A stretch of 64,000 nt of DNA from Bradyrhizobium sp. CSA112 (GTDB taxonomy: Bacteria > Pseudomonadota > Alphaproteobacteria > Rhizobiales > Xanthobacteraceae), in assembly GCF_029051645.1 (NCBI RefSeq), contig NZ_JAACFS010000035.1, forward strand, positions 1 to 64,000, written 5' to 3'. Shown here piece by piece: positions 1-64,000 of this stretch (within the stretch, counting starts at the first letter, position 1; each line of letters begins with the position of its first letter). The translations under genes and the position numbers were made by a program. Below the pieces are notes generated by a model. The model was given only the letters and a program-made list of their open reading frames with translations. It was not told the origin of the DNA and searched no databases.

Positions 1-1
1 T

Positions 2-118
2 CGCCTCGGCGGGTGGGACGGATACCCACGCACCAAACCGGGCCCCATCACCATGCGGCATGGCCTCCAGTACTTCTTGGGCATGGCGGCGGCGTGGGAA
101 ACCCTCAAAGATGTGTGA
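2..118 (+). CDS. C-terminal end of a probable IS4/Tn5-type transposase, cut by the window edge
   Basis: The second forward frame is open from the window start to a TGA at 116-118 and encodes about 38 residues with the pattern RLGGW-DGY, PGP, RGL and a short helical tail. This resembles the extreme C terminus of IS4-family (Tn5-like) transposases, where an (A/R)LGG(Y/W) segment precedes PPGP...RGL. The longer forward frame starting at 13 runs antisense through the SH3 gene and is a shadow. Only the tail is visible, so I cannot say whether the gene is intact. A dispersed repeat starts 10 bases downstream. Family recognition is by eye. Confidence 0.55.
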   Translation, partial: RLGGWDGYPRTKPGPITMRHGLQYFLGMAAAWETLKDV

Positions 119-127
119 ATCAGCTAG

Positions 128-238
128 TGCGAACGCAGGGACCCATAACCACAAATGCTTGTTGTTTTGGGAAGGCGTCTGCCGGCTCGCCTCTCAGAGA
201 GGCCGCTGCGTATAGGTCCCTGCGTTCGCAGGGACGAC
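128..238. repeat. Dispersed palindromic repeat, GGGACCCATAACCAC family, copy 1
   Basis: The left part reads GCGAACGCAGGGACCCATAA followed by CCACA, and the right part ends with GGTCCCTGCGTTCGCAGGGACGAC. The ends form an imperfect inverted repeat around a core of about 60 bases. Two further copies with the same GGGACCCATA module and GTCGTCCC/GGGACGAC-type ends lie at 2149-2293 and 43035-43163. It lies between the transposase tail and the stop of the SH3 gene. Confidence 0.7.
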
Positions 239-246
239 CGAAGATA

Positions 247-777
247 TCAATCCACCTTCTCGTCGGCATAGACGCCCCACAGCCTTTGCTGCTCGATCCA
301 GCCGTCAAAGCCGTTGCCAATCACTCGGCACCAGCCATTGGTGCATTTCTTGACTTGTGCGACGACGCCGGCCTGCAGGCGGGCCGCTACCGCACTGGTC
401 GGATCGGGCCGATCGTAGAGCGAGGCAAGATCGTCCTTGGTCTTCATGGTGACGACCGCGGTTCGGCGGCCGGACAGCAGGGAATGATAGACCCAGCCCT
501 CGGCGCCTTCGGAATCGCGCACGCGGCGCCAGTTCTCGAATTCGGCTGTTACTTCGACCGGCAGGCCCGAACGGGTATAGATCCAGGCGACGTCGTTGTC
601 CTTGGTCGGACCGGCCCGGACATTCACATGGTCGGATTTGAGGCTGACATATCGCGGCACCGGCAGGCCGCTCGTGGTGATGGCCGAATCCTTGGCCGAA
701 AACCCGGTGCTGACCGATGCAAGAAGCCAGCACCCCGCCAGCACCGCCACCGAACAGAAACGCCCCAACGCCATCAA
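247..777 (-). CDS. Exported protein with two SH3-like domains
   Basis: A 176-residue protein with an N-terminal signal peptide (hydrophobic run at about residues 8-25, A-rich before SAKD). Two bacterial SH3-type modules follow: residues about 45-105 (VNVRAGP, then a GWVYHSLLSG turn) and about 110-170 (SLYDRPD, then GWCRV and DGWI). Such exported SH3 proteins usually act in the periplasm and may bind peptidoglycan or protein partners; no enzyme motif is present. Two Cys in the second module (KKCTNGWC) could form a disulfide. It is transcribed away from the 2-hydroxyacid dehydrogenase gene. Confidence 0.8.
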   Translation of the reverse strand: MMALGRFCSVAVLAGCWLLASVSTGFSAKDSAITTSGLPVPRYVSLKSDHVNVRAGPTKDNDVAWIYTRSGLPVEVTAEFENWRRVRDSEGAEGWVYHSLLSGRRTAVVTMKTKDDLASLYDRPDPTSAVAARLQAGVVAQVKKCTNGWCRVIGNGFDGWIEQQRLWGVYADEKVD

Positions 778-1129
778 CTCGTCTCCTGCCGAGATACTCC
801 CAACTCAAATTCTTCAAGTTGAGACCGCCCGCTAACGCCCGAAAACCCCAAACCCCTGCTGCGTCGCACCCCGGATTGTGACTTCCGAGGGGTTCTTGTC
901 TTGGCCCGGCCTTCTGATAGAGAGGACGGAACGCCGAGAACAAGAACGCCCGGATTTTCCGCTTGCTTATCCGAGGTAAGTATTGGGAACCCAAGACCAC
1001 CAAGGAAACAGCGGGACACCGGGACCGCGCGGCGTCTGCAGTGTCGAACAACCGGGTTAATGAGGTCTGAACGGCGAAGCCTTTGACGGCCTGAAGGGTT
1101 GGCAAGCCATAGCCTCATGAGAGCAGGAC
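778..1129. other. Divergent intergenic region
   Basis: This 352-base gap separates two divergent genes and must hold both promoters. I see an 8-bp inverted repeat (GTTCTTGT at 892-899, ACAAGAAC at 940-947) and a short TTGGG-AA-CCCAA hairpin at 983-994. No convincing -35/-10 pair, small ORF or RNA gene is visible. Confidence 0.4.
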
Positions 1130-2131
1130 ATGTCGGTTAAGAAAAAACCTCTCGTCGTCGTCACCCGCAAATTGCCGGACTCGATCGAGACCCGGATGCG
1201 CGAACTTTTCGACGCGAGGCTGAACCTCGATGATGCGCCGATGACGGCGGAACAAATTGCGGATGCGGTCCGCACGGCCGACGTGCTGGTGCCGACCGTC
1301 ACCGACATGATCAGCGAAGAGATCCTCAAAGATCCCGACTGCAAGCTGCGCATGATCGCCAATTTCGGCAACGGCGTCGACAATATCGACGTCACGGCGG
1401 CGCATGCGCGCGGCATCACGGTGACCAACACGCCGAAGGTACTGACCGAAGACACCGCCGACATGACCATGGCGCTGATTCTCGCGGTGCCGCGGCGACT
1501 GATCGAGGGCGCCTCGATCCTGACCGACGGCAAGAGCTGGCCGGGCTGGTCGCCGACCTGGATGCTCGGCCATCGCATCGGCGGAAAACGCCTCGGCATC
1601 ATCGGCATGGGCCGGATCGGCCAGGCCGTGGCCCGGCGGGCGCGCGCCTTCGGCCTGCAGATCCACTATCACAACCGCCGTCCCGTGGCGCCGCGCATCG
1701 CCGAAGAACTCGGCGCGACATATTGGGAAAGCCTCGATCAGATGCTGGCGCGGATGGACATCATCTCGGTGAACTGTCCGCATACGCCGGCGACCTATCA
1801 TCTGCTGTCGGCGCGGCGGCTGAAGCTGATCCGCAAAGACGCCTATATCGTCAACACCGCGCGCGGCGGAGTGATCGACGAGGACACGCTGATCAAGTTG
1901 ATCGAAGCCGGCGACGTCGGCGGCGCCGGCCTCGACGTCTACGAGCATGAGCCCGCGATCAATCCGAAACTGGTGCGGCTGGCGAAAGCCGGCAAGGTGA
2001 CGCTGCTGCCGCATATGGGCTCGGCAACGATCGAAGGCCGCGTCGAGATGGGCGAGAAGGTCATCATCAATATCCGGACCTTCCTCGACAACCACAAGCC
2101 GCCGGACCGCGTGCTGCCCAGCATGCTGTGA
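1130..2131 (+). CDS. D-isomer 2-hydroxyacid dehydrogenase (probable glyoxylate/hydroxypyruvate reductase)
   Basis: A 333-residue NAD(P)-dependent dehydrogenase that should interconvert a 2-keto acid and its D-2-hydroxy acid in the cytoplasm. The Rossmann fingerprint GMGRIG lies at about residues 164-169. The catalytic set is present: Arg in NTARGG, Glu in DVYEHEP and His in LLPHMGSA. Length matches the D-glycerate dehydrogenase branch, but substrate cannot be fixed from sequence. Start ATG at 1130 is followed directly by a Lys-rich stretch. No cotranscribed neighbour is apparent; a repeat follows the stop. Confidence 0.88.
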   Translation: MSVKKKPLVVVTRKLPDSIETRMRELFDARLNLDDAPMTAEQIADAVRTADVLVPTVTDMISEEILKDPDCKLRMIANFGNGVDNIDVTAAHARGITVTNTPKVLTEDTADMTMALILAVPRRLIEGASILTDGKSWPGWSPTWMLGHRIGGKRLGIIGMGRIGQAVARRARAFGLQIHYHNRRPVAPRIAEELGATYWESLDQMLARMDIISVNCPHTPATYHLLSARRLKLIRKDAYIVNTARGGVIDEDTLIKLIEAGDVGGAGLDVYEHEPAINPKLVRLAKAGKVTLLPHMGSATIEGRVEMGEKVIINIRTFLDNHKPPDRVLPSML

Positions 2132-2148
2132 GCGGGATTACTCGGCGA

Positions 2149-2293
2149 GTCGTCCCCGCCTAGTGCGCAATTGCGCACGGGGCGCGGGGACCCATAACCA
2201 CCGAAGTCAATTGTAGCTAACAGCTGGAGCACAAGCTCGGCACAATCACGTCAGCCAGTGGTTATGGGTCCCGGCTCAAGGCCGGGACGACGA
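2149..2293. repeat. Dispersed palindromic repeat, GGGACCCATAACCAC family, copy 2
   Basis: It begins GTCGTCCCCGCC and ends CCGGGACGACGAC, with GGGGACCCATAACCACC inside the left arm and its complement GTGGTTATGGGTCCC in the right arm, so the whole element is a long inverted repeat. Between the outer end and the inner motif it carries a perfect 16-base palindrome at 2163-2178 (GTGCGCAATTGCGCAC), also found at 47537-47552 in a different repeat family. It fills the gap between two convergent genes. Confidence 0.8.
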
Positions 2294-2308
2294 CGAGTTC
2301 GTGGCTAA

Positions 2309-3229
2309 CTATGCTGGCTTATTCCTGCGCCGCTCGCGCTTCCGCCACTCCGCGACAAAGGCTACGAACGCGGCCAGCGCCGGCGGCGGCTGGCGGCGGC
2401 TCGGATAATACAGAAACGGTCCAGGAAACGGCGCGCACCAATCGTCGAGTACGCTGACGAGCGCACCTGATTTGATGCCGTAGCGAACGTAACCCTCGAA
2501 TGTCAGCCAGAAGCCCGTGCCATCATGGACGGCGCGTAGCGCTAGTCCCAGATGGGTCGCGATCAACTTTGCCGGCGGCGAGACCTTGACGACGCGGCCC
2601 GCCTTTTCGAATTCCCAATCCAGCATCGCGCCGCTGCCAAAGCGGGTGCGGATGCAGGCGTGATCGAGCAGCTCCTTCGGATGTTTCGGCCGGCCATGCT
2701 GCGCGACATACTCGCGCGAGGCTACCACGGCGTAGCGCTGTGGCGCCCCGAGCGAGACCGCGATCATGTCCTGCGCCAGATGCTCGCCGTAGCGCACGCC
2801 GGCATCGAAACCCTGGGCCACGATATCGACGAACGAACTCTCGCCGACGACCTCCAGATCGATCTTGGGATACGCTGCAAGAAACGGAGCGACCATCGGC
2901 GCCAGCACCAGATCGATCGCCGGCGGCGGCGCATTGATGCGCAAACGTCCTGACGGCACGGCGCGCAGGCCGCGCACCTGGTCGAGCGCCGCGCCGACAT
3001 CTGATATCGCCGGGCCGACGCGGGCCAATAACAGCTCGCCGGCTTCGGTGAGGGCGACGCTGCGCGTCGTGCGATTCATCAACCGGACGCCGAGCCGCTC
3101 CTCCATGTCGCGCAGCCGCTGGCTGAGGCTGGAGACGGAGACGCCCTGCTCGGTCGCGGCGCGGCGGAAATTCCGGGTGCGCGCCACGGCAACGAAGGCG
3201 TCGAGATCGCGGAGATCAAAATTCCTCAT
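2309..3229 (-). CDS. LysR-family transcriptional regulator
   Basis: A 306-residue LysR-type regulator. The N-terminal winged helix-turn-helix covers residues about 1-60 (DLDAFVAVARTRNFRRAA, VSSLSQRLRDMEERLGVRL, RTTRSVALTEAG). The remaining part is the periplasmic-binding-protein-like effector domain; the C terminus (residues about 295-306) is strongly basic. It is divergent from the aldo/keto reductase at 3348, the usual layout for a LysR regulator and its target, so it probably controls that gene and itself; the inducer is unknown. An inverted repeat lies directly before its start codon. Confidence 0.9.
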   Translation of the reverse strand: MRNFDLRDLDAFVAVARTRNFRRAATEQGVSVSSLSQRLRDMEERLGVRLMNRTTRSVALTEAGELLLARVGPAISDVGAALDQVRGLRAVPSGRLRINAPPPAIDLVLAPMVAPFLAAYPKIDLEVVGESSFVDIVAQGFDAGVRYGEHLAQDMIAVSLGAPQRYAVVASREYVAQHGRPKHPKELLDHACIRTRFGSGAMLDWEFEKAGRVVKVSPPAKLIATHLGLALRAVHDGTGFWLTFEGYVRYGIKSGALVSVLDDWCAPFPGPFLYYPSRRQPPPALAAFVAFVAEWRKRERRRNKPA

Positions 3230-3247
3230 TGTTCGATATAGTGAACA
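3230..3247. promoter_or_regulatory. Candidate LysR operator
   Basis: TGTTC and GAACA flank 8 bases (TGTTCGATATAGTGAACA), an inverted repeat of the TTC-N-GAA type used by LysR regulators, abutting the start codon of the LysR gene and 100 bases before the divergent reductase. A second weaker inverted repeat, AAGCT/AGCTT, follows at 3247-3270. The assignment is inferred from symmetry and position. Confidence 0.5.
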
Positions 3248-3347
3248 AGCTATTTGGAATTGTCCAGCTTATCGTCACCATTGAGAGGGTTCATATCAGC
3301 CTCGTCATCACGGCGCGTAACGCCCCACGATTTCGAGGAGAACCATC

Positions 3348-4343
3348 ATGGAAAAACGCAAACTCGGCTCCACCGGCCCCACCGTCTCAGCGATCGGCCT
3401 CGGCTGCATGGGCATGTCAGATTTTTACGGCCCCGCCGACCGCAGCGAGAGCATCGCCACGATCCATGCCGCACTCGATGCAGGAATTACGTTGCTCGAC
3501 ACCGGCGATTTCTACGGCATGGGCCACAATGAGATGCTGATCCGCGAAGCGCTCGCTGGCCGTAAACGCGATAATCTGCAGATCAGCGTGAAGTTCGGGG
3601 CGCTGCGCGATCCCAACAAGGGCTTTCTCGGCTATGACAGCCGCCCGGCCGCGATCAGGAATTTTGTCGCCTATTCGCTGCAGCGGCTCGGCGTCGACAC
3701 CATCGACATCTATCGGCCGGCGCGGCTCGATCCGGATGTGCCGATCGAAGAAACCGTCGGCGCGATGGCCGACATGGTGAAAGCCGGCTGGATCAGACAT
3801 ATCGGTCTTTCCGAAGTCGGCTCCGACACCATTCGTCGGGCGCACGCCGTGCATCCCATCGTCGACTTGCAGATCGAGTATTCGCTGCTTGCACGCGGCA
3901 TCGAGAACGACATCCTGAAGACCTGCCGCGAGCTTGGCATCGGCATCACCGCCTACGGCGTGCTGGCGCGCGGCCTGATCAGCGGTCACTGGACCAAGGA
4001 TCGGTCCGGCGCGCAGGACTTTCGCGCCATCAGCCCGCGCTTTCAGGGCAGCAATCTCGATGCCAACCTGGTGCTGGTGGACTCGTTGCGACGAATTGCC
4101 GACGATGTCGGTGCTTCGCCGGCGCAGGTCGCCATCGCCTGGGTCGCGGCGCAGGGCAACGATATCGTGCCGCTGGTCGGCGCCCGCCGTCGCGACCGTC
4201 TCGCTGAAGCGCTCGGTGCACTCGACGTGAAGCTGACGCCGGCTCATCTGGCCGCACTTGCCGATGCGTTCCCGCCGGGCGCGGCCGCGGGGGCGCGCTA
4301 TCCCGAGGCGCAGCTCGCGCATATGGACAGCGAGAAGCGGTGA
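3348..4343 (+). CDS. Aldo/keto reductase with a substituted catalytic tetrad
   Basis: A 331-residue aldo/keto reductase (TIM barrel, NADPH-dependent carbonyl reduction). The N-terminal [12 protein letters not shown] segment and DTGDFYG are typical of the YajO/AKR13-like group. Of the AKR tetrad, Asp51, Tyr56 and Lys82 are present, but the site that normally reads QHR(V)DP reads RPARLDP, so the catalytic His is Ala125. The enzyme may still be active, as the His tunes rather than carries the hydride chemistry. ATG at 3348 follows a GAGGAG ribosome site. Divergent from the LysR gene, which probably regulates it. Substrate unknown. Confidence 0.88.
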
Positions 4344-4346
4344 ATA

Positions 4347-5150
4347 CTACGCCGCGTGCCCGCTTAAATCGACGATGACCGGCGTATCGCCGTTGAGCGG
4401 GTTTTGCGGATCACGCGTGTAACGCAAGGTTTCAAATCGCATCGCGCGCGCATCCACCATGACCAGCCGCCCGACCAGGCTCTCGCCGAAGCCGACGATC
4501 TCCCGGATCGCTTCCAGCGCCATCATCGAACCCAGCATGCCCGCCAGCGCGCCCATCACGCCGGCTTCGGCGCAGGCCGGCACGGTGCCCGGCGGCGGCC
4601 GCTCGGGAAACAGGCAGCGATAGGTCGGGTTGAAGTGACCATCGGCGTCCCGTTCATGTGCACGGATCGTGGTCAGCGATCCGTCGAACACCCCCAGCGC
4701 CGCCGTGATCAGCGGCTTGCCGGCGAAGAAGCAGGCATCGGAAACCAGATAGCGGGTTTCGAAATTGTCGGAGCCGTCGAGCACAAGATCGTAGTCGTCG
4801 ATCAGCGACATCACATTCCCCGCATCGAGGCGAACCGCATGCGCCTCGAAGTGAACATGGGGGTTGAGGGCATGAACCGTCTCCGCCGCGCTATCTACCT
4901 TGCGCCGTCCGATGTCCGGCGTGGTGTGGATGATCTGGCGCTGCAGGTTGGACAGCGAGACGATGTCGTCATCAACCGCGCCGAGTCTGCCGACGCCGGC
5001 CGCCGCCAGATACATCAGGACCGGCGCGCCAAGACCGCCGGCGCCGATCACCAGCACGGACGCCTCTTTCAGCGCGGCCTGCCCCGGGCCGCCGACTTCG
5101 CGCAGCACGATATGGCGGGCATAGCGTTCGAGTTCGTCAGCCGTCAGCAT
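4347..5150 (-). CDS. moeB: MoeB/ThiF-type E1-like adenylyltransferase
   Basis: A 267-residue E1-like enzyme that would adenylate the C-terminal glycine of a ubiquitin-fold sulfur carrier (MoaD or ThiS). The nucleotide site GAGGLGAP follows the LERYARHIVL start typical of MoeB. The acceptor-side motif TYRCLFPERPPPG and PACAEAGV contain the conserved Cys of the family. No rhodanese domain is fused. I chose ATG at 5150 (MLTADELER) because GGAAGGA lies upstream as ribosome site; an ATG at 5171 would add seven residues. Its stop lies 3 bases past the convergent reductase stop. No thi or moa genes adjoin, so the partner carrier is undecided. Confidence 0.8.
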   Translation of the reverse strand: MLTADELERYARHIVLREVGGPGQAALKEASVLVIGAGGLGAPVLMYLAAAGVGRLGAVDDDIVSLSNLQRQIIHTTPDIGRRKVDSAAETVHALNPHVHFEAHAVRLDAGNVMSLIDDYDLVLDGSDNFETRYLVSDACFFAGKPLITAALGVFDGSLTTIRAHERDADGHFNPTYRCLFPERPPPGTVPACAEAGVMGALAGMLGSMMALEAIREIVGFGESLVGRLVMVDARAMRFETLRYTRDPQNPLNGDTPVIVDLSGHAA

Positions 5151-5187
5151 GGTCGTTTCAGATCCTTCCACATCACGCCTATCAAAC

Positions 5188-5288
5188 CCTCATGGTGAGG
5201 AGCGCGGAACGCGCGTCTCGAACCACGAGGCCCCGATCTCGCCCGCAGCCATCCTTCGAGACGGCCGCTTCGCGGTCAGGATGAGGAC
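5188..5288. repeat. Dispersed palindromic repeat, CCTCATGGTGAGGAGCGCGG family
   Basis: CCTCATGGTGAGGAGCGCGG followed by CGTCTCGAACCACGAGG on the left is answered by CATCCTTCGAGACGG and a GGTCAGGATGAGG end on the right, giving an imperfect fold-back of about 100 bases. I recognise this as a common bradyrhizobial interspersed sequence from general familiarity. It lies between divergent genes. Only one copy is in the window. Confidence 0.6.
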
Positions 5289-5402
5289 CTCAATGAGCCT
5301 CTGAACCGGGGCGCGGTTGGTGCCGACTAAGCAGATGTGCTTAATTGGCGGGACGTCAATGAGCGCTCCCCTATTCCACTCCGGCATTCTCCTGGATTTG
5401 TC

Positions 5403-6782
5403 ATGAGATCGGTGCTTTCGGCAACATTGATGATGGCAGCCTTGGGTTTGGCGGCCTCCGGACCACCGGCGCGGGCGCAGATGACGCCGCCGTCCACCGC
5501 AGGGGCCAAGGCGAAGCCGGTGACGACGGTGCCGATCCGTCCCGCGCCGCAGAAGCCCGAGGACACGGCCAAGGCATTGGGGCAGGCCGAGCGGCTGGCG
5601 CTGCAGTCGGATCTCGCCTGGGTCGGGCAGTATAACGGCGCGATCACGGGCGACGTCAGCGAGCGCATGGTCAATGCGATCAAGGAATTCCAGAAATCCC
5701 GCGGAGCCAAGCAGACCGGTGTGCTCAATCCGCAGGAGCGCGGCGTCCTCGCCGACACCGCCAAGAAAAAACAGGAAAGCGTCGGCTGGAAGATCGTCAC
5801 CGATCCCGGCATCGGGGTGCGGCTCGGCATTCCCGGCAAACTGGTGCCGCAGCAAGCCAGCGACGCCAACGGCACCAAATGGACCTCCCCGACCGGCACG
5901 ATCCAGGTTCAACTGGCGCGGCGCAAGGAAGCCGGTCCCACCACGGCAAAGCTCGCCGAGCGCGAGAAGAAGGAGCCGGGGCGCAGCACCGACTACACCG
6001 TGGTCAAGCCTGATTTCTTCGTGCTGTCCGGCCTGCAGGGCCTGAAGAAATTCTACATGCGCGGGACGTTCAGGGGTGACGAGGTCCGCATCCTCACCAT
6101 TCTCTACGATCAGGCGACCGAGAATACCGTGGAACCGGTCGTGATCGCGATGTCGAGCGCATTCAACGCGTTCCCGGCGGCGGCGCAAATCGCGGGGCCG
6201 CCCCCGCGCAAGACCGTGGAATACGGCACAGGCGTTGTGGTCGGCGACGACGGCGCGATCATTGCCGACCGCCAGATTACCGACGGCTGCCTCACGGTCG
6301 CGATCGCGGGCTTCGGCAATGCCGATCGCGTCGCCGAGGACAAGGAGCACGATATCGCGCTGCTGCGCATCTATGGCGCGCGCGGATTGAAAGCCCTCGA
6401 TCTCGCCGACGCCGCCACGAAAACCGCGCTCGACCTCACCGGCATTGCCGATCCGCAGAACCAGGGTGGCGGCGCCGCCGTGACCAGCGTCAAGGCTTCG
6501 GTAGCCCAGCTTGGCGGCGGCAGCGATATCGCGCTGTCGCCCGCGCCGGCGCTCGGCTTTTCCGGCGCGCCCGCGCATGATGGCGACGGCAAGTTTGCCG
6601 GCATCGCGCTGTTGAAACCGGTTCAAATAGCCGGGCCGGCAAACGGTGCACCCGCGGCGCAGGCGGTGCTGGTGACCACCGACACCGTGCGCGGCTTCCT
6701 CAAGGCTAATGGCGTCGGCGCGGCCGGCGGAGCGAGCGATGCGAAGGCGTCGGTGGTCCGCGTGATCTGCGTGAGGAAGTAA
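5403..6782 (+). CDS. Exported peptidoglycan-binding / trypsin-like pseudoprotease
   Basis: A 459-residue exported protein. A signal peptide covers residues about 1-25 (PPARAQ). A peptidoglycan_binding_1-like segment lies at about 55-120 (NGAITGDVSERM, IKEFQK, GVLNPQER). The C-terminal 190 residues follow the HtrA/trypsin plan: GTGVVVGDDGAIIAD, then the catalytic Asp in EHDIALL (Asp317) and Ser in GFSGAP (Ser387). The catalytic His position, normally in NHV, is Gln291 (ADRQIT), so proteolysis is doubtful; a binding or scaffold role at the cell wall is more likely. The first ATG of the frame at 5337 precedes the signal peptide by 22 residues and is less likely. Confidence 0.75.
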   Translation: MRSVLSATLMMAALGLAASGPPARAQMTPPSTAGAKAKPVTTVPIRPAPQKPEDTAKALGQAERLALQSDLAWVGQYNGAITGDVSERMVNAIKEFQKSRGAKQTGVLNPQERGVLADTAKKKQESVGWKIVTDPGIGVRLGIPGKLVPQQASDANGTKWTSPTGTIQVQLARRKEAGPTTAKLAEREKKEPGRSTDYTVVKPDFFVLSGLQGLKKFYMRGTFRGDEVRILTILYDQATENTVEPVVIAMSSAFNAFPAAAQIAGPPPRKTVEYGTGVVVGDDGAIIADRQITDGCLTVAIAGFGNADRVAEDKEHDIALLRIYGARGLKALDLADAATKTALDLTGIADPQNQGGGAAVTSVKASVAQLGGGSDIALSPAPALGFSGAPAHDGDGKFAGIALLKPVQIAGPANGAPAAQAVLVTTDTVRGFLKANGVGAAGGASDAKASVVRVICVRK

Positions 6783-7053
6783 GCTCCCGCCAATGACCCC
6801 TTCATGCTGTTTCGTCCCGTTTCTTGTTGTGGTTTCATTGGCGGCAAAATGCGCCGCACGGCAGTATTTGCCCGGATGACCACCATTCCAGAATCGGGCA
6901 TCATTGCAAGCTGACTGATTCGGACTACCGCGATCCCCTGACCTTTGGATCGGGCTGGGCACGTCTGAGCGAGCGCGTATCTCGACGTCGCAGAATGCGG
7001 CGCGGCTCGTGTGGCGTAATCCAAATGCCTGAAAGCCATCCAGAGGATCCAGA

Positions 7054-7824
7054 ATGCAGACGATCGTATTGGCCACCCAGAAGGGCGGCTCGGGGAAAAG
7101 CACGCTCACCATCAGCCTTGCGCTTGCCGCCATCCGGGCCGGACACACCGTCCGCGTGATCGAGACGGACTCGCAAGGCACGCTTTCGAACTGGAAGCGG
7201 AGACGCCCCTATGCCGCGCCGATCGTCGAGCCGATCTATGCCGCCAGGGAGGTCGAACAACGCCTGCAATCGCTTGGCCGCGAGGGCGTGACGGTGACGA
7301 TCGTGGATACCGCCGGCGGTATCAGTGCGGCGACCAATTCAGCCATTCGTTATGCCGATTTCTGCCTGATCCCGACCCGCCCCAGCATCGCCGACATCGA
7401 GGCGACTGCCGCCACCCTCAGCGTCATCAGGGCTTGGCACAAGCCGTTCGCCTATGTCCTGAACCAGACGCCGATCCGGGGCGCGGCGCGCCTCGCCGGC
7501 GCGGAGAACGCGCTGAGTAACGAGGCCGCGCTCGACATCGACGATATCGTTGCCCGACCCATCATCATGATGCGCAACGATCACCAGGACGCGCTGAGCT
7601 CCGGCCTCGCGGTCTGCGAATACGCACCCGGCAGCAAATCCGCCGAAGAAATCCGCGATCTCTGGCGGTGGGTCGAGGCGCGGCTGGGCAATGAGGCTGC
7701 GGCTGCCGACGAACCGATCATCGAGGAAATCGTGGAAACGCCCGCGAGGCTTCCCGCCATGGCGGCTCTGCCCTCCACCCAAAACGACAGTGCCTTCTTC
7801 CTGAGAGCGCCGGCTCGAAGCTGA
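7054..7824 (+). CDS. ParA/MinD-family ATPase, orphan
   Basis: A 256-residue ParA-like P-loop ATPase. The deviant Walker A motif QKGGSGKST is at residues 9-17 and the switch II-like VDTAGG at about 86-91. Such proteins position plasmids, chromosomes or protein clusters by dynamic dimerisation on DNA. There is no ParB-like partner or parS-like array beside it, so the cargo is unknown. The last 50 residues are acidic and Pro/Ala-rich and probably disordered. The gene stands alone between the pseudoprotease gene and a repeat element. Confidence 0.85.
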   Translation: MQTIVLATQKGGSGKSTLTISLALAAIRAGHTVRVIETDSQGTLSNWKRRRPYAAPIVEPIYAAREVEQRLQSLGREGVTVTIVDTAGGISAATNSAIRYADFCLIPTRPSIADIEATAATLSVIRAWHKPFAYVLNQTPIRGAARLAGAENALSNEAALDIDDIVARPIIMMRNDHQDALSSGLAVCEYAPGSKSAEEIRDLWRWVEARLGNEAAAADEPIIEEIVETPARLPAMAALPSTQNDSAFFLRAPARS

Positions 7825-7848
7825 TCCCCTCTGCGGCGACGCCGACTT

Positions 7849-7922
7849 GTCCGCCGAAGTTTGGCGAGCGAAGGCGGAAGCAATCCAGGCCACCAGCCCC
7901 GGCTGGATTGCTTCGCTCCGCC
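7849..7922. repeat. Palindromic repeat with TCCGCC(T)TCGCTCG module
   Basis: Two fold-backs lie between convergent genes. The first has GTCCGCC at 7849-7855 against GGCGGA at 7873-7878. The second pairs GAAGCAATCCAG (7877-7888) with CTGGATTGCTTC (7903-7914) around a short loop, and may also end transcription from both sides. The first module reappears in the other orientation inside the repeat at 19322-19445, with 14 identical bases. Confidence 0.6.
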
Positions 7923-8488
7923 TACCTGTTCCGGCGCAGCCAGTTCTCCCGCGTCACGCGCCATTTTTCCGCGAGCGCCTGACCGCTGTGATGGGCAAGC
8001 TCGACGTAGCCGACAAGTTCGGCGCCGGTCTTTTGCTTGACCCGGCGTGACGCTACGTTGGTCACCGCATTGCAGGCGTAGAAGCTCTCGATCCCGAGCG
8101 TGCGGAAGGCAAAATCGTTTACCGCCGACACGGCTTCGCTCATCAGGCCCTGATTCCAATAGCGCTCCGCGAGCCAGAAGCCTCGGTTGCCCTTCGCATT
8201 GTCCGACCTCGGGCGAAAGCGAATATTCCCGATCGCCTCGCCGTCACCGCCGCGCAGCGTCAGCATCCAATTATAGATTTCCTCGCCCGCGGCCACCCTT
8301 TCCAATTCCCTCGCGATGAAGGTATTCGCGCCGTCCTCCGGATATGGCCAGGGGACAACCGACGCGAGATGCTGGATGATGTTCCAGTTGTTGAAATGAC
8401 GTTGGATCGCCGGCGCATCGGACAGCGCGAGCGGCCGCAAGATCAGTCGCGCCGTATGCAGCGTCGGCGTATGGGTTATTTCTGACAT
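7922..8488 (-). CDS. GNAT N-acetyltransferase, RimJ/RimL type
   Basis: A 188-residue acetyltransferase using acetyl-CoA. [17 protein letters not shown] opens the protein as in RimJ/RimL-type enzymes that acetylate protein N termini or small amines. Later signatures are [27 protein letters not shown] (the acetyl-CoA loop region) and [15 protein letters not shown] at 8488 lies inside the last codons of mutM, so the two are translated as an overlapping pair. A longer frame upstream is mutM sequence in another frame. Substrate cannot be told. Confidence 0.85.
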
Positions 8489-9357
8489 TTCGGGCACCAG
8501 AAGGTCGAGCGGCCGTTCTGCACGAAGCGCCGCACGACGCCGCCGCAGCCCTTGGTCTGGCATTTCTCGCCTTCGCGATCATAGACCTGGAATGAATGCT
8601 GGAAATAGCCGAGTTCGCCCGAGGTCAACCGATGGTCGTTGATCGAGGAGCCGCCGGCCTTGATCGCCTGATTGAGCACCGCGTGAATCGCGCCGACCAA
8701 CCGCCCGGCATAGTCGGTCGGCTCGCCCTTTTTCGTCGCCAGCGTCGCCGCCAATCGGCGCGGCGACAGATGCGACCGGTACAGCGCCTCGCAGACATAG
8801 ATATTGCCGAGCCCTGCGACCACGCGCTGGTCGAGCAGCGCGGCCTTCAGGCTGGTCTTCTTGTTGAAGCATGAGCGCGCCAGCATCGCGGCGTCGAATT
8901 CGTTGCCGAGCGGCTCGGGGCCGAGGCCCTTCAACAGCGGCTCATCTTCCAGCGCATTGCGGGCGATGATCTTCATGTAACCGAAACGGCGCGGATCGTT
9001 GAACACGATCGCCGCGCCCGATGACATGTGAAACACCACATGATCGTGCGTGCGGTCGTCGCTGCGCGGATGGTGGAATTGGCCGGGCGCGTTGTTGAAG
9101 TCGCCTTCGAGCACCCGGAACGAGCCGGACATGCCCAGATGCATCAGCAGCACGTCGCCGGAGGCGAGATCGGCCATCAGGTATTTGGCGCGGCGGCCTA
9201 GACCGGTCACGGTCTGACCTTCCAGCCGCGCGATAAAGTCTTTTTGAAAGGGAAACCGCAAATCCTTGCGCCGGGCTTCCGCTTTGAGGATTTTCGACCC
9301 CTCCATGGCGGGCTGCAGGCCGCGGCGGACGGTCTCAACTTCGGGCAATTCAGGCAT
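8476..9357 (-). CDS. mutM: Formamidopyrimidine-DNA glycosylase (Fpg/MutM)
   Basis: A 293-residue bifunctional glycosylase/AP lyase that removes 8-oxoguanine and formamidopyrimidines from DNA. The catalytic N-terminal PELPEVE is intact, with Pro2 as the nucleophile after Met removal, which fixes the start at 9357 although the frame stays open upstream. The helix-two-turn-helix region contains [15 protein letters not shown], and the C-terminal zinc finger has four Cys (CQTKGCGG ... WCPKCQK). It is divergent from ubiE with 78 bases between, and overlaps the downstream GNAT gene. Confidence 0.96.
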
Positions 9358-9435
9358 GCAGGCATTCACCTTATGGAGGTGACGTGATAGCGCCATTGCG
9401 GCGGGCGCGCTATGGTCCGGTAATGGAGTAAAGTG

Positions 9436-10197
9436 ATGGATCGGCCGGATCAAACCACCCATTTTGGCTACAGGGACGTGCCCCTGGGGGATAAGCAGAC
9501 GCTGGTGAACGACGTATTTCACAGCGTGGCGTCCCGCTACGACCTGATGAACGACCTGATGTCCGCAGGCCTGCACCGGGTCTGGAAAGGCATCATGATC
9601 AATGCGCTCAATCCGCCGAAGGGCGATGCGCCGTTTGCGCTGCTCGACGTCGCCGGCGGCACCGGAGATATCGCCTTCCGCGCAGCCGGGGCGGCAGGTG
9701 CAGGCTTTCACGCCACTGTCTGCGACATTAATACCGACATGCTCGGGGTTGGCCGCAACCGCGCGCTCGCGCGTCATCTCGACCAGCAGGTGTCCTTTGT
9801 CGAGGGCAATGCCGAGGCACTGGCGTTTCCGGCGCGTTCTTTCGACGCCTACACCATTGCGTTCGGCATTCGCAACGTGCCGCGGATCGACGCCGCGCTG
9901 CGCGAAGCCTATCGCGTGCTGCGGCCCGGCAGCAGATTTTTGTGCCTGGAATTCTCCACCGTCGACGTTCCGGGGCTCGACCGGCTCTATGACCTATTCT
10001 CGTTCAAGGTGATTCCGCCGCTCGGCCGCGCCGTGACGGGCGATGCTGAATCCTATCAGTATCTCGTCGAATCGATCCGGAAATTCCCCCGGCCCAATGT
10101 ATTTGCCGAGATGATCCGCGACGCCGGCTTTTCCCGGGTGAAGTGGGAAAGCCTTTCCGGCGGTATCGTGGCGTTGCATTCGGGCTGGCGTTTGTGA
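9436..10197 (+). CDS. ubiE: Demethylmenaquinone/demethoxyubiquinol C-methyltransferase UbiE
   Basis: A 253-residue class I SAM-dependent methyltransferase for ubiquinone (and menaquinone) synthesis. [21 protein letters not shown] is the UbiE N-terminal signature, followed by the SAM site [11 protein letters not shown] and the late motif [22 protein letters not shown] at 9436 is preferred over the GTG at 9433 because a GGAG site lies 7 bases before it. The gene opens the ubiE-ubiB-coaBC-dut operon and its TGA overlaps the ubiB start. Confidence 0.95.
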
Positions 10198-11768
10198 TTT
10201 CTGCGGCCACCCACATCGCGCGGCTCGTCCGCGCCGCTTACGTGTTCGCACGCGAAGGCGTGTTCGGCGTCGTCGACCCGAGCCTGGTGCCACCGCCCGG
10301 TCAGCTCGCGCTGCGGCTGGCGCGATTGATCGAACGCCCCGGCGACAAATCCGGTCCGCGGCTATCGCGCGCGCTGACACGGCTCGGCCCCGCTTATCTC
10401 AAGCTCGGACAGTTTCTGGCGACCCGGCCCGACGTGGTCGGCGTCGCGATGGCCCGCGATCTGGAAAGCCTGCAGGACCGCCTGCCGCCGTTTTCGCAAA
10501 GCGAAGCCGAGGCCGTGATTGCCGCGTCGCTGGAACGCTCTGTGGCTAAAGCGTTTGTCAGCCTCGGGCCGGCGGTCGCCGCCGCCTCGATTGCGCAGGT
10601 GCATCGCGGCGAGATCGAGCGGCATGGCGTACGCCGGCCGGTCGCCGTCAAAGTGCTCCGGCCCAATGTCGCCACGCGCTTCCGGCGCGATCTCTCCGAT
10701 TTTTTCTTCGTCGCCCATAATGCGGAAGCGCATTCGGCCGAAGCGCGGCGGCTGCGGCTGATCGAGGTCATCAACACGATGTCCCGCACGGTCGCGATGG
10801 AGATGGACCTGCGGCTCGAGGCGGCCGCCCTGTCCGAGATGGCGGAGAACACACGGGACGATCCGGATTTCCGCGTGCCGGCCGTCGACTGGGACCGCAC
10901 CACTCACAACGTGCTGACGATGGAGTGGATCGACGGCATCGCGCTGAACGACCACGCGCGGCTCCAACAATCGCATGTCGACATGCCCGATCTCGGGCGC
11001 AAGGTGATCCAGAGCTTCCTGCGCCATGCGCTGCGCGACGGCTTCTTCCATGCCGACATGCATCCCGGCAATCTGTTTCTCGACGATACCGGACGGCTGG
11101 TGGCCGTCGATTTCGGCATCATGGGCCGGCTCGGGCTGAAGGAGCGGCGTTTCCTTGCGGAGATTTTGCTGGGCTTCATCACGCGGGACTACCGCCGCGT
11201 CGCGGAGGTGCATTTCGAGGCCGGCTACGTGCCGGGCCATCACTCGGTCGAGAATTTCGCGCAAGCCATCCGCGCCATCGGCGAGCCGATCCATAATCGC
11301 ACCGCCGAAGAAATCTCGATGGCGAAGCTGTTGACGCTGCTGCTTGAGGTCACCGGGCTGTTCGACATGCAGACCCGGCCCGAACTGATCCTGCTGCAAA
11401 AGACCATGGTGGTGGTCGAAGGCGTCGCGCGCGGCTTCGACCCCAAGCTCGATATCTGGAAGGTGGCCGATCCCGTGGTGCGCGAATGGATCGAGCGCAA
11501 TCTCGGCCCCCTCGGGCGGGTTCAGAGCGCGATGTCCGGCGCCGGCGAGCTTAGCCGCGTGGCGGCGAGCCTGCCGGCAATCGCTTCCCGGGCAGTCGCC
11601 GTGATCGAGCACATGGAGAAGATGACCCGGGAGGGCCTGACGCTGTCGCCGGAGACGATCGCCGCCCTGGGCCGCGCCGAGGGCCGCAAGAGCCGCTGGC
11701 GGACGGTGGCACTCTGGATCATTGCGGTGACCTTTATCGGAATTTTGATCGCTATCCGACAGTTGTGA
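10194..11768 (+). CDS. ubiB: Ubiquinone biosynthesis atypical kinase/ATPase UbiB
   Basis: A 524-residue ABC1/ADCK/UbiB-family protein kinase-like ATPase needed for ubiquinone synthesis, membrane-bound at the C terminus. Visible signatures are [17 protein letters not shown] (the KxGQ motif), [11 protein letters not shown] (Ala-rich loop), VAVKVLRP, the catalytic [13 protein letters not shown] and the metal-binding [11 protein letters not shown]-terminal membrane helix runs over the last 20 residues. GTG at 10194 overlaps the ubiE stop (GTGA); an in-frame GTG at 10143 would overlap ubiE by 55 bases and is less likely. Confidence 0.95.
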
Positions 11769-11823
11769 TTGCAATGCTGTCAGAGCGTGATAGCATTGAT
11801 TGCAGCGCTCGCTGGAGGCCGCC

Positions 11824-13266
11824 ATGGCCAGCCTAACCATCCGAAAACTGGACGAAACCGTCAAAGCCTATCTGCGTCTCCGCTCGGCGGGGAACGGCCG
11901 CTCGGTCGAAGAGGAAGTCCGCGTCATCCTCGGGGAGCTGATACAGGGGCGCTCCGAACTGCCAGGCGGCGCCTCCTCGCCACCGTCCACAGAGGCCCCC
12001 GGGCTGGCCTCGCGCTCCGTCAGCCCTTCCAGCGAGCGGAATGTCACCCTGATCATCGGCGGCGGCATCGCCGCCTTCAAATCGCTGGAGCTGATCCGGC
12101 GGCTGAAGGAGCGGCACATCGACGTCCGCTGCGTGCTGACCAAGGCCGCGCAGCAATTCGTCACGCCGCTTTCCGCCAGCGCACTGTCGCACGAGCGTGT
12201 CTACACTGACCTGTTCGACCCCGGCAGCGAATTCGACGCCGGCCATATCCGGCTGGCGCGCGAATGCGATTTGATCGTGGTGGCGCCGGCAACCGCGGAT
12301 CTGATGGCGAAGATGGCGCACGGCCACGCCGACGATCTCGCCAGCGCCATCCTGCTGGCGGCGAACCGGCCGATCCTGCTGGCGCCGGCGATGAACCCCT
12401 TGATGTGGAATAATGCCGCCACCCGCCGCAACGTGCTGCAGCTTAGGCGCGACGGCATCCATATGATCGGCCCCAGTGTCGGCGAGATGGCTGAAGCGGG
12501 TGAGGCCGGCGTCGGACGGATGTCGGAGGCGATCGAAATCGCCGCCGCTGCCGTCGACATTCTCCGTCCGCCGCGGCCGCGCCCGCTCACAGGCAAGCGC
12601 GTGCTGATCACGGCGGGGCCGACGCATGAGGCGATCGACCCCGTGCGCTATATCGCCAACCGTTCCTCCGGCAAACAGGGCTTTGCCATCGCCGCCGCCG
12701 CGCAGGCAGCGGGTGCCGATGTCACGCTGGTCTCCGGCCCGGTCGAATTGCGCGATCCCGCAGGCGTGACCGTGATCCGGGTGGAATCGGCGCGCGACAT
12801 GTTGCATCGGGTCGAAGCCGCCTTGCCGGCCGATATCGCGATCTTCGCAGCCGCCGTCGCCGACTGGCGGGTCGCCAATGAAGGCGAGCAAAAGCTGAAG
12901 AAGACTTCCGCCGGCATGCCGCCGCTGCAACTGGTGGAAAACCCGGACATTCTCGCAACGATTTCGAAACTGAAAGACAAGCGCCCGCCGCTGGTAATCG
13001 GATTTGCCGCCGAGACCGAGCATCTGATCGACAACGCCAAGGCCAAGATCGCGCGCAAGGGCTGCGACTGGATCGTCGCCAACGACGTCTCGCCCGCGCT
13101 AGGGGTGATGGGCGGCGATCGCAACACCGTTCATCTGCTGACGCGCGACGGCGAAGATAACAACGTCGACAACATCAAGGTGGACTCCTGGCCGGTAATG
13201 ACCAAGGAACAGGTCGCAGCCGAACTGGTGGCGAAGATTGCAAAAACCGTGGAGAAGAGTTCGTGA
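11824..13266 (+). CDS. coaBC: Bifunctional CoaBC with an N-terminal FitA-like ribbon-helix-helix domain
   Basis: A 480-residue fusion. Residues 1-40 ([30 protein letters not shown]) match the ribbon-helix-helix fold of FitA-type antitoxins. A Pro/Ser-rich linker leads to the phosphopantothenoylcysteine decarboxylase half from about residue 73 ([34 protein letters not shown]) and the phosphopantothenate-cysteine ligase half from about 260 ([26 protein letters not shown]). CoaBC makes 4'-phosphopantetheine for coenzyme A; usual length is about 400 residues, so about 70 are extra. No toxin gene adjoins. The stop overlaps the dut start (GTGA). Role of the RHH domain is unknown; dimerisation or DNA binding are possibilities. 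Confidence 0.93.
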
Positions 13267-13721
13267 GCGCGACAGTGAAGGTCGACATCCGCCAATTGCC
13301 GCACGGCGAAGGTCTCGCGCTGCCGGCCTATCAGAGCGCCGACGCCGCCGGGCTCGACCTTCTCGCGGCAGTGCCGGCGGACACGCCCCTGATCCTGCCT
13401 CCGGGCAAATACGCAATGGTGCCGACCGGGCTCACGATCGCGCTGCCTTCAGGATATGAGGCCCAGGTACGGCCACGTTCCGGACTTGCCGCCAAACATG
13501 GCGTCACCGTCTTGAATTCGCCGGGCACGGTGGACGCGGATTACCGCGGCGAGGTCAACGTGCTCTTGATCAATCATGGCGACACGTCGTTCCCGATCCG
13601 GCGCGGCGAGCGCATCGCGCAGATGGTGATCGCGCCTGTCGTGCAGGCGCAACTCGTTCCGGTGGTGTCGCTTCCAACAACCGACCGCGGCAGTGGCGGT
13701 TTCGGCTCGACAGGACGCTGA
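13263..13721 (+). CDS. dut: dUTP diphosphatase
   Basis: A 152-residue trimeric dUTPase that hydrolyses dUTP to dUMP and pyrophosphate, keeping uracil out of DNA and feeding dTMP synthesis. All five motifs are seen in order: [41 protein letters not shown] and [11 protein letters not shown]. The GTG start overlaps the coaBC stop by four bases, so it is translationally coupled as the last gene of the operon. Confidence 0.96.
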
Positions 13722-13867
13722 ATCGGTTGGTAAAGGCGACTCTCAACGGTAACGGCCGAATTTTTCACAGCCAAATTTGCGTTCACGGTCTGGACTCTTA
13801 CCGGCTGACTCCCGAAGGGGATACTCTCGACCCGATTCGTGCAGAGCGCGACCAGCAAAAGTGGGGT

Positions 13868-13889
13868 CCGGTTTTGCGTCCGGGCGCGC
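13868..13889. repeat. Short dispersed repeat fragment, copy 1
   Basis: Twenty-two bases beginning CCGGTTTTGCGTCCGG and ending GCGCGC are identical at 53672-53693, and the preceding bases are related (GCAAAAGTGG here, GCATAAGCGG there). It lies between dut and divL. It looks like the conserved core of an interspersed sequence. Confidence 0.6.
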
Positions 13890-14004
13890 TCACTCCTATT
13901 AGTTTAGTCGGCACATAATCTCCACGCCACACCGCTCACACTTTGGCGGATCATGCGCTGGGGGTAGCGCCGGGCCTGCAGTGGTGCGTTCTTTGGGGCA
14001 AATA

Positions 14005-16524
14005 ATGTCGGGCGTAGTCGCGGCGATGCGTCGAAACCTGCTGTCGTGCACCTCACTGGCGCGCCACGGCGTGATTGCGCTCGCCACCGCCCTGTCCGCC
14101 TCGCCGGAACCCGCATTGGCCGCTGATTCGACCATCGCGCAGACAATTTCGGCCTTGTTCGACCTCAATCACCAGGAATTCGCAGTGCTGACGACGGCGC
14201 TGTCGCTGCTCGGCTTTACTGTCGTCGCTGCGATCCTGCTGATGCGCACGCGCATTAAGGCCACCCGAATGGAACTAAACCTGCGCTCCGATATCGCCGA
14301 CCTGCAGGTGCAGGCCGATCGGCTGCGCGCGCTCTTGTTCGCCGAGCCCCAGGTCCTGATCGCCTGGGCGGCGGGCGATAACCGGCCCCAGATCAGCGGC
14401 GACACCTCGTTGCTGATCTCGCAGGACGCGCTGTCGAATTCCCCGCAACGCATTCTCGCCTTTGGAACCTGGTTGCCGCCGGAACCGGCGCTGCGGATGG
14501 ACCATGCGGTGGATGCGCTACGCGAGGCCGGCGAAGGCTTTCTGCTCAATCTCTCCACCTCGAACGGCCGCGCGATCGAAGCGATGGGCCGCGCAATAGG
14601 AGGGCAAGCCATTGTGCGGATTCGCGAACTCGGCGGGTTGCGCCGGGAACTCGCCGAGTCCAATCTCCGCTACCGGACGCTGTTGGAGGAAACCGAGCTG
14701 CTGCGCGACTTCGCCGCCGCTGCGCCCTGGCCGATGTGGGCCAAGAGCGCAGAAGGCAATCTGCGTTACGCAAACGCGGCCTATGTGCGCGCCACCGAGG
14801 GCGCAAGCGTCGCGGATACGATCCACCGCAACCTCGAACTGCTGGAGAAAGACCAGCGCGCCGAGATGGGCCGGGTGCTGAACGACAATTCCACCTTCAG
14901 CGCGCGGCTGCCGATCGTGGTCGGCGGCGAGCGGCGCATCTATGATGTTCAGACGCTCAAGCTCGGCGGCGGTAGCGCCGGCATCGCCATCGACGCCAGC
15001 GAGGCAACCGCGTTGCGCGACGCCATGGAGCGGATGGCGGAAGCCCATCGCCGTACCCTCGACCAGTTGTCGTCGGGGGTGGCCGTATTCGACGGTCAGC
15101 GACGGCTTGCCTTCTACAATGAATCCTACCGGCGGCTGTGGGGACTCGATCAGGCCTTCCTCGACTCCAATCCCGACGATTCCAGCGTGCTCGACCGGCT
15201 GCGCGCGGCGCGCAAGCTGCCTGAGCAACCGGATTTCCGGGCCTGGAAGGCCAAGCTGCACGAAGCCTACCGCTCCGTCGAGCCGGAGACCTACACCTGG
15301 TTCCTGCCCGACGGCCGCGCCGTCAGCGTTGTCACCACTCCGAATCTCGAAGGCGGCGTCACCTATCTGTTCGACAATGTCACCGAGAGCCTCGATCTTG
15401 CGCGCCGGTACGACCGGCTGAGCCGGGTCCAGCACGAAACGCTCGACAATCTGGCAGAAGCCGTCGCGGTGTTCGGCAGCAATGGCCGCGTGGAACTGTT
15501 CAATCCCGCTTTCGCGAAGATGTGGAAGCTGTCGGCGGAATCGCTGAAAGAGCAACCCCACATCGAGACCGTGGAAGCGTGGTGCAAGCCGCTGTTCGAT
15601 GACGCCCTGACCTGGCGGGCGCTGCGCGAGGCGATCACCGCGATCGAGAATCGTGCGCAGGTGGCGCTGAAGCTGGAGCGTAAGGACGGCAGCGTGCTGG
15701 ACTGCATGACCATGCCGCTGCCCGACGGCGCGACGCTACTGACCTTCCAGGACATCACCGACACCGAAAATGTCGAGCGCGCGCTACGCGAGCGCAACGA
15801 GGCGCTCGAAGCCGCCGACCAGATGAAGGTGGATTTCGTCCACCACGTGTCCTACGAACTGCGCGCGCCGCTCACCACCATCATCGGCTTTGCGCATTTC
15901 CTCAGCGATCCCTCAACCGGCCCGCTGACGCAGAAGCAGGCCGAGTATCTCGACTACGTCACCAAGTCGACCAATGCGCTGCTGGCGCTCACCAACAACA
16001 TCCTCGATCTCGCCACCATCGACGCCGGCGCCATGAAGCTCGAGCTCGGCCCCGTCAATATCGAAAAAGCCATCCAGGCTGCCGCCGAAGGCATTCAGGA
16101 CCGGCTGGCGACCGATCGCATCGAACTCAGGGTCGATATCGATCCCGATATCGGCAACTTCACCGGCGACGAGCGGCGCGTGGTGCAGGTGCTCTATAAC
16201 CTGCTCGCCAACGCCGTCGGCTTCTCGCCGCACGATGCCGCGGTCACGATCACCGCGCGGCGAACCGATAATCGTGTGATCTTCACTGTCAGCGATTCCG
16301 GTCCCGGCATTCCGGCTGACGTGAAAGACAAGGTGTTCGACTGGTTCGAGAGCCACTCGCACGGCTCGCGGCATCGCGGCGCCGGCCTCGGCCTGTCGCT
16401 GGTGCGCTCCTTTGTCGAACTGCATGGCGGCAAGGTGCGCGTCGATTCGGTGGTCGGCAAGGGCACGACGGTCGCCTGCGACTTTCCGATCGACCAGAAC
16501 GCGCATCGCAACGCCGCCGAATGA
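14005..16524 (+). CDS. divL: DivL-type tyrosine pseudokinase with PAS domains
   Basis: An 839-residue membrane-anchored histidine-kinase homologue. One membrane helix lies near residues 55-75 (TALSLLGFTVVAAILLM). Three PAS-like segments follow (NLRYANAAYVRAT; RRLAFYNESYRRLWGLD; NGRVELFNPAFAKMWKL). In the dimerisation helix the phospho-acceptor His is Tyr617 (HHVSYELRAPLTTIIGF), the hallmark of DivL. The ATP-binding boxes remain (N box YNLLANAVGFS, G1 SDSGPGIP, G2 GAGLGLSLV). In Caulobacter DivL senses DivK and tunes CckA to control CtrA; the role here is inferred. ATG 14005 has a GGGG site; a GTG at 13981 is an alternative. The stop overlaps tsaE-amgK. Confidence 0.9.
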   Translation: MSGVVAAMRRNLLSCTSLARHGVIALATALSASPEPALAADSTIAQTISALFDLNHQEFAVLTTALSLLGFTVVAAILLMRTRIKATRMELNLRSDIADLQVQADRLRALLFAEPQVLIAWAAGDNRPQISGDTSLLISQDALSNSPQRILAFGTWLPPEPALRMDHAVDALREAGEGFLLNLSTSNGRAIEAMGRAIGGQAIVRIRELGGLRRELAESNLRYRTLLEETELLRDFAAAAPWPMWAKSAEGNLRYANAAYVRATEGASVADTIHRNLELLEKDQRAEMGRVLNDNSTFSARLPIVVGGERRIYDVQTLKLGGGSAGIAIDASEATALRDAMERMAEAHRRTLDQLSSGVAVFDGQRRLAFYNESYRRLWGLDQAFLDSNPDDSSVLDRLRAARKLPEQPDFRAWKAKLHEAYRSVEPETYTWFLPDGRAVSVVTTPNLEGGVTYLFDNVTESLDLARRYDRLSRVQHETLDNLAEAVAVFGSNGRVELFNPAFAKMWKLSAESLKEQPHIETVEAWCKPLFDDALTWRALREAITAIENRAQVALKLERKDGSVLDCMTMPLPDGATLLTFQDITDTENVERALRERNEALEAADQMKVDFVHHVSYELRAPLTTIIGFAHFLSDPSTGPLTQKQAEYLDYVTKSTNALLALTNNILDLATIDAGAMKLELGPVNIEKAIQAAAEGIQDRLATDRIELRVDIDPDIGNFTGDERRVVQVLYNLLANAVGFSPHDAAVTITARRTDNRVIFTVSDSGPGIPADVKDKVFDWFESHSHGSRHRGAGLGLSLVRSFVELHGGKVRVDSVVGKGTTVACDFPIDQNAHRNAAE

Positions 16525-18041
16525 CCGTATCAGCGACATTTACAGTGGCGCTCGCGAACGAGACGGCAACGGCGCATCTGATGGCCGACCTCGCGCTCCT
16601 GGTCGACCCGGGTGACGTGATTACGCTTTCGGGCGATCTCGGCGCGGGGAAGACGGCCGCGGCACGGGCGATGATCCGCTATCTCGCCAACGATTCCGCG
16701 CTGGAAGTGCCAAGCCCCACGTTCACGCTGGCGCAGAGCTACGAGCTGCCGTTTCCGATCGTGCACGCCGATCTCTACCGCATCAATGATGCGAGCGAGC
16801 TGGAGGAGATCGGATTGTCGCCGTTGCCGGAGGGCACGTTGGCGCTGATCGAATGGCCGGAGCGCGCAGGCGACGCGCTGCCCGACGATCGCATCGACAT
16901 CGCCTTCAGCCATCGCCCCGCCCTTGGATCCACCGCGCGCGCCGCCGAAATCACCGGTTATGGCAAGGCGGCGGCGCCGGTGGCACGATTGGAGGGCTTG
17001 CGCAAATTTCTCACTGAGGCCGGCTTCCTGGATGCGGCGCGCGAGCGGATGCCCGGCGACGCCTCGACGCGCTCCTACGCGCGGCTGATCCGCGGCGACG
17101 GCACCTCGATCCTGATGAATTCGCCGCGCCGTCCGGACGGTCCGGCGATCTATGATGGAAAATCCTACAGCGCAGCCGTTCATCTCGCCGAGGATGTCAA
17201 GCCGTTCGTCGCCATCGACAACGGCCTGCGCGCACACGGCTTCTCGGCGCCCGCGATCCGTCACGCCGATATCGAATCCGGCTTTCTGATCACCGAGGAT
17301 TTCGGCAGCGCCGCGATCGTCGAAGGCGACCCGCCGCGGCCGATCGTGGAATGCTACGAGGCCGCCACCGACATGCTGGCGGCGCTTCATCGCGAAACTA
17401 TGCCCGAAACGGCGCCGCTGGCGCCGCAGCTCACCTACGATATTCCAGTTTACGGTATCGATACGTGGTTGATCGAGATGCGGCTGATGCTCGAATGGTA
17501 TCTGCCGGATCGCGGCGCTGAAATCAGTGATCAACGGCGCGACGAATTCGTCACGATGTGGCGCGCGCTGCTGGAGAAACCCGCGGCCGCGCCGCGGACC
17601 TGGGTGCTGCGCGATTTTCATTCGCCCAACATCATCTGGCTCGGCGACCGCACGGGGATTTTGCGCATCGGCATCATCGACTTCCAGGACGCCGTGCTTG
17701 GCCCTGCCGCCTACGATCTGGTGTCGCTGCTCCAGGATGCGCGGCTCGACGTTCCCGAACAGCTCGAGCTGGCGCTCTTGACCCGCTACATCAAGGCGCG
17801 CCGCGTGACCGATAATCAGTTCGATCCGGCCAGCTTCGCCGAGCTTTACGCCATCATGTCGGCGCAGCGGAACACGCGCCTGCTCGGCACCTTTGCCCGG
17901 CTCAACCGGCGCGACGGCAAGCCGCAATATCTGCGCCACCAGCCCCGGATCTGGACCTACCTGAACCGCTCGCTGGCGCATCCGGCGCTATCGGCAGTTC
18001 GCGAATGGTATGCCGCCAACGTGCCGCCGCCGCTGCTCTGA
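16521..18041 (+). CDS. tsaE: TsaE / AmgK-type sugar kinase fusion
   Basis: A 506-residue two-part protein. Residues about 1-155 are TsaE, the ATPase of the t6A37 tRNA-modification complex (Walker A GDLGAGKT, then SPTFTLAQSYE and HADLYRI). Residues about 165-506 are an aminoglycoside-phosphotransferase-fold kinase (RMPGDASTRSYARL, catalytic VLRDFHSPNIIWL, metal site GIIDFQDAVLGPAAYDLVSLLQDA) like AmgK, which phosphorylates N-acetylmuramate and N-acetylglucosamine at C1 for peptidoglycan recycling. The next enzyme of that route, a MurU-like nucleotidyltransferase, is at 18582. It overlaps the divL stop by four bases (ATGA). The fusion is known in Hyphomicrobiales. Confidence 0.92.
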   Translation: MTVSATFTVALANETATAHLMADLALLVDPGDVITLSGDLGAGKTAAARAMIRYLANDSALEVPSPTFTLAQSYELPFPIVHADLYRINDASELEEIGLSPLPEGTLALIEWPERAGDALPDDRIDIAFSHRPALGSTARAAEITGYGKAAAPVARLEGLRKFLTEAGFLDAARERMPGDASTRSYARLIRGDGTSILMNSPRRPDGPAIYDGKSYSAAVHLAEDVKPFVAIDNGLRAHGFSAPAIRHADIESGFLITEDFGSAAIVEGDPPRPIVECYEAATDMLAALHRETMPETAPLAPQLTYDIPVYGIDTWLIEMRLMLEWYLPDRGAEISDQRRDEFVTMWRALLEKPAAAPRTWVLRDFHSPNIIWLGDRTGILRIGIIDFQDAVLGPAAYDLVSLLQDARLDVPEQLELALLTRYIKARRVTDNQFDPASFAELYAIMSAQRNTRLLGTFARLNRRDGKPQYLRHQPRIWTYLNRSLAHPALSAVREWYAANVPPPLL

Positions 18042-18131
18042 TTTACCTCGTGTTAGCCACCCCGCCTTTAATCTGGAACCGGCCAAGCCGGGCAGGCATG
18101 GCGCATGCCAATTTGAAACGGGAAGACGGCC

Positions 18132-18455
18132 ATGGCGGGGGCGGAACGGCGCCGGGGAGATCGAGTCGTATTCGAGCGCGGCTTTGCGGCGCACATGATG
18201 GGAATCGACGGCACCTGGCGGCGCAACTGCGTGATGGAAGACGTTTCCGAGACCGGCGCCAAGCTGACGGTCGAAGGTTCGGTCGAGGGCCTGCATCTGA
18301 AGGAATTCTTCCTGCTGCTGTCGTCGACGGGGCTGGCCTACCGGCGCTGCGAACTGGCCTGGGTCAATGGCGATCAGATCGGCGTCAATTTCCTCAAGCA
18401 GGGCGACAAGAAGAGGAAGGCGGCCGCCAAGCGCGGGGAGGATGCGGAGACCTGA
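18132..18455 (+). CDS. Small PilZ-domain protein
   Basis: A 107-residue protein made of one PilZ domain. The c-di-GMP binding elements are an N-terminal RRRGDR (the RxxxR motif) and DVSETGAKL (the D/NxSxxG motif). The C terminus is Lys/Arg-rich. PilZ proteins sense cyclic di-GMP and relay it to motility or envelope partners. It sits between amgK and murU, the two cell-wall recycling genes, a placement that hints at envelope function but proves nothing. Binding by this protein is inferred. Confidence 0.85.
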   Translation: MAGAERRRGDRVVFERGFAAHMMGIDGTWRRNCVMEDVSETGAKLTVEGSVEGLHLKEFFLLLSSTGLAYRRCELAWVNGDQIGVNFLKQGDKKRKAAAKRGEDAET

Positions 18456-18581
18456 AATGGCCACCTGGGCGCTGTCGTATGGCCGTCATCTGCGGCGACT
18501 AAGGCGTCACAGTTGCTGGTTCATGCGAATCGCCGTGGTATGATCCGCGGCGCGATTTGAATGGTTCGAGAAATTCCAGAA

Positions 18582-19304
18582 ATGTCCGTCACCCCCACCA
18601 AAGCCATGGTCCTTGCCGCCGGTCTCGGTTTGCGCATGCGCCCCTTGACCGACCATATGCCGAAGCCGCTGGTGCGCGTGGCGGGCCAGCCGCTGCTCGA
18701 TCATGTACTGGACAAGCTCGCCGATGCCGGTGTCGGCGAGGCCGTAGTCAACGTGCACTACCTGCCCGATCAGATCATTCAGCATACGGCCAGCCGCACC
18801 CGCCCTCGCATCATCATCTCCGATGAGCGCGACGAAGTGCTCGGCACCGGCGGTGCCGTGGTGAAGGCGCTGCCGCTGCTTGGCAATGAGCCGTTCTTCC
18901 ATCTCAACGCCGATACGATGTGGATCGACGGCGTGCGGCCCAATCTGACGCGGCTTGCCGAAACCTTCGATCCGGCGCGGATGGACATCCTGCTCTTGAT
19001 GGCGCCCACCGCGAGCAGCATCGGCTATGCCGGCCGCGGCGATTACGCCATGCTGCCGGACGGCGCGCTGCGCAAGCGGCGCGAACACCAGGTGGTGCCG
19101 TTCGTCTATGCGGGAGCTGCAATCATGTCGTCGTCGCTGTTTGCCGACGCGCCGGCAGGCGAGTTCTCGCTGACCACAATGTTCGACCGCGCCAACGAGC
19201 AGGAGCGATTGTTTGGCCTCAGGCTCGACGGCGTGTGGATGCATGTCGGAACCCCCGACGCGGTGCAAGCCGCGGAAGAGGCGTTTTTGGAGAGCGTGGC
19301 CTAG
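18582..19304 (+). CDS. murU: MurU-like nucleotidyltransferase
   Basis: A 240-residue sugar-1-phosphate nucleotidyltransferase. The N-terminal LAAGLGLRMRPLTDHMPKPL is the canonical nucleotide and phosphate binding signature, followed by LADAGVGEAVVNVHYL and the metal-site region HLNADTMWIDG. Next to the AmgK-type kinase it most likely converts N-acetylmuramate 1-phosphate and UTP to UDP-MurNAc, bypassing the fosfomycin-sensitive MurA step. ATG 18582 (MSVTPTKAMVLAAG) fits the family start better than the ATG seven codons earlier. Confidence 0.88.
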   Translation: MSVTPTKAMVLAAGLGLRMRPLTDHMPKPLVRVAGQPLLDHVLDKLADAGVGEAVVNVHYLPDQIIQHTASRTRPRIIISDERDEVLGTGGAVVKALPLLGNEPFFHLNADTMWIDGVRPNLTRLAETFDPARMDILLLMAPTASSIGYAGRGDYAMLPDGALRKRREHQVVPFVYAGAAIMSSSLFADAPAGEFSLTTMFDRANEQERLFGLRLDGVWMHVGTPDAVQAAEEAFLESVA

Positions 19305-19321
19305 CCGCATTCCGTAGTCCC

Positions 19322-19445
19322 GTAGGGTGGGCAAAGGCGCGGCGCGCCGTGCCCACCATACATTCAGGATTTCGGCAGGAATGGTGGGCACGCGTCCGCC
19401 TTCGCTCGTTGAGCTACGGCGGACAAGTCGCTTTGCCCACCCTAC
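19322..19445. repeat. Dispersed palindromic repeat, GTAGGGTGGGCAAAG family, copy 1, with a nested module
   Basis: The ends GTAGGGTGGGCAAAG and CTTTGCCCACCCTAC are perfect inverted repeats, with inner arms GTGCCCACCAT and ATGGTGGGCAC. Inside the right half lies GTCCGCCTTCGCTCG...GGCGGAC (19395-19425), which is the module seen in the opposite orientation at 7849-7878. A shorter copy without the nested module is at 60018-60105. Confidence 0.85.
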
Positions 19446-19691
19446 CGCTGGACCAGGGTCGAACCGATGCGCCGTCAGCGCGAAGCATCAGCGATTCGTG
19501 CCCGGAAGGCAGTGCAGATACTCTTCGATGGTCCGCCGCAGGGCTCAGACAAAAAATCTCGAAAACAAGCCCATGCAAAGTAGAATGGGCCCGGACTGCT
19601 TTGGCAGTGAGTAGCGGGGACGCCGCCCTCACCCGCATGACCTCCTCCTCATTCCTCCCTATATTGCGCCTGACCTCGAATCAGGAAGCCC
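19446..19691. other. Non-coding stretch before addB
   Basis: Together with the repeat before it this makes a gap of 387 bases. The stretch holds no convincing gene. A segment around 19550-19600 (ACAAAAAATCTCGAAAACAA, then CCCATGCAAAGTAGAATGGG) looks like a worn copy of a bradyrhizobial interspersed sequence; this is from general familiarity. CCCAT and ATGGG there form a small fold-back. No clear promoter. Confidence 0.35.
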
Positions 19692-22600
19692 ATGCGCGTT
19701 TTCAGCGTTCCCGTCTCCGCACCGTTCCTGCGCACCGTCATCGCGGCGCTGGTCGACGGCCGGCTGGTTGAGGGATTCGAGGCGCGCAGGGATCCGCTAA
19801 ATCTCGCGCGAGCGACGCTCTATCTGCCGACCCGGCGCGCCGGACGGCTGGCGCGAGAAATTTTTCTCGACGAATTGAAGACGGAGGCGGCGATCCTGCC
19901 GCGCATCGTGGCGCTCGGCGACATCGACGAGGACGAGCTGGCGTTTTCGGAAGGCTCCGAACAGTTCAGCGGCGTGGCGCCGCTCGACATTCCGCCTAGG
20001 CTCGGCGAACTGGAGCGCCGGTTGACGCTGGCGCATCTGGTTGCGGCGTGGGCGAAAAGCCCGGTGTCGGCGCCGCTGGTGGTCGGCGGTCCGGCCTCGA
20101 CGCTGGCGCTGGCCGGCGACCTGGCGCGGCTGATGGACGACATGGTCACGCGCGGGGTCGCCTGGGAAGCGCTCGACAAACTGGTGCCCGAGCAGTTCGA
20201 CAAATACTGGCAGCACTCGCTGGAATTCCTGCGCATCGCGCGCAAGGCATGGCCGGAGCACCTGAAGGAAATCGGCAGGATCGAACCCGCCGAACGGCGC
20301 GACCGCCTGATCGAGGCGGAGGCCGCGCGCCTGACCGTGCATCATGAGGGGCCGGTGGTTGCGGCCGGCTCGACGGGCTCGATGCCGGCGACCGCGAAAT
20401 TCCTCAACGCCGTAGCCGCCCTGAAGCAGGGCGCAGTGGTGCTGCCCGGGCTCGACACCGATCTCGACGAGGAAGCCTGGCAGACGATTGGCGGCGTCAG
20501 GGACGTGCAAGGCAAATTCACCACGCAGCCCTCGTCGAACCATCCGCAATTCGCGATTCACGGCTTGCTGGATCGCTTCGGCATCAAGCGTGGCGATGTC
20601 GAAATCCTGGGCACGCCGGCACAGCATGGGCGCGAGGTGCTGGTGTCGGAGACGATGCGCCCCTCGAGCGCGACCGAACAATGGCACGACCGCCTGATCC
20701 GGCCGGATGTTGCCGCAAGTATCACAGGCGGCATGACCAAACTTGCCGTCGTCGAGGCACCGAATTCGGAGATGGAGGCGCTGGCGATTGCGGTGGCGAT
20801 GCGCGAGGCGCGGCACCTGGGTAAATCGGCGGCGCTGGTGACGCCGGATCGCGCGCTGGCGCGCCGGGTGATGGCGGCGCTGACGCGCTGGAATCTCGAA
20901 TTCGACGATTCCGGTGGCGACGCGCTGATGGACACGCCAAGCGGCATTTTTGCCCGCCTCGCCGCAGAAGCCGCCGCCCAAGGGCTGGAGCCCCCGACGG
21001 TGCTCGCGCTGCTGAAACATCCGCTGTTTCGGCTTGGTGGCGCATTCGGCGCGTTCAAGCACGCCATCGAGACCCTCGAACTGGCGCTGCTGCGCGGCAC
21101 CCGGCCGCAGGCAGGAACGGCTGGCTTGGCGCGCGACTTCGATCGTTTCCGCGTCGAGCTCGGAAAACTCCGTCGCAAGGAAACCTCCTCGCTTCACGCC
21201 TCGGAGCCACGCGCGAAACTAAGGGATGACGAACTCGATCAGGCACAGGCGCTGATCGCGGCGTTGCAGAAGGCGCTGTCGCCGCTGGAAATCATGGGCT
21301 CATCAAAGCCGTACGATTTCGCCGAACTGGCGCTGCGCCATCGTGAAACGCTGATCGCGCTGTCCTCGGATCAAAACAGCGTTGCCGTCGTCTTCGAGGA
21401 GGCGCAGGGCTCGGCATTGTCGGCGGCGTTCGACGACCTCCTGGCCGAACAAAAGCCGAGCGGCCTGATGGTCCGGCTCGGCGATTACCCCGATGTGTTC
21501 CAGACTGCCTATGCCGACCGCATGGTGCGGCGTCCGGAATCGGCGAGCGCGCAGCTACACATCTATGGCCAACTCGAAGCGCGGCTGACCGAATCCGACC
21601 GTGTTATTCTCGGCGGGCTGGTCGAAGGCGTATGGCCGCCGGCGCCGCGGGTCGATCCCTGGCTGAGCCGGCCGATGCGCCATGAACTCGGCCTCGATCT
21701 GCCGGAGCGGCGCATCGGCCTTTCCGCGCACGACTTCGCGCAATTGTTGGGAACGGACGATGTGATCCTGACCCATTCGGCCAAGGTCGGCGGCGCGCCC
21801 GCTGTTGCCTCGCGCTTTCTGCACCGCCTTGAGGCCGTCGCCGGCGAAGCGCGCTGGGACGCGGCCAAAGCGTCCGGTGAAAAATACGTCCGCTTCGCCG
21901 CCGAACTGGACCAGCCCGACGAGGTCAAGCCGATCGAGCAGCCCGCGCCGAAGCCGCCGGTCGCAACGCGGCCGCTCAAGCTGTCGGTCACGGCGATCGA
22001 GGACTGGCTGCGCGATCCCTATACGATCTACGCGAAATATATCCTGCGGCTCGATCCGCTCGACCCCGTGGACATGCCGCTGTCGGCAGCCGATCGCGGC
22101 TCGGCGATCCATGACGCGCTCGGCGAGTTCACGCAAAAATTCGCCGACGCTCTTCCCCCGCAACCCGCGCTGGCGCTGCGCGGCATCGGTGAAAAATACT
22201 TTGCGCCGCTGATGGAGCGTCCCGAGGCGCGGGCGCTGTGGTGGCCGCGGTTTCAGCGCATCGCCACCTGGTTTGCGGACTGGGAACTGGCGCGGCGCGA
22301 CGAGATCGAGAAGATTGCCGCCGAGATCAGGGGCGAGATCAAGATTCCGCTCGACAACGAGCGCATCTTCACGCTGTCGGCGCGCGCCGACCGGATCGAA
22401 CAGCGCCATGACGGCAGCTTTGCGATCCTCGATTACAAGACCGGCCAGCCGCCGACCGGCAAGCAGGTACGCATGGGCCTGTCGCCGCAACTGACGCTGG
22501 AGGCCGCGATCCTGCGCGAGGGCGGCTTTGAGAATATCCACGCCGGCTCATCCGTCGGCGAACTCGTCTATGTCAGGCTCAGCGGCAACAATCCGCCGGG

Positions 22601-22838
22601 CGAGCAGCGGTCGTTGGAGCTGAAGATCAGGAACAACGATACACCGCAGCCGCCGGACGAGGCGGCCGATTACGCCCGCGAGCAGCTTGAGGCGCTGATC
22701 CGCAAATTCGAGAACGAGGAGACGGCCTACACCTCGCTGAACCTGTCGATGTGGTCGAACCGCTACGGCGCCTATGACGATCTCGCGCGCATCAAGGAAT
22801 GGTCGGCGGCCGGCGGCCTGGGGATCGAGGAATGGTGA
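19692..22838 (+). CDS. addB: Double-strand break repair protein AddB (alphaproteobacterial type)
   Basis: A 1048-residue subunit of the AddAB helicase-nuclease, which resects DNA ends for RecA loading. The alphaproteobacterial AddB start VPVSAPFLRTVIAALVDG is present. The C-terminal RecB-type nuclease is visible: KLSVTAIEDWLRDPYTIYAKYIL, DRGSAIHDALGEF, and the catalytic FAILDYKTGQPPTGKQ. The N-terminal half is the inactivated helicase fold typical of AddB. It overlaps addA by seven bases, so both are made together. Confidence 0.93.
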   Translation: MRVFSVPVSAPFLRTVIAALVDGRLVEGFEARRDPLNLARATLYLPTRRAGRLAREIFLDELKTEAAILPRIVALGDIDEDELAFSEGSEQFSGVAPLDIPPRLGELERRLTLAHLVAAWAKSPVSAPLVVGGPASTLALAGDLARLMDDMVTRGVAWEALDKLVPEQFDKYWQHSLEFLRIARKAWPEHLKEIGRIEPAERRDRLIEAEAARLTVHHEGPVVAAGSTGSMPATAKFLNAVAALKQGAVVLPGLDTDLDEEAWQTIGGVRDVQGKFTTQPSSNHPQFAIHGLLDRFGIKRGDVEILGTPAQHGREVLVSETMRPSSATEQWHDRLIRPDVAASITGGMTKLAVVEAPNSEMEALAIAVAMREARHLGKSAALVTPDRALARRVMAALTRWNLEFDDSGGDALMDTPSGIFARLAAEAAAQGLEPPTVLALLKHPLFRLGGAFGAFKHAIETLELALLRGTRPQAGTAGLARDFDRFRVELGKLRRKETSSLHASEPRAKLRDDELDQAQALIAALQKALSPLEIMGSSKPYDFAELALRHRETLIALSSDQNSVAVVFEEAQGSALSAAFDDLLAEQKPSGLMVRLGDYPDVFQTAYADRMVRRPESASAQLHIYGQLEARLTESDRVILGGLVEGVWPPAPRVDPWLSRPMRHELGLDLPERRIGLSAHDFAQLLGTDDVILTHSAKVGGAPAVASRFLHRLEAVAGEARWDAAKASGEKYVRFAAELDQPDEVKPIEQPAPKPPVATRPLKLSVTAIEDWLRDPYTIYAKYILRLDPLDPVDMPLSAADRGSAIHDALGEFTQKFADALPPQPALALRGIGEKYFAPLMERPEARALWWPRFQRIATWFADWELARRDEIEKIAAEIRGEIKIPLDNERIFTLSARADRIEQRHDGSFAILDYKTGQPPTGKQVRMGLSPQLTLEAAILREGGFENIHAGSSVGELVYVRLSGNNPPGEQRSLELKIRNNDTPQPPDEAADYAREQLEALIRKFENEETAYTSLNLSMWSNRYGAYDDLARIKEWSAAGGLGIEEW

Positions 22839-25800
22839 AGGCTGCCCGCATCATTCCCGATGCCGTTCGCGCGACGCAGGCGCGCGCGTCCGATCCGGCG
22901 GCTTCCGCCTTTGTCTCGGCGAATGCTGGCTCGGGCAAGACCCATGTGCTGGTGCAGCGGGTGATCCGGCTGCTGCTCGACGGCGTGCCGCCGGAAAAGA
23001 TCCTCTGCATCACCTTCACCAAGGCTGCCGCCGCCAACATGGCGGAGCGGGTGTTCACCACCCTCGGCCATTGGGTGACGCTCGACGACGATGCCCTGGA
23101 TGCGGCGATCCGCGAGGCCGGCATTCCGCACCCCAACGCACGCCTGCGCAAATCGGCACGCAAACTGTTCGCCTGCGCGCTGGAGACGCCCGGCGGGCTG
23201 AAGGTACAGACCATCCACGCGCTGTGCACGCGGCTGCTGCAGCAATTCCCGTTCGAGGCCAATGTGCCGGCGCGGTTCGCTGTGCTTGACGACCGGGACC
23301 AGAACGAGATGATGGAGCGCGCCAATCTCGCGGTTTTCCTCGAGGCATCGCGCAATCCCGACAGTCCCACCGGCCGCGCGCTGATGACGGCGATGGCGAG
23401 TGCCGCCGACGTCACCTTCAAGGACGTGGTGCGCGAGGCCTGTCTCAGCCGCGATCATTTCATGGCCTGGACGGACGCCGCCGGCAGCGCGCAGGCCGCT
23501 GCCGCACAGATCTCCGCGGCCCTCGGCGTCGATCCCGGCGATCGCATCGAGGATATCGAACGTGACATCGTCGACGGGCCCAACCTGCCGCGATCGCGAT
23601 GGAAGGAGATCGCACTGGTTCTGGAAACCGGAAGCAAGACCGATCAGGACCAGGCGGCGCGGCTGCGCGGTGCGCTGGTGTTCACTGGCGCTGCGCAGGT
23701 CGAAGAGTATCTCGGCGTATTCCTCACAGACACCGAGCGCACGCCGCGCAAATCGGCGGTGACGAAGAAGTTCTGCGACAACAATCCGGTCATCGGCCGG
23801 CTGATTGAATCGGAAGCTATCCGCCTCGCACCCCTGATCGAACGCCGCCGCGCGGTGGTGGCGCGCGACCGCACCGAGGCGCTGCTTCATATCGCAACCG
23901 CTGCGGCGGCCAATTACCGTCGCGAGAAGCAGGAGCGCGGCCTGCTCGACTATGACGATCTGATCGACAAGACGCTGGAAATGCTCGACCGCGTCTCCTC
24001 GGGCTGGGTGCACTACAAGCTCGACCGCGGCGTCGATCATGTGCTGATCGACGAGGCGCAGGACACCAGCCCCCGGCAATGGGACATCGTCGCGCACATC
24101 ATTTCCGAATTCACCTCGGGCGCAGGCGCGCGCGATGGCGTGCTGCGAACGGTGTTCGCGGTCGGCGACGAGAAGCAGTCGATCTTTTCGTTCCAGGGCG
24201 CGGCCCCGCGTGAATTCGACCTGCGCCGCCGGGCATTGCAGCGGAAATTCGAGGGCGCCGGGCTGAAGTTCGATCCGGTGTCCTTTACCTATTCGTTCCG
24301 CTCGGGGCCGGCGATCCTGCATGCGGTAGATCAGGTATTTCGCGAGCAGGATATCTTTCGCAGCATTCACGCGGTCGATATCGGAAACCCGATTCATCAT
24401 TCGCTGGCCGACGCAGGCCCGAGCCAGATCGATCTCTGGGAGCTCGCGGAAACCGACGAGCGGCAGGACATCGAAGGCTGGCGTGCGCCGTTCGACGGCG
24501 TCTCCGCGACCAGCCCCGAAGTGAAGCTGGCCCGACGCATTCAGGCCGAGATCAAGGCGCTGGTCAGCAGCGGCGTGATGACCGGCAGCAAAAGCGACCG
24601 CCGGCCGCTGCGCTATGGTGACATGCTGGTGCTGGTGCGCCGGCGCGGCAATGCGTTCGATGCCGTGATCCAGGCGCTGAAGCATGCCGGTATCCCGGTC
24701 GCCGGCGCCGACCGTCTCAAGCTAACCGAGCACATCGCGATCATCGACCTGATGAACCTGGCCGACGCGCTGTTGCTGCCGCAGGACGATCTGGCGCTGG
24801 CAGTGGCGCTGAAGAGCCCGCTGTTCGGCCTTGGCGATGACGACCTGTTCAAGATCGCCTGGCAGCGCAAGGGATCGTTGCGCGCGGCATTGACGGCGCG
24901 CGCGCCAACCGACGGCCGGCTCCGGGATGCGTTATGGCGGCTCGAACAGTGCGAACGCCGTTTTGCCAGCGAGACGCCGTTCGCGTTCTATGCCTGGCTG
25001 CTCGGCGGCGACGGCGGCCGAGCGCGAATCCTGCGCCGCCTCGGACACGAGGCCAACGACGCGCTGGATGAGTTTCTGGAGCTGGCGCTGAGCTACGAAC
25101 GCAAGGCGCCGGCCTCGCTGCAGGGCTTTATGGCGTGGCTGCGCACGGCTGACCTCGAGGTGAAGCGCGACATGGAAATTTCGCGCGACGAAGTCCGTGT
25201 CATGACGGTGCATGGCGCCAAGGGGCTGGAGGCCTCCGTCGTGTTCCTGGTGGACACCACGACCTCGCCCTCGGACACGCAGCGGCTGAAGCTCATCAAC
25301 CTGCCGCAGGGCAATGCCGATCCGCATGCGCCAGGTGTCGTGGTCTGGGCCGGCCGCAAGGCCGAGGATCCTCCGGCTGTCGTCGCGGCCCGTGCGGCGA
25401 TGATTGGCGATACCGAGGATGAATACCGCCGCCTGCTCTATGTCGCGATGACGCGCGCAGCGGACCGCCTGATCGTCGGCGGCTGCTTGCCCGGCAACAT
25501 GAAGAGCGTCCGGCCGCTGTCGTGGTACGATCTGATCAGCAAGGGGCTCGACGGCTCCGGATTGCAGCTTCAGGAGATCGAGACCGCCATAGGCCGGGTA
25601 AAGCGCTATGCGCGGCCCGAGGAGTCCGCACCCTCGGCCGCTCCACCTGCTGCGTCATCTCCGGCGCCGCCGCTCGTATTGCCCAACTGGCTGCTGACGC
25701 CAGCACAGCCTGAAATTTCCCCGGAAAGTCTGTTGCGGCCCTCGGACCCCGCTGACAGCGACAGCCACCCGGTACGAACGGCGGAGTCGCTCACACAGCG

Positions 25801-26329
25801 TGCCCGCGCCCTGCAGCGCGGCGCATTGGTGCACCGGCTTCTGCAGTCGCTGCCCGATGTCGCCGCCGAGCGCCGCCGCGAGGCCGCGCTGGCCTATCTG
25901 GCCCGCAATGCCGATGGCTGGACCGATGAGGAGCGGCAGGTGCTGGCCGAAAGTACGCTCGCCTTGATCGCCGATGCACGGTTTGCGCACGCTTTCGCCC
26001 CCGGAAGCCGCGCCGAAGTCTCGATCGTCGGGCGGCTGGAGCGGCCGGGCGGCCGGCCGGCGCTGGTATCCGGGCAAATCGACCGCCTCGTGGTGACCGA
26101 GCGAGAGGTCCTGATCGTCGATTTCAAGACCAACCACGCCCCGCCGGGCCGGCCCGAGGAAGCGCCGAGGGGCTATGTCCGCCAGCTCGCGCTGTATCGG
26201 GCGGTGCTGGCCAAGCTTTACCCCCAGCGGGTGGTCCGAACCGCGCTGCTTTGGACCGAAATCTCTGAATTGATGGAGATTTCCGCTTCAGCGCTGGAGG
26301 CCGAGCTGGCATCCATCATCTCGGTGTGA
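22832..26329 (+). CDS. addA: Double-strand break repair helicase AddA
   Basis: A 1165-residue UvrD-family helicase plus nuclease. Motifs in order: Walker A ANAGSGKTHVL (near residue 30), CITFTKAAAANM (Ia), VLIDEAQDTSPRQW (II), FAVGDEKQSIFSFQGA (III), RVMTVHGAKGLEASVVFLV (V), EYRRLLYVAMTRA (VI), and the C-terminal nuclease REVLIVDFKTNHAPP. With AddB it forms the resection machine. ATG 22832 lies inside the last codons of addB; the frame continues upstream but that part is addB sequence in another frame. Confidence 0.95.
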   Translation: MVKAARIIPDAVRATQARASDPAASAFVSANAGSGKTHVLVQRVIRLLLDGVPPEKILCITFTKAAAANMAERVFTTLGHWVTLDDDALDAAIREAGIPHPNARLRKSARKLFACALETPGGLKVQTIHALCTRLLQQFPFEANVPARFAVLDDRDQNEMMERANLAVFLEASRNPDSPTGRALMTAMASAADVTFKDVVREACLSRDHFMAWTDAAGSAQAAAAQISAALGVDPGDRIEDIERDIVDGPNLPRSRWKEIALVLETGSKTDQDQAARLRGALVFTGAAQVEEYLGVFLTDTERTPRKSAVTKKFCDNNPVIGRLIESEAIRLAPLIERRRAVVARDRTEALLHIATAAAANYRREKQERGLLDYDDLIDKTLEMLDRVSSGWVHYKLDRGVDHVLIDEAQDTSPRQWDIVAHIISEFTSGAGARDGVLRTVFAVGDEKQSIFSFQGAAPREFDLRRRALQRKFEGAGLKFDPVSFTYSFRSGPAILHAVDQVFREQDIFRSIHAVDIGNPIHHSLADAGPSQIDLWELAETDERQDIEGWRAPFDGVSATSPEVKLARRIQAEIKALVSSGVMTGSKSDRRPLRYGDMLVLVRRRGNAFDAVIQALKHAGIPVAGADRLKLTEHIAIIDLMNLADALLLPQDDLALAVALKSPLFGLGDDDLFKIAWQRKGSLRAALTARAPTDGRLRDALWRLEQCERRFASETPFAFYAWLLGGDGGRARILRRLGHEANDALDEFLELALSYERKAPASLQGFMAWLRTADLEVKRDMEISRDEVRVMTVHGAKGLEASVVFLVDTTTSPSDTQRLKLINLPQGNADPHAPGVVVWAGRKAEDPPAVVAARAAMIGDTEDEYRRLLYVAMTRAADRLIVGGCLPGNMKSVRPLSWYDLISKGLDGSGLQLQEIETAIGRVKRYARPEESAPSAAPPAASSPAPPLVLPNWLLTPAQPEISPESLLRPSDPADSDSHPVRTAESLTQRARALQRGALVHRLLQSLPDVAAERRREAALAYLARNADGWTDEERQVLAESTLALIADARFAHAFAPGSRAEVSIVGRLERPGGRPALVSGQIDRLVVTEREVLIVDFKTNHAPPGRPEEAPRGYVRQLALYRAVLAKLYPQRVVRTALLWTEISELMEISASALEAELASIISV

Positions 26330-26433
26330 CCGCGCTTGACCCGGCAGGATCGCGTTCATAGGTTTGCCATATCATCTCCGGGGCGCGATTCTTGACCGCG
26401 CCCCTTAATTTCTAACCGAACGAGGTAATTCCC

Positions 26434-26754
26434 ATGGCCGTTGGCAAGGTTTCTGACGCCGATTTCGAAGCCGAAGTGCTCAAGGCGACCGGGCCGGTGG
26501 TCGTCGACTTCTGGGCGGAATGGTGCGGCCCCTGCCGCATGATCGCCCCCGCGCTCGACGAGATTTCCGGCGCCATGGGCGACAAGGTCAAGATCGTGAA
26601 GCTGAACGTCGACGAGAGCCCGAAAACGGCCTCGAAATACGGCGTGATGTCGATCCCGACCCTGATGATCTTCAAGGGCGGCGAGATGGCCTCGCGCCAG
26701 GTCGGCGCCGCGCCGAAGGCGAAGCTGCAGCAGTGGATCACGGCTGCGGTCTGA
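26434..26754 (+). CDS. trxA: Thioredoxin
   Basis: A 106-residue thioredoxin. The active site WAEWCGPCRM and the cis-Pro loop YGVMSIPTLMIF are intact, and the length matches E. coli TrxA. It reduces disulfides in ribonucleotide reductase, peroxiredoxins and other cytoplasmic partners with thioredoxin reductase. The gene follows addA, an order kept in many Hyphomicrobiales, but with a 104-base gap it may have its own promoter. A strong hairpin terminator follows. Confidence 0.97.
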   Translation: MAVGKVSDADFEAEVLKATGPVVVDFWAEWCGPCRMIAPALDEISGAMGDKVKIVKLNVDESPKTASKYGVMSIPTLMIFKGGEMASRQVGAAPKAKLQQWITAAV

Positions 26755-26779
26755 TCGGCTTCCAGCGATCATTGTGATG

Positions 26780-26813
26780 AAGCGGCCGGCGAATAGCCGG
26801 CCGCTTTGTTTTT
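26780..26813 (+). terminator. Rho-independent terminator after trxA
   Basis: AAGCGGCCGGC, loop GAATA, GCCGGCCGCTT, then TGTTTTT: a perfect 11-bp GC-rich stem with a T run, 26 bases after the trxA stop. It closes the forward transcription block. Confidence 0.9.
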
Positions 26814-26827
26814 CTGGCAGACGATTC

Positions 26828-26909
26828 GTAGCCCGGGTGGAGCGAAGCGTAACCCGGGACTCTGTCTTGCACGAACTTCCCGGATTGCGCTTCGCTCCAT
26901 CCGGGCTAC
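26828..26909. repeat. Dispersed palindromic repeat, GTAGCCCGGGTGGAGCGAAGCG family, copy 1
   Basis: The ends GTAGCCCGG and CCGGGCTAC are perfect inverted repeats, with inner arms TGGAGCGAAGCG and CGCTTCGCTCCA. A second copy is at 35281-35368. It lies between the trxA terminator and the stop of the convergent phosphoesterase gene. Confidence 0.85.
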
Positions 26910-26916
26910 GAATTTT

Positions 26917-27657
26917 TTAACGGATCCAGCCCGTCGAAAGCGCGGATGCAAATTCAGCATCGCCGTTGCGCCGGGCCAATGCTGCCATCGCATCGTGATC
27001 ATAGGGCACATGGCGGAAGGTCACGCGCCAGGACGCATCGCTGAATTCCAGAATCGCGTAGCGCGCATCAGGCGTGCCGGCCTCGATCACATGCGGGAAT
27101 GGAACGCTGTAGGAGAAGCCGGGACCGCCGACGCTTCCGGGATTGACCACCAAGCGCCCGTCACCGAGTCTGACGGCACGCGCGATGTGGGTATGGGCGC
27201 ACAGAATCAGCGACTGCGAGATTCCTTCCGCCTCTTTCTCGATCGCCTCCAGCGACGACATCCTGACCGAGCCATCAGGCGTCACTGTCTCCAGCCAGTA
27301 GACATTATCGTCGGCAGGCGTGGCGTGACAGAGAAACACCTGATCGCGAAATATCTGCGTTGATGGCACCGTGCGCAACCAGTCGAGATGCCTCGTGTCG
27401 AGTTGCGCGTAGGCGGGCCGCTCCCACGAGCCCATCTTCTCGACCGGCCGGTCGATCAGCCAGCGATCATGATTGCCGAGCACATGCACGGCATCGAGCG
27501 CCATCAGCGCGTCCATGGTTCGCCGCGCGTCGAGCGGTCCGCTCGCCATGTCGCCGAGATTGACGATTTCGCCAAGTCCCTGCGAGCGGATGTCAGCCAG
27601 CACGGCTTCCAGCGCCAGGTAGTTTCCGTGCACATCGGCAATGGCGGCAAAACGCAT
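26917..27657 (-). CDS. Calcineurin-like metallophosphoesterase
   Basis: A 246-residue metallophosphoesterase of the YfcE/MJ0936-like group. The dinuclear metal motifs are seen in order: DVHGN, LGDMASGP, GNHDRW, CHATP and CAHTHI. Members hydrolyse phosphodiesters or phosphomonoesters; the substrate is not deducible. ATG 27657 begins MRFAAIADVHGN, as expected for this family. It is not tightly linked to folC, which lies 254 bases upstream. Confidence 0.88.
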   Translation of the reverse strand: MRFAAIADVHGNYLALEAVLADIRSQGLGEIVNLGDMASGPLDARRTMDALMALDAVHVLGNHDRWLIDRPVEKMGSWERPAYAQLDTRHLDWLRTVPSTQIFRDQVFLCHATPADDNVYWLETVTPDGSVRMSSLEAIEKEAEGISQSLILCAHTHIARAVRLGDGRLVVNPGSVGGPGFSYSVPFPHVIEAGTPDARYAILEFSDASWRVTFRHVPYDHDAMAALARRNGDAEFASALSTGWIR

Positions 27658-27911
27658 GTGAGTATCCAGTTTGGTCAGGTGCTCTTACCCCGCAAGAACG
27701 ATGCTATGCCGATCTACCCCATTTGGGTGAAGCCGGCTTGCAACATGCTGCTTTGGTTTTATTAGGGAAACTCGGGTTCCGACTCGCAGCTTGCGGGCAG
27801 CTTAGCTAGACTTTGCAAAGACCGGGGCTGGCTAGTTTCATAAGCAATCAATATTTTTTCCCGGGCGGCCGCTGGAAGCAATTCCAGCGGTCATTTAATT
27901 TCAGTCAGACG

Positions 27912-29252
27912 CTATCCCGGCGGCGTGCCGTTGATATCAAGCACATGGCCGGCGAGGTAGAGCGAGCCTGTGATCAGGATGCGCGGCGGCACTTCATACG
28001 CCAGCCGCGACAGCGCGTGCAGCGCCGCTTCGACGCTTGCAGCATTTTCCACGCGCATGCCGAGCGCGCGCGCGGCATCGGCCAGCCGATCCGGCGGCAT
28101 CGCATTATCGCGGCCCGGAATCGGCACTGCGATGATGTGGCGCGTCAGACCAGCGAAATTGGCGAGAAACGCGCCGGCATCCTTGCTCGCCATCATGCCG
28201 GCGATCACCACCAGCGGACGCGACACCCGCTCTTCGAGATCGCCGAGCGCGGCGGCGGCGACGCGGCCGCCTTCCGCATTGTGACCGCCATCGAGCCAGA
28301 TCTCGCAAGCCTTCGGCCCCTGATCGACCAGCGCGCCCGCGGAGAGCCGCTGCATCCGCGCCGGCCATTCGGCGTTGACGATGCCGGCCTCGAAAGCGCC
28401 CATCCCGATCTTGAACGCCTCGATCGCTCGCAGCGTCGCAATGGCAAGGCCGGCATTGTCGAACTGATGCCGACCGAACAGCTTTGGCGCCGCAAGATCC
28501 ATCAAGCCGCGCTCGTCCTGATAGACCAGCCGCCCGCGCTCGACGCCGACATGCCATTCCTGCCCAGCCGCATGTAGCGGCGCACGCATGCGGCTAGCCT
28601 GCGTCTCGATCACCGACATCGCTTCCGACGCCTGCTCCGCGCAAATCACCGGCGTACTTCGCTTGATGATGGCGGCCTTCTCGCCGGCAATCGCTATCAA
28701 CGAGCTGCCGAGAAACTCGGTATGGTCCAGGCTGACGGATGAAATGACAGTTGCGATCGGCCGATCGATGACGTTGGTGGCGTCGAGCCGCCCGCCAAGG
28801 CCGGTTTCCAGCAGCACGACATCGGCTTCATGCTCCGCGAACAGGCAAAACGCCGCCGCGGTCTCCATTTCGAAAATCGTGACCGGCTCGCCCGCATTGA
28901 CCTGTTCGCAGTGCTCCAGCACCCGGCGCAACTCGGCATCATCGGCCAGCCGGCCGCCGCCTTTCTCGCCGATACGGAAGCATTCGTTGATTCTAACCAG
29001 GTAGGGCGAGGTGTAGACGTGTACACGCAGGCCTGTCGCCTCGAGGATCGCGCGCAGATAGGCGATCGTGGAACCCTTGCCATTGGTGCCGGCGACATGG
29101 ATCACCGGCGGCAACACGCGCTCAGGATGATCGAGCCGCGCGAGCAGACGCTGCATGCGATCGAGGCTGAGATCGATACGCTTCGGATGCAAGGCAGATA
29201 GCCGCGCGATCAACTCACCGAGCGGCTGGGATTTTGCGGCCGGCAGGTTCAC
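27912..29252 (-). CDS. folC: Folylpolyglutamate / dihydrofolate synthase
   Basis: A 446-residue Mur-ligase-like enzyme that joins glutamate to dihydropteroate and folates. Signatures are the P-loop [48 protein letters not shown] and the C-terminal [11 protein letters not shown]. The GTG start at 29252 overlaps the accD stop (GTGA), so it is translated from the accD message, a common alphaproteobacterial pair. Confidence 0.94.
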
Positions 29253-30190
29253 GCGTGGGGCGCAGCCGGCACGGCTTCCGGCGCCAAGACGATCTGGGCC
29301 GGGTCCGTAACCTGCGGCGACGGCTTTGAGGCGACGTCGAGCGGCGGCGACTTGGTCAGGATGCGGCAGAGCCGCGCCAGCGTCGGACGCATCTCGTGGC
29401 GATGCACCACCATGTCGACCATGCCGTGGTCGAGCAGATATTCGGCACGCTGGAAGCCTTCCGGCAGTTTCTCGCGGATGGTCTGCTCGATCACGCGCGC
29501 GCCGGCGAAGCCGATCAGGGCGCCGGGTTCGGCGATCTGCACGTCGCCCAGCATGGCGTAGGACGCGGTGACGCCGCCGGTGGTCGGATTGGTCAGCACC
29601 ACGATGTAGGGCAGTTTCGCTTCGCGCAGCATCTGCACGCCGACGGTGGTGCGCGGCATCTGCATCAGCGACAGGATGCCCTCCTGCATCCGCGCGCCGC
29701 CCGAGGCCGCGAACACGATGAACGGCGACTTCTTTTCCACTGCGAGCTCAAGCCCGCGCACGATCGCCTCGCCCGCGGCCATGCCGAGCGAGCCGCCCAT
29801 GAAATCGAAATCCTGTACAGCTACGACGACGCCGGCGCCTTCGAGCTTGCCGTAGCCTACCTTGATGGCGTCGTTCAGCCCGGTCTTGGCGCGCGCATCC
29901 TTGATGCGGTCGGCGTATTTGCGCTCATCGCGAAACTTCAGCGGATCGGGCGTCACTTCGGGCAACGCGATGTCATACCAGGTCTCGTTGTCGAAGATCG
30001 ATTTCAGCCGCGCGGTTGCGCCCATGCGCATGTGGTAGTTCGAGCCGGGAATGACGAACTGGTTGGCCTCGACGTCCTTGTAGAACACGAGCTGCCCGGA
30101 ATCCGGGCACTTGATCCACAAATTCTCCGGCGTCTCGCGGCGCAGGATGCTGCGGATTTTTGGGCGGACGACATTGGTGAGCCAATTCAT
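29249..30190 (-). CDS. accD: Acetyl-CoA carboxylase carboxyltransferase subunit beta, zinc ribbon degenerate
   Basis: A 313-residue AccD that, with AccA, moves the carboxyl group from biotin to acetyl-CoA to give malonyl-CoA. The crotonase-fold core is clear ([53 protein letters not shown]). The N-terminal zinc ribbon has Cys28 but Ser31, Ile47 and Ser50 at the other Cys positions, so it cannot bind zinc in the E. coli way. ATG 30190 ([13 protein letters not shown]) is the family start; the frame continues upstream without support. It follows trpA after about 100 bases. Confidence 0.95.
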
Positions 30191-30293
30191 GGTTCGCTCC
30201 GAAATGCGGTTGGACGCACAAGTGGAATATATGGCGGCCCAAATCACTCCGGGCAAGCCGCCCCTTTCGGCCCAATTGGCAGGCAATTGTGGC

Positions 30294-31130
30294 TTATTCA
30301 GCCGCCTGCTTAGCCCCTCGGACACCCTGCGCCAGGGAGGCCACGAGATCGGCCACAGCCGCGACCGTCTTGGTGGTCGCCTGCCCCGTCGTGTCCAGGC
30401 TGTCGCGCAACGCGTCGACCAGCGCGGTACCGACCACGGCGCCATCGGCCTTCCCGGCAATCGCCCGCGCCGCCTGCGGGGTACGGATGCCGAAGCCGAC
30501 ACACACTGGCAGTTTGGTGTGGCGTTTGATCCGCGCCACGGCGTCCCCGACGACCGTCGAGTCGGCCGTAGCCGCGCCGGTGATACCGGTGATGGAGACG
30601 TAGTAGACGAAGCCCGAGGTGTTCGCGAGCACCGCCGGCAGGCGCTTGTCGTCGGTGGTCGGCGTCGCCAGACGGATGAAATTGAGCCCCGCCTTCATCG
30701 CCGGCAGGCACAGTTCGGTGTCTTCCTCCGGCGGCAGGTCGACGATGATCAACCCGTCGACGCCGGCAGCTTTCGCATCGGCGAGGAATTTATCGACGCC
30801 GTAGATGTAGATCGGATTGTAGTAGCCCATCAGCACAAGCGGCGTGGCGTCGTCGTCCTTGCGGAAGCCGCGGACCATCTCCAGCGTCTTCTTCAGGGTC
30901 ATGCCGGCTTTCAGCGCGCGCAAGCCTGCCGCCTGGATCGACGGCCCGTCCGCCATCGGATCGGTAAAGGGCATGCCGATCTCGATAATGTCGGCGCCGG
31001 CCTTCGGCAGCGCCTTGATGATGTCGAGCGACGTTTTGGGGTCGGGATCGCCGGCCATCAGGAAGGTGACAAACGCCGAGCGGCCCTGCTTGGCGAGTTC
31101 GGCGAAGCGTGCGTCGATACGGGTGGTCAC
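30294..31130 (-). CDS. trpA: Tryptophan synthase alpha subunit
   Basis: A 278-residue TIM-barrel subunit that cleaves indole-3-glycerol phosphate to indole. Hallmarks are the catalytic Glu in [17 protein letters not shown] and Asp in [13 protein letters not shown], plus SITGITGA and [12 protein letters not shown] overlaps the trpB stop (ATGA), coupling synthesis of the two subunits. The C terminus ends in Ala/Lys-rich residues. Confidence 0.96.
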
Positions 31131-32344
31131 TTCTTCTTGCCCTTCAAGATATCGCCGACCTGCGGCACGTCCTTGTCGCCGCGGCCGGAGAGGTTGACCA
31201 CCATCAGATGGTCCTTCGGCCGTTTCGGCGCGAGCTCCATCACCTTGGCGATCGCGTGTGCAGGCTCGAGCGCGGGGATGATGCCTTCAAGCCGCGACAG
31301 CAGTTGAAACGCCGCTAAGGCCTCATCGTCGGTCGCCGACAGATAGGCGACGCGGCCGGTCTCGTGCAGCCAGGAATGCTCCGGGCCGATGCCGGGATAA
31401 TCGAGACCCGCCGAGATCGAATGCGCGTCCTGGATCTGGCCGTCATCGTCCATCAAGAGATAGGTGCGGTTGCCATGCAGTACGCCCGCACGGCCACCGG
31501 CGATCGAGGCCGCATGTAGCTGCGTCAGCCCGTGGCCGGCGGCTTCGACGCCAAAAATTTCGACCGAGGGATCGTCGAGGAAGGGATGAAACAGGCCCAT
31601 CGCGTTGGAGCCGCCGCCGATACAGGCGATCAGCGAATCCGGCAAGCGGCCCTCGGCCTCCTGCATCTGCTTGCGCGTCTCGTCGCCGATCACGGACTGG
31701 AAGTCGCGCACCATCATCGGATAGGGATGCGGGCCCGCCACCGTGCCGATGCAGTAGAACGTGTTGTGGACGTTGGTGACCCAGTCGCGCAGCGCGTCAT
31801 TCATCGCGTCCTTTAGCGTACGCGAGCCTGATTGCACCGGGACCACCTTGGCGCCCAGCATCTCCATGCGGATCACATTGGGCTGCTGCCGCTCGACATC
31901 GACGGCGCCCATGTAAACCACGCATTCGAGCCCGAACCGCGCGCACAGCGTCGCGGTGGCGACGCCATGCTGGCCGGCGCCGGTTTCGGCGATGATGCGC
32001 TTCTTGCCCATGCGGCGCGCGACCATGATCTGGCCGAGCACATTGTTGACCTTGTGCGAGCCGGTGTGGTTGAGCTCCTCACGCTTGAAATAGATTTTTG
32101 CGCCGCCGAGATGCTCGGTCAGGCGCTCGGCGAGATAGAGCGGCGACGGTCGGCCGACATAGTTCTTGAGGTAGCCGTTCATCTCCGCCTGGAACGCCGG
32201 ATCGGCCTTGGCGTCGGCGTAAGCCTTTTCCAGATCAAGGATCAGCGGCATCAGCGTCTCGGCGACGAAGCGTCCGCCAAAAATGCCGAAATGCCCGCGT
32301 TCGTCGGGGCCGGTGCGCAACGAATTGGGCAGGTTTGGATTCAT
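31127..32344 (-). CDS. trpB: Tryptophan synthase beta subunit
   Basis: A 405-residue PLP enzyme joining indole and serine. The PLP lysine lies in [14 protein letters not shown], and the phosphate loop in [22 protein letters not shown] and [12 protein letters not shown] are further signatures. ATG 32344 ([17 protein letters not shown]) is chosen. The frame remains open upstream for 45 codons, but those would be translated from repeat DNA at the end of trpF. Only seven bases separate it from the trpF stop. Confidence 0.96.
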
Positions 32345-32351
32345 CGGACCA

Positions 32352-33176
32352 TCAATTCTTCTTCGCGCGCTGCGGCGCTGCTTCCACTCCCTCGCCCCGC
32401 TCTTGCGGGGAGAGGGTTGGGGTGAGGGGCTGTCGCGGCAAATCCGGTGAGAGTCGTGCCTGCGGAGGCTCCCCCTCACCCGGATCGCAAGAGCGATCCG
32501 ACCTCTCCCCGCGAGCGGGGAGAGGTGAAGTAAGCCCGGTGGCGCGCGCGGCGCGAATGAAATGGCGGATCATCTCGGGATCCTTGATACCGGGCGCGCT
32601 TTCCACGCCGGAAGATACATCGACGCCGCCGGCGCGGGTGACGCGGACCGCCTCGGCGACGTTGTCGGCGGAAAGCCCGCCCGAGACCATGAATGGCAGT
32701 TGGAGGTCGAGCTTTTCCAAAACGTGCCAGTCGAACACGGCCCCTAACCCGCCGGGGCGGGTGGCGCCCCTGGGTGCGCGGGCATCGAACAGGATGCGGT
32801 CGGCCACGCTCGCATGGCCCGGCAGCGCCGCGAGATCGGCTGACGTTTCGACCGCAATCACCTTCATGACTGGAAGTGCGAACTTCGCCTTGATGTCGCG
32901 CACGCGGGCTATGGTCTCCGCGCCGTGCAATTGCAGCAGGTCCGGCCGCAGGATCTCGACGATGTTTTCAAGCGTCGCGTCGTCGGCATCGACCGTCAGC
33001 GCCACCTTGGCGGCGCGGTCCTTGGCCTGCCGGCCGAGTTCCCGCGCGGTCTCGAGGTTGAGATGGCGCGGTGACGGGGAGAAGAATACGAAGCCCACCA
33101 TGTCGGCACCCGCCTCAAGCGCTGTGTCGAGCGTCTCGCGCGTGGACAGGCCACAAATTTTGACGAGCAGGGACAT
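32352..33176 (-). CDS. trpF: Phosphoribosylanthranilate isomerase with a repeat-encoded C-terminal extension
   Basis: A 274-residue TrpF; the usual length is 205-220. The core (residues 1 to about 215) has [12 protein letters not shown] with the catalytic Cys, [22 protein letters not shown], and the phosphate loop [14 protein letters not shown]. From residue 216 the frame enters a dispersed palindromic repeat and gains 59 residues rich in Pro, Arg and Ser ([10 protein letters not shown] ... [13 protein letters not shown]) before stopping 7 bases before trpB. It catalyses the Amadori rearrangement in tryptophan synthesis. Whether the tail is kept in the protein is unknown. Confidence 0.93.
32384..32528. 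repeat. Dispersed palindromic repeat inserted at the 3' end of trpF
   Basis: Two palindromic modules: CTCGCCCCGCTCTTGCGGGG continuing into AGAGGGTTGGGGTGAGGGG (about 32388-32430), and CCCCCTCACCCGGATCGCAA with CGACCTCTCCCCGCGAGCGG and GGAGAGGTGA (about 32468-32528). Each has a short hairpin at its centre, and both read toward the CTCACCCC/GGGGTGAG motif. The element is translated as the TrpF tail. Confidence 0.8.
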
Positions 33177-33239
33177 GGTCTCTCAGGGGGCGGATCCAGC
33201 GCCGCCAAGGCAAATTGGAACAAACTGACGGGCCGGGTT

Positions 33240-33632
33240 CTACAACGTCGCGCCCTGCTTGTCTCGCCCTGTAGCCCCATAGAACCCGTACTGGGACGGT
33301 GCCGGAAGCCGCTGCTGGTCGGCCCGTGAAGCCGCCGCCGCAGCCCGCAAATCGGCCGTCTCCGCCCTCGCCCGGCGTGCATCTGCCTCATGATGGCGCG
33401 CCGCGCGGCGCCAGTGGCGCTGGCGGAACCAGGTCGCCATGCCGCCCGCCGCCACCCCCAGAATGGCCACCGTGATGATCACGGCAAACAGCGGCATCGA
33501 CACCCTGATCGCCGGATCGGTCGAATTGAAGGGATCGAACGACACCGTGACGAAATGGCGGTTGGCGACCGCGAAGACGATGAAGATGAGGCCTAGGGGA
33601 ATGACGACCAGCGCCGTGAAAAACTTTCGCAT
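33240..33632 (-). CDS. LapA-domain (DUF1049) membrane protein
   Basis: A 130-residue inner-membrane protein with two membrane helices (residues about 5-24, FFTALVVIPLGLIFIVFAVAN; and about 43-65, MPLFAVIITVAILGVAAGGM) and an Arg/Ala-rich, probably coiled-coil cytoplasmic tail. This is the LapA layout; in E. coli LapA works with LapB/LapC in control of LPS synthesis. Function here is inferred from family. ATG 33632 (MRKFF) is preferred; an ATG two codons earlier is possible. It lies between ihfB and trpF, as in relatives. Confidence 0.82.
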   Translation of the reverse strand: MRKFFTALVVIPLGLIFIVFAVANRHFVTVSFDPFNSTDPAIRVSMPLFAVIITVAILGVAAGGMATWFRQRHWRRAARHHEADARRARAETADLRAAAAASRADQQRLPAPSQYGFYGATGRDKQGATL

Positions 33633-33713
33633 GACCATTTCTCGCGCAGTGATGGAGAAATGCGGGCACCAAGCCCGCAATACGGCTACATCCGGCCTAA
33701 ACCGAAAAAGCGC

Positions 33714-34019
33714 CTACGCGCCGGCTTCGGGAGAGCCGTTGTCGCGGTTCAGCCGCTCGCGCATTTCCTTGCCCGTCTTGAAGAACGGGACGCTCTTCTG
33801 GTCGACCGGCACATGCGCGCCGGTGCGAGGATTGCGCCCTGCGCGGGCGGGACGATGCTTGACCGAGAAAGCGCCAAAGCCGCGCAGCTCGACACGGTCG
33901 CCGCGCGCCAGGGCTGCCACGATCTCATCGAGGATCGCGTTCACAATGTTCTCCACATCCCGCTGATAGAGGTGCGGGTTGTGCTCGGCGATGCGCTGAA
34001 CAAGTTCGGATTTGATCAT
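33714..34019 (-). CDS. ihfB: Integration host factor beta subunit
   Basis: A 101-residue HU/IHF-family DNA-bending protein. [16 protein letters not shown] at the start and the arm [22 protein letters not shown] with the intercalating Pro region identify IHF-beta; [10 protein letters not shown] is the DNA-contact strand. With IhfA it bends DNA at promoters and recombination sites, including sigma-54 promoters such as would be served by the RpoN gene here. Lies downstream of sppA with a 172-base gap. Confidence 0.95.
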
Positions 34020-34191
34020 CGAAGTTGGGATCCGTCCGTCGTGCGGACATCCATTTCCGTGAAAATACCTTGAACTGTCAAGACGCTAAATCACTTTTGG
34101 GCAACGGGAAATCGCGTGACAAACGGCCCGGAGGGGGTTTGTGACAATACCCGCAGTGCGGGAGGAAGCTATCGGGAGCAGCCAGTGCGGC

Positions 34192-35172
34192 TCAATTGGG
34201 GGCTGCGGGGCGCCACAACGCCAGCATGCCGTCGAGCGAGAGCTGATCGACCGCCTGGGCGACGCCACCCTGCTCGATCTGGCGCGCAATGGAACTCAAG
34301 CCGAGCGCGTCGAACGTGATCGAAGCTGCCGTTCGCAGGAACGTCAGGTCGCCGAGCCGCGGGTTCAGCTTGTAATCGCGCACCGGCAGGTCGCTTTTGA
34401 TCTTCTTCTCGGCGACCAGCCATGCGACGGCTGCTTTTTCATCGCCGAGTTGATCGACCAGCTTCAGTTCGACCGCCTGGCGGCCGGTGAAGACCCGCCC
34501 GTCCGCGACCTTCTCGAGCAGCGCGTCGTCCATGCCGCGCCGCTCCTTCACCATGCCGCGGAACCAGGCATAGGAATCCTTCACCAGCGCGTCGAGCGCG
34601 GCGCGCGCCTCTGGACTGGTCGGCTCGAAACCGTTGGGCGCGGCCTTCAACGGCGAGGATTTCACCTCCTCGACCTTGACGCCCACGGTCTTCAACAGCT
34701 CGGCGAAATTCGGAAATTGAAACAGCACGCCGATCGAGCCGACCAGCGAGCTCTGGCGCGCGACGATATGATCGGCGGCCATCGCCGTGATGTAACCGCC
34801 CGACGCAGCCAGCCCCTCGACCACCACGACCAGCGGCTTCTTGGCCTTCAGGCGCATCAGCGAGTCATAGAGTTGCTCGGAGCCGGCCGTGGTGCCGCCC
34901 GGCGAATTGATGTGCACGATGACGGCAGCATGGCTCGATTTCTCCAACCGCTCCAGCGCCTCGACCCGTTGCTGGTCGCTGCGGATCAGGCCTTCGATAT
35001 TGACGCGCGCGATCGATCCTGATGCCGTCAGCGCAGCCGGCCCGCTCCTTGTCGCGATCGCGCCGACGGCAACGATCGCCGCGATCGTAACCAGGCCAGC
35101 CACGACGCGCCAGAAGGTCAGCTTGCGGCGGATCCTGCGGCGATCGACGATTACGTCCGAATCGAGCGACAT
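34192..35172 (-). CDS. sppA: Signal peptide peptidase SppA (short form)
   Basis: A 326-residue membrane-anchored serine/lysine protease of the short, single-domain SppA type, which degrades cleaved signal peptides. One N-terminal membrane helix (FWRVVAGLVTIAAIVAVGAIA) follows a basic cytoplasmic tip. The nucleophile Ser lies in GLAASGGYITAMAAD and the general-base Lys region in KVEEVKSSPLKAAPNGFEP; NSPGGT and GSIGVLF are family marks. It sits between rpsA and ihfB, a conserved alphaproteobacterial order. Confidence 0.93.
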   Translation of the reverse strand: MSLDSDVIVDRRRIRRKLTFWRVVAGLVTIAAIVAVGAIATRSGPAALTASGSIARVNIEGLIRSDQQRVEALERLEKSSHAAVIVHINSPGGTTAGSEQLYDSLMRLKAKKPLVVVVEGLAASGGYITAMAADHIVARQSSLVGSIGVLFQFPNFAELLKTVGVKVEEVKSSPLKAAPNGFEPTSPEARAALDALVKDSYAWFRGMVKERRGMDDALLEKVADGRVFTGRQAVELKLVDQLGDEKAAVAWLVAEKKIKSDLPVRDYKLNPRLGDLTFLRTAASITFDALGLSSIARQIEQGGVAQAVDQLSLDGMLALWRPAAPN

Positions 35173-35280
35173 CGAATTTCTCCTGAAATATCCCGCGCGT
35201 TTTGCATCCGCAGCGCCAGCGAAGCGTTATCTGATTACATCAATTGCGACGCAATTTGAAGAAAACAAGGCCCGGCAATT

Positions 35281-35368
35281 GTAGCCCGGATGGAGCGAAG
35301 CGAAATCCGGGGCAGCCGAGCAAGCGGGTTGAGTTACCCCGGATTGCGCTTCGCTCTATCCGGGCTAC
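35281..35368. repeat. Dispersed palindromic repeat, GTAGCCCGGATGGAGCGAAG family, copy 2
   Basis: Ends GTAGCCCGGAT and ATCCGGGCTAC form perfect inverted repeats, with inner arms GGAGCGAAGCG and CGCTTCGCTC. It is homologous to 26828-26909 and lies between the rpsA terminator and sppA. Confidence 0.85.
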
Positions 35369-35398
35369 GGGTCTGTCGATCATGCTCGGCGCACAACG

Positions 35399-35426
35399 AA
35401 AAAAGACCCCGGTCGAAACCGGGGCC
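35399..35426 (-). terminator. Rho-independent terminator of rpsA
   Basis: On the minus strand: CCCCGGTTTCGACCGGGG followed by TCTTTTTT. It lies about 30 bases past the rpsA stop, so rpsA does not run on into sppA by default. Confidence 0.9.
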
Positions 35427-35455
35427 TGATGTTGGCGGACAGATAGGCTGAAAGC

Positions 35456-37156
35456 TCACTTCTCGCGGTTCTTGAGCGCGGTGCCGAGAATGTCGCCCAG
35501 CGTCGCTCCCGAATCGGAGGAGCCGTACTGCGCGATGGCTTCCTTTTCTTCGGCCACTTCCAGCGCCTTGATCGAGACCTGCACCTTGCGGGCCTTCTTG
35601 TCGAACTGGATCACGCGCGCATCGACCTTCTCGCCGACGGCGAAGCGTTCGGCGCGCTGATCGTTACGGTCACGGGCCAGTTCGGAGCGCTTGATGAAGG
35701 TGGTGAAGTCGGTGCCCGAGATCTTCACCTCGATGCCGGCTTCCTTCACTTCGAGCACTTCGCAGGTCACGACCGCGCCCTTCTTGACGTCGCCCGGCTC
35801 GGCGAAGGGGTCGCCTTCGAGCTGCTTGACGCCGAGCGAGATGCGCTCCTTTTCGACATCGACGTCGAGCACCACGGCCTTGACCATGTCGCCCTTCTTG
35901 AAGTTGTCGATGACCTGCTCGCCCGGAAGCTTCCAGTCGAGGTCGGACAGATGGACCATGCCGTCGACGTCGCCGTCGAGACCGAGGAACAGACCGAACT
36001 CGGTCTTGTTCTTGACCTCGCCTTCGACCGTCGAACCGACCGGGAACTTCTCGACAAAGACTTCCCAGGGGTTGCGCATGGTCTGCTTGAGACCGAGCGA
36101 GATGCGGCGCTTGACCGAATCGACTTCGAGAACCTGCACTTCGACTTCCTGCGAGGTCGAAACGATCTTGCCGGGATGCATGTTTTTCTTGGTCCACGAC
36201 ATTTCCGAGACGTGGATCAGGCCTTCGATGCCCGGCTCCAGTTCGACGAACGCGCCGTAGTCGGTGATGTTGGTGACGCGGCCGGTGAAGCGCGCGTTCA
36301 GCGGATACTTCGCCTCGATGCCCTGCCACGGATCGTCCAGCAACTGCTTCATGCCGAGCGAAATGCGGTGGGTCTCGTGGTTGATCTTGATGATCTTGAC
36401 CTTCACGGTCTGGCCGATGGTGAGCACCTCGGTCGGGTGATTGACCCGGCGCCAGGCGATATCGGTGACGTGGAGCAGGCCGTCGATGCCGCCGAGATCA
36501 ACGAACGCACCGTAATCGGTGATGTTCTTGACCACGCCGTCGATCACCTGACCTTCTTCGAGGTTCTGCACCAGTTCCTGGCGCTGCTCGGCGCGAGTCT
36601 CTTCGAGAACCGTGCGGCGCGACACCACGATGTTGCCGCGGCGGCGATCCATCTTGAGGATCTGGAACGGCTGCGAGTTGTTCATCAGCGGCGCAACGTC
36701 GCGGATCGGACGGATATCGACCTGCGAGCGCGGCAGGAAGGCGACAGCGCCGTCGAGGTCGACCGTGAAGCCGCCCTTGACCTGGTTGAAGATGACGCCG
36801 TGAACCTTCTCGTTGTTATTGAAGGCCTTCTCGAGCTTGCCCCAGCTTTCCTCGCGGCGCGCCTTGTCGCGCGACAGCACGGCTTCGCCGAGCGCATTCT
36901 CGATCCGGTCGAGGAACACCTCGACTTCGTCGCCGACCTTGAGATCGCTTTCGCGGCCGGGGCCGGCGAATTCGCGCAGCGCCACACGGCCTTCGGTCTT
37001 CAGGCCGACGTCGATGACGGCCATGTCCTTTTCAATTGCAACCACCTTGCCCTTGATAACGGAGCTTTCCTGCAGATTGCCGCCGGCGAAGGACTCGTCC
37101 AGCATCGCAGCGAAATCGTCGCGGGTAGGATTATAAGAAGCAGCAGTCGAAGCCAT
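35456..37156 (-). CDS. rpsA: 30S ribosomal protein S1
   Basis: A 566-residue S1 with six S1/OB-fold repeats. The first two (ribosome-binding) are divergent; the later ones show the strong GxVxNITDYGAFVxL pattern (VVKNITDYGAFVDLGGIDGLLHVTDI; GRVTNITDYGAFVELEPGIEG). S1 unfolds and recruits mRNA at initiation. ATG 37156 (MASTAASYNPTRDDFAAML) is the family start. The gene follows cmk as in most proteobacteria, with a 383-base gap that can hold its promoter and leader. Confidence 0.97.
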   Translation of the reverse strand: MASTAASYNPTRDDFAAMLDESFAGGNLQESSVIKGKVVAIEKDMAVIDVGLKTEGRVALREFAGPGRESDLKVGDEVEVFLDRIENALGEAVLSRDKARREESWGKLEKAFNNNEKVHGVIFNQVKGGFTVDLDGAVAFLPRSQVDIRPIRDVAPLMNNSQPFQILKMDRRRGNIVVSRRTVLEETRAEQRQELVQNLEEGQVIDGVVKNITDYGAFVDLGGIDGLLHVTDIAWRRVNHPTEVLTIGQTVKVKIIKINHETHRISLGMKQLLDDPWQGIEAKYPLNARFTGRVTNITDYGAFVELEPGIEGLIHVSEMSWTKKNMHPGKIVSTSQEVEVQVLEVDSVKRRISLGLKQTMRNPWEVFVEKFPVGSTVEGEVKNKTEFGLFLGLDGDVDGMVHLSDLDWKLPGEQVIDNFKKGDMVKAVVLDVDVEKERISLGVKQLEGDPFAEPGDVKKGAVVTCEVLEVKEAGIEVKISGTDFTTFIKRSELARDRNDQRAERFAVGEKVDARVIQFDKKARKVQVSIKALEVAEEKEAIAQYGSSDSGATLGDILGTALKNREK

Positions 37157-37539
37157 TTGTTCTCCAATGCGGGATATTGCCGGCCGTTCGGGTTAAAGGG
37201 CGTTTCGCGCGTGAAGTGTCAGGGGTCCGCAAACCCTGACGACCGCATTTGCGGGAGTTCGCAAAAGCGGGCCGGCAGCATGCCTGCACGTTCGATACGT
37301 TTGATTTATCCGAGCCTGAAACGAGCGTGTCGACTTCAAGAACCTGGAGCGGGCTTTCCTCCAATGACGGCAGGGGCTGAAGCCTCCTGACGGCCCGCTC
37401 GGACAGCCCTGATCTCATCGACGGCGGCCCGGATGGGCGTGGATATAGCCCCAAGGGCCATTTTCGGCAAGCGGAAATGCCCGATTTATAGGCCCGTTTG
37501 GCCGACCGAGGCCTCGCCAGCCCCGCCGAAAATTGGCGT
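37157..37539. other. rpsA leader / cmk-rpsA intergenic region
   Basis: This 383-base gap on the minus strand between cmk and rpsA has no credible gene. A perfect 7-bp hairpin, GTCAGGG/CCCTGAC around 9 bases, lies at 37218-37240, about 60 bases before the rpsA start, and GCATTTGCGGGAGTTCGC-rich sequence beside it can also fold. It may be an rpsA leader structure (S1 represses its own mRNA in E. coli), which is inference. Confidence 0.4.
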
Positions 37540-38169
37540 TCAACGCCCGGCGCGGACCGCCTCCACGATCGCGATCGCGGCGCGAACGCCGGCTTCGATA
37601 TCGAGATTGGAATTATCGAGGATATGGGCATCCGCCGCCGCCTTGAGGGGCGCAGCGGCGCGGTTCTTGTCCCGTTCATCGCGCTTGAGGATGTCGGCCA
37701 GCACCGCCGCCTCGTCAGCAGCTTCGCCACGCGCCAGCGCTTCCAGCGTCCGGCGGTGGGCCCGCACATGCGGGTCGGCAACGACGAAGATCTTCACGTC
37801 GGCATTCGGGCAAATCACGGTTCCAATGTCGCGCCCGTCAAGCACGGCGCCCGGCGGGTCGGCCGCGAACTGGCGCTGAAAGTTGACCAGAGCTTCGCGC
37901 ACGCTCGGAATCGCAGACACTACCGAAGCCGCATCGCCGATGCGCTGAGTCTTCAGTTCGGGATGGCCGAACTTTTCGGGATCGAGCTCCATCGCAACCG
38001 CCACCGCCCGCGCCTCGTCGGTGAGATCGAAGCCTCCATCGAGCAGCGCCTTCGCTACCGCGCGATAGATCACGCCGGTATCGAGGTGGCGATAGCCGTA
38101 ATGATGGGCGAGGCGTTTGCCGAGCGTGCCCTTGCCGGAAGCCGCCGGCCCGTCGATGGCGATGATCAT
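37540..38169 (-). CDS. cmk: Cytidylate kinase
   Basis: A 209-residue (d)CMP kinase. The P-loop [34 protein letters not shown] and [21 protein letters not shown] are diagnostic. It phosphorylates CMP and dCMP for RNA, DNA and lipid precursors. ATG overlaps the aroA stop (ATGA), so it is coupled to aroA, and rpsA follows. Confidence 0.96.
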
Positions 38170-39536
38170 GAAAAATCAGCCCCCAGCGAGCGCATCATCG
38201 GAATGAAGTCGGGAAAGCTGGTGGCGATGAAGGCGGTGTCGTCGACCTTGACCGGCTTGTCGGCGGCGAGCCCCATCACCAGCGCGGACATGGCGATACG
38301 GTGATCCATATGGGTGGCGACGAGGCCGCCGCCGGGCACGTGGCCACGGCCCTTGACGATCAAATCATCGCCCGCGATCTCGACCTTGACGCCGTTGACG
38401 CGCAGCATGGCGGCGGTCGCCTCCAGCCGGTCGGATTCCTTGACGCGCAGTTCCTGCAGGCCGCGCATGATGGTGGTGCCTTCGGCGAACGAGGCTGCGA
38501 CGGCCAGCACCAGATATTCGTCGATCATCGAGGGCGCGCGCTCCGGCGGCACCTCGACGCCGCGCATTTTGGAGGCGCGCACGCGCAAGCGGGCCATCGG
38601 CTCGCCGGCGTCGCCGCGGACTTCGCTTTCCTCGATCGAAGCGCCCATCTCGCGCAGCGTCGTGAACAGGCCGGTGCGCAGCGGATTGGTCATGACGTCG
38701 GAGAAGGTCACGTCGGAGCCCTCGACGACCAGCGCCGCCACGATCGGGAATGCGGCTGAGGACGGATCGGCAGGCACTACGACCTCAGCGCCATGCAGTT
38801 CGGGCTGGCCGGTCAGCGCGATCTTGCGGCCGTGGCTGCCTTCATTGACGGAGACGATCTCGGCGCCGAAATGTTTCAGCATCAGTTCGGTGTGGTCACG
38901 GCTGGCTTCCTGCTCGATGACCGTGGTGATGCCAGGCGCGGCAAGTCCTGCCAGCAGCACCGCCGACTTGATCTGGGCCGAGGCCACCGGGGTCCGGTAG
39001 AGGATCGGCACGGGATCGCGCGCGCCGTGCAGCGTCAGTGGCAGGCGGCCGCCTTCCTTGGTCTCGCCGGCCTTGGCCCCCATCAATTCCAGGGGATCGA
39101 GGATCCGCCGCATCGGGCGGGACCGCAGCGAGGCGTCGCCATCGAATACCGCCGTGATCGGGCAACCCGCCACCGCGCCCATTACGAGCCGGCACCCGGT
39201 GCCGGAATTACCGAAATCCAGCGGAGCGGCCGGCTGGGCGAAGCCCGCCACGCCCACACCGGCGACCTTCCAGGTAAACGGGGCGGCCCGTTCGACCTTG
39301 GCGCCGAGCGCCTGCATGGATTTGGCGGTGTTGAGAACGTCCTCGCCCTCAAGCAGGCCGGAAATCCTGGTTTCGCCGACCGAAAGCGCCCCCAGAATGA
39401 GGGCGCGGTGCGAAATCGACTTGTCGCCGGGAACGCGGACTTTGCCGCTCAGGGGGCCGCTGGCACGGGATTCCAGCGGGGTTTGGGTGGTTGAATCGGT
39501 CAAGATTGGGGTCCTCTGCGGGGGCGGCAGTACCAC
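38166..39536 (-). CDS. aroA: 3-phosphoshikimate 1-carboxyvinyltransferase (EPSP synthase)
   Basis: A 456-residue EPSP synthase of the shikimate pathway. Signatures: [48 protein letters not shown] and [16 protein letters not shown]. The stretch near residue 105-115 reads NSGTGCR, the Ala-to-Gly type seen in class II enzymes, which are often less glyphosate-sensitive; that is inference from pattern. ATG 39536 gives an atypical first 12 residues; a TTG at 39503 (preceded by GAGG) matches the usual start ([15 protein letters not shown]) and may be the true one. Confidence 0.94.
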
Positions 39537-39646
39537 ATGGGCCCCACCGCGTCACGCTGCGGTCAAATGCATCAAACCGCTATTGACACCAGCCCCTTAA
39601 CTAGCCAAGTGAAGCACCGTTTTTCAGAATTTCCCAGGATCCACAC

Positions 39647-40072
39647 GTGGCCAAATCCGATCTCGGAACTAAGCGCATTTGCCCGACGACGGGTAAGAAA
39701 TTCTACGATCTGAATAAGAACCCGGTGATTTCGCCCTACACCGGCGAGGTCGTGCCGATTGCACCGATCGCACCGCCACGGGCCGCCCGTGGCGATGCCG
39801 CACGCGCCGCAGCCGCTGCTTCGGCCACCGCCGCCGCCGATTTGCCGGAGGCCGCAGAGGCCGAAGAGTTGGTCTCGCTCGAGGAGGCCGACGCCGAGGA
39901 GAACACCGGCAAGGTCAAGGCCGTGGTTCCCGAATCGGAAGACGACATCGAGATCGACGAGACCATCGAAGACGATGACGACGACGATTCCACCTTCATT
40001 CCCGACGAGGAGGAAGGCGATGAGGACGTTACCGACATCATCGGCGACGTCGGAGGTGACGAAGAGACTTGA
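39647..40072 (+). CDS. FYDLN-type acidic protein (TIGR02300 family)
   Basis: A 141-residue protein of the TIGR02300/FYDLN family. The N-terminal part (LGTKRICPTTGKKFYDLNKNPVISPYTGE) is the conserved piece with CPTTG; the rest is strongly acidic (runs of D and E at about residues 100-135) and likely disordered. Function is unknown. GTG at 39647 is the start. It is alone, upstream of tRNA-Ala. A TTGACA hexamer at 39583-39588 is a possible -35 box but the -10 region is unconvincing. Confidence 0.88.
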   Translation: MAKSDLGTKRICPTTGKKFYDLNKNPVISPYTGEVVPIAPIAPPRAARGDAARAAAAASATAAADLPEAAEAEELVSLEEADAEENTGKVKAVVPESEDDIEIDETIEDDDDDDSTFIPDEEEGDEDVTDIIGDVGGDEET

Positions 40073-40137
40073 GATCGGCCCAGAACTGTGGTTCAGGGTC
40101 ATTGCCCGCACGCTGATTTGAGGCGCTGCGATTCTAC

Positions 40138-40212
<75 letters not shown>

Positions 40213-40213
<1 letters not shown>

Positions 40214-40311
40214 GCCTTCGCTGGCTTCGCCAGCTTCGGCTAGGCAAGCCCTCTCGTAGCGAAGGCTGCCTCGCCATAGCCCGAAGGGCGACGGCGGGCC
40301 TCGGCAAGCCC
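40213..40311. repeat. Palindromic leader between tRNA-Ala and the GIY-YIG gene
   Basis: Starting on the last base of the tRNA CCA end, AGCCTTCGCT (40213-40222) is a perfect inverted match to AGCGAAGGCT (40258-40267), with CTGGCTTCGCCAG (40221-40233) as an inner hairpin. GGCAAGCCC occurs twice (40243-40251 and 40303-40311). The structure suggests a mobile or recombinogenic cassette boundary at the tRNA 3' end. Confidence 0.7.
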
Positions 40312-40352
40312 TTAATGATGCTAAGCTCCTGCCAATCTAGTGGGGGGCAGCC

Positions 40353-40589
40353 ATGAAGTACGTCTACATCCTTGAAAGTCTGGATTCCGAGCATTTTTAC
40401 GTTGGCGTAACCGACGACCTTCGCGCCCGGTTGGCGAAGCACAACGCCCGCGAAGTCCCCCACACTTCTAAGTATGGGCCTTGGCGGCTGAGGACTTACA
40501 TCGCGTTCAGCGACGAACAGAGTGCCATCGCATTCGAGAAATATCTGAAATCAGGCTCCGGCCGGGCCTTTGCAAAGAAGCATTTCTGA
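40353..40589 (+). CDS. Small GIY-YIG nuclease-domain protein
   Basis: A 78-residue single-domain GIY-YIG protein of the UPF0213/YhbQ-like group. The strands YVYILES and HFYVGVTDDL carry the GIY and YIG-like motifs, followed by RARLAKHN with the catalytic Arg and the Glu in FEKYLKSGSGRAF. Such tiny proteins have a nuclease fold but mostly unknown roles. It lies 140 bases past tRNA-Ala, behind a palindromic leader, a placement seen often for this family. GGGGGGC before ATG serves as a ribosome site. Confidence 0.88.
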   Translation: MKYVYILESLDSEHFYVGVTDDLRARLAKHNAREVPHTSKYGPWRLRTYIAFSDEQSAIAFEKYLKSGSGRAFAKKHF

Positions 40590-40607
40590 GCGCGCGCCCC
40601 ATCGGCC

Positions 40608-41066
40608 CTACTCTCCCAACACCGCATTCAACCGATCGCGAAGCGCGACGATCTCGCTCTTCATCGCCATGAGTTCGTTGACCGAGCAGGCTGACGCAGC
40701 CAGGATCGCCTGCGGCACCGTCCGCGCTTTCTCCCGCAGAGCCTCTCCCTTGGGCGACAGCGCGATCATCACCTGTCGCTCGTCCTCGGTGCTGCGGGTG
40801 CGCCTGATCAGTTCGGCCGCCTCCAACCGCTTCAGCAGCGGCGTCAGCGTGCCGGAATCCAGGAACAGGCGTTCACCGATGTCCTTGACCGGTACGCCGT
40901 CGCGCTCCCACAGCACCAGCATCACCAGATACTGCGGATAGGTCAGGCCTAGCCGGTCGAGCAGCGGCTTGTAGACGCGATTGAAGGCATGCGCGGTGGA
41001 ATACACTGCGAAGCAGAGCTGATTATCGAGCCTGAGCGGCAGATCGGCCGAATGCTTTCTCGCCAT
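40608..41066 (-). CDS. ohrR: OhrR, MarR-family organic peroxide sensor
   Basis: A 152-residue MarR-family repressor. The N-terminal LRLDNQLCFAVYSTAHAFNRVYKPLL carries the reactive Cys18 of OhrR, and a second Cys at 127 (SACSVNEL) marks the two-Cys type, where peroxide drives a disulfide and release of DNA. The winged helix covers GLTYPQYLVMLVLWERDGVPVKDIGERLFLDSGTLTPLLKRLE. It is divergent from ohr, which it should repress; two AT-rich inverted repeats lie between. Confidence 0.93.
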   Translation of the reverse strand: MARKHSADLPLRLDNQLCFAVYSTAHAFNRVYKPLLDRLGLTYPQYLVMLVLWERDGVPVKDIGERLFLDSGTLTPLLKRLEAAELIRRTRSTEDERQVMIALSPKGEALREKARTVPQAILAASACSVNELMAMKSEIVALRDRLNAVLGE

Positions 41067-41119
41067 CGTAACCTCTTCGACACGCCGCGCCCGATTTGGC
41101 GTCCTAATCGCTTGATTTC

Positions 41120-41184
41120 AATTGCATACAATTAAATCGCGCCGTTTGCAATAAATTTATATTGCGCACAATCTAATTGTGTGC
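41120..41184. promoter_or_regulatory. OhrR operators between ohrR and ohr
   Basis: Two inverted repeats stand in an AT-rich region. AATTG-CATA-CAATT is at 41120-41133, close to the ohrR start. GCGCACAAT-CTA-ATTGTGTGC is at 41164-41184 with a single mismatch, 43 bases before ohr. Both share the CAATT/AATTG core expected of OhrR sites. Binding is inferred. Confidence 0.7.
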
Positions 41185-41226
41185 GATATAGCGGCCATCG
41201 AAACGGCAAACCCCAGGGAGACCGAC

Positions 41227-41652
41227 ATGTCCGTGAACGTGCTCTACAAGACCAGCGCCAAGGCCACCGGCGGCCGCGATGGCACCGCCGCAACCCTCGA
41301 CGGCGCGCTCGACGTCAAGCTCGCCACCCCGAAGGAACTCGGCGGCGGCGGTGGCGCCGGCAACAATCCTGAGCAACTGTTCGCGGCCGGTTATGCCGCC
41401 TGCTTCATCGGCGCGATGAAATTCGTCGCTTCGCAGGGCGGCCCGAAGGTGCCCGCAGACGCGTCGGTGACCTCCACCGTCGGCATCGGCCCGCGTTCGG
41501 AAGGCGGGTTTGGCCTCGACGTCGAGCTGGCCGTTTCGCTGCCCGGCGTTGCCAAGGCGGAAGCGGAAGCCCTGGTCGCGAAAGCCCATCAGGTGTGCCC
41601 TTACTCCAACGCCACGCGCGGCAATGTGGATGTGCGTCTGACGGTCGTCTGA
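41227..41652 (+). CDS. ohr: Organic hydroperoxide resistance protein Ohr
   Basis: A 141-residue OsmC/Ohr-family thiol peroxidase that reduces organic hydroperoxides with lipoylated or dithiol partners. The two catalytic Cys are Cys59 ([12 protein letters not shown]) and Cys124 ([13 protein letters not shown]), and the opening [15 protein letters not shown] with its Arg is typical of Ohr. ATG 41227 (MSVNVLYKT) is chosen; the frame runs upstream over the operator. Divergent from and surely controlled by ohrR. Confidence 0.96.
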
Positions 41653-41827
41653 CGACGTGATCTGAACGGCCTGCCGCTGATATCGGCGGGCCGTTCGTCC
41701 CGCGGAATTTTCGCGAGCCCGTTACGGCAGCCGCGTCATGCGCCTGTGCACGGGACGCCATTGCCGCCGCGCCGGAAGACAGCTAGCTCAGGATTTCCAT
41801 TGTCATCCTGAGCGAAGGTTGTTTTCC

Positions 41828-43024
41828 ATGAGTTCTTCCGGCGCAATGACCGGCCTGCGCGTGATCGATCTGACGCGCGTGCTCGGCGGCCCCTATTGCA
41901 CGCAAATCCTTGCCGACCACGGCGCCGACGTCATCAAGGTCGAACCGCCGGCCGGCGACGAAGTGCGCGACTGGGGCCCTCCGTTCCACGAGGAAGACGC
42001 GGCCTATTTCGTCGGCATCAACCGCAACAAGCGCTCGATCGGGCTCGATCTCGCCTCGGAAGGCGGGCGCGCGGTTCTGCTGAAGATGCTGGAGACCGCC
42101 GACGTCCTGATCGAGAATTTCAAGCCCGGCACGCTCGACAAATGGGGCATCGGCAACGACGTGCTGCGCGCAAAATTTCCCAAACTGGTGCATTGCCGGA
42201 TTTCCGGCTTCGGCGCCGACGGCCCGCGCGGCGGTAACCCCGGCTATGACGCGATCATCCAGGCCATGACCGGCATGATCGCGGCGACCGGCTCGCCCGA
42301 AAGCGGCCCGATGCGGATCGGCGTTCCCCTGGTCGACATCACCACCGGGCTTTATGCCGCGATCGGTATCCTGATGGCGCTGTCGGAGCGGCAGCGTTCG
42401 GGTCTCGGCCAGTTTCTCGAAACCACGCTGTACGAAACCGGCCTTGCGATCATGCATCCGCACACTGCGAATTATTTCATGCACGGCAAGCCGCCGGGGC
42501 TGACCGGCAACGAGCATCCGAATCTGGTGCCCTACGCGATCTTCCCGACCAAAACCGACAATATCTTCATCGGCGTCGGCAATGACGGCACCTTCCGCAA
42601 GCTCGCCAAGGAAATCGGCAAGTCCGAGCTCGGCACCGACCCGCGCTTTGCCCGCAACAAGGACCGCATCGCCAACCGCGATGCGCTACGCGCCGAACTC
42701 GCCGCCGTTTTCAGCCAGCACGAGGCCGAGCCGCTCTGCAATCGCCTGCTGGCGGCCGGCCTGCCGGCGGGCCCGGTGCAGAAAATCGATCAGGCGCTGA
42801 CCAATCCGCACACGCTGCATCGCGGCGATATCGTTACGAAGGACTGGTACAAGGGCGTCGCCTCCCCGATCCGGCTGGAGCGGACCAAGCCGAGCCTGCG
42901 GCGGACGCCGCCGAAGTTCAGCCAGCACACAGCCGAGGTGCTGAGCGAGTTCGGCTTCTCCGAGGGCGAGATCGACGCCATGGTCGCCAGCGGTGCGGTC
43001 TGCGGCTCCGAGCGCAAGCGCTAG
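41828..43024 (+). CDS. Class III CoA-transferase (CaiB/BaiF family)
   Basis: A 398-residue CoA-transferase. The opening LRVIDLTRVLGGPYCTQILADHGADVIKVE and NRNKRSIGLDL are the family signature; the catalytic Asp is in GVPLVDITTGLYA, as in formyl-CoA transferase. C-terminal residues KPSLRRTPPKFSQHTAEVLSEFG fit too. It would move CoA between carboxylic acids; the acids are unknown. No acyl-CoA dehydrogenase or hydratase neighbour hints at a pathway. ATG 41828 follows a weak ribosome site. Confidence 0.9.
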   Translation: MSSSGAMTGLRVIDLTRVLGGPYCTQILADHGADVIKVEPPAGDEVRDWGPPFHEEDAAYFVGINRNKRSIGLDLASEGGRAVLLKMLETADVLIENFKPGTLDKWGIGNDVLRAKFPKLVHCRISGFGADGPRGGNPGYDAIIQAMTGMIAATGSPESGPMRIGVPLVDITTGLYAAIGILMALSERQRSGLGQFLETTLYETGLAIMHPHTANYFMHGKPPGLTGNEHPNLVPYAIFPTKTDNIFIGVGNDGTFRKLAKEIGKSELGTDPRFARNKDRIANRDALRAELAAVFSQHEAEPLCNRLLAAGLPAGPVQKIDQALTNPHTLHRGDIVTKDWYKGVASPIRLERTKPSLRRTPPKFSQHTAEVLSEFGFSEGEIDAMVASGAVCGSERKR

Positions 43025-43034
43025 CTACGATTCC

Positions 43035-43163
43035 GTCGTCGTCCCTGCGAAAAGCAGGGACCCATACGCCGCGGCTTTACTTTGGGGACTGTGGCAGTCG
43101 CCTTTCTGCGATCACACCCTGCTGTGGTTATGGGCCCCTGCGTTCGTTCGCAGGGGCGACGGC
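43035..43163. repeat. Dispersed palindromic repeat, GGGACCCATAACCAC family, copy 3
   Basis: It starts GTCGTCGTCCCTGCG with AGCAGGGACCCATA, and ends with TGTGGTTATGGGCCCCTGCG and CAGGGGCGACGGC. Arms match those at 128-238 and 2149-2293. It fills most of the gap between the CoA-transferase and the ugp-type operon. Confidence 0.8.
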
Positions 43164-43314
43164 GCTGATTGAGCTCGTCCGCCTTCGCCTATTTTCCGGC
43201 TTCCTTGGCGCACGCTTCCCCAATACCATCCTTTCGCTTATAGGGTCATTTGCACGTCATCCGACGCTGTTATCGCGCGAAACGAAGATGACGACCCCAA
43301 CCCGGAGGAATTCC

Positions 43315-44628
43315 ATGGCATTTCGACAATTCGGCGCAGCGGCGGCAGTGACTGTTGTGCTGGCGCTTGCAACGCCTGCCCACGCTGTGACCGAAATCCA
43401 GTGGTGGCACGCCATGACCGGCGGCAACAACGACATCGTCAACAAGCTTGCCGAGGAGTTCAACGCCAGCCAGTCCGACTACAAGGTCGTCCCGACTTTC
43501 AAGGGCAGCTATCCCGACACCATGAATGCCGGCATCGCCGCCTTCCGCGCCGGCACTGCGCCGCACATCATTCAGGTGTTCGAGGTCGGCACCGCGACGA
43601 TGATGAGCGCCACCGGCGCCATCAAGCCGGTCTACCAGCTCATGAAGGATGCCGGCGAGCCGTTCGATCCCAAGGCCTACCTGCCGGCCATTACCGGCTA
43701 CTACTCGACCTCGAAGGGCGACATGCTGTCATTCCCCTTCAATTCCTCATCGACGGTGATGTGGATCAACAAGGACGAATTGAAGAAGGCCGGCATCGCC
43801 GAGATTCCGAAGACCTGGCCGGAAGTGTTCGACGCCGCCAAGAAGCTGAAGGCGGCCGGGCATACGACCTGCGGATTCTCCAACGCCTGGGCGAGCTGGG
43901 TGCATATCGAGCAGTTCTCGGCCTGGCATAACGCGCCGATCGGCACCAAGGCGAATGGCCTCGACGGCTTCGACACCGTACTGACATTCAACTCGCCGCT
44001 GCATGTGAAGCATCTGGAGAACCTGATCGAGCTTCAGAAGGACAAGACCTACGACTATGCAGGCCGCGCCAATGCCAGCGAGAACCGCTTTGCCTCGGGC
44101 GAATGCGCGATCTTCCTGACTTCCTCGGGTTATTACGCGACCGCCAAGAGCACCGCCAAGTTCGATTTCACCTCGGCGCCGATGCCTTATTATCCCGACG
44201 TCAAGGGCGCCCCGCAGAACTCGATCATCGGCGGCGCTTCGCTGTGGGTGATGGGCGGCAAGAAGCCCGAAGAATACAAGGGCGTGGCCAAGTTCTTCAC
44301 CTTCCTGTCCGCGACCGAACGACAAGCCGATCTGCACCAGAAGTCCGGCTACCTGCCGATCACCAAGGCCGCCTATGAAAAGACCGTCAAGGACGGCTTC
44401 TACGAGAAGAACCCGACGCTGCAGACGCCGCTGAAGGAACTGACCAACAAGGAGCCGACCGAAAATTCCCGCGGGCTTCGCTTCGGCAACATGGTGCAGA
44501 TGCGCGACCTCTGGGCCGAAGAACTGGAAGCAGCCCTTGCTGGCAAGAAGACCGCCAAGGAAGCGCTGGATGCTGCGGTCGCGCGCGGCAATGCGATGTT
44601 GCGGACGTTCGAAAAGACGGCAAAATAA
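43315..44628 (+). CDS. ugpB: ABC transporter substrate-binding protein, UgpB type
   Basis: A 437-residue periplasmic binding protein with a signal peptide (residues about 1-24, AVTVVLALATPAHA). VTEIQWWHAMTGGNNDIVNKLAEEFN and FPFNSSSTVMWINKDELKKAGI match the glycerol-3-phosphate-binding UgpB group. The four genes 43315-47519 have the order ugpB-ugpA-ugpE-ugpC, supporting import of sn-glycerol 3-phosphate or glycerophosphodiesters, often under phosphate limitation; no clear PHO box is visible. ATG 43315 has a GGAGGA site. Confidence 0.9.
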   Translation: MAFRQFGAAAAVTVVLALATPAHAVTEIQWWHAMTGGNNDIVNKLAEEFNASQSDYKVVPTFKGSYPDTMNAGIAAFRAGTAPHIIQVFEVGTATMMSATGAIKPVYQLMKDAGEPFDPKAYLPAITGYYSTSKGDMLSFPFNSSSTVMWINKDELKKAGIAEIPKTWPEVFDAAKKLKAAGHTTCGFSNAWASWVHIEQFSAWHNAPIGTKANGLDGFDTVLTFNSPLHVKHLENLIELQKDKTYDYAGRANASENRFASGECAIFLTSSGYYATAKSTAKFDFTSAPMPYYPDVKGAPQNSIIGGASLWVMGGKKPEEYKGVAKFFTFLSATERQADLHQKSGYLPITKAAYEKTVKDGFYEKNPTLQTPLKELTNKEPTENSRGLRFGNMVQMRDLWAEELEAALAGKKTAKEALDAAVARGNAMLRTFEKTAK

Positions 44629-44693
44629 CGCCAATCAAGGCTCCCTCTCCGTCCCGGGGAGGGAGCCGCTATCGCATCACGCAAGCGGCTTGA

Positions 44694-45575
44694 ATGGAAA
44701 AGTCTGTCGTCTTCAGCAACAAGCTGCTTCCATATCTGCTGCTGATTCCGCAGCTCATCATCACATTCGTATTCTTCTACTGGCCGGCGAGCCAGGCGGT
44801 CTGGCAATCCTTTCTGCGCGAGGATGCGTTCGGGCTGACCTCGGAATTCGTCGGCCTGGAAAATTACACGTCGCTGTTCGCCCAGCCTGAATATTACGCA
44901 TCGATGCTGGTGACGGTGGTGTTCTCCTCGCTGGTGGCGGCGCTCTCGCTTTCCATTGCGCTGTTGTTTGCCACGCAAGCCGACAAGAACCTCAAAGCCG
45001 CCGGCGCCTACAAGACCCTGATGATCTGGCCCTATGCAGTAGCGCCCGCGGTCGCCGGCGTGTTGTGGATCTTCATGTTTCATCCTTCACTCGGCACGCT
45101 GGCACGGCCGCTGCGCTGGATGAATTTCGACTGGAATCCGCTGCTGAACGGCAACCACGCGATGGCCCTCGTGGTGATGGCTGCGGTGTGGAAGCAGATT
45201 TCCTATAATTTCCTGTTCTTTCTTGCCGGGCTGCAATCGATTCCGAAGAGCGTGCTGGAAGCCGGCGCCATCGACGGCGCGGGCCCGATGCGACGGTTCT
45301 GGACCATTACCTTTCCGCTGCTGTCGCCGACCACGTTCTTCCTGCTGGTCGTCAACGTCGTCTACGTCTTCTTCGATACGTTCGGCATCATCGACGCCGT
45401 CACCGGCGGCGGCCCGGCCGGCGCGACCACCACCATGGTCTACAAGGTGTTTGCCGACGGGCGCCTTGGCGGCGATCTCGGCGGCTCGGCCGCGCAGTCG
45501 GTGGTACTGATGGTGATCGTGATCGCACTGACCGCGATCCAGTTCAAATATGTTGAGCGCAAGGTGCAGTACTGA
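44694..45575 (+). CDS. ugpA: ABC transporter permease, UgpA type
   Basis: A 293-residue inner-membrane permease with six predicted helices. [21 protein letters not shown] is the first, and [22 protein letters not shown] is the cytoplasmic EAA loop that docks on the ATPase. [26 protein letters not shown] is characteristic of UgpA/MalF-type permeases. It overlaps ugpE by one base. Confidence 0.92.
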
Positions 45576-46423
45576 TGGTCGAGCACCGCCCGCTCAGCGA
45601 CATCATCGCCTATGCAATCCTGACGCTCGGCATCTTCATCGTAGCTTTTCCAGTTTATCTGGCGCTGATCGCATCCACCCATGACGCGGCGACCGTGGTC
45701 GGCGGCAGAATGCCGCTGTCGCCCGGCGACCAAATGCTGGAAAATTACTACCGCGCGGTATTTGTCGGCGGCGCCCGCACCAGCCGCGAACCGGTCGCCC
45801 AGATGCTGATTAACTCGTTCATCTCCGCGTTCGGCATTGCGCTCGGCAAAATCTTCATTTCGATGCTGTCCGCCTATGCGGTGGTGTATTTCCGCTTTCC
45901 GTTCCGCAAGACCGCGTTCTGGATCATCTTCGTCACGCTGATGCTCCCCGTAGAGGTCCGCATCTATCCGACCTACAAGGTGGTGGCCGATCTTAAGATG
46001 CTCGACACGTATGCCGGATTGATCCTGCCGCTGATTGCGTCCGCCACGGGAACGCTGCTGTTCCGGCAGTTCTTCATGACCATCCCTGAAGAATTGCTGG
46101 AGGCGTCGCGGATCGATGGCGCAGGTCCGTTCCGCTTCTTCTGGGATACGCTGCTGCCGCTCTCGGTGACGACGATCGCAGCCCTGTTCGTGATCCAGTT
46201 CATCTATGGCTGGAATCAATATTTGTGGCCGCTTTTGATCACCACCCAGGATTCGATGCAGACCATCGTGATTGGCATCAAGAAGATGCTGTATACGACC
46301 GACGAACTCGCCGAATGGCAACTCGCGATGGCGACCGCCATTCTCGCGATGCTGCCGCCGGTCGCGGTCGTCGTATTCATGCAACGGCTGTTCGTGCGCG
46401 GCCTGGTCGAGACGGAGAAGTAG
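45575..46423 (+). CDS. ugpE: ABC transporter permease, UgpE type
   Basis: A 282-residue second permease subunit with six membrane helices. The start [32 protein letters not shown] and the EAA loop [22 protein letters not shown] are typical of UgpE/MalG-type proteins, as is the C-terminal [17 protein letters not shown]. Its start shares one base with the ugpA stop; ugpC follows after seven bases. Confidence 0.92.
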
Positions 46424-46430
46424 GGTAGTC

Positions 46431-47519
46431 ATGGCCAACGTCACCCTCCGTAACGTCCGCAAGACCTACGCCGGCGGCTTCGAAGCGATCAAGGGCATCG
46501 ATTTCGACGTCGGCGACGGCCAATTCTGCGTGCTGGTCGGGCCTTCGGGCTGCGGCAAGTCCACGCTGTTGCGCATGGTCGCGGGGCTCGAGACCATCAC
46601 CGGCGGCGAGATCGATATCGGTGGGCGCGTCGTCAACCAGATCGAGCCGGCTGACCGCGATATCGCGATGGTGTTCCAGAACTACGCGCTCTATCCGCAT
46701 ATGACCGTCTACAACAACATGGCCTACGGCCTGCGCAACCGCCGCATGGCGGAAGCCGAGATCAAGACGCGCGTGGAGGAAGCGGCGCGCATTCTCGAAC
46801 TCGGCACGATGCTCGACCGCAAGCCGCGGCAATTGTCCGGCGGCCAGCGCCAGCGCGTGGCGATGGGACGCGCCATCGTGCGGCAGCCAAAAGTGTTCCT
46901 GTTCGACGAACCGCTGTCGAACCTCGACGCCAAGCTGCGTATCGCCATGCGCGTCGAGATCCGCAAACTGCAGCGCCGCCTGTCCACGACCTCGATCTAC
47001 GTCACCCACGACCAGCTTGAGGCGATGACGCTGGCCGATATTCTCGTGGTCATGAACGGCGGCCAGGTCGAGCAGATCGGCAATCCGCTCGAGATCTACC
47101 AGAAGCCGGCAACCACCTTCGTCGCCTCCTTCATCGGCGCGCCGCCGATGAATTTGATGCCGCTGCGCTCCGACGAGATCAAATCGCAACTGGCCGGCGA
47201 TGCCCGCGCCAACGAAGCCGGCATTCTCGGTATTCGTCCTGAGGATTTCGTCATCACGAGCGAAACGGTTTCCGGCGGCGTGGCGCTCGGCCTCACGGTC
47301 GAGGCGATCGAGCGCGTCGGCGCCGAAACCTTCGTCTACGGCACGCGCCAGCACGAGGTGCAGGGCGTCGCCGCCACCCCCGGCGAGCTGCCACCCGGCG
47401 AGATCATCGTGCGGATTCCCGGCGCTGTCGGCCCCGCGATCGGTGAGCGAATCAGGGCCGTTGCCGCCAGCGATAAGCTGCATCTATTTACCGCCGACGG
47501 CCGTAAGCGGGTGGGTTGA
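46431..47519 (+). CDS. ugpC: ABC transporter ATP-binding protein, UgpC type
   Basis: A 362-residue ATPase of the CUT1/MalK class. Walker [10 protein letters not shown], signature [14 protein letters not shown], Walker [14 protein letters not shown] and the switch His in [13 protein letters not shown] are intact. The C-terminal third is an OB/TOBE regulatory domain ([10 protein letters not shown]). ATG 46431 ([13 protein letters not shown]) is chosen; upstream frame is ugpE sequence in another frame. Confidence 0.93.
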
Positions 47520-47525
47520 GGAGTC

Positions 47526-47624
47526 GTCATTCCCCGGTGCGCAATTGCGCACCTGAGGGCGCGAAGCGAACCCGGAATCTCGAGATTTCGGGTTCAATCG
47601 CTGACGCGCCTGCCCCGGAATGAC
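47526..47624. repeat. Dispersed palindromic repeat, GTCATTCC...GGAATGAC family
   Basis: Outer ends GTCATTCCCCGG and CCCCGGAATGAC are inverted repeats. Inner arms are GAACCCGGAATCTCGAGATT with TCGGGTTC. The left part carries the perfect palindrome GTGCGCAATTGCGCAC (47537-47552), shared with the otherwise different repeat at 2149-2293. It follows the ugpC stop and may help end that transcript. Confidence 0.8.
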
Positions 47625-47669
47625 CGGCAAAAACCTCGCCGCGGCCGATTTATGCAGCTTTCAGAGGCG

Positions 47670-47698
47670 CTTGAACCCACCCCAAATCACCCCCATAT
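47670..47698 (+). promoter_or_regulatory. RpoH (sigma-32) type promoter for hsp20
   Basis: CTTGAAC at 47670-47676, fourteen bases, then CCCCATAT at 47691-47698: a near-consensus heat-shock promoter (CTTGAA, N13-15, CCCCATNT). The expected transcript start is near 47705, about 80 bases before the hsp20 ATG. Confidence 0.8.
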
Positions 47699-47705
47699 TC
47701 CCTGT

Positions 47706-47784
47706 TGACCGGACGGCAAGTCGGCCGGCCGGTTGAATGGGGCGCCGCAAGGGCCCCTCAAAGTCGCTTCGAGAGGACTTTGTA
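47706..47784 (+). promoter_or_regulatory. ROSE-type RNA thermometer in the hsp20 leader
   Basis: The last hairpin of the leader, 47759-47782, pairs CAAAGTCGCT with AGGACTTTG. It contains the ROSE signature U(U/C)GCU as UCGCU (47764-47768), which pairs with AGGA (47774-47777) of the ribosome site and leaves G47766 bulged. An upstream GC-rich hairpin (GGGGC...GGCCCC at about 47739-47757) fits the multi-stem layout. Heating would melt the hairpin and free the ribosome site 7 bases before ATG. ROSE elements were defined in Bradyrhizobium heat-shock genes; this copy is identified by eye. Confidence 0.8.
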
Positions 47785-48210
47785 ATGTCTCGTGTTCCTT
47801 CGTTATCCAGTCCGTTCCTGCTTGGGTTCGACGAAATCGAGCGTGCGCTCGATCGCGTCGTCAAAGGCGCCGACGGTTATCCTCCCTACAACATCGAGCG
47901 GTGTGACCGTGCCAACGGCCAACCCGAACGGTTACGCATCACGCTCGCGGTGGCGGGATTTACCCGCGACCAACTCGATGTGACCATTGAGGAAAACCAA
48001 CTCGTGATCCGGGGCCGCCAGCAGGACGACAAGGCCCGGCAGTACATCCATCGCGGCATCGCCGCGCGCCACTTCCAGCGCACCTTCGTGCTGGCAGAGG
48101 GGATGCTGGTGCTGGGCGCGGATCTGAAAAACGGGCTGTTGTCGATCGACCTTGCCAGGCCGGAACCTGAAAGGGTCGTTAAGACAATCGCTATCAATGA
48201 GCACGAATAA
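47785..48210 (+). CDS. Hsp20 small heat-shock protein
   Basis: A 141-residue alpha-crystallin-type chaperone (IbpA/HspA-like class A). The domain spans residues about 35-125 (NIERCD, LRITLAVAGFTRDQLDVTIEENQLVIRG, FQRTFVLAEGM, GADLKNGLLSIDL), and the tail has the IAI oligomer motif. It holds unfolding proteins for refolding by DnaK/ClpB. ATG 47785 is fixed by the ROSE-embedded ribosome site. The DUF1150 gene follows 52 bases later and is likely cotranscribed. Confidence 0.94.
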   Translation: MSRVPSLSSPFLLGFDEIERALDRVVKGADGYPPYNIERCDRANGQPERLRITLAVAGFTRDQLDVTIEENQLVIRGRQQDDKARQYIHRGIAARHFQRTFVLAEGMLVLGADLKNGLLSIDLARPEPERVVKTIAINEHE

Positions 48211-48262
48211 TAGTGGAACAAGGAGCGGACTCGACCGCTTAGTCTCCAGAGGAGTCGAGACC

Positions 48263-48529
48263 ATGAGTGACATGAGTGTGACCTTCGAACCCGAAAAAGT
48301 TTCCGTTGAGGCGCTGGCCCATCTTGGTGAGGGCCATATCGCCTACGTGAAACAAGTCCGTTCCGAGGACGTGCCGGGACTGTTTCCGCAGGCGCCGAAA
48401 ATCGCGCCAGGACTGAAACTGTTCGCGCTGCATGCCGCCGACGGCACCCCGATTATGCTGACCGATAGCCGCGAAGCGGCGATCGCCAACGCATGGAGCA
48501 ACGAGCTTCAGGCCGTCAGCGTGCACTGA
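48263..48529 (+). CDS. DUF1150 family protein
   Basis: An 88-residue soluble protein. LAHLGEGHIAYVKQVRSEDVPGLFPQAP and ALHAADGTPIMLTDSREAAIANAWSNEL match the DUF1150 family, which is of unknown function and often lies right after hsp20 in Alphaproteobacteria. That linkage suggests a stress role. ATG 48263 follows a GGAG site. Its stop codon lies in a tandem 24-base repeat. Confidence 0.88.
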   Translation: MSDMSVTFEPEKVSVEALAHLGEGHIAYVKQVRSEDVPGLFPQAPKIAPGLKLFALHAADGTPIMLTDSREAAIANAWSNELQAVSVH

Positions 48530-48583
48530 CGCAGCACTTGCTGCTGTCACTGACGCAGCGCTTGCTGCTGTCACTGACGAAGC
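48524..48583. repeat. 24-base tandem repeat over the DUF1150 stop codon
   Basis: The unit CACTGACGCAGC(A/G)CTTGCTGCTGT occurs at 48524-48547 and 48548-48571, with a third partial unit CACTGACGAAGC at 48572-48583. Each unit is 8 codons long and begins with CAC TGA in the DUF1150 frame, so stop codons recur every 24 bases. Origin by slippage is likely. Confidence 0.85.
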
Positions 48584-48635
48584 TTCGCCGGCATCGACTG
48601 ATCTGATGCCGGGTGAATGCGAGAAGAGAGTTTCG

Positions 48636-48660
48636 GATACGCGGGCATCGCCCGCGTATC
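48636..48660. terminator. Hairpin between convergent DUF1150 and chemoreceptor genes
   Basis: GATACGCGGGC, loop ATC, GCCCGCGTATC is a perfect 11-bp stem. It lies between convergent stops. T runs on either side are weak, so a bidirectional terminator is probable but unproved. Confidence 0.55.
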
Positions 48661-48686
48661 TTCGTCAATAGCAAATTCCAATCCGC

Positions 48687-50375
48687 CTAGGCCGCGCGCA
48701 CGGTCGAGAGGAATTTCTCCACCTCACCTTTGAGATGATTGCTCTGTCCCAATAGGGAGCGGGCCAGCCCGTGCACATGCGTCGATGCCGCGCCGGTATC
48801 GGTCGCGCCGCGGTTGACGTCGGTGATGCTGCCGGCGACCTGCGTGGCTCCTTGCGCCGCCTGCTGCACGTTGCGGGAGATTTCCTGCGTCGCGGCACCC
48901 TGCTCTTCAACGGCGGCCGCGATCGCCTGCGAGATTTCTGCGATGCGACCGATCGTGCCGCCGATTTCCTGGATCGCCGACACCGACTGATTGGTGGCCG
49001 ACTGCATCTGGCCGATCTGCTCGCTGATTTCCTCGGTCGCTTTCGCAGTCTGCGCGGCAAGCGCCTTGACCTCGGAGGCGACGACCGCAAATCCCCGTCC
49101 CGCCTCGCCGGCGCGCGCCGCCTCGATCGTGGCGTTCAGCGCCAGGAGATTGGTCTGCTCGGCGACCGCACTGATCATTTTGACCACTTCGCCGATCCGG
49201 CTGGCGGATTGCGCGAGATCGGCAATCCGCGCATTGGTCTGCTCGACCTGGCTCACCGCCTCGCGCGATATCTTGTGCGAATCCTGCACCTGGCGGCTGA
49301 TCTCCGACACCGATGAGGCCATCTCTTCCGCGGCCGCCGCGGCGGATTGCGCGTTGGCCGAGGATTGCTCCGATGCGGAGGCAACCGTTGCCGAGAGCAT
49401 CTGCGTCACTTCGGCGGTCTTGGTCAGTTGTCCGGCCGATGATTCGAGCTCGGACGAGGCGGTCGATACGGTCTGGATGATCCTTCCGATCGCGGAATCG
49501 AAGCCCTCGGCCATCTGCTGCATCGCTGCCTTGCGATCGCCTTCCGCCTTCAGCTTCAGGCTCGCCTGCTCCAGTTCCATCGATTGAACGCGGAGCGCGT
49601 TGTCCTTGAAGACCTGTACCGCGCGCGCCATGGCGCCTACTTCATCGCCGCGGCTGAGCGCCGGGACCGAGACATTGAGGTCGCCGCCGGCCAGACCCTT
49701 CATCACCTCGGTCATTTGCGCGATGGGACGAATGACACCGAATGCCACGCCGAAAATGCCCGCGCCGATGACGAGAAACACTGCGGCCGAAACGCCCCAT
49801 AGCAACAAGGTGAAGATGCTGACGCGCCCTGTCGCTGCGACTTCCGTCGCCGCGTTCTTGTCGTTGGTTTGCTTGACGATGTCGTCGATGATGGCGCGGT
49901 GCGCGGTATAACGTGCGGTGATTTCGGCGTAGGATTTCGCGGCCGCGGCGCTGTCGCCCCTGGCGAGCGCGGGCAATAGACCTTGCTGGATCGCGGTCCA
50001 GAAGCGGCGCACCTCGTTGTCGGATTTCTCCACCAGCTTGGTCTTGAGCACCGGATCGAGATCGGATTTGACCCAGAAATCGTGCCGCTCGTCATATTCC
50101 TTCTTGAGCTGCGCGATCCTGTCGCGATGCGCCGAAACCTGCGCCGGATCGTGCAACACGAGGGTGGCCTCGAGATAGGCTTCGATGACGTATTCGGGCG
50201 GCGGCAGGATGTCGGCGATGAGGTCGTTGCCGAGCTTGATCTGGTTGTAGAGCGGACCACCGACCTTAAGCTGAGACAGCCCATAAACGCTGGTGGCAAT
50301 CACGGCCCCGAGACCTAATGCGGTGACCAATCCGAAAATTAATATCGCGCGTGAAATCGACAGCCGTAGCGCCAT
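48687..50375 (-). CDS. Methyl-accepting chemotaxis protein
   Basis: A 562-residue receptor. Helix 1 ([23 protein letters not shown], about 10-32) is followed by a helical periplasmic sensor domain (about 33-185), helix 2 (about 187-210), a HAMP domain ([20 protein letters not shown]), and the signalling domain with the conserved hairpin tip ([44 protein letters not shown] is present; tip at about residues 405-450). It talks to CheA/CheW. The ligand is unknown. It is a single gene with no che neighbours. Confidence 0.93.
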
Positions 50376-50492
50376 GGCAATGTTCTCCGGGCAATGGAAA
50401 AATCCCAGCCAGCGAAATAACCGCCATTTAGCTTAAAATTGCGTTTAACCGGTTTACCACCGAACGGGGAATCGCGGCCCCAACCTGTGGAA

Positions 50493-50954
50493 CTAGGCCG
50501 CACTCGCCGGCGGCAACGCCAGAACCGAATAGATTGCCTGGGCGTCGCGAGAGGCACGCAGCTTCTTGGCGACGTCCTGGTCGCGCAACAGCCGGGCGAT
50601 TCGGGCCAATGCCTTCAGATGATCGGCGCCGGCGCCCTCCGGGGCCAGAAGCAGGAAGATCAGGTCGACCGGCTGGCCGTCCATCGCCTCGAAATCGATC
50701 GGGCGTTCGAGCCGGGCGAACAGCCCGAACAGCTTTTCCAGCTTCGGCAGCTTACCGTGAGGAATGGCGACGCCGTAGCCGACGGCCGTGGTGCCCAATT
50801 TCTCCCGCTGCAACAATACCTCGAACACCGAGCGTTCGTTCTGGCCGGTCAGCGCAGAGGCGCGCGCGGCCAGCTCCTGCAGCGCCTGTTTCTTGCTGAT
50901 GACCTTCAAAGCGGGGAGAATCGCCTCGGGTGCGACCAGATCGGTAATCGTCAT
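50493..50954 (-). CDS. ptsN: Nitrogen PTS enzyme IIA (PtsN)
   Basis: A 153-residue EIIA-Ntr. The phosphorylated His lies in GVAIPHGKLPKLEKLFGLFARL, and KQALQELAARASALTGQNERSVFEVLLQREKLGTTAVG is the family's N-terminal region. It takes phosphate from the PtsP-PtsO chain and in relatives controls potassium uptake, ABC transport and the stringent response. It stands downstream of hpf and rpoN, the classical order. Confidence 0.95.
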   Translation of the reverse strand: MTITDLVAPEAILPALKVISKKQALQELAARASALTGQNERSVFEVLLQREKLGTTAVGYGVAIPHGKLPKLEKLFGLFARLERPIDFEAMDGQPVDLIFLLLAPEGAGADHLKALARIARLLRDQDVAKKLRASRDAQAIYSVLALPPASAA

Positions 50955-51183
50955 GGGGCGTTCCGAGGTGAATTAAACCGTGAGGTTGCGAGATAGGTTG
51001 TAGAACCGGGGCGTCAAGAAGATGAGACGGGGGCGAGCTTAAGCCCAAGTCCGATTTGCTGGGCTTCTACTCCAACGTTTGGCCGGTGCCAACTCCCGAG
51101 AGCAGGTTCCTGCACTGCCATCGTTAAGGGCGGCGGACCATAGGAAGGGCGGCTGGGGCCGTCAATGCGGTTAGCCATATATG

Positions 51184-51771
51184 TCAGGGGCTAACCGCCG
51201 GGGGGTCGACCCAGCCCACATTGCCGTCGGTCCGGCGGTAAATGATGTTCACCCGGCCGCTGGAGCCATGTTGGAACACGATGCAGGCGGCCCCGGTCAG
51301 ATCCAGCTCCATGACCGCCTCGCTGACCGAAAGCCGCTTCAGCGACGTGGTCGCTTCCGCGATGATCACGGGGCTATAGGTGGTGACCTCCTCGTCGCCT
51401 TCCGCCGGCGCTTCGATCACGTAGCTCGGCGCGTCGATATGCGCCAGCGCCGCGTTGGCGGCATAGGTCTTGCGGGCCGAGCGGTCCTTCAGCCGGCTTT
51501 TGTAGCGGCGCAGGCGCTTCTCGATCATCAGCAGCGCCTGATCGGCGCTGGCATAGGCATCGGTGGCGTTGGAATCAGCCTCCAGCGTAATTCCGGAATC
51601 CAGGTGCAGCGCGCAATCGGTGCGGAAGCCGAAGCCATCCTTGCTCAGCGTGATGTGGCCGGAATAATTGCCGTCGAAATATTTTTTCAAGACCTCATCG
51701 GTGCGCTCGCTGACGCGCGAACGAAGCGCTTCGCCGATACTGATACTTTTCCCGGAGATTCGAAGGGTCAT
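51184..51771 (-). CDS. hpf: Ribosome hibernation promoting factor, long form
   Basis: A 195-residue long-type HPF. The N-terminal ribosome-binding domain spans about 1-100 (LRISGKSISIGEALRSRVSERTDEVLKKYF; AYASADQALLMIEKRLRRYKSRLKD) and the C-terminal dimerisation domain about 135-190 (KRLSVSEAVMELDLTGAACIVFQHGSSGRVNIIYRRTDGNVGWVDPP). The long form can join two 70S ribosomes into 100S dimers without RMF. It lies between rpoN and ptsN. Confidence 0.95.
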   Translation of the reverse strand: MTLRISGKSISIGEALRSRVSERTDEVLKKYFDGNYSGHITLSKDGFGFRTDCALHLDSGITLEADSNATDAYASADQALLMIEKRLRRYKSRLKDRSARKTYAANAALAHIDAPSYVIEAPAEGDEEVTTYSPVIIAEATTSLKRLSVSEAVMELDLTGAACIVFQHGSSGRVNIIYRRTDGNVGWVDPPAVSP

Positions 51772-51901
51772 TGGATGCCTCGCTTGATGCTTCGACTACT
51801 CTGGTCTTGCCGGAGCACGGTCCATTGGGAAAACCGGTGTCGTTTCCCGGAGCCGCGCTCTGTCGGGGACCTGACACTATCGCGATTTGACGCGAACGCA
51901 A

Positions 51902-53551
51902 TCAGGCCGGAGCCGTATCGCGGGACCGGTCGGAGGAAGTGGCGGGGGCTGAAAGGGCGTTACCGAGCATACTCTGTTTATCGCGGCGGCGCTGGACCGA
52001 GGAGGGAATGCGCATCGCTTCGCGGTATTTCGCGACCGTGCGGCGGGCAATATCAATGCCTGATGCACGCAATCGTTCCACGATGGTGTCATCGGAGAGG
52101 ATCGCGCTCGGCGCTTCCGCATCGATCAATTGCTTGATGTGGTGACGGACCGCCTCCGCCGAATGCGCCTCGCCGCCGTCGGCCGACGCAATCGAGGCGG
52201 TGAAGAAATACTTCAGCTCGAAGCTGCCGCGATTGGTTGCCATATATTTGTTGGCGGTGACGCGCGACACCGTCGATTCGTGCATCTGGATCGCGTCCGC
52301 CACCGCCTTCAGATTCAGCGGCCGCAAATGCGCGACGCCATGGGTGAAGAAACCGTCCTGCTGGCGGACGATTTCGGTGGCGACCTTCAGGATGGTGCGG
52401 GCGCGCTGATCGAGCGCGCGGACCAGCCAGGTGGCGTTCTGCAAACAATCGCTGAAATAGGATTTGTCGCCGTCCTTGCGGATCGTCTTCGACAGCTCGG
52501 TGTAATAGACCTGATTGACCAGAACGCGCGGCAAGGTGTCGCTGTTGAGTTCGACATGCCAGCCGCCATCCGGCCCCGGCCGTACATAGACGTCAGGCAC
52601 CATGGTCTGGGTGCGCGCCGAGCCGAATTTGAGGCCGGGCTTCGGATCGAGCCGGCGGATTTCGCCGATCATGTCGGTGATGTCTTCGTCGTCGACGCCG
52701 CACAATTTGCGCAAAGACGCGATGTCGCGCTTGGCCAGCAGGTCGAGATTTTCCACCAGCGCCTGCATGGCAGGGTCGTAGCGGTTGAGTTCGCGGAGCT
52801 GGATCGCCAGGCACTCGCTCAAATTCCGCGCGCAGACGCCGGGCGGATCGAACTTCTGCAGCACCGCGAGCACGGCGTCGACATCCGCCGGCGAGGCGCC
52901 CAGGCGCTCGGCGGCCTGCCCGAGATCCGGCGGCAGGTAGCCGGCATCGTCGACGAGATCGATCAGATACTGGCCGATCATGCGCTGCGCCGGCGCGCTG
53001 AACGCGACCGCGAGCTGTTCAGCGAGGTGGCCGCCCAGCGTCACCTCGGCGGCGACGAAGGCTTCCAGATTGTAATCGTCGTCGTTGGAGGCGCCGCCGC
53101 CCCATTCGGTGTAGGCGGTCGGCGCCGCGTCTTGCGCGGCGCGCGCGGCGGCTTCCGCGGGCTCTTCGGAAAATACGTTGTCGAGCGGGGTGTCGAGGGT
53201 CTGCTCGATCTCGGTACGGCTGCCGAGGTCGCGGTTCAGCCACTCCTCCTGGCCGGGCTCGAAGGCCTCGCCGCCCGGGCCGGTGGTCATATCGGAGGCA
53301 TCGCTGCCGCCATCCTCGCCATAACTACCGGAATCGGAGAACTCGGCGCCCGCGGCGGCCGGCTCGCCCGCGACCGGAGGTTCGGGGCCGTCGCTGGCGC
53401 GATCCAGCAGCGGATTGCGCTCCAGCTCCTCCTCCACGAAAGCCGACAGGTCGAGATTCGACAATTGCAGCAGCTTGATCGCCTGCATCAATTGCGGCGT
53501 CATCACCAGCGACTGCGACTGGCGGAACTCTAGTCTCTGCGTCAGCGCCAT
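51902..53551 (-). CDS. rpoN: RNA polymerase sigma-54 factor
   Basis: A 549-residue sigma-54. The Gln/Leu-rich activator region opens it (LEFRQSQSLVMTPQLMQAIKLLQLSNLDL), then an acidic linker (about 70-150), the core-binding domain, the helix-turn-helix (LKAVADAIQMHESTVSRVTANKYM) and the RpoN box ARRTVAKYRE near the C terminus. It directs transcription of nitrogen-fixation, transport and other genes with enhancer-binding proteins. It follows lptB by 215 bases, the conserved order. Confidence 0.97.
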   Translation of the reverse strand: MALTQRLEFRQSQSLVMTPQLMQAIKLLQLSNLDLSAFVEEELERNPLLDRASDGPEPPVAGEPAAAGAEFSDSGSYGEDGGSDASDMTTGPGGEAFEPGQEEWLNRDLGSRTEIEQTLDTPLDNVFSEEPAEAAARAAQDAAPTAYTEWGGGASNDDDYNLEAFVAAEVTLGGHLAEQLAVAFSAPAQRMIGQYLIDLVDDAGYLPPDLGQAAERLGASPADVDAVLAVLQKFDPPGVCARNLSECLAIQLRELNRYDPAMQALVENLDLLAKRDIASLRKLCGVDDEDITDMIGEIRRLDPKPGLKFGSARTQTMVPDVYVRPGPDGGWHVELNSDTLPRVLVNQVYYTELSKTIRKDGDKSYFSDCLQNATWLVRALDQRARTILKVATEIVRQQDGFFTHGVAHLRPLNLKAVADAIQMHESTVSRVTANKYMATNRGSFELKYFFTASIASADGGEAHSAEAVRHHIKQLIDAEAPSAILSDDTIVERLRASGIDIARRTVAKYREAMRIPSSVQRRRDKQSMLGNALSAPATSSDRSRDTAPA

Positions 53552-53671
53552 GAGGCCAAGAACCGATCCACTAAAAGTTGGTCCGATTCTTGCTTATATT
53601 AGTCTAAAGCCCTTGTACACGCCTTGACGAACGCGAAAATTAGGTTATGGCGCGACCGGCATAAGCGGAAA

Positions 53672-53693
53672 CCGGTTTTGCGTCCGGGCGCGC
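53672..53693. repeat. Short dispersed repeat fragment, copy 2
   Basis: The 22 bases are identical to 13868-13889. It lies between lptB and rpoN, upstream of the latter, so the copy could sit near the rpoN promoter. Confidence 0.6.
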
Positions 53694-53766
53694 CACAAAT
53701 TCTTGAACGAGCGCAAGATCTTACCGCCAAACCGCGACTCACCGCGACTCTTGGGCGCCTCATGCG

Positions 53767-54795
53767 CTAAAGCCGGAATTCCTCGCCAAGGTAAAGGCGG
53801 CGTACATCCGGATCGTTGACGATTTCCTCCGGACTGCCCTCGGTCAAGATCTGCCCGGCATAGACGATATAGGCGCGGTCGGTCAGGCCGAGCGTTTCGC
53901 GCACATTGTGGTCGGTGATCAGGACGCCGATGCCGCGGTTGGTGAGGTGGCGGACCAGGTCCTGAATGTCCCCGACCGCGATCGGGTCGATGCCGGCAAA
54001 GGGCTCGTCGAGCAGCATGTAGTTCGGACGCGTCGCCAGCGCGCGCGCGATTTCGACGCGGCGGCGCTCGCCGCCCGAGAGCGCGATTGAGGGCGACTTG
54101 CGCAGCCGCGTGATGTTGAACTCGTCGAGCAGCGAGTTGAGTTCGGCCTCGCGCTTCTTACGGCTGGGCTCGACGACCTCGAGCACGGCACGAATATTCT
54201 GTTCCACGGTGAGGCCGCGAAAGATCGAGGCTTCCTGCGGCAGGTAGCCGATGCCGAGCCGCGCGCGCTGATACATCGGCAGCTTGGTCACGTCGTGGCC
54301 GTCGAGTTCGATGGCGCCGCGATCCGCCTTGATCAGGCCGGTGATCATGTAGAACACCGTAGTCTTGCCGGCGCCGTTCGGGCCGAGCAGGCCTACCGCC
54401 TCGCCGCGGCGAACATAGATGCTGACGCCGCGCACCACTTGCCGTGTGCCGAAACTCTTTTCCACGCTGTGCACGGCGAGGAAGCCGGACCGCTTGATCG
54501 GCCGCGGCGCTTCGCCGCCATTAGCCTTGGCGTTGGGCTTGGGACGGGGCGCCTGCGCGCGGGGACGCGGTTCGCGCGGCGGTTCGACGTCGGGCGAAGG
54601 CTGCGGCAATTCCAGCCCTGGCAGTGAGCCTGGCAGTGAGGCGGAGCGCGCCATCGGCGGCGCATCGCGCACTGGGCTCCTCAGCATGTCGCCGAAGGAA
54701 TCGCCGAGCGCGGTGATGTCCTCGCGCGAACGCGCAAACCCGGGGGCGCCGCGTTTCGCGGGGCGTCGACGGAACATGCCGAGTAAATCCACCAT
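53767..54795 (-). CDS. lptB: LPS export ABC transporter ATPase LptB with a long N-terminal extension
   Basis: A 342-residue protein; LptB is usually about 240. Residues about 105-342 are the ATPase: Walker [21 protein letters not shown] loop [12 protein letters not shown], signature [17 protein letters not shown], Walker [14 protein letters not shown] and switch [10 protein letters not shown]. The first about 100 residues are Pro/Arg-rich and low-complexity ([21 protein letters not shown]), probably disordered. LptB powers LPS movement from the inner membrane through LptFG-C-A-DE. Neighbours lptA and lptC are upstream. A later internal start is possible but none is obviously better. Confidence 0.93.
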
Positions 54796-54990
54796 CCCGC
54801 TTCGCTTAAGCCTTTCACGGTGATTCCGCGACGCGCCCGCCGGCGAATCGCTTCACCCGCGAACCATGAATGAGTGGATGTCCCCTGCCCAGCGAAACAC
54901 CCCGCCGTGCGTTCTGCCCAGTAGATACAGGCTCGCGCTGTCAGCTTCAACCGTGAGGGCCCCAATTAATCTTTAAGGCGCTGATCTGTC

Positions 54991-55680
54991 TTATTTTTTG
55001 CCGGGGATCAGCGAGGGTATCTGTACCGGAGCCGGCTTCGCTCCGCCCGATCCCGAGCCGCAATTCTCTCCCTGTATAAACATGCCCTGCACCTTGCCGC
55101 TGTCGGATTCGACCCGCGACACGCCCGTTGTCATGTCGACCTTGAGGCGGTCGCCCTTGAGCACGTTCTTGCACTGGGTGAGCACGACCCCGCCCACCAT
55201 GGTGATGAGGTTGGCCCGCGTGTCGAAGATCGCGGTCTCGCCCGTCACGACCTGGTCCTTCTGCGTGACCACGACCGAACCCTTGGCTTCCAGCCGGCGG
55301 ATCGACGAACTGCCGCCGGGCCCGGGGGTTGCGGACTGCATCTGCGCGGATTTTGACCCCTTCGGCGCGGCGGGTTGTTGCGGCGAAGCCGGCGCCGGGC
55401 CGGAATCGTAGAACACCACCAGCGACTTCGAGGTCATGGTGGTGTCGCCCTGCACGACCTTCACGTTGCCGGAGAAGGTCGCCTCCTTCTTCTTGTCCCG
55501 CATTTCAAGCGAGGCCGCCTCGATCTGAATCGGCTGGTCGCGGTTCTGCGAAAAGCCCTGCATCGCATTGGGCACGCCCGACATGGCGCCTTGCGCGAAG
55601 GCGTCACCGGACGCGACCAGCGCGAGCGCAAGCGCTGCTGCCGCAAAACTGCGCGAGAAGAACTGCATCATAAATTTCAT
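54991..55680 (-). CDS. lptA: Periplasmic LPS transport protein LptA
   Basis: A 229-residue exported protein with a signal peptide (residues about 8-29, AAAALALALVASGDAFA). The OstA-like beta-jellyroll repeats are visible: IEAASLEMRDKKKEATFSGNVKVVQGDTTMTSKSLVV, GSVVVTQKDQVVTGETAIFDTRANLITMVGGVVL and LKGDRLKVDMTTG. LptA bridges the periplasm for LPS. It overlaps lptC by four bases (ATGA). Confidence 0.93.
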   Translation of the reverse strand: MKFMMQFFSRSFAAAALALALVASGDAFAQGAMSGVPNAMQGFSQNRDQPIQIEAASLEMRDKKKEATFSGNVKVVQGDTTMTSKSLVVFYDSGPAPASPQQPAAPKGSKSAQMQSATPGPGGSSSIRRLEAKGSVVVTQKDQVVTGETAIFDTRANLITMVGGVVLTQCKNVLKGDRLKVDMTTGVSRVESDSGKVQGMFIQGENCGSGSGGAKPAPVQIPSLIPGKK

Positions 55681-56414
55681 TTCGTGTTGGCGGACTTGCC
55701 GGTGACGGACCGCGTCTTCGGCGGTGGCGGCGACTCGGGCTCAGACTCAGGCTCGGGTGCCGGAGGGCTTTCCATGATCAGGTTCATCACGACATTGCCT
55801 TCGAAACGCACCACCTCGCCGCTGTTGATGATCCTGAGGCTGTCGGCGGTGAGCGTTCCGTTCAGCAATTTGACGTCGACATGTTCGTCCGACGTCACCG
55901 TTCCCTTGTTGATGTCGACATAGGCCTGCGAGAGCCTGGCCTCGTAACCGGTGGAGGATTGCAGGAAGATATCCTTGCGCAGGTCCAGCATTTGCTGCTT
56001 GCTGTCAAAAAATCCCGTGCGCGCATCCATCGTGACCGTGCTCTTGTCCTCCATCATGACCTTGGCCCGCAACGTCCGGAGTTCGACGTGATCGGGCTCG
56101 GCCAGATCCTGGATCGCGGCCTTGGCCCACAATTCGTAAGGACGCTGGTCGGTCGAGAAGCCGGCGAGGTGCGGCGTTTCCATCGTGATCTTGGTGCCTG
56201 ACACCACGAGATTGCTCATGTCGACGGGCAGCTTCGCCAGCCCCGTGATGCGGAACGGGTTGAAGACCGAGATCGCCACGACGCCGGCCATGGCCAGCAG
56301 CACAGCCGCCGGGACCGCGATCCGCAGCCCCCGCACCATCCGGCTATGACGGGCGGCCGCGGCGAAGCGGACCTCCAGTCCCGGGTCGTAGGCTGGGTTC
56401 TGTATCGAGTTCAC
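55677..56414 (-). CDS. lptC: LPS export protein LptC
   Basis: A 245-residue bitopic membrane protein. One helix (about 27-50, RGLRIAVPAAVLLAMAGVVAISVF) anchors a periplasmic jellyroll (about 60-215; MDARTGFFDSKQQMLDLRKDIFLQSSTGYEARLSQAYVDINKGTVTS). It passes LPS from LptFG to LptA. The C terminus ends in a Pro/Glu-rich stretch (PPAPEPESEPESPPPP) encoded by simple-sequence DNA. Its stop overlaps the lptA start. Confidence 0.92.
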   Translation of the reverse strand: MNSIQNPAYDPGLEVRFAAAARHSRMVRGLRIAVPAAVLLAMAGVVAISVFNPFRITGLAKLPVDMSNLVVSGTKITMETPHLAGFSTDQRPYELWAKAAIQDLAEPDHVELRTLRAKVMMEDKSTVTMDARTGFFDSKQQMLDLRKDIFLQSSTGYEARLSQAYVDINKGTVTSDEHVDVKLLNGTLTADSLRIINSGEVVRFEGNVVMNLIMESPPAPEPESEPESPPPPKTRSVTGKSANTK

Positions 56415-56552
56415 CGCGGCTCCGAGGGGCGCTAAGACGCCAGGAAAGCGTCATTCTACCCGCAATCGCGGGATTATGCAGCCCGGACACTCGCGATGAG
56501 TGTGACCGAAACGGGGCGGAAGCAGTGGCCGGACCGCTTCAAATAGCCTCGG

Positions 56553-57167
56553 TCACGAATGCGCGAAGATGTCCTCGGCCTCCCAGCCGCCGAGATCGAG
56601 CTTTGCCCGGGTCGGCAGGAAGTCGAAGCACGCCTGCGCCAGCGCCGTCCGGCCCTCGCGCGCCAGCATGGTATCGAGCCGCTCGCGCAAGGCATGCAGA
56701 TGCAGCACGTCGGAGGCAGCATAGGCGAGCTGCGCCTCGCTGAGGCTCACTGATCCCCAGTCGCTCGACTGCTGCTGCTTCGACAGATCGATGTTGAGCA
56801 CCTCGCGCACCAGATCCTTCAGACCATGCCGGTCGGTATAGGTGCGGGTCAGCCGTGAGGCGATCTTGGTGCAGTAGACCGGCTGGGGCATGACGCCGAA
56901 AGTGTTGTAGAGGGCGGCTAGATCGAACCGCGCAAAGTGAAAGATTTTGGTGATGTTCGGATTGGCCAGCAGCGCCTTGAGGTTCGGTGCGTCGGTTTGC
57001 CCCTTGGGAATCTGGATGACGTCGGCGCTGCCGTCGCCGTTCGACATCTGCACCACGCAGAGCCGGTCGCGATGCGGATTGAGCCCCATGGTCTCGGTAT
57101 CGATTGCCACGGAATCCTTGTAGCGGGACAGATCGGGCAGATCGCCGCGATGCAGGCGGATAGTCAT
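56553..57167 (-). CDS. Ribonuclease D-type 3'-5' exonuclease without HRDC domain
   Basis: A 204-residue DEDD exonuclease. Exo I VAIDTETMGLNP, Exo II KIFHFARFDLAALY and Exo III AYAASDVLHLHAL (DEDDy, with Tyr) are all intact. It matches the RNase D catalytic domain only; the E. coli protein of 375 residues also has HRDC domains, absent here. It should trim RNA 3' ends, such as tRNA precursors. ATG 57167 begins MTIRLHRGDLPD. It stands upstream of the lpt operon, same direction. Confidence 0.9.
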   Translation of the reverse strand: MTIRLHRGDLPDLSRYKDSVAIDTETMGLNPHRDRLCVVQMSNGDGSADVIQIPKGQTDAPNLKALLANPNITKIFHFARFDLAALYNTFGVMPQPVYCTKIASRLTRTYTDRHGLKDLVREVLNIDLSKQQQSSDWGSVSLSEAQLAYAASDVLHLHALRERLDTMLAREGRTALAQACFDFLPTRAKLDLGGWEAEDIFAHS

Positions 57168-57281
57168 GAAGGAAAGCCTCGTGTCTCAGGTCGATTCGAC
57201 GGAAACACTAGCGCCGGCAGCCGCGGGAGGCGAGCGGCTGAGCATGGCTTATAGGATGGGAAATGGCGGCTTCGTGGCGAT

Positions 57282-57485
57282 TTATTCGCTTTTCCAGCGT
57301 TCGGCTGCCTTTGCGTGCCGTCGAGCGTACCGTGATGCCTCTTCGGATGATTTCGGCGGCTGGAGCCCTGGGCTGTTGGCCCATCGGTCGAGATTCTCGA
57401 TGACGTCCGCATGGCTTGGCCGCCGCGGAGGCGGCAGCTCCCGCTCTTCGGACAGCTTGCGCGGTAGCTTGACGTTCTCGGTCAT
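57282..57485 (-). CDS. Small unknown hydrophilic protein
   Basis: A 67-residue frame, MTENVKLPRKLSEERELPPP, then RPSHADVIENLDRWANSPG and a charged Arg/Lys-rich C terminus ending RRHAKAAERWKSE. No domain is recognised. It looks like a real gene: it has an AT-rich upstream region (57486-57560) with room for a promoter, codon use like the neighbours and helical amphipathic patterning. An ATG 16 codons earlier exists but those codons fall in the AT-rich DNA. Confidence 0.55.
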   Translation of the reverse strand: MTENVKLPRKLSEERELPPPRRPSHADVIENLDRWANSPGLQPPKSSEEASRYARRHAKAAERWKSE

Positions 57486-57734
57486 AGGCGTGCTCCGGAC
57501 ATAAATTATGGGCCCGGACAGACCATAAATCAACTATTAACACATTGTTTTTACTACAGTATTTAGCTAATTTGGCACTGGAATCTCGTTAGATGGAACC
57601 GGCGCCAAAGACGGATCCCGCGGCATAGCGTGACCCGCGTCAATGGCGGTGTTGACCGTTCTTGAGGATCTTGTCTCGTTGGGCCTCAGACCCCGCGCAC
57701 GGCCGAAAACCACGGGTAAGCTCAGCGGCTCCAG

Positions 57735-58556
57735 TTTGCCGCGAAGATTCTGCTGATCATGGGTGGTCACGCGCAGGCATTCGGCCCGGCGCTCCAGCCC
57801 GCCAAAATCATATTTGTAGAGAAATTCCCGTCTGGAGATCGTACACGGTGAAGCCCTTCTCGATGCCCCATTGAATGCAATGAAGATGAAGGACAAAGCC
57901 GGGCGGGGACGTTTGACGCTGAGATCGCGACCATTCAACAGGCTCATCAATGAACGGTTCTTCCAGTCGATGAGACTGGCCTGAAGCCCAATCCGATTTC
58001 CCCCTTGCCAAAAGGATCGGGAGAAGAAGCGCATCGTCCGCAGATGTTCTCTCAAGGTGAAGCTTGCTCCAATTCAGCCGCTTTGTGCGGTCGGCAAAGG
58101 CACCCGTAGCTGCATGCTCATACCGGGATCGCAAATGAAGCCCGTGTAGCCGGCAAAATAGCCGCCGCCGGTTCTCAGTTCGTTGTGAAATTTCCCCTCT
58201 CTGCTTCGTTCGGTGCGTAGCTGCAACGGGAAGAAGGCGACGTAGTCCCCAACGTCAGGACTGTCCTTCGCTGCCAGGACAATCCATTGACAGCCGAGCC
58301 GTTCAAACCAACCTGCGATCCATGAAAAGGACATGAAAAGCTGCGCTTCAGGATCGGCCTGATAAACAGCTTCCCGGTTGCTCCTGAGGCGGAGCAAGGT
58401 GTCGCGGCTCGTGATAACGTCGACAGCATGGCGTTGGCCTTTGCTCAAGGGAGCAGGGGGCGAACGGACGAATTCTGCAATGCTGGCGGCGCTGATCCCT
58501 TGTCGAAAAAACGAACCTAGCGCTCCATGAAGCCATGGAAGCATGCGCACTGGCAA
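57735..58556 (-). pseudogene. Frameshifted acetyltransferase of the BioF2/CelD-like GNAT type
   Basis: The pieces of one protein are spread over two reading frames. Frame A (58556-58074) holds EAQLFMSFSWIAGWFERLG, DYVAFFPLQLRTERSREGKF and GGGYFAGYTGFICDP. Frame B near 58085 continues with RLNWSKLHLERTS. Frame A again has GLQASLIDWKNRSLMSLLNGRDL (about 57985-57915), frame B PPGFVLHLHCIQWGIEKGFTVYDL (about 57900-57828), frame A REFLYKYDFGGLERR. The expected middle segment between LNWSKL and GLQAS is mostly missing. At least four frame changes plus a deletion mean decay, not sequencing error. Relatives act in polysaccharide or envelope modification. Confidence 0.75.
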
Positions 58557-58811
58557 CGGGATGGCTTGGGAGCCAAGCCTGTTCCGCTGCGCCGCAGCGG
58601 CTCCGCATCCGCAGGAATTTCACCCGGCTGGCGGCCGGATGAAGTCCGACAATAATGGCGTGTTCAACCGTGGTCCGGACGGTCCGGTTCGGATTCCGAT
58701 CAGGCGCAGCCTGACGCAACCAGGATCTCTTACGACAGGCTTTTCGCGCGGCCGCGCTGCGGTCTGCCCGGCGTCTCCCGGCCGCATCTCACATGGTTTG
58801 GGCAAGGGCAA

Positions 58812-58898
<87 letters not shown>

Positions 58899-59045
58899 CC
58901 GGGCGGGTTAGTAAGGAACGGTCGCACGCTTGTCAAATTGCTTCGATGCCGGACAAATACGCTGTACAGCGAGGCCGGGTTGGCGTACGCGAAACCGCTA
59001 AATCCCACCGATATCTCTCGAATTTGACGGCAGGACTTGACCCCG

Positions 59046-60014
59046 ATGACATCGAACCTGGACACCCTCGTCACGATTTTCGGCGGATCCGGTTTTCTGG
59101 GGCGAAACGTGGTTCGGGCGCTCTGCAAGCGCGATTACCGTATCCGCGTGGCGGTACGGCGGCCGGAACTGGCCGTCCATTTGCAACCGGCCGGCAAGGT
59201 CGGCCAGATCCACGCCGTGCAGGCCAATGTTCGCCATCCGGCCTCTGTCGAGGCCGCCATGCGCGGCTCGCAGGTCGTCATTAACCTGGTCGGTATCCTG
59301 GCCGAGGGCGGCGCGCAGACCTTCGACGCCGTGCAGACCAGGGGCGCCGAAACCATCGCCAAGGCCGCCAGCGCCATCGGCGCGCGGATGGTGCACGTCT
59401 CGGCGATCGGCGCCGATGAGAATTCCCCATCGCACTATTCGCGCGCCAAGGCCGCCGGCGAGCAGGCGGTGCTGGCCGCGGCCCCCTCGACCACCATCCT
59501 GCGGCCGTCGCTAATGTTCGGGCCCGAGGATCAATTCACCAACCGTTTTGCCGCGCTGGCGCGGATATCACCCTTCCTGCCGCTGATCGGCGGCGGCGTA
59601 ACCCGGATACAGCCGGCTTATGTCGGTGACGTCGCAGCCGCGGTCGCCGATGCCGTCGACGGCAAGACGGAGCCTGGCGCAGCTTACGAACTCGGCGGAC
59701 GCGAAGTGCTGACCATGCGTGAGATCATGGAAATCATTCTCGCGATCACCGAGCGCAAGCGCATGCTGGTTTCGCTGCCGTTCGGGCTGGCACGGCTGCA
59801 GGCGATGTTTCTGCAATTTGCACCGGGACCGTTGAAGCTGACGGCGGACCAGGTGGCGATGCTGCAGTCGGACAATGTGGTGTCGGACGCCGCCAAAGCC
59901 GCGGGGCTGACCCTGGAAGGGCTCGGCATCACACCCGGGTCAATGCAGGCGATCGCCCCGCAATATCTCTGGCGCTTCCGCGCCGCCGGGCAGTTTCAGC
60001 GCAAGAGCGCGTAG
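59046..60014 (+). CDS. Complex I NDUFA9-like NAD(P)-binding protein
   Basis: A 322-residue extended short-chain dehydrogenase of the NDUFA9 subgroup. The nucleotide site TIFGGSGFLGRNVVRALCKRDYRI opens it; later VINLVGILAEGGAQTFDAVQ, YSRAKAAGEQAV and PSLMFGPEDQFTNRFA. The catalytic YxxxK (YSRAK) is present. Relatives are accessory to NADH:quinone oxidoreductase. ATG 59046 is preferred; the frame extends three codons to a TTG. It lies just 3 bases before a repeat element and convergent to uppP. Confidence 0.9.
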   Translation: MTSNLDTLVTIFGGSGFLGRNVVRALCKRDYRIRVAVRRPELAVHLQPAGKVGQIHAVQANVRHPASVEAAMRGSQVVINLVGILAEGGAQTFDAVQTRGAETIAKAASAIGARMVHVSAIGADENSPSHYSRAKAAGEQAVLAAAPSTTILRPSLMFGPEDQFTNRFAALARISPFLPLIGGGVTRIQPAYVGDVAAAVADAVDGKTEPGAAYELGGREVLTMREIMEIILAITERKRMLVSLPFGLARLQAMFLQFAPGPLKLTADQVAMLQSDNVVSDAAKAAGLTLEGLGITPGSMQAIAPQYLWRFRAAGQFQRKSA

Positions 60015-60017
60015 CTC

Positions 60018-60105
60018 GTAGGGTGGGCAAAGCGCAGCGTGCCCACCATCGCGAGCACAATGTTAGATGGTGGGCACGGCGCAAGAGCGCCTTTGCCCAC
60101 CCTAC
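60018..60105. repeat. Dispersed palindromic repeat, GTAGGGTGGGCAAAG family, copy 2
   Basis: Ends GTAGGGTGGGCAAAG and CTTTGCCCACCCTAC and inner arms GTGCCCACCAT/ATGGTGGGCAC match 19322-19445, minus the nested module. It lies between the convergent NDUFA9-like and uppP stops and could act as a terminator. Confidence 0.85.
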
Positions 60106-60117
60106 AATTTCCGAGCC

Positions 60118-60936
60118 CTACTTCCCCAGCGCCAGCGCGAGCAGGCCGAGCGTGCCGGCGACGACGCGCCACCACGCAAAAAACGTGAAGCCATGGCGCG
60201 TGACATAGGTGAGGAACGTCTTCACCACGATCGCCGCGGTGATGAACGACACCACGAAACCGATCGCGAGGATGCCGACGTGATCGACCGTCATCTCGGC
60301 GCGGTTCTTGTAGAAATCATAGGCGAACGCGCCGACCATGGTCGGGATCGCGAGAAAGAATGAAAACTCCGCCGCCGACCGCTTGTCGCCGCCGAGCAGC
60401 ATCGCCGCCACGATACTGGCGCCGGAACGCGATACGCCGGGTATCATCGCCACGCATTGCGCGATGCCGATCCACAGATACATCATCAGCGGATAGCGCG
60501 TAGCGTCATCCTCCGTCGGCTTGAGTTCGAGCTGATCGACCCAGAGCAGAATCGCGCCGCCGACGATCAGCGTGAAACAGACCACCCACGGATTGAACAA
60601 AAGCTCCTTGATGTATTTGCCGGCAATCAGGCCGATGATCACCGCAGGCAGGAACGCCACCAGCACCCCGATCACGAACCGGCGGTCGTCGGGATTGGTG
60701 AACATGCCGAGCGCGACGCGCGACAGCTTGACGAAATACAGCATGACGATGGCGAGGATCGCGCCGAGCTGAATCAGGATCACAAAGCTCTGCCAGAAGG
60801 CGCCCTCACCAAGGCCGAAGTAGCGTTGCGCCAGCAGCATATGGCCCGTGGAGGAAACGGGGAGAAATTCCGTGATACCCTCGATGATGCCGAGAATCAC
60901 CGCCTTGACTGCTTCCGACATCATGATGTGGTCCAT
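60118..60936 (-). CDS. uppP: Undecaprenyl-diphosphatase UppP (BacA)
   Basis: A 272-residue polytopic membrane enzyme that dephosphorylates undecaprenyl diphosphate so the lipid carrier can be reused for peptidoglycan and polysaccharide synthesis. The first motif GIIEGITEFLPVSSTGHMLL with catalytic Glu/Ser and the second IPGVSRSGASIVAAMLLG with Arg are intact. Loss or overdose of UppP changes bacitracin sensitivity in relatives. Divergent from the fzlA-like gene. Confidence 0.95.
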   Translation of the reverse strand: MDHIMMSEAVKAVILGIIEGITEFLPVSSTGHMLLAQRYFGLGEGAFWQSFVILIQLGAILAIVMLYFVKLSRVALGMFTNPDDRRFVIGVLVAFLPAVIIGLIAGKYIKELLFNPWVVCFTLIVGGAILLWVDQLELKPTEDDATRYPLMMYLWIGIAQCVAMIPGVSRSGASIVAAMLLGGDKRSAAEFSFFLAIPTMVGAFAYDFYKNRAEMTVDHVGILAIGFVVSFITAAIVVKTFLTYVTRHGFTFFAWWRVVAGTLGLLALALGK

Positions 60937-61101
60937 TTTGACAGGAAAAGCCGCGCCCTTCTCGCCTATTCGTCCCCATGCCGCAATCGCAAAAAAACGC
61001 CAAACTTAGGTTGCCTCGTGCGCCTGCTTGGCTAGTGTCCCGATTCGTTTTGACGCGGTTTGAGGGTTCCGTAGTTGCCGCGATTTTGCCCCAAGGATTT
61101 C

Positions 61102-61794
61102 ATGTACACGCTCTATCATCACGCGTTCTGTCCGCATTCGCGCTTCGTTCGCCTGGTGCTGGGCGAACACGGCCTCGACCTGCGCCTGGTGGAAGAGCGG
61201 GCCTGGGAGCGGCGCGAGGGGTTTCTCGTGCTCAATCCCGCGGGCACTACGCCGGTGTTGATGGCTGACGGCTTTCCGCCGATTCCCGGCGCAAGCGTCA
61301 TCGCTGAGTATCTCGACGAGACGCACGGCCTGGAGGCGGGCGACCGGCGGCTGTTGCCGGCCTCGATGGCCGAGCGCGTCGAGGTGCGCCGGCTGATGGC
61401 GTGGTTCAATGAAAAATTCTTCGAGGAGGCGTCGAATCCGCTGGTAACCGAGCGCATCTACAAGCGTTTCATGAGCGAGGAGAATGGCGGCGGGGCGCCG
61501 GCGGCCGATGTGATCCGCGCAGCCAAGGCCAATGTGCGCTATCATCTGGCCTATATCGGCTGGCTGGCGCAGACGCGGAACTTCCTCGCCGGCGACCGGC
61601 TGACCTACGCGGATCTCGCCGCCGCGGCGCATCTTTCGGCGATCGATTATCTGGGCGACGTGCCATGGAGCGAGGACGACGCAGCAAAGGCGTGGTATGC
61701 ACGGGTGAAGTCCCGCCCGTCGTTCCGCCCGCTGCTCAGCGAATGGCTGGCGGGCGTACCGGCGTCGCGGACCTACGTGGACCTCGACTTCTGA
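61102..61794 (+). CDS. fzlA: Glutathione S-transferase-fold protein, FzlA-like
   Basis: A 230-residue GST-fold protein. The N-terminal thioredoxin-like half ([56 protein letters not shown]) closely follows the alphaproteobacterial FzlA pattern ([15 protein letters not shown]), and the helical half ([19 protein letters not shown]) fits a GST. In Caulobacter FzlA binds and curves FtsZ filaments and is needed for cell division. The link here is by pattern, so plain GST activity remains possible. ATG 61102 is chosen. The 3' end overlaps queG. Confidence 0.75.
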
Positions 61795-62945
61795 ACAAGG
61801 ACGCCAGACTCTCCGCCGCCGATCTGAAGGCCGCGCTCGCGCGCGAAGCGGAGACGCTCGGTTTCGACTGCATCGGCGTGACCGATCCCGATGCGATCGC
61901 TGGCGCCGGAAAATATTTCCGCGAATTCCTCGATGCCCGCGCGCATGGCGACATGGACTGGCTCGCGGCGCAACCCGAACGGCGGATGGATCCGCGCGTG
62001 CTGTGGCGAGGGGTGCGCTCCATCATCATGCTCGGCGTCAATTACGGGCCTGCGGAAGATCCGCTCGCGCTTCTTGCGAAGCGCACACGCGGCGCGATCT
62101 CCGCCTACGCGCAGGGCGACGACTATCACGACGTCATCAAGAAGCGTCTGAAGGTGCTGGCGCGGTGGTTCGTCGCCGCCTCCGGTGAGGAAGTGAAAGT
62201 GTTCATTGATACCGCAGCGGTAATGGAAAAGCCGCTGGCACAGGCGGCGGGGCTCGGCTGGCAGGGCAAGCACACCAATCTGGTGTCGCGCGAATTCGGT
62301 TCATGGCTGTTTCTCGGCGCGATCTTCACGGCTGCCGATCTCCCGCGCGACGACGCCGACACCGATCATTGCGGCTCCTGCAACGCCTGCCAGGAGATCT
62401 GCCCGACCGCGGCCTTCCCTGCGCCTTACAAGCTCGACGCGCGGCGCTGCATTTCGTACCTGACGATCGAGAACAAGGGACCGATCCCGCACGAATTTCG
62501 CAAGAGCATCGGCAACCGCATCTATGGCTGCGACGATTGTCTCGCCGTGTGCCCGTGGAACAAGTTCGCGCAGCAAGGCCGCGAAGCCAAACTGGCCGCG
62601 CGCACAGAATTGCGCGCGCCCTCGCTGGCGGAGCTCGTGCGGCTCGACGACACAGCGTTTCGCGCGCTGTTTTCTAAATCGCCGGTCAAGCGCATCGGCC
62701 GCGACCGCTTCGTCCGCAACGTGCTGATCGCGATCGGCAACTCGGGCGAGGCCGCTCTGGCTGTGGAAGCCGAGCGCCTTCTGAGCGACGCAAGCCCGCT
62801 GGTGCGCGGCGCGGCGGTGTGGGTCTTATCGCAATTGGCGGAGCCGCACGCCTTTGCCGCACGGGCTGCGAAGGCGATCGAGGTCGAAGCGGACGCGACC
62901 GTGCGCGACGAATGGCGACTCATGGACCCACTGCCAAGCCCCTGA
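61743..62945 (+). CDS. queG: Epoxyqueuosine reductase QueG
   Basis: A 400-residue cobalamin- and iron-sulfur-dependent enzyme for the last step of queuosine formation in tRNA. The N-terminal part has [13 protein letters not shown] and MLGVNYGP; two 4Fe-4S motifs follow, [17 protein letters not shown] and [15 protein letters not shown]. The C-terminal HEAT-like repeats ([26 protein letters not shown]) complete it. The start is uncertain: ATG 61743 overlaps the upstream gene by 52 bases; a CTG at 61791 beside the upstream stop ([12 protein letters not shown]) is the alternative. Confidence 0.94.
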
Positions 62946-63071
62946 TTTCGCCGCCGCACTGTCAGGGTCGCGCCGGCCAAGCTCGGCCCGTAGAACATGA
63001 ATGATCTAGCGCAAGGAACAAGTTCCGAGTGTGAGGCATATAGCCGAGAGCGATGTCTGCTGGGTAATGCC

Positions 63072-64000
63072 ATGAAAACCCAGATCATCAGAGAGCTCGG
63101 ACAAGCCGACATTTTGCTGCCGTCGCTTGTGGCGGAGGGCTTGGCCGCCAATGATCGCATCAAGGTTCGCCTGAGCGCACTCCAGGCGGCTGCGGAACAC
63201 GCGCGGGAACCCGATCATCCGGCCAACGAGCTTGCGGCGGAATGCCATGCTGCGGGCATTGCCCCGGCGGGAATCGCATCCCTAATCAGCGGCGCGCATT
63301 TGATCGGCGAGAGGCGGTTGAGCGCGCCGAGCCTCGCCAAACTGATCAAGGAGGTCCAGGGCGACATGGAGACCATGATCCGTGCGGTCAGCGCCGGCGA
63401 TGCGCCGGAAGGCGAAAAAGCGACTGCGCGACTGAACTCGATCTGCGCCGCAGGGCTGCTCGATGCATCGAGCGAGATCGAGTTCACGCGGATCACCCGG
63501 CTGACCGGCGCCGGGCAGGAGGGCGGCGACAGCCTGCATCGGCTGGTCATGGAACTGCACAAGGCGCTCAACAGGCTCGCGGCCGGCTGCTCGAAAGAGA
63601 TTATTGCCGGAGCCCATGTGTTCGGCCTGCACAGCGAAGACCGCCCGGCGGTCGAGAGCTTCATGAGAGGCCTGAACGAGACGCGCGGCCTCAAGTTCAA
63701 TCACCCCGGTCTGGATACGATGGCGACCAGGTCGGAAGGCCGGCTCCTGATCCAGAACGATATCGGAACCACCGATGCGCATGTCATGGTGATCGCGATC
63801 GAGAAGAACACCGTGACCGTCACCTACACGGATGTGCATCTGGCGCGGACGAAATTCTTCATCGCCCTGCTCGACAAGTTCGATGCGAAATGGAGCGGGC
63901 TCGACCGCCACGCCGCGGCGGGAATGGGCGAAGACAATGCCTTCTTTCTGGTTACTGGCCAATTTCAGGCCGCGAACGCCGCCGATCGCAACGATTTCCT
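63072..64000 (+). CDS. Unknown soluble protein, cut by window end
   Basis: From ATG 63072 a frame stays open to the window end (at least 309 residues), starting MKTQIIRELGQADILLPSLV. It has an Ala/Leu-rich helical first half (RIKVRLSALQAAAEHAREP, PSLAKLIKEVQGDMETM, LHRLVMELHKALNRLA) and, from about residue 225, a more beta-like stretch (RLLIQNDIGTTDAHVMVIAIE, NTVTVTYTDVHLARTKFF). I recognise no family. There is no signal peptide or membrane helix. A gap of 126 bases separates it from queG. A minus-strand frame over 63282-63962 is its shadow. Confidence 0.75.
   Translation, partial: MKTQIIRELGQADILLPSLVAEGLAANDRIKVRLSALQAAAEHAREPDHPANELAAECHAAGIAPAGIASLISGAHLIGERRLSAPSLAKLIKEVQGDMETMIRAVSAGDAPEGEKATARLNSICAAGLLDASSEIEFTRITRLTGAGQEGGDSLHRLVMELHKALNRLAAGCSKEIIAGAHVFGLHSEDRPAVESFMRGLNETRGLKFNHPGLDTMATRSEGRLLIQNDIGTTDAHVMVIAIEKNTVTVTYTDVHLARTKFFIALLDKFDAKWSGLDRHAAAGMGEDNAFFLVTGQFQAANAADRNDF

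Follow-up and report, generated by a model that had tools for sequence, protein, structure and literature searches.

A FitA-like ribbon-helix-helix domain fused to CoaBC in Bradyrhizobium: a probable autogenous regulator of antitoxin origin

Why should an enzyme of CoA synthesis begin with what appears to be part of an antitoxin? The question is raised by a coaBC gene in a 64,000-nucleotide stretch of DNA from Bradyrhizobium sp. CSA112 (contig NZ_JAACFS010000035.1, positions 1 to 64,000), which as a whole is referred to here as the window. The explanation proposed is that a FitA-type antitoxin domain, captured and domesticated repeatedly, still reads an antitoxin operator and makes CoaBC an autogenous regulator similar to PutA. 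Judged on sequence comparisons we regard this as very probable, and the evidence for it, together with the alternatives, is set out below.

The fused gene and its N-terminal domain

The coaBC gene lies in an open frame of 11800-13266, with the following layout.

10143..11768, plus strand: upstream neighbour of coaBC, an open frame which we take to be ubiB-like by recognition from its sequence
11814..11818, plus strand: GGAGG, Shine-Dalgarno-like, ahead of the ATG at 11824 (by eye)
11824..13266, plus strand: coaBC with an N-terminal FitA-like ribbon-helix-helix (RHH) domain, 480 amino acids
11824..11949, plus strand: FitA-like RHH domain, putatively DNA-binding, residues 1-42 (PF22513, alignment, model, Foldseek)
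11950..12033, plus strand: Ser/Pro/Ala-rich linker, residues 43-70, of low confidence in models and with no in-frame ATG, GTG or TTG
12034..13263, plus strand: CoaBC enzyme (CoaC decarboxylase, then CoaB ligase), residues 71-480 (TIGR00521, PF02441, PF04127)
13263..13721, plus strand: downstream neighbour, an open frame overlapping the coaBC stop, presumably dut-like by recognition from its sequence

The enzyme part gives a full-length equivalog match to TIGR00521 over residues 71-472, scoring 391.7 bits where the cut-off is 219.7, with PF04127 matched at 255-439 and PF02441 from residue 73, which is where an earlier note, made from the sequence alone, had placed the decarboxylase behind a Ser/Pro linker. 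Both catalytic domains appear complete, and decarboxylase and ligase activities are predicted. Among solved structures the best match of the full AlphaFold2 model is the M. smegmatis CoaBC 6tgv, and when the window's genome was searched with the whole protein the single match was the protein itself. Elsewhere in the window, the ORF 16521-18041 appears to combine a TsaE-like ATPase part with a phosphotransferase-like part, both recognised from sequence.

The N-terminal domain is matched by PF22513 (FitA-like_RHH, E 2.4e-15) over residues 2-38, the score being 56.6 bits for the 72-aa piece and 51.5 bits for the whole protein where 27 is the gathering score, and the only PDB sequences matching residues 1-72 with E <0.1 are those of FitA, 2h1o (0.0067) and 2bsq (0.0076), so the FitA-like RHH domain that the earlier note had seen at this N-terminus holds. 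Structure prediction gave a mixed answer. In the AlphaFold2 prediction residues 11-24 and 28-42 are helical (the second helix covering 28-40 in the full-length model) and the linker that follows is of low confidence, but in the monomer model of the RHH domain (mean pLDDT 71.6) the strand is not formed; the RHH strand forms between two chains, thus a monomer model cannot show it. The top Foldseek match of the N-terminal model is FitA 2bsq, with a probability of 0.94 but an E of only 0.42, followed by matches that include VapB, Arc, MatP and CopG; no match reaches E <0.001.

It could be supposed that the start is mis-annotated, with the true CoaBC beginning later and the N-terminal frame left untranslated. 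An in-frame ATG, GTG or TTG is present between residue 43 and the CoaC start in 66 of 110 fused genes, with a ribosome-site-like sequence ahead of such a start in 7 of the 110, and the RHH start itself has one in only 52. In the window, however, the next in-frame start past 11824 is the GTG at 12133, inside the decarboxylase, which excludes the start near 12025 that the earlier note had named as speaking against a fusion and speaks against a later true start for this gene; the N-terminus moreover matches PF22513 strongly and is under purifying selection. We consider mis-annotation extremely unlikely.

Across 21 diverse fused proteins the residues T5, R7, L9, A22, S27, E29 and R33 are invariant in the alignment (21/21), with T5 and R7 sitting in the predicted strand. 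When dN/dS was estimated from pairwise codon counts pooled in six groups of fused proteins, values of 0.02, 0.21, 0.05, 0.06, 0.12 and 0.04 were obtained for the RHH domain and, in the same order, 0.085, 0.075, 0.12, 0.15 (0.154 at most), 0.075 and 0.11 for the enzyme. The domain is below the enzyme in four of the six groups and above it in two (0.21 vs 0.075; 0.12 vs 0.075), values that indicate purifying selection on the RHH domain. They also bear on whether the domain is a passive relic of a lost toxin-antitoxin (TA) module, at most helping the enzyme to oligomerise. The faster evolution of the RHH part in two groups would suit a relic, as would the absence of the domain from many CoaBC of the same families, and the TA modules and remnants found at the same place, described below, show that such a capture can happen. 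The lower dN/dS in the other four groups and the invariance of T5 and R7 in all 21 proteins speak against it.

A profile of the fused N-termini identified the fusion in 119 genomes out of 198 for the window's family, which rules out an artefact of a single assembly, and in 46 of 180 genomes of a second family in the same order, both counted by hand; taken from about the best 150 matches of each search, these family counts should be complete, since fused N-termini ranked highest wherever present. Fused genes are also present in a third family, in at least 2 of the 28 genomes (G425 as L032, G1039 as L153). The earlier note had thought of the fusion within one family, where it is indeed widespread, although it extends to these two further families. 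Among the matches listed there are at least 18 fused proteins in a sample of the order (hand count), 2 in a class sample of 387 genomes, both of the window's genus, and 15 in a phylum sample of 299 genomes (hand count; 8 from the window's family, 7 from the second), and none of the matches listed in the class and phylum samples is a fused CoaBC from outside the order, where a strongly diverged fusion may have escaped notice. The fused members identified by name, namely Mesorhizobium species, Bartonella apis, a Pseudochrobactrum and a Rhizobiaceae bacterium, fall among second-family rows in the tree. An entry titled Bacillus subtilis strain SK6B4 (L239, 1501-2883) encodes an RHH-CoaBC with its first 50 residues differing at few positions from those of the Pseudochrobactrum (L236), and is probably a contamination or mislabelling. 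In Brucella cytisi LMG 22713 (L264) the RHH-CoaBC frame from 1501 ends after 212 residues, an early stop that we attribute to a frameshift or sequencing error.

Half-sites ahead of fused coaBC and antitoxin genes

The candidate operator of the window is located in the ubiB-coaBC gap, at 11766-11804, and is made up of the following elements.

11766..11782, no strand: first candidate operator pair, half-sites 9 bp apart (motif scan and by eye)
11772..11798, no strand: 7-bp perfect inverted repeat CAATGCT-N13-AGCATTG across both pairs (computed)
11788..11804, no strand: second candidate operator pair, half-sites 9 bp apart (motif scan)

The first pair consists of TGATTGCA at 11766-11773, a match of the motif scan that shares bases with the ubiB stop codon, and a degenerate partner TGCTGTCA at 11775-11782, found by eye; the second consists of TGATAGCA at 11788-11795 and TGATTGCA at 11797-11804, with the two pairs (11766/11775 and 11788/11797) spaced 22 bp. 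The strict 17-bp pair TGMWWKCANTGMWWKCA has a single match in the window's 8.8 Mb genome, that at 11788-11804, and ends 19 bases ahead of the coaBC ATG. An operator had earlier been proposed at the ubiE promoter, but no half-site was found there, near 9.4 kb, and the candidate has to be moved to the ubiB-coaBC gap. A consensus scan of 11600-11900 recognised no sigma-70-like promoter, and a laxer scan, which called a promoter in 67 of 110 fused genes and in 7% of resamples, is biased as the half-site itself can supply the TTG.

Upstream of fused genes in general the half-site class is the 8-mer TGMWWKCA, mostly TGATTGCA and TGCAATCA. The first 60 fused genes have 152 half-sites in 8.9 kb of upstream sequence, compared to a mean of 6.7 and a maximum of 14 in resamples (n=200; self-made from a first-order Markov model, as were those of the promoter scan), and the same 60 genes give 5 in 84 kb of coding sequence and 2 in 70 kb further upstream. 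Spacings of 9 and 23 bp are the most frequent, and three of the 60 (L050, L056, L069) have no half-site upstream. When all fused genes are considered, at least one half-site is found within 150 nt upstream in 99 of 109 (49/54 in the window's family, 48/53 in the second family and named members, 2/2 in the third), with the 9-bp pair in 75 of 109. The 10 of 109 without a strict half-site, and the lack of a recognised promoter in the window, count against autoregulation.

For coaBC with neither an RHH fusion nor an upstream RHH or PIN match, 5 of 105 loci have one half-site and none of the 105 has two, in a search window of 200 nt before CoaC as opposed to 150 nt before the start for the other classes; this class kept L037 and left out L049, L151, L180 and the loci with RHH/PIN matches. 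Standalone FitA-like antitoxins, chosen by protein similarity alone, have a half-site upstream in 47 of 58 loci and the 9-bp pairing in 29 of 58, in organisms of several phyla, and amongst the antitoxins of modules beside coaBC 22 of 34 have a strict half-site and 12 do not. From the fused (99/109), standalone (47/58) and unfused (5/105) classes it follows that the half-sites go with this RHH family and not with coaBC. With an RHH domain in the protein and matching sites before its own gene, CoaBC probably controls its own production, and the self-regulation suggested in the earlier note is favoured by these arrays, common to antitoxin genes, ahead of fused coaBC. A passive relic does not predict that half-sites should be kept before 99 of 109 fused genes against 5 of 105 unfused ones, and all things considered it is a quite unlikely reading.

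The repeats might also belong to an RNA element, an attenuator or riboswitch in the coaBC leader, instead of a protein operator. The leader in the window can indeed fold a hairpin over the repeats, yet the fold z-score is -1.54, with 15 of 200 shuffles folding as well, and no Rfam match at the gathering threshold was found in 9000-14000. The same 8-mers also stand before antitoxin genes of several phyla, with the 9-bp pairing in 29 of 58 loci, and on the fold z-score, the Rfam result and the half-sites at antitoxin genes an RNA element is very unlikely.

A further possibility is that FitA-like antitoxins encoded elsewhere in the genome read the coaBC sites, with the fused domain mainly competing, so that CoA synthesis would be tied to the state of TA modules. 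In 61 genomes of the family the strict pair occurs 53 times, against 3 for a reversed control, with 33 genomes having any. A fused coaBC follows within 300 bp in 32 of these cases, and in 2 more, from G049, the pair precedes the antitoxin located next to coaBC; 11 of the other 19 were inspected, with 6 found beside an RHH and/or PIN ORF and 5 without. Regulation in trans is what might be expected from the sharing of half-sites with standalone antitoxin genes, and from the strict pairs beside RHH/PIN ORFs elsewhere in some genomes, including the fused G010, G012, G037, G046 and G050. There is, however, no second strict pair in the window's genome, and the half-sites follow the fusion (99/109 fused vs 5/105 unfused), which makes trans-regulation as the main explanation unlikely; antitoxin cross-talk could nonetheless add to self-regulation by CoaBC.

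Toxin-antitoxin modules beside coaBC and the origins of the fusion

The locus in the window has no adjacent toxin gene: own PIN profiles gave no match over the 1300 nt upstream of coaBC, and downstream lies the dut-like frame; the FitB/PIN partner is absent, just as the earlier note had it. In relatives, RHH and PIN genes directly precede coaBC in 17 of 40 unfused loci of the second family (own profiles), with one more having a PIN remnant, a set (L265-L304) that is not a random sample, as the loci were taken in order down the second-family list after L165-L184 and five genomes (G890, G895, G923, G985, G996) were passed over. Taking all unfused second-family loci examined, 32 of 63 have a module, L174 among them with a toxin fragment only; L165-L184 had been chosen partly for their odd N-termini. 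Modules of RHH and PIN are found at 1 of 31 unfused loci in the window's family and 2 of 18 in the third family, repeats included, and at none of 13 loci in other families of the order and none of 26 in the class sample, with these locus counts containing a few repeats of one place (L150 of L049, for example). The PIN match mostly ends 14-50 bases before the CoaC part. For L088, and likewise for the antitoxin and toxin of L165, Pfam confirms PF22513 and PIN, and the antitoxins beside coaBC are of the same RHH family as the fused domain (Pfam on L088, L165 and L320). ubiB was seen upstream of the modules in some loci only, such as L088, L174, L307 and L320.

Several of these modules are in decay. 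PIN toxin fragments are retained directly before coaBC in L174, L179, L273 and L157, in L307 an antitoxin is followed by a toxin reduced to its two ends, and in L320, from the window's own family, an array of three half-sites is followed by an antitoxin, the remnant of a PIN end and then unfused coaBC. The antitoxin frame is still open in L174, L307 and L320. Amongst the fusions, the linker of L129 resembles, by eye, the tail of a FitA-type antitoxin and that of L084 the tail of the other antitoxin type, so both look like direct fossils of antitoxins. The idea of a domesticated antitoxin, also raised in the earlier note, thus draws support from the intact-looking or decaying RHH and PIN modules that precede coaBC in relatives. 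In L136, a fused RHH-CoaBC has further RHH and PIN matches upstream, thus insertion of a module beside an already fused gene seems possible.

Other regulators are also found at this place. In L049 (1402-2832) an HTH_3 domain is joined to the CoaBC N-terminus (E 8e-07, above gathering), and a perfect 11-bp inverted repeat ends a few bases before the ATG. L151 and L180 are probably HTH-CoaBC fusions too, a call that rests on reading the sequence as L151 has no Pfam match and L180 scores below gathering; a short 7-bp inverted repeat is present upstream of L180 and no inverted repeat of 6 bp or more upstream of L151. The unfused coaBC of L037 has directly upstream of it, at 2722-3365, a toxin of HigB type together with an HTH ORF that scores below gathering in Pfam.

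Trees suggest that the fused proteins form more than one clade. The tree of the second family requires 12 changes of fusion state, and well-supported branches force at least 6 of these, although such counts cannot tell gain from loss. A single clade is rejected for the second-family fusions (AU p 2.3e-8) and likewise when the first and third families are taken together (p 2.6e-7), but not for the fusions of the window's family alone (p 0.053). The trees are of one protein and were made by quick searches, near-identical rows (13 in the second-family tree, others in the first and third), duplicates and the short rows L110, L134, L160 and L309 having been dropped beforehand, and a locus that has recombined or been transferred can give the appearance of several origins. 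The unfused L178 and L320, with a module or remnant, sit inside fused clades, so the order of events was not always with fusion last; re-insertion or loss of the fusion would be possible there too.

The origin of the fusion may then have begun with the insertion of an RHH-PIN module before coaBC, after which the toxin would have decayed and a deletion, occurring more than once, would have joined the DNA-binding part of the antitoxin to the enzyme. Living relatives seem to hold a stepwise record of TA domestication, from module to decayed toxin, to antitoxin plus enzyme, to fusion, with the half-sites kept throughout, which bears on the fate of chromosomal TA modules.

Proposed mechanism and comparison with known systems

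In the mechanism proposed for self-regulation by CoaBC, two RHH chains would pair into one DNA-reading unit, with approximately one 8-bp TGMWWKCA half-site per unit, and the repetition of 9-bp pairs some 22 bp apart would suit cooperative binding by several units on one CoaBC oligomer. While occupying the ubiB-coaBC gap, the protein would limit transcription of coaBC-dut. That DNA is bound, with repression and not activation as the outcome and an oligomer sitting on the DNA, is what we infer, as is the order of events above. Release might come by dilution or by the state of the enzyme (CoA, acyl-CoA, substrate or oligomer), and any such signal is a guess. Mycobacterial CoaBC is a dodecamer with CoaC at its core, according to PMC7794376; a dodecamer would have twelve RHH chains, therefore up to six dimers could be offered to DNA. 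The same paper reports that CoaB is inhibited by CoA thioesters, which makes CoA state a plausible signal.

More tentatively, and with some doubt, it can be suggested that CoaBC repeatedly took the place of the toxin in the autoregulatory loop of the antitoxin, the oligomer tethering RHH dimers and ligand or CoA state setting repression. If so, an essential metabolic enzyme would be the 'toxin-side' partner of an antitoxin, and the TA modules before unfused coaBC would already put CoA synthesis under TA control.

The enzyme itself is of a known kind, with the window's protein containing a full-length TIGR00521 enzyme like M. smegmatis CoaBC 6tgv, but both 6tgv and the unfused relatives begin with the decarboxylase, unlike the fusion. 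As far as the available part of PMC7794376 goes, it describes control of CoaBC activity and not a DNA-binding domain, and control of CoA synthesis is presented there as feedback on enzyme activity; self-regulation, if true, would supplement such feedback with a loop at the level of transcription, the enzyme itself reading the DNA ahead of its own gene. The modules upstream of coaBC in relatives, whether of FitAB/VapBC type or HigB type, hold the same gene position as the fused domain, but encode antitoxin and toxin in frames of their own, apart from that of CoaBC.

FitA of the VapBC-type FitAB system (PDB 2h1o/2bsq) is of the same RHH family by sequence as well as being the top Foldseek match, and standalone FitA-like family members have the same half-site class upstream as fused coaBC (47/58). 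In the gonococcal fitAB operator the half-sites are TGCTATCA/TGATAGCA; nothing usable on its sequence was found in the open-access literature. The window's locus differs from FitAB in that it has no PIN match and the toxin-binding tail is replaced by the linker and CoaBC. According to PMC3920265, the FitAB toxin tethers dimers of the antitoxin and thereby promotes binding to DNA.

Searches of the open-access literature (titles and abstract starts) for CoaBC with RHH, antitoxin or autoregulation found no paper on the fusion, and nothing related was found there on domesticated antitoxin domains. An enzyme with an RHH autoregulator is already known in PutA, a trifunctional protein (RHH, proline dehydrogenase and P5C dehydrogenase) that, according to PMC5293562, is an autogenous repressor of its own genes. 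Like PutA, the window's protein has an N-terminal RHH domain, here matched by PF22513, in one chain with a metabolic flavoenzyme. As for sites at its own promoter, there are half-sites directly upstream of the start, though no promoter was recognised. Unlike PutA, the enzyme is a different one, its pathway is anabolic and not catabolic, the RHH domain is of the FitA type, and TA modules occupy the same place in relatives of the gene. What is new to us is therefore CoaBC as the enzyme, an antitoxin origin with decayed modules surviving in relatives, and the repetition of the event.
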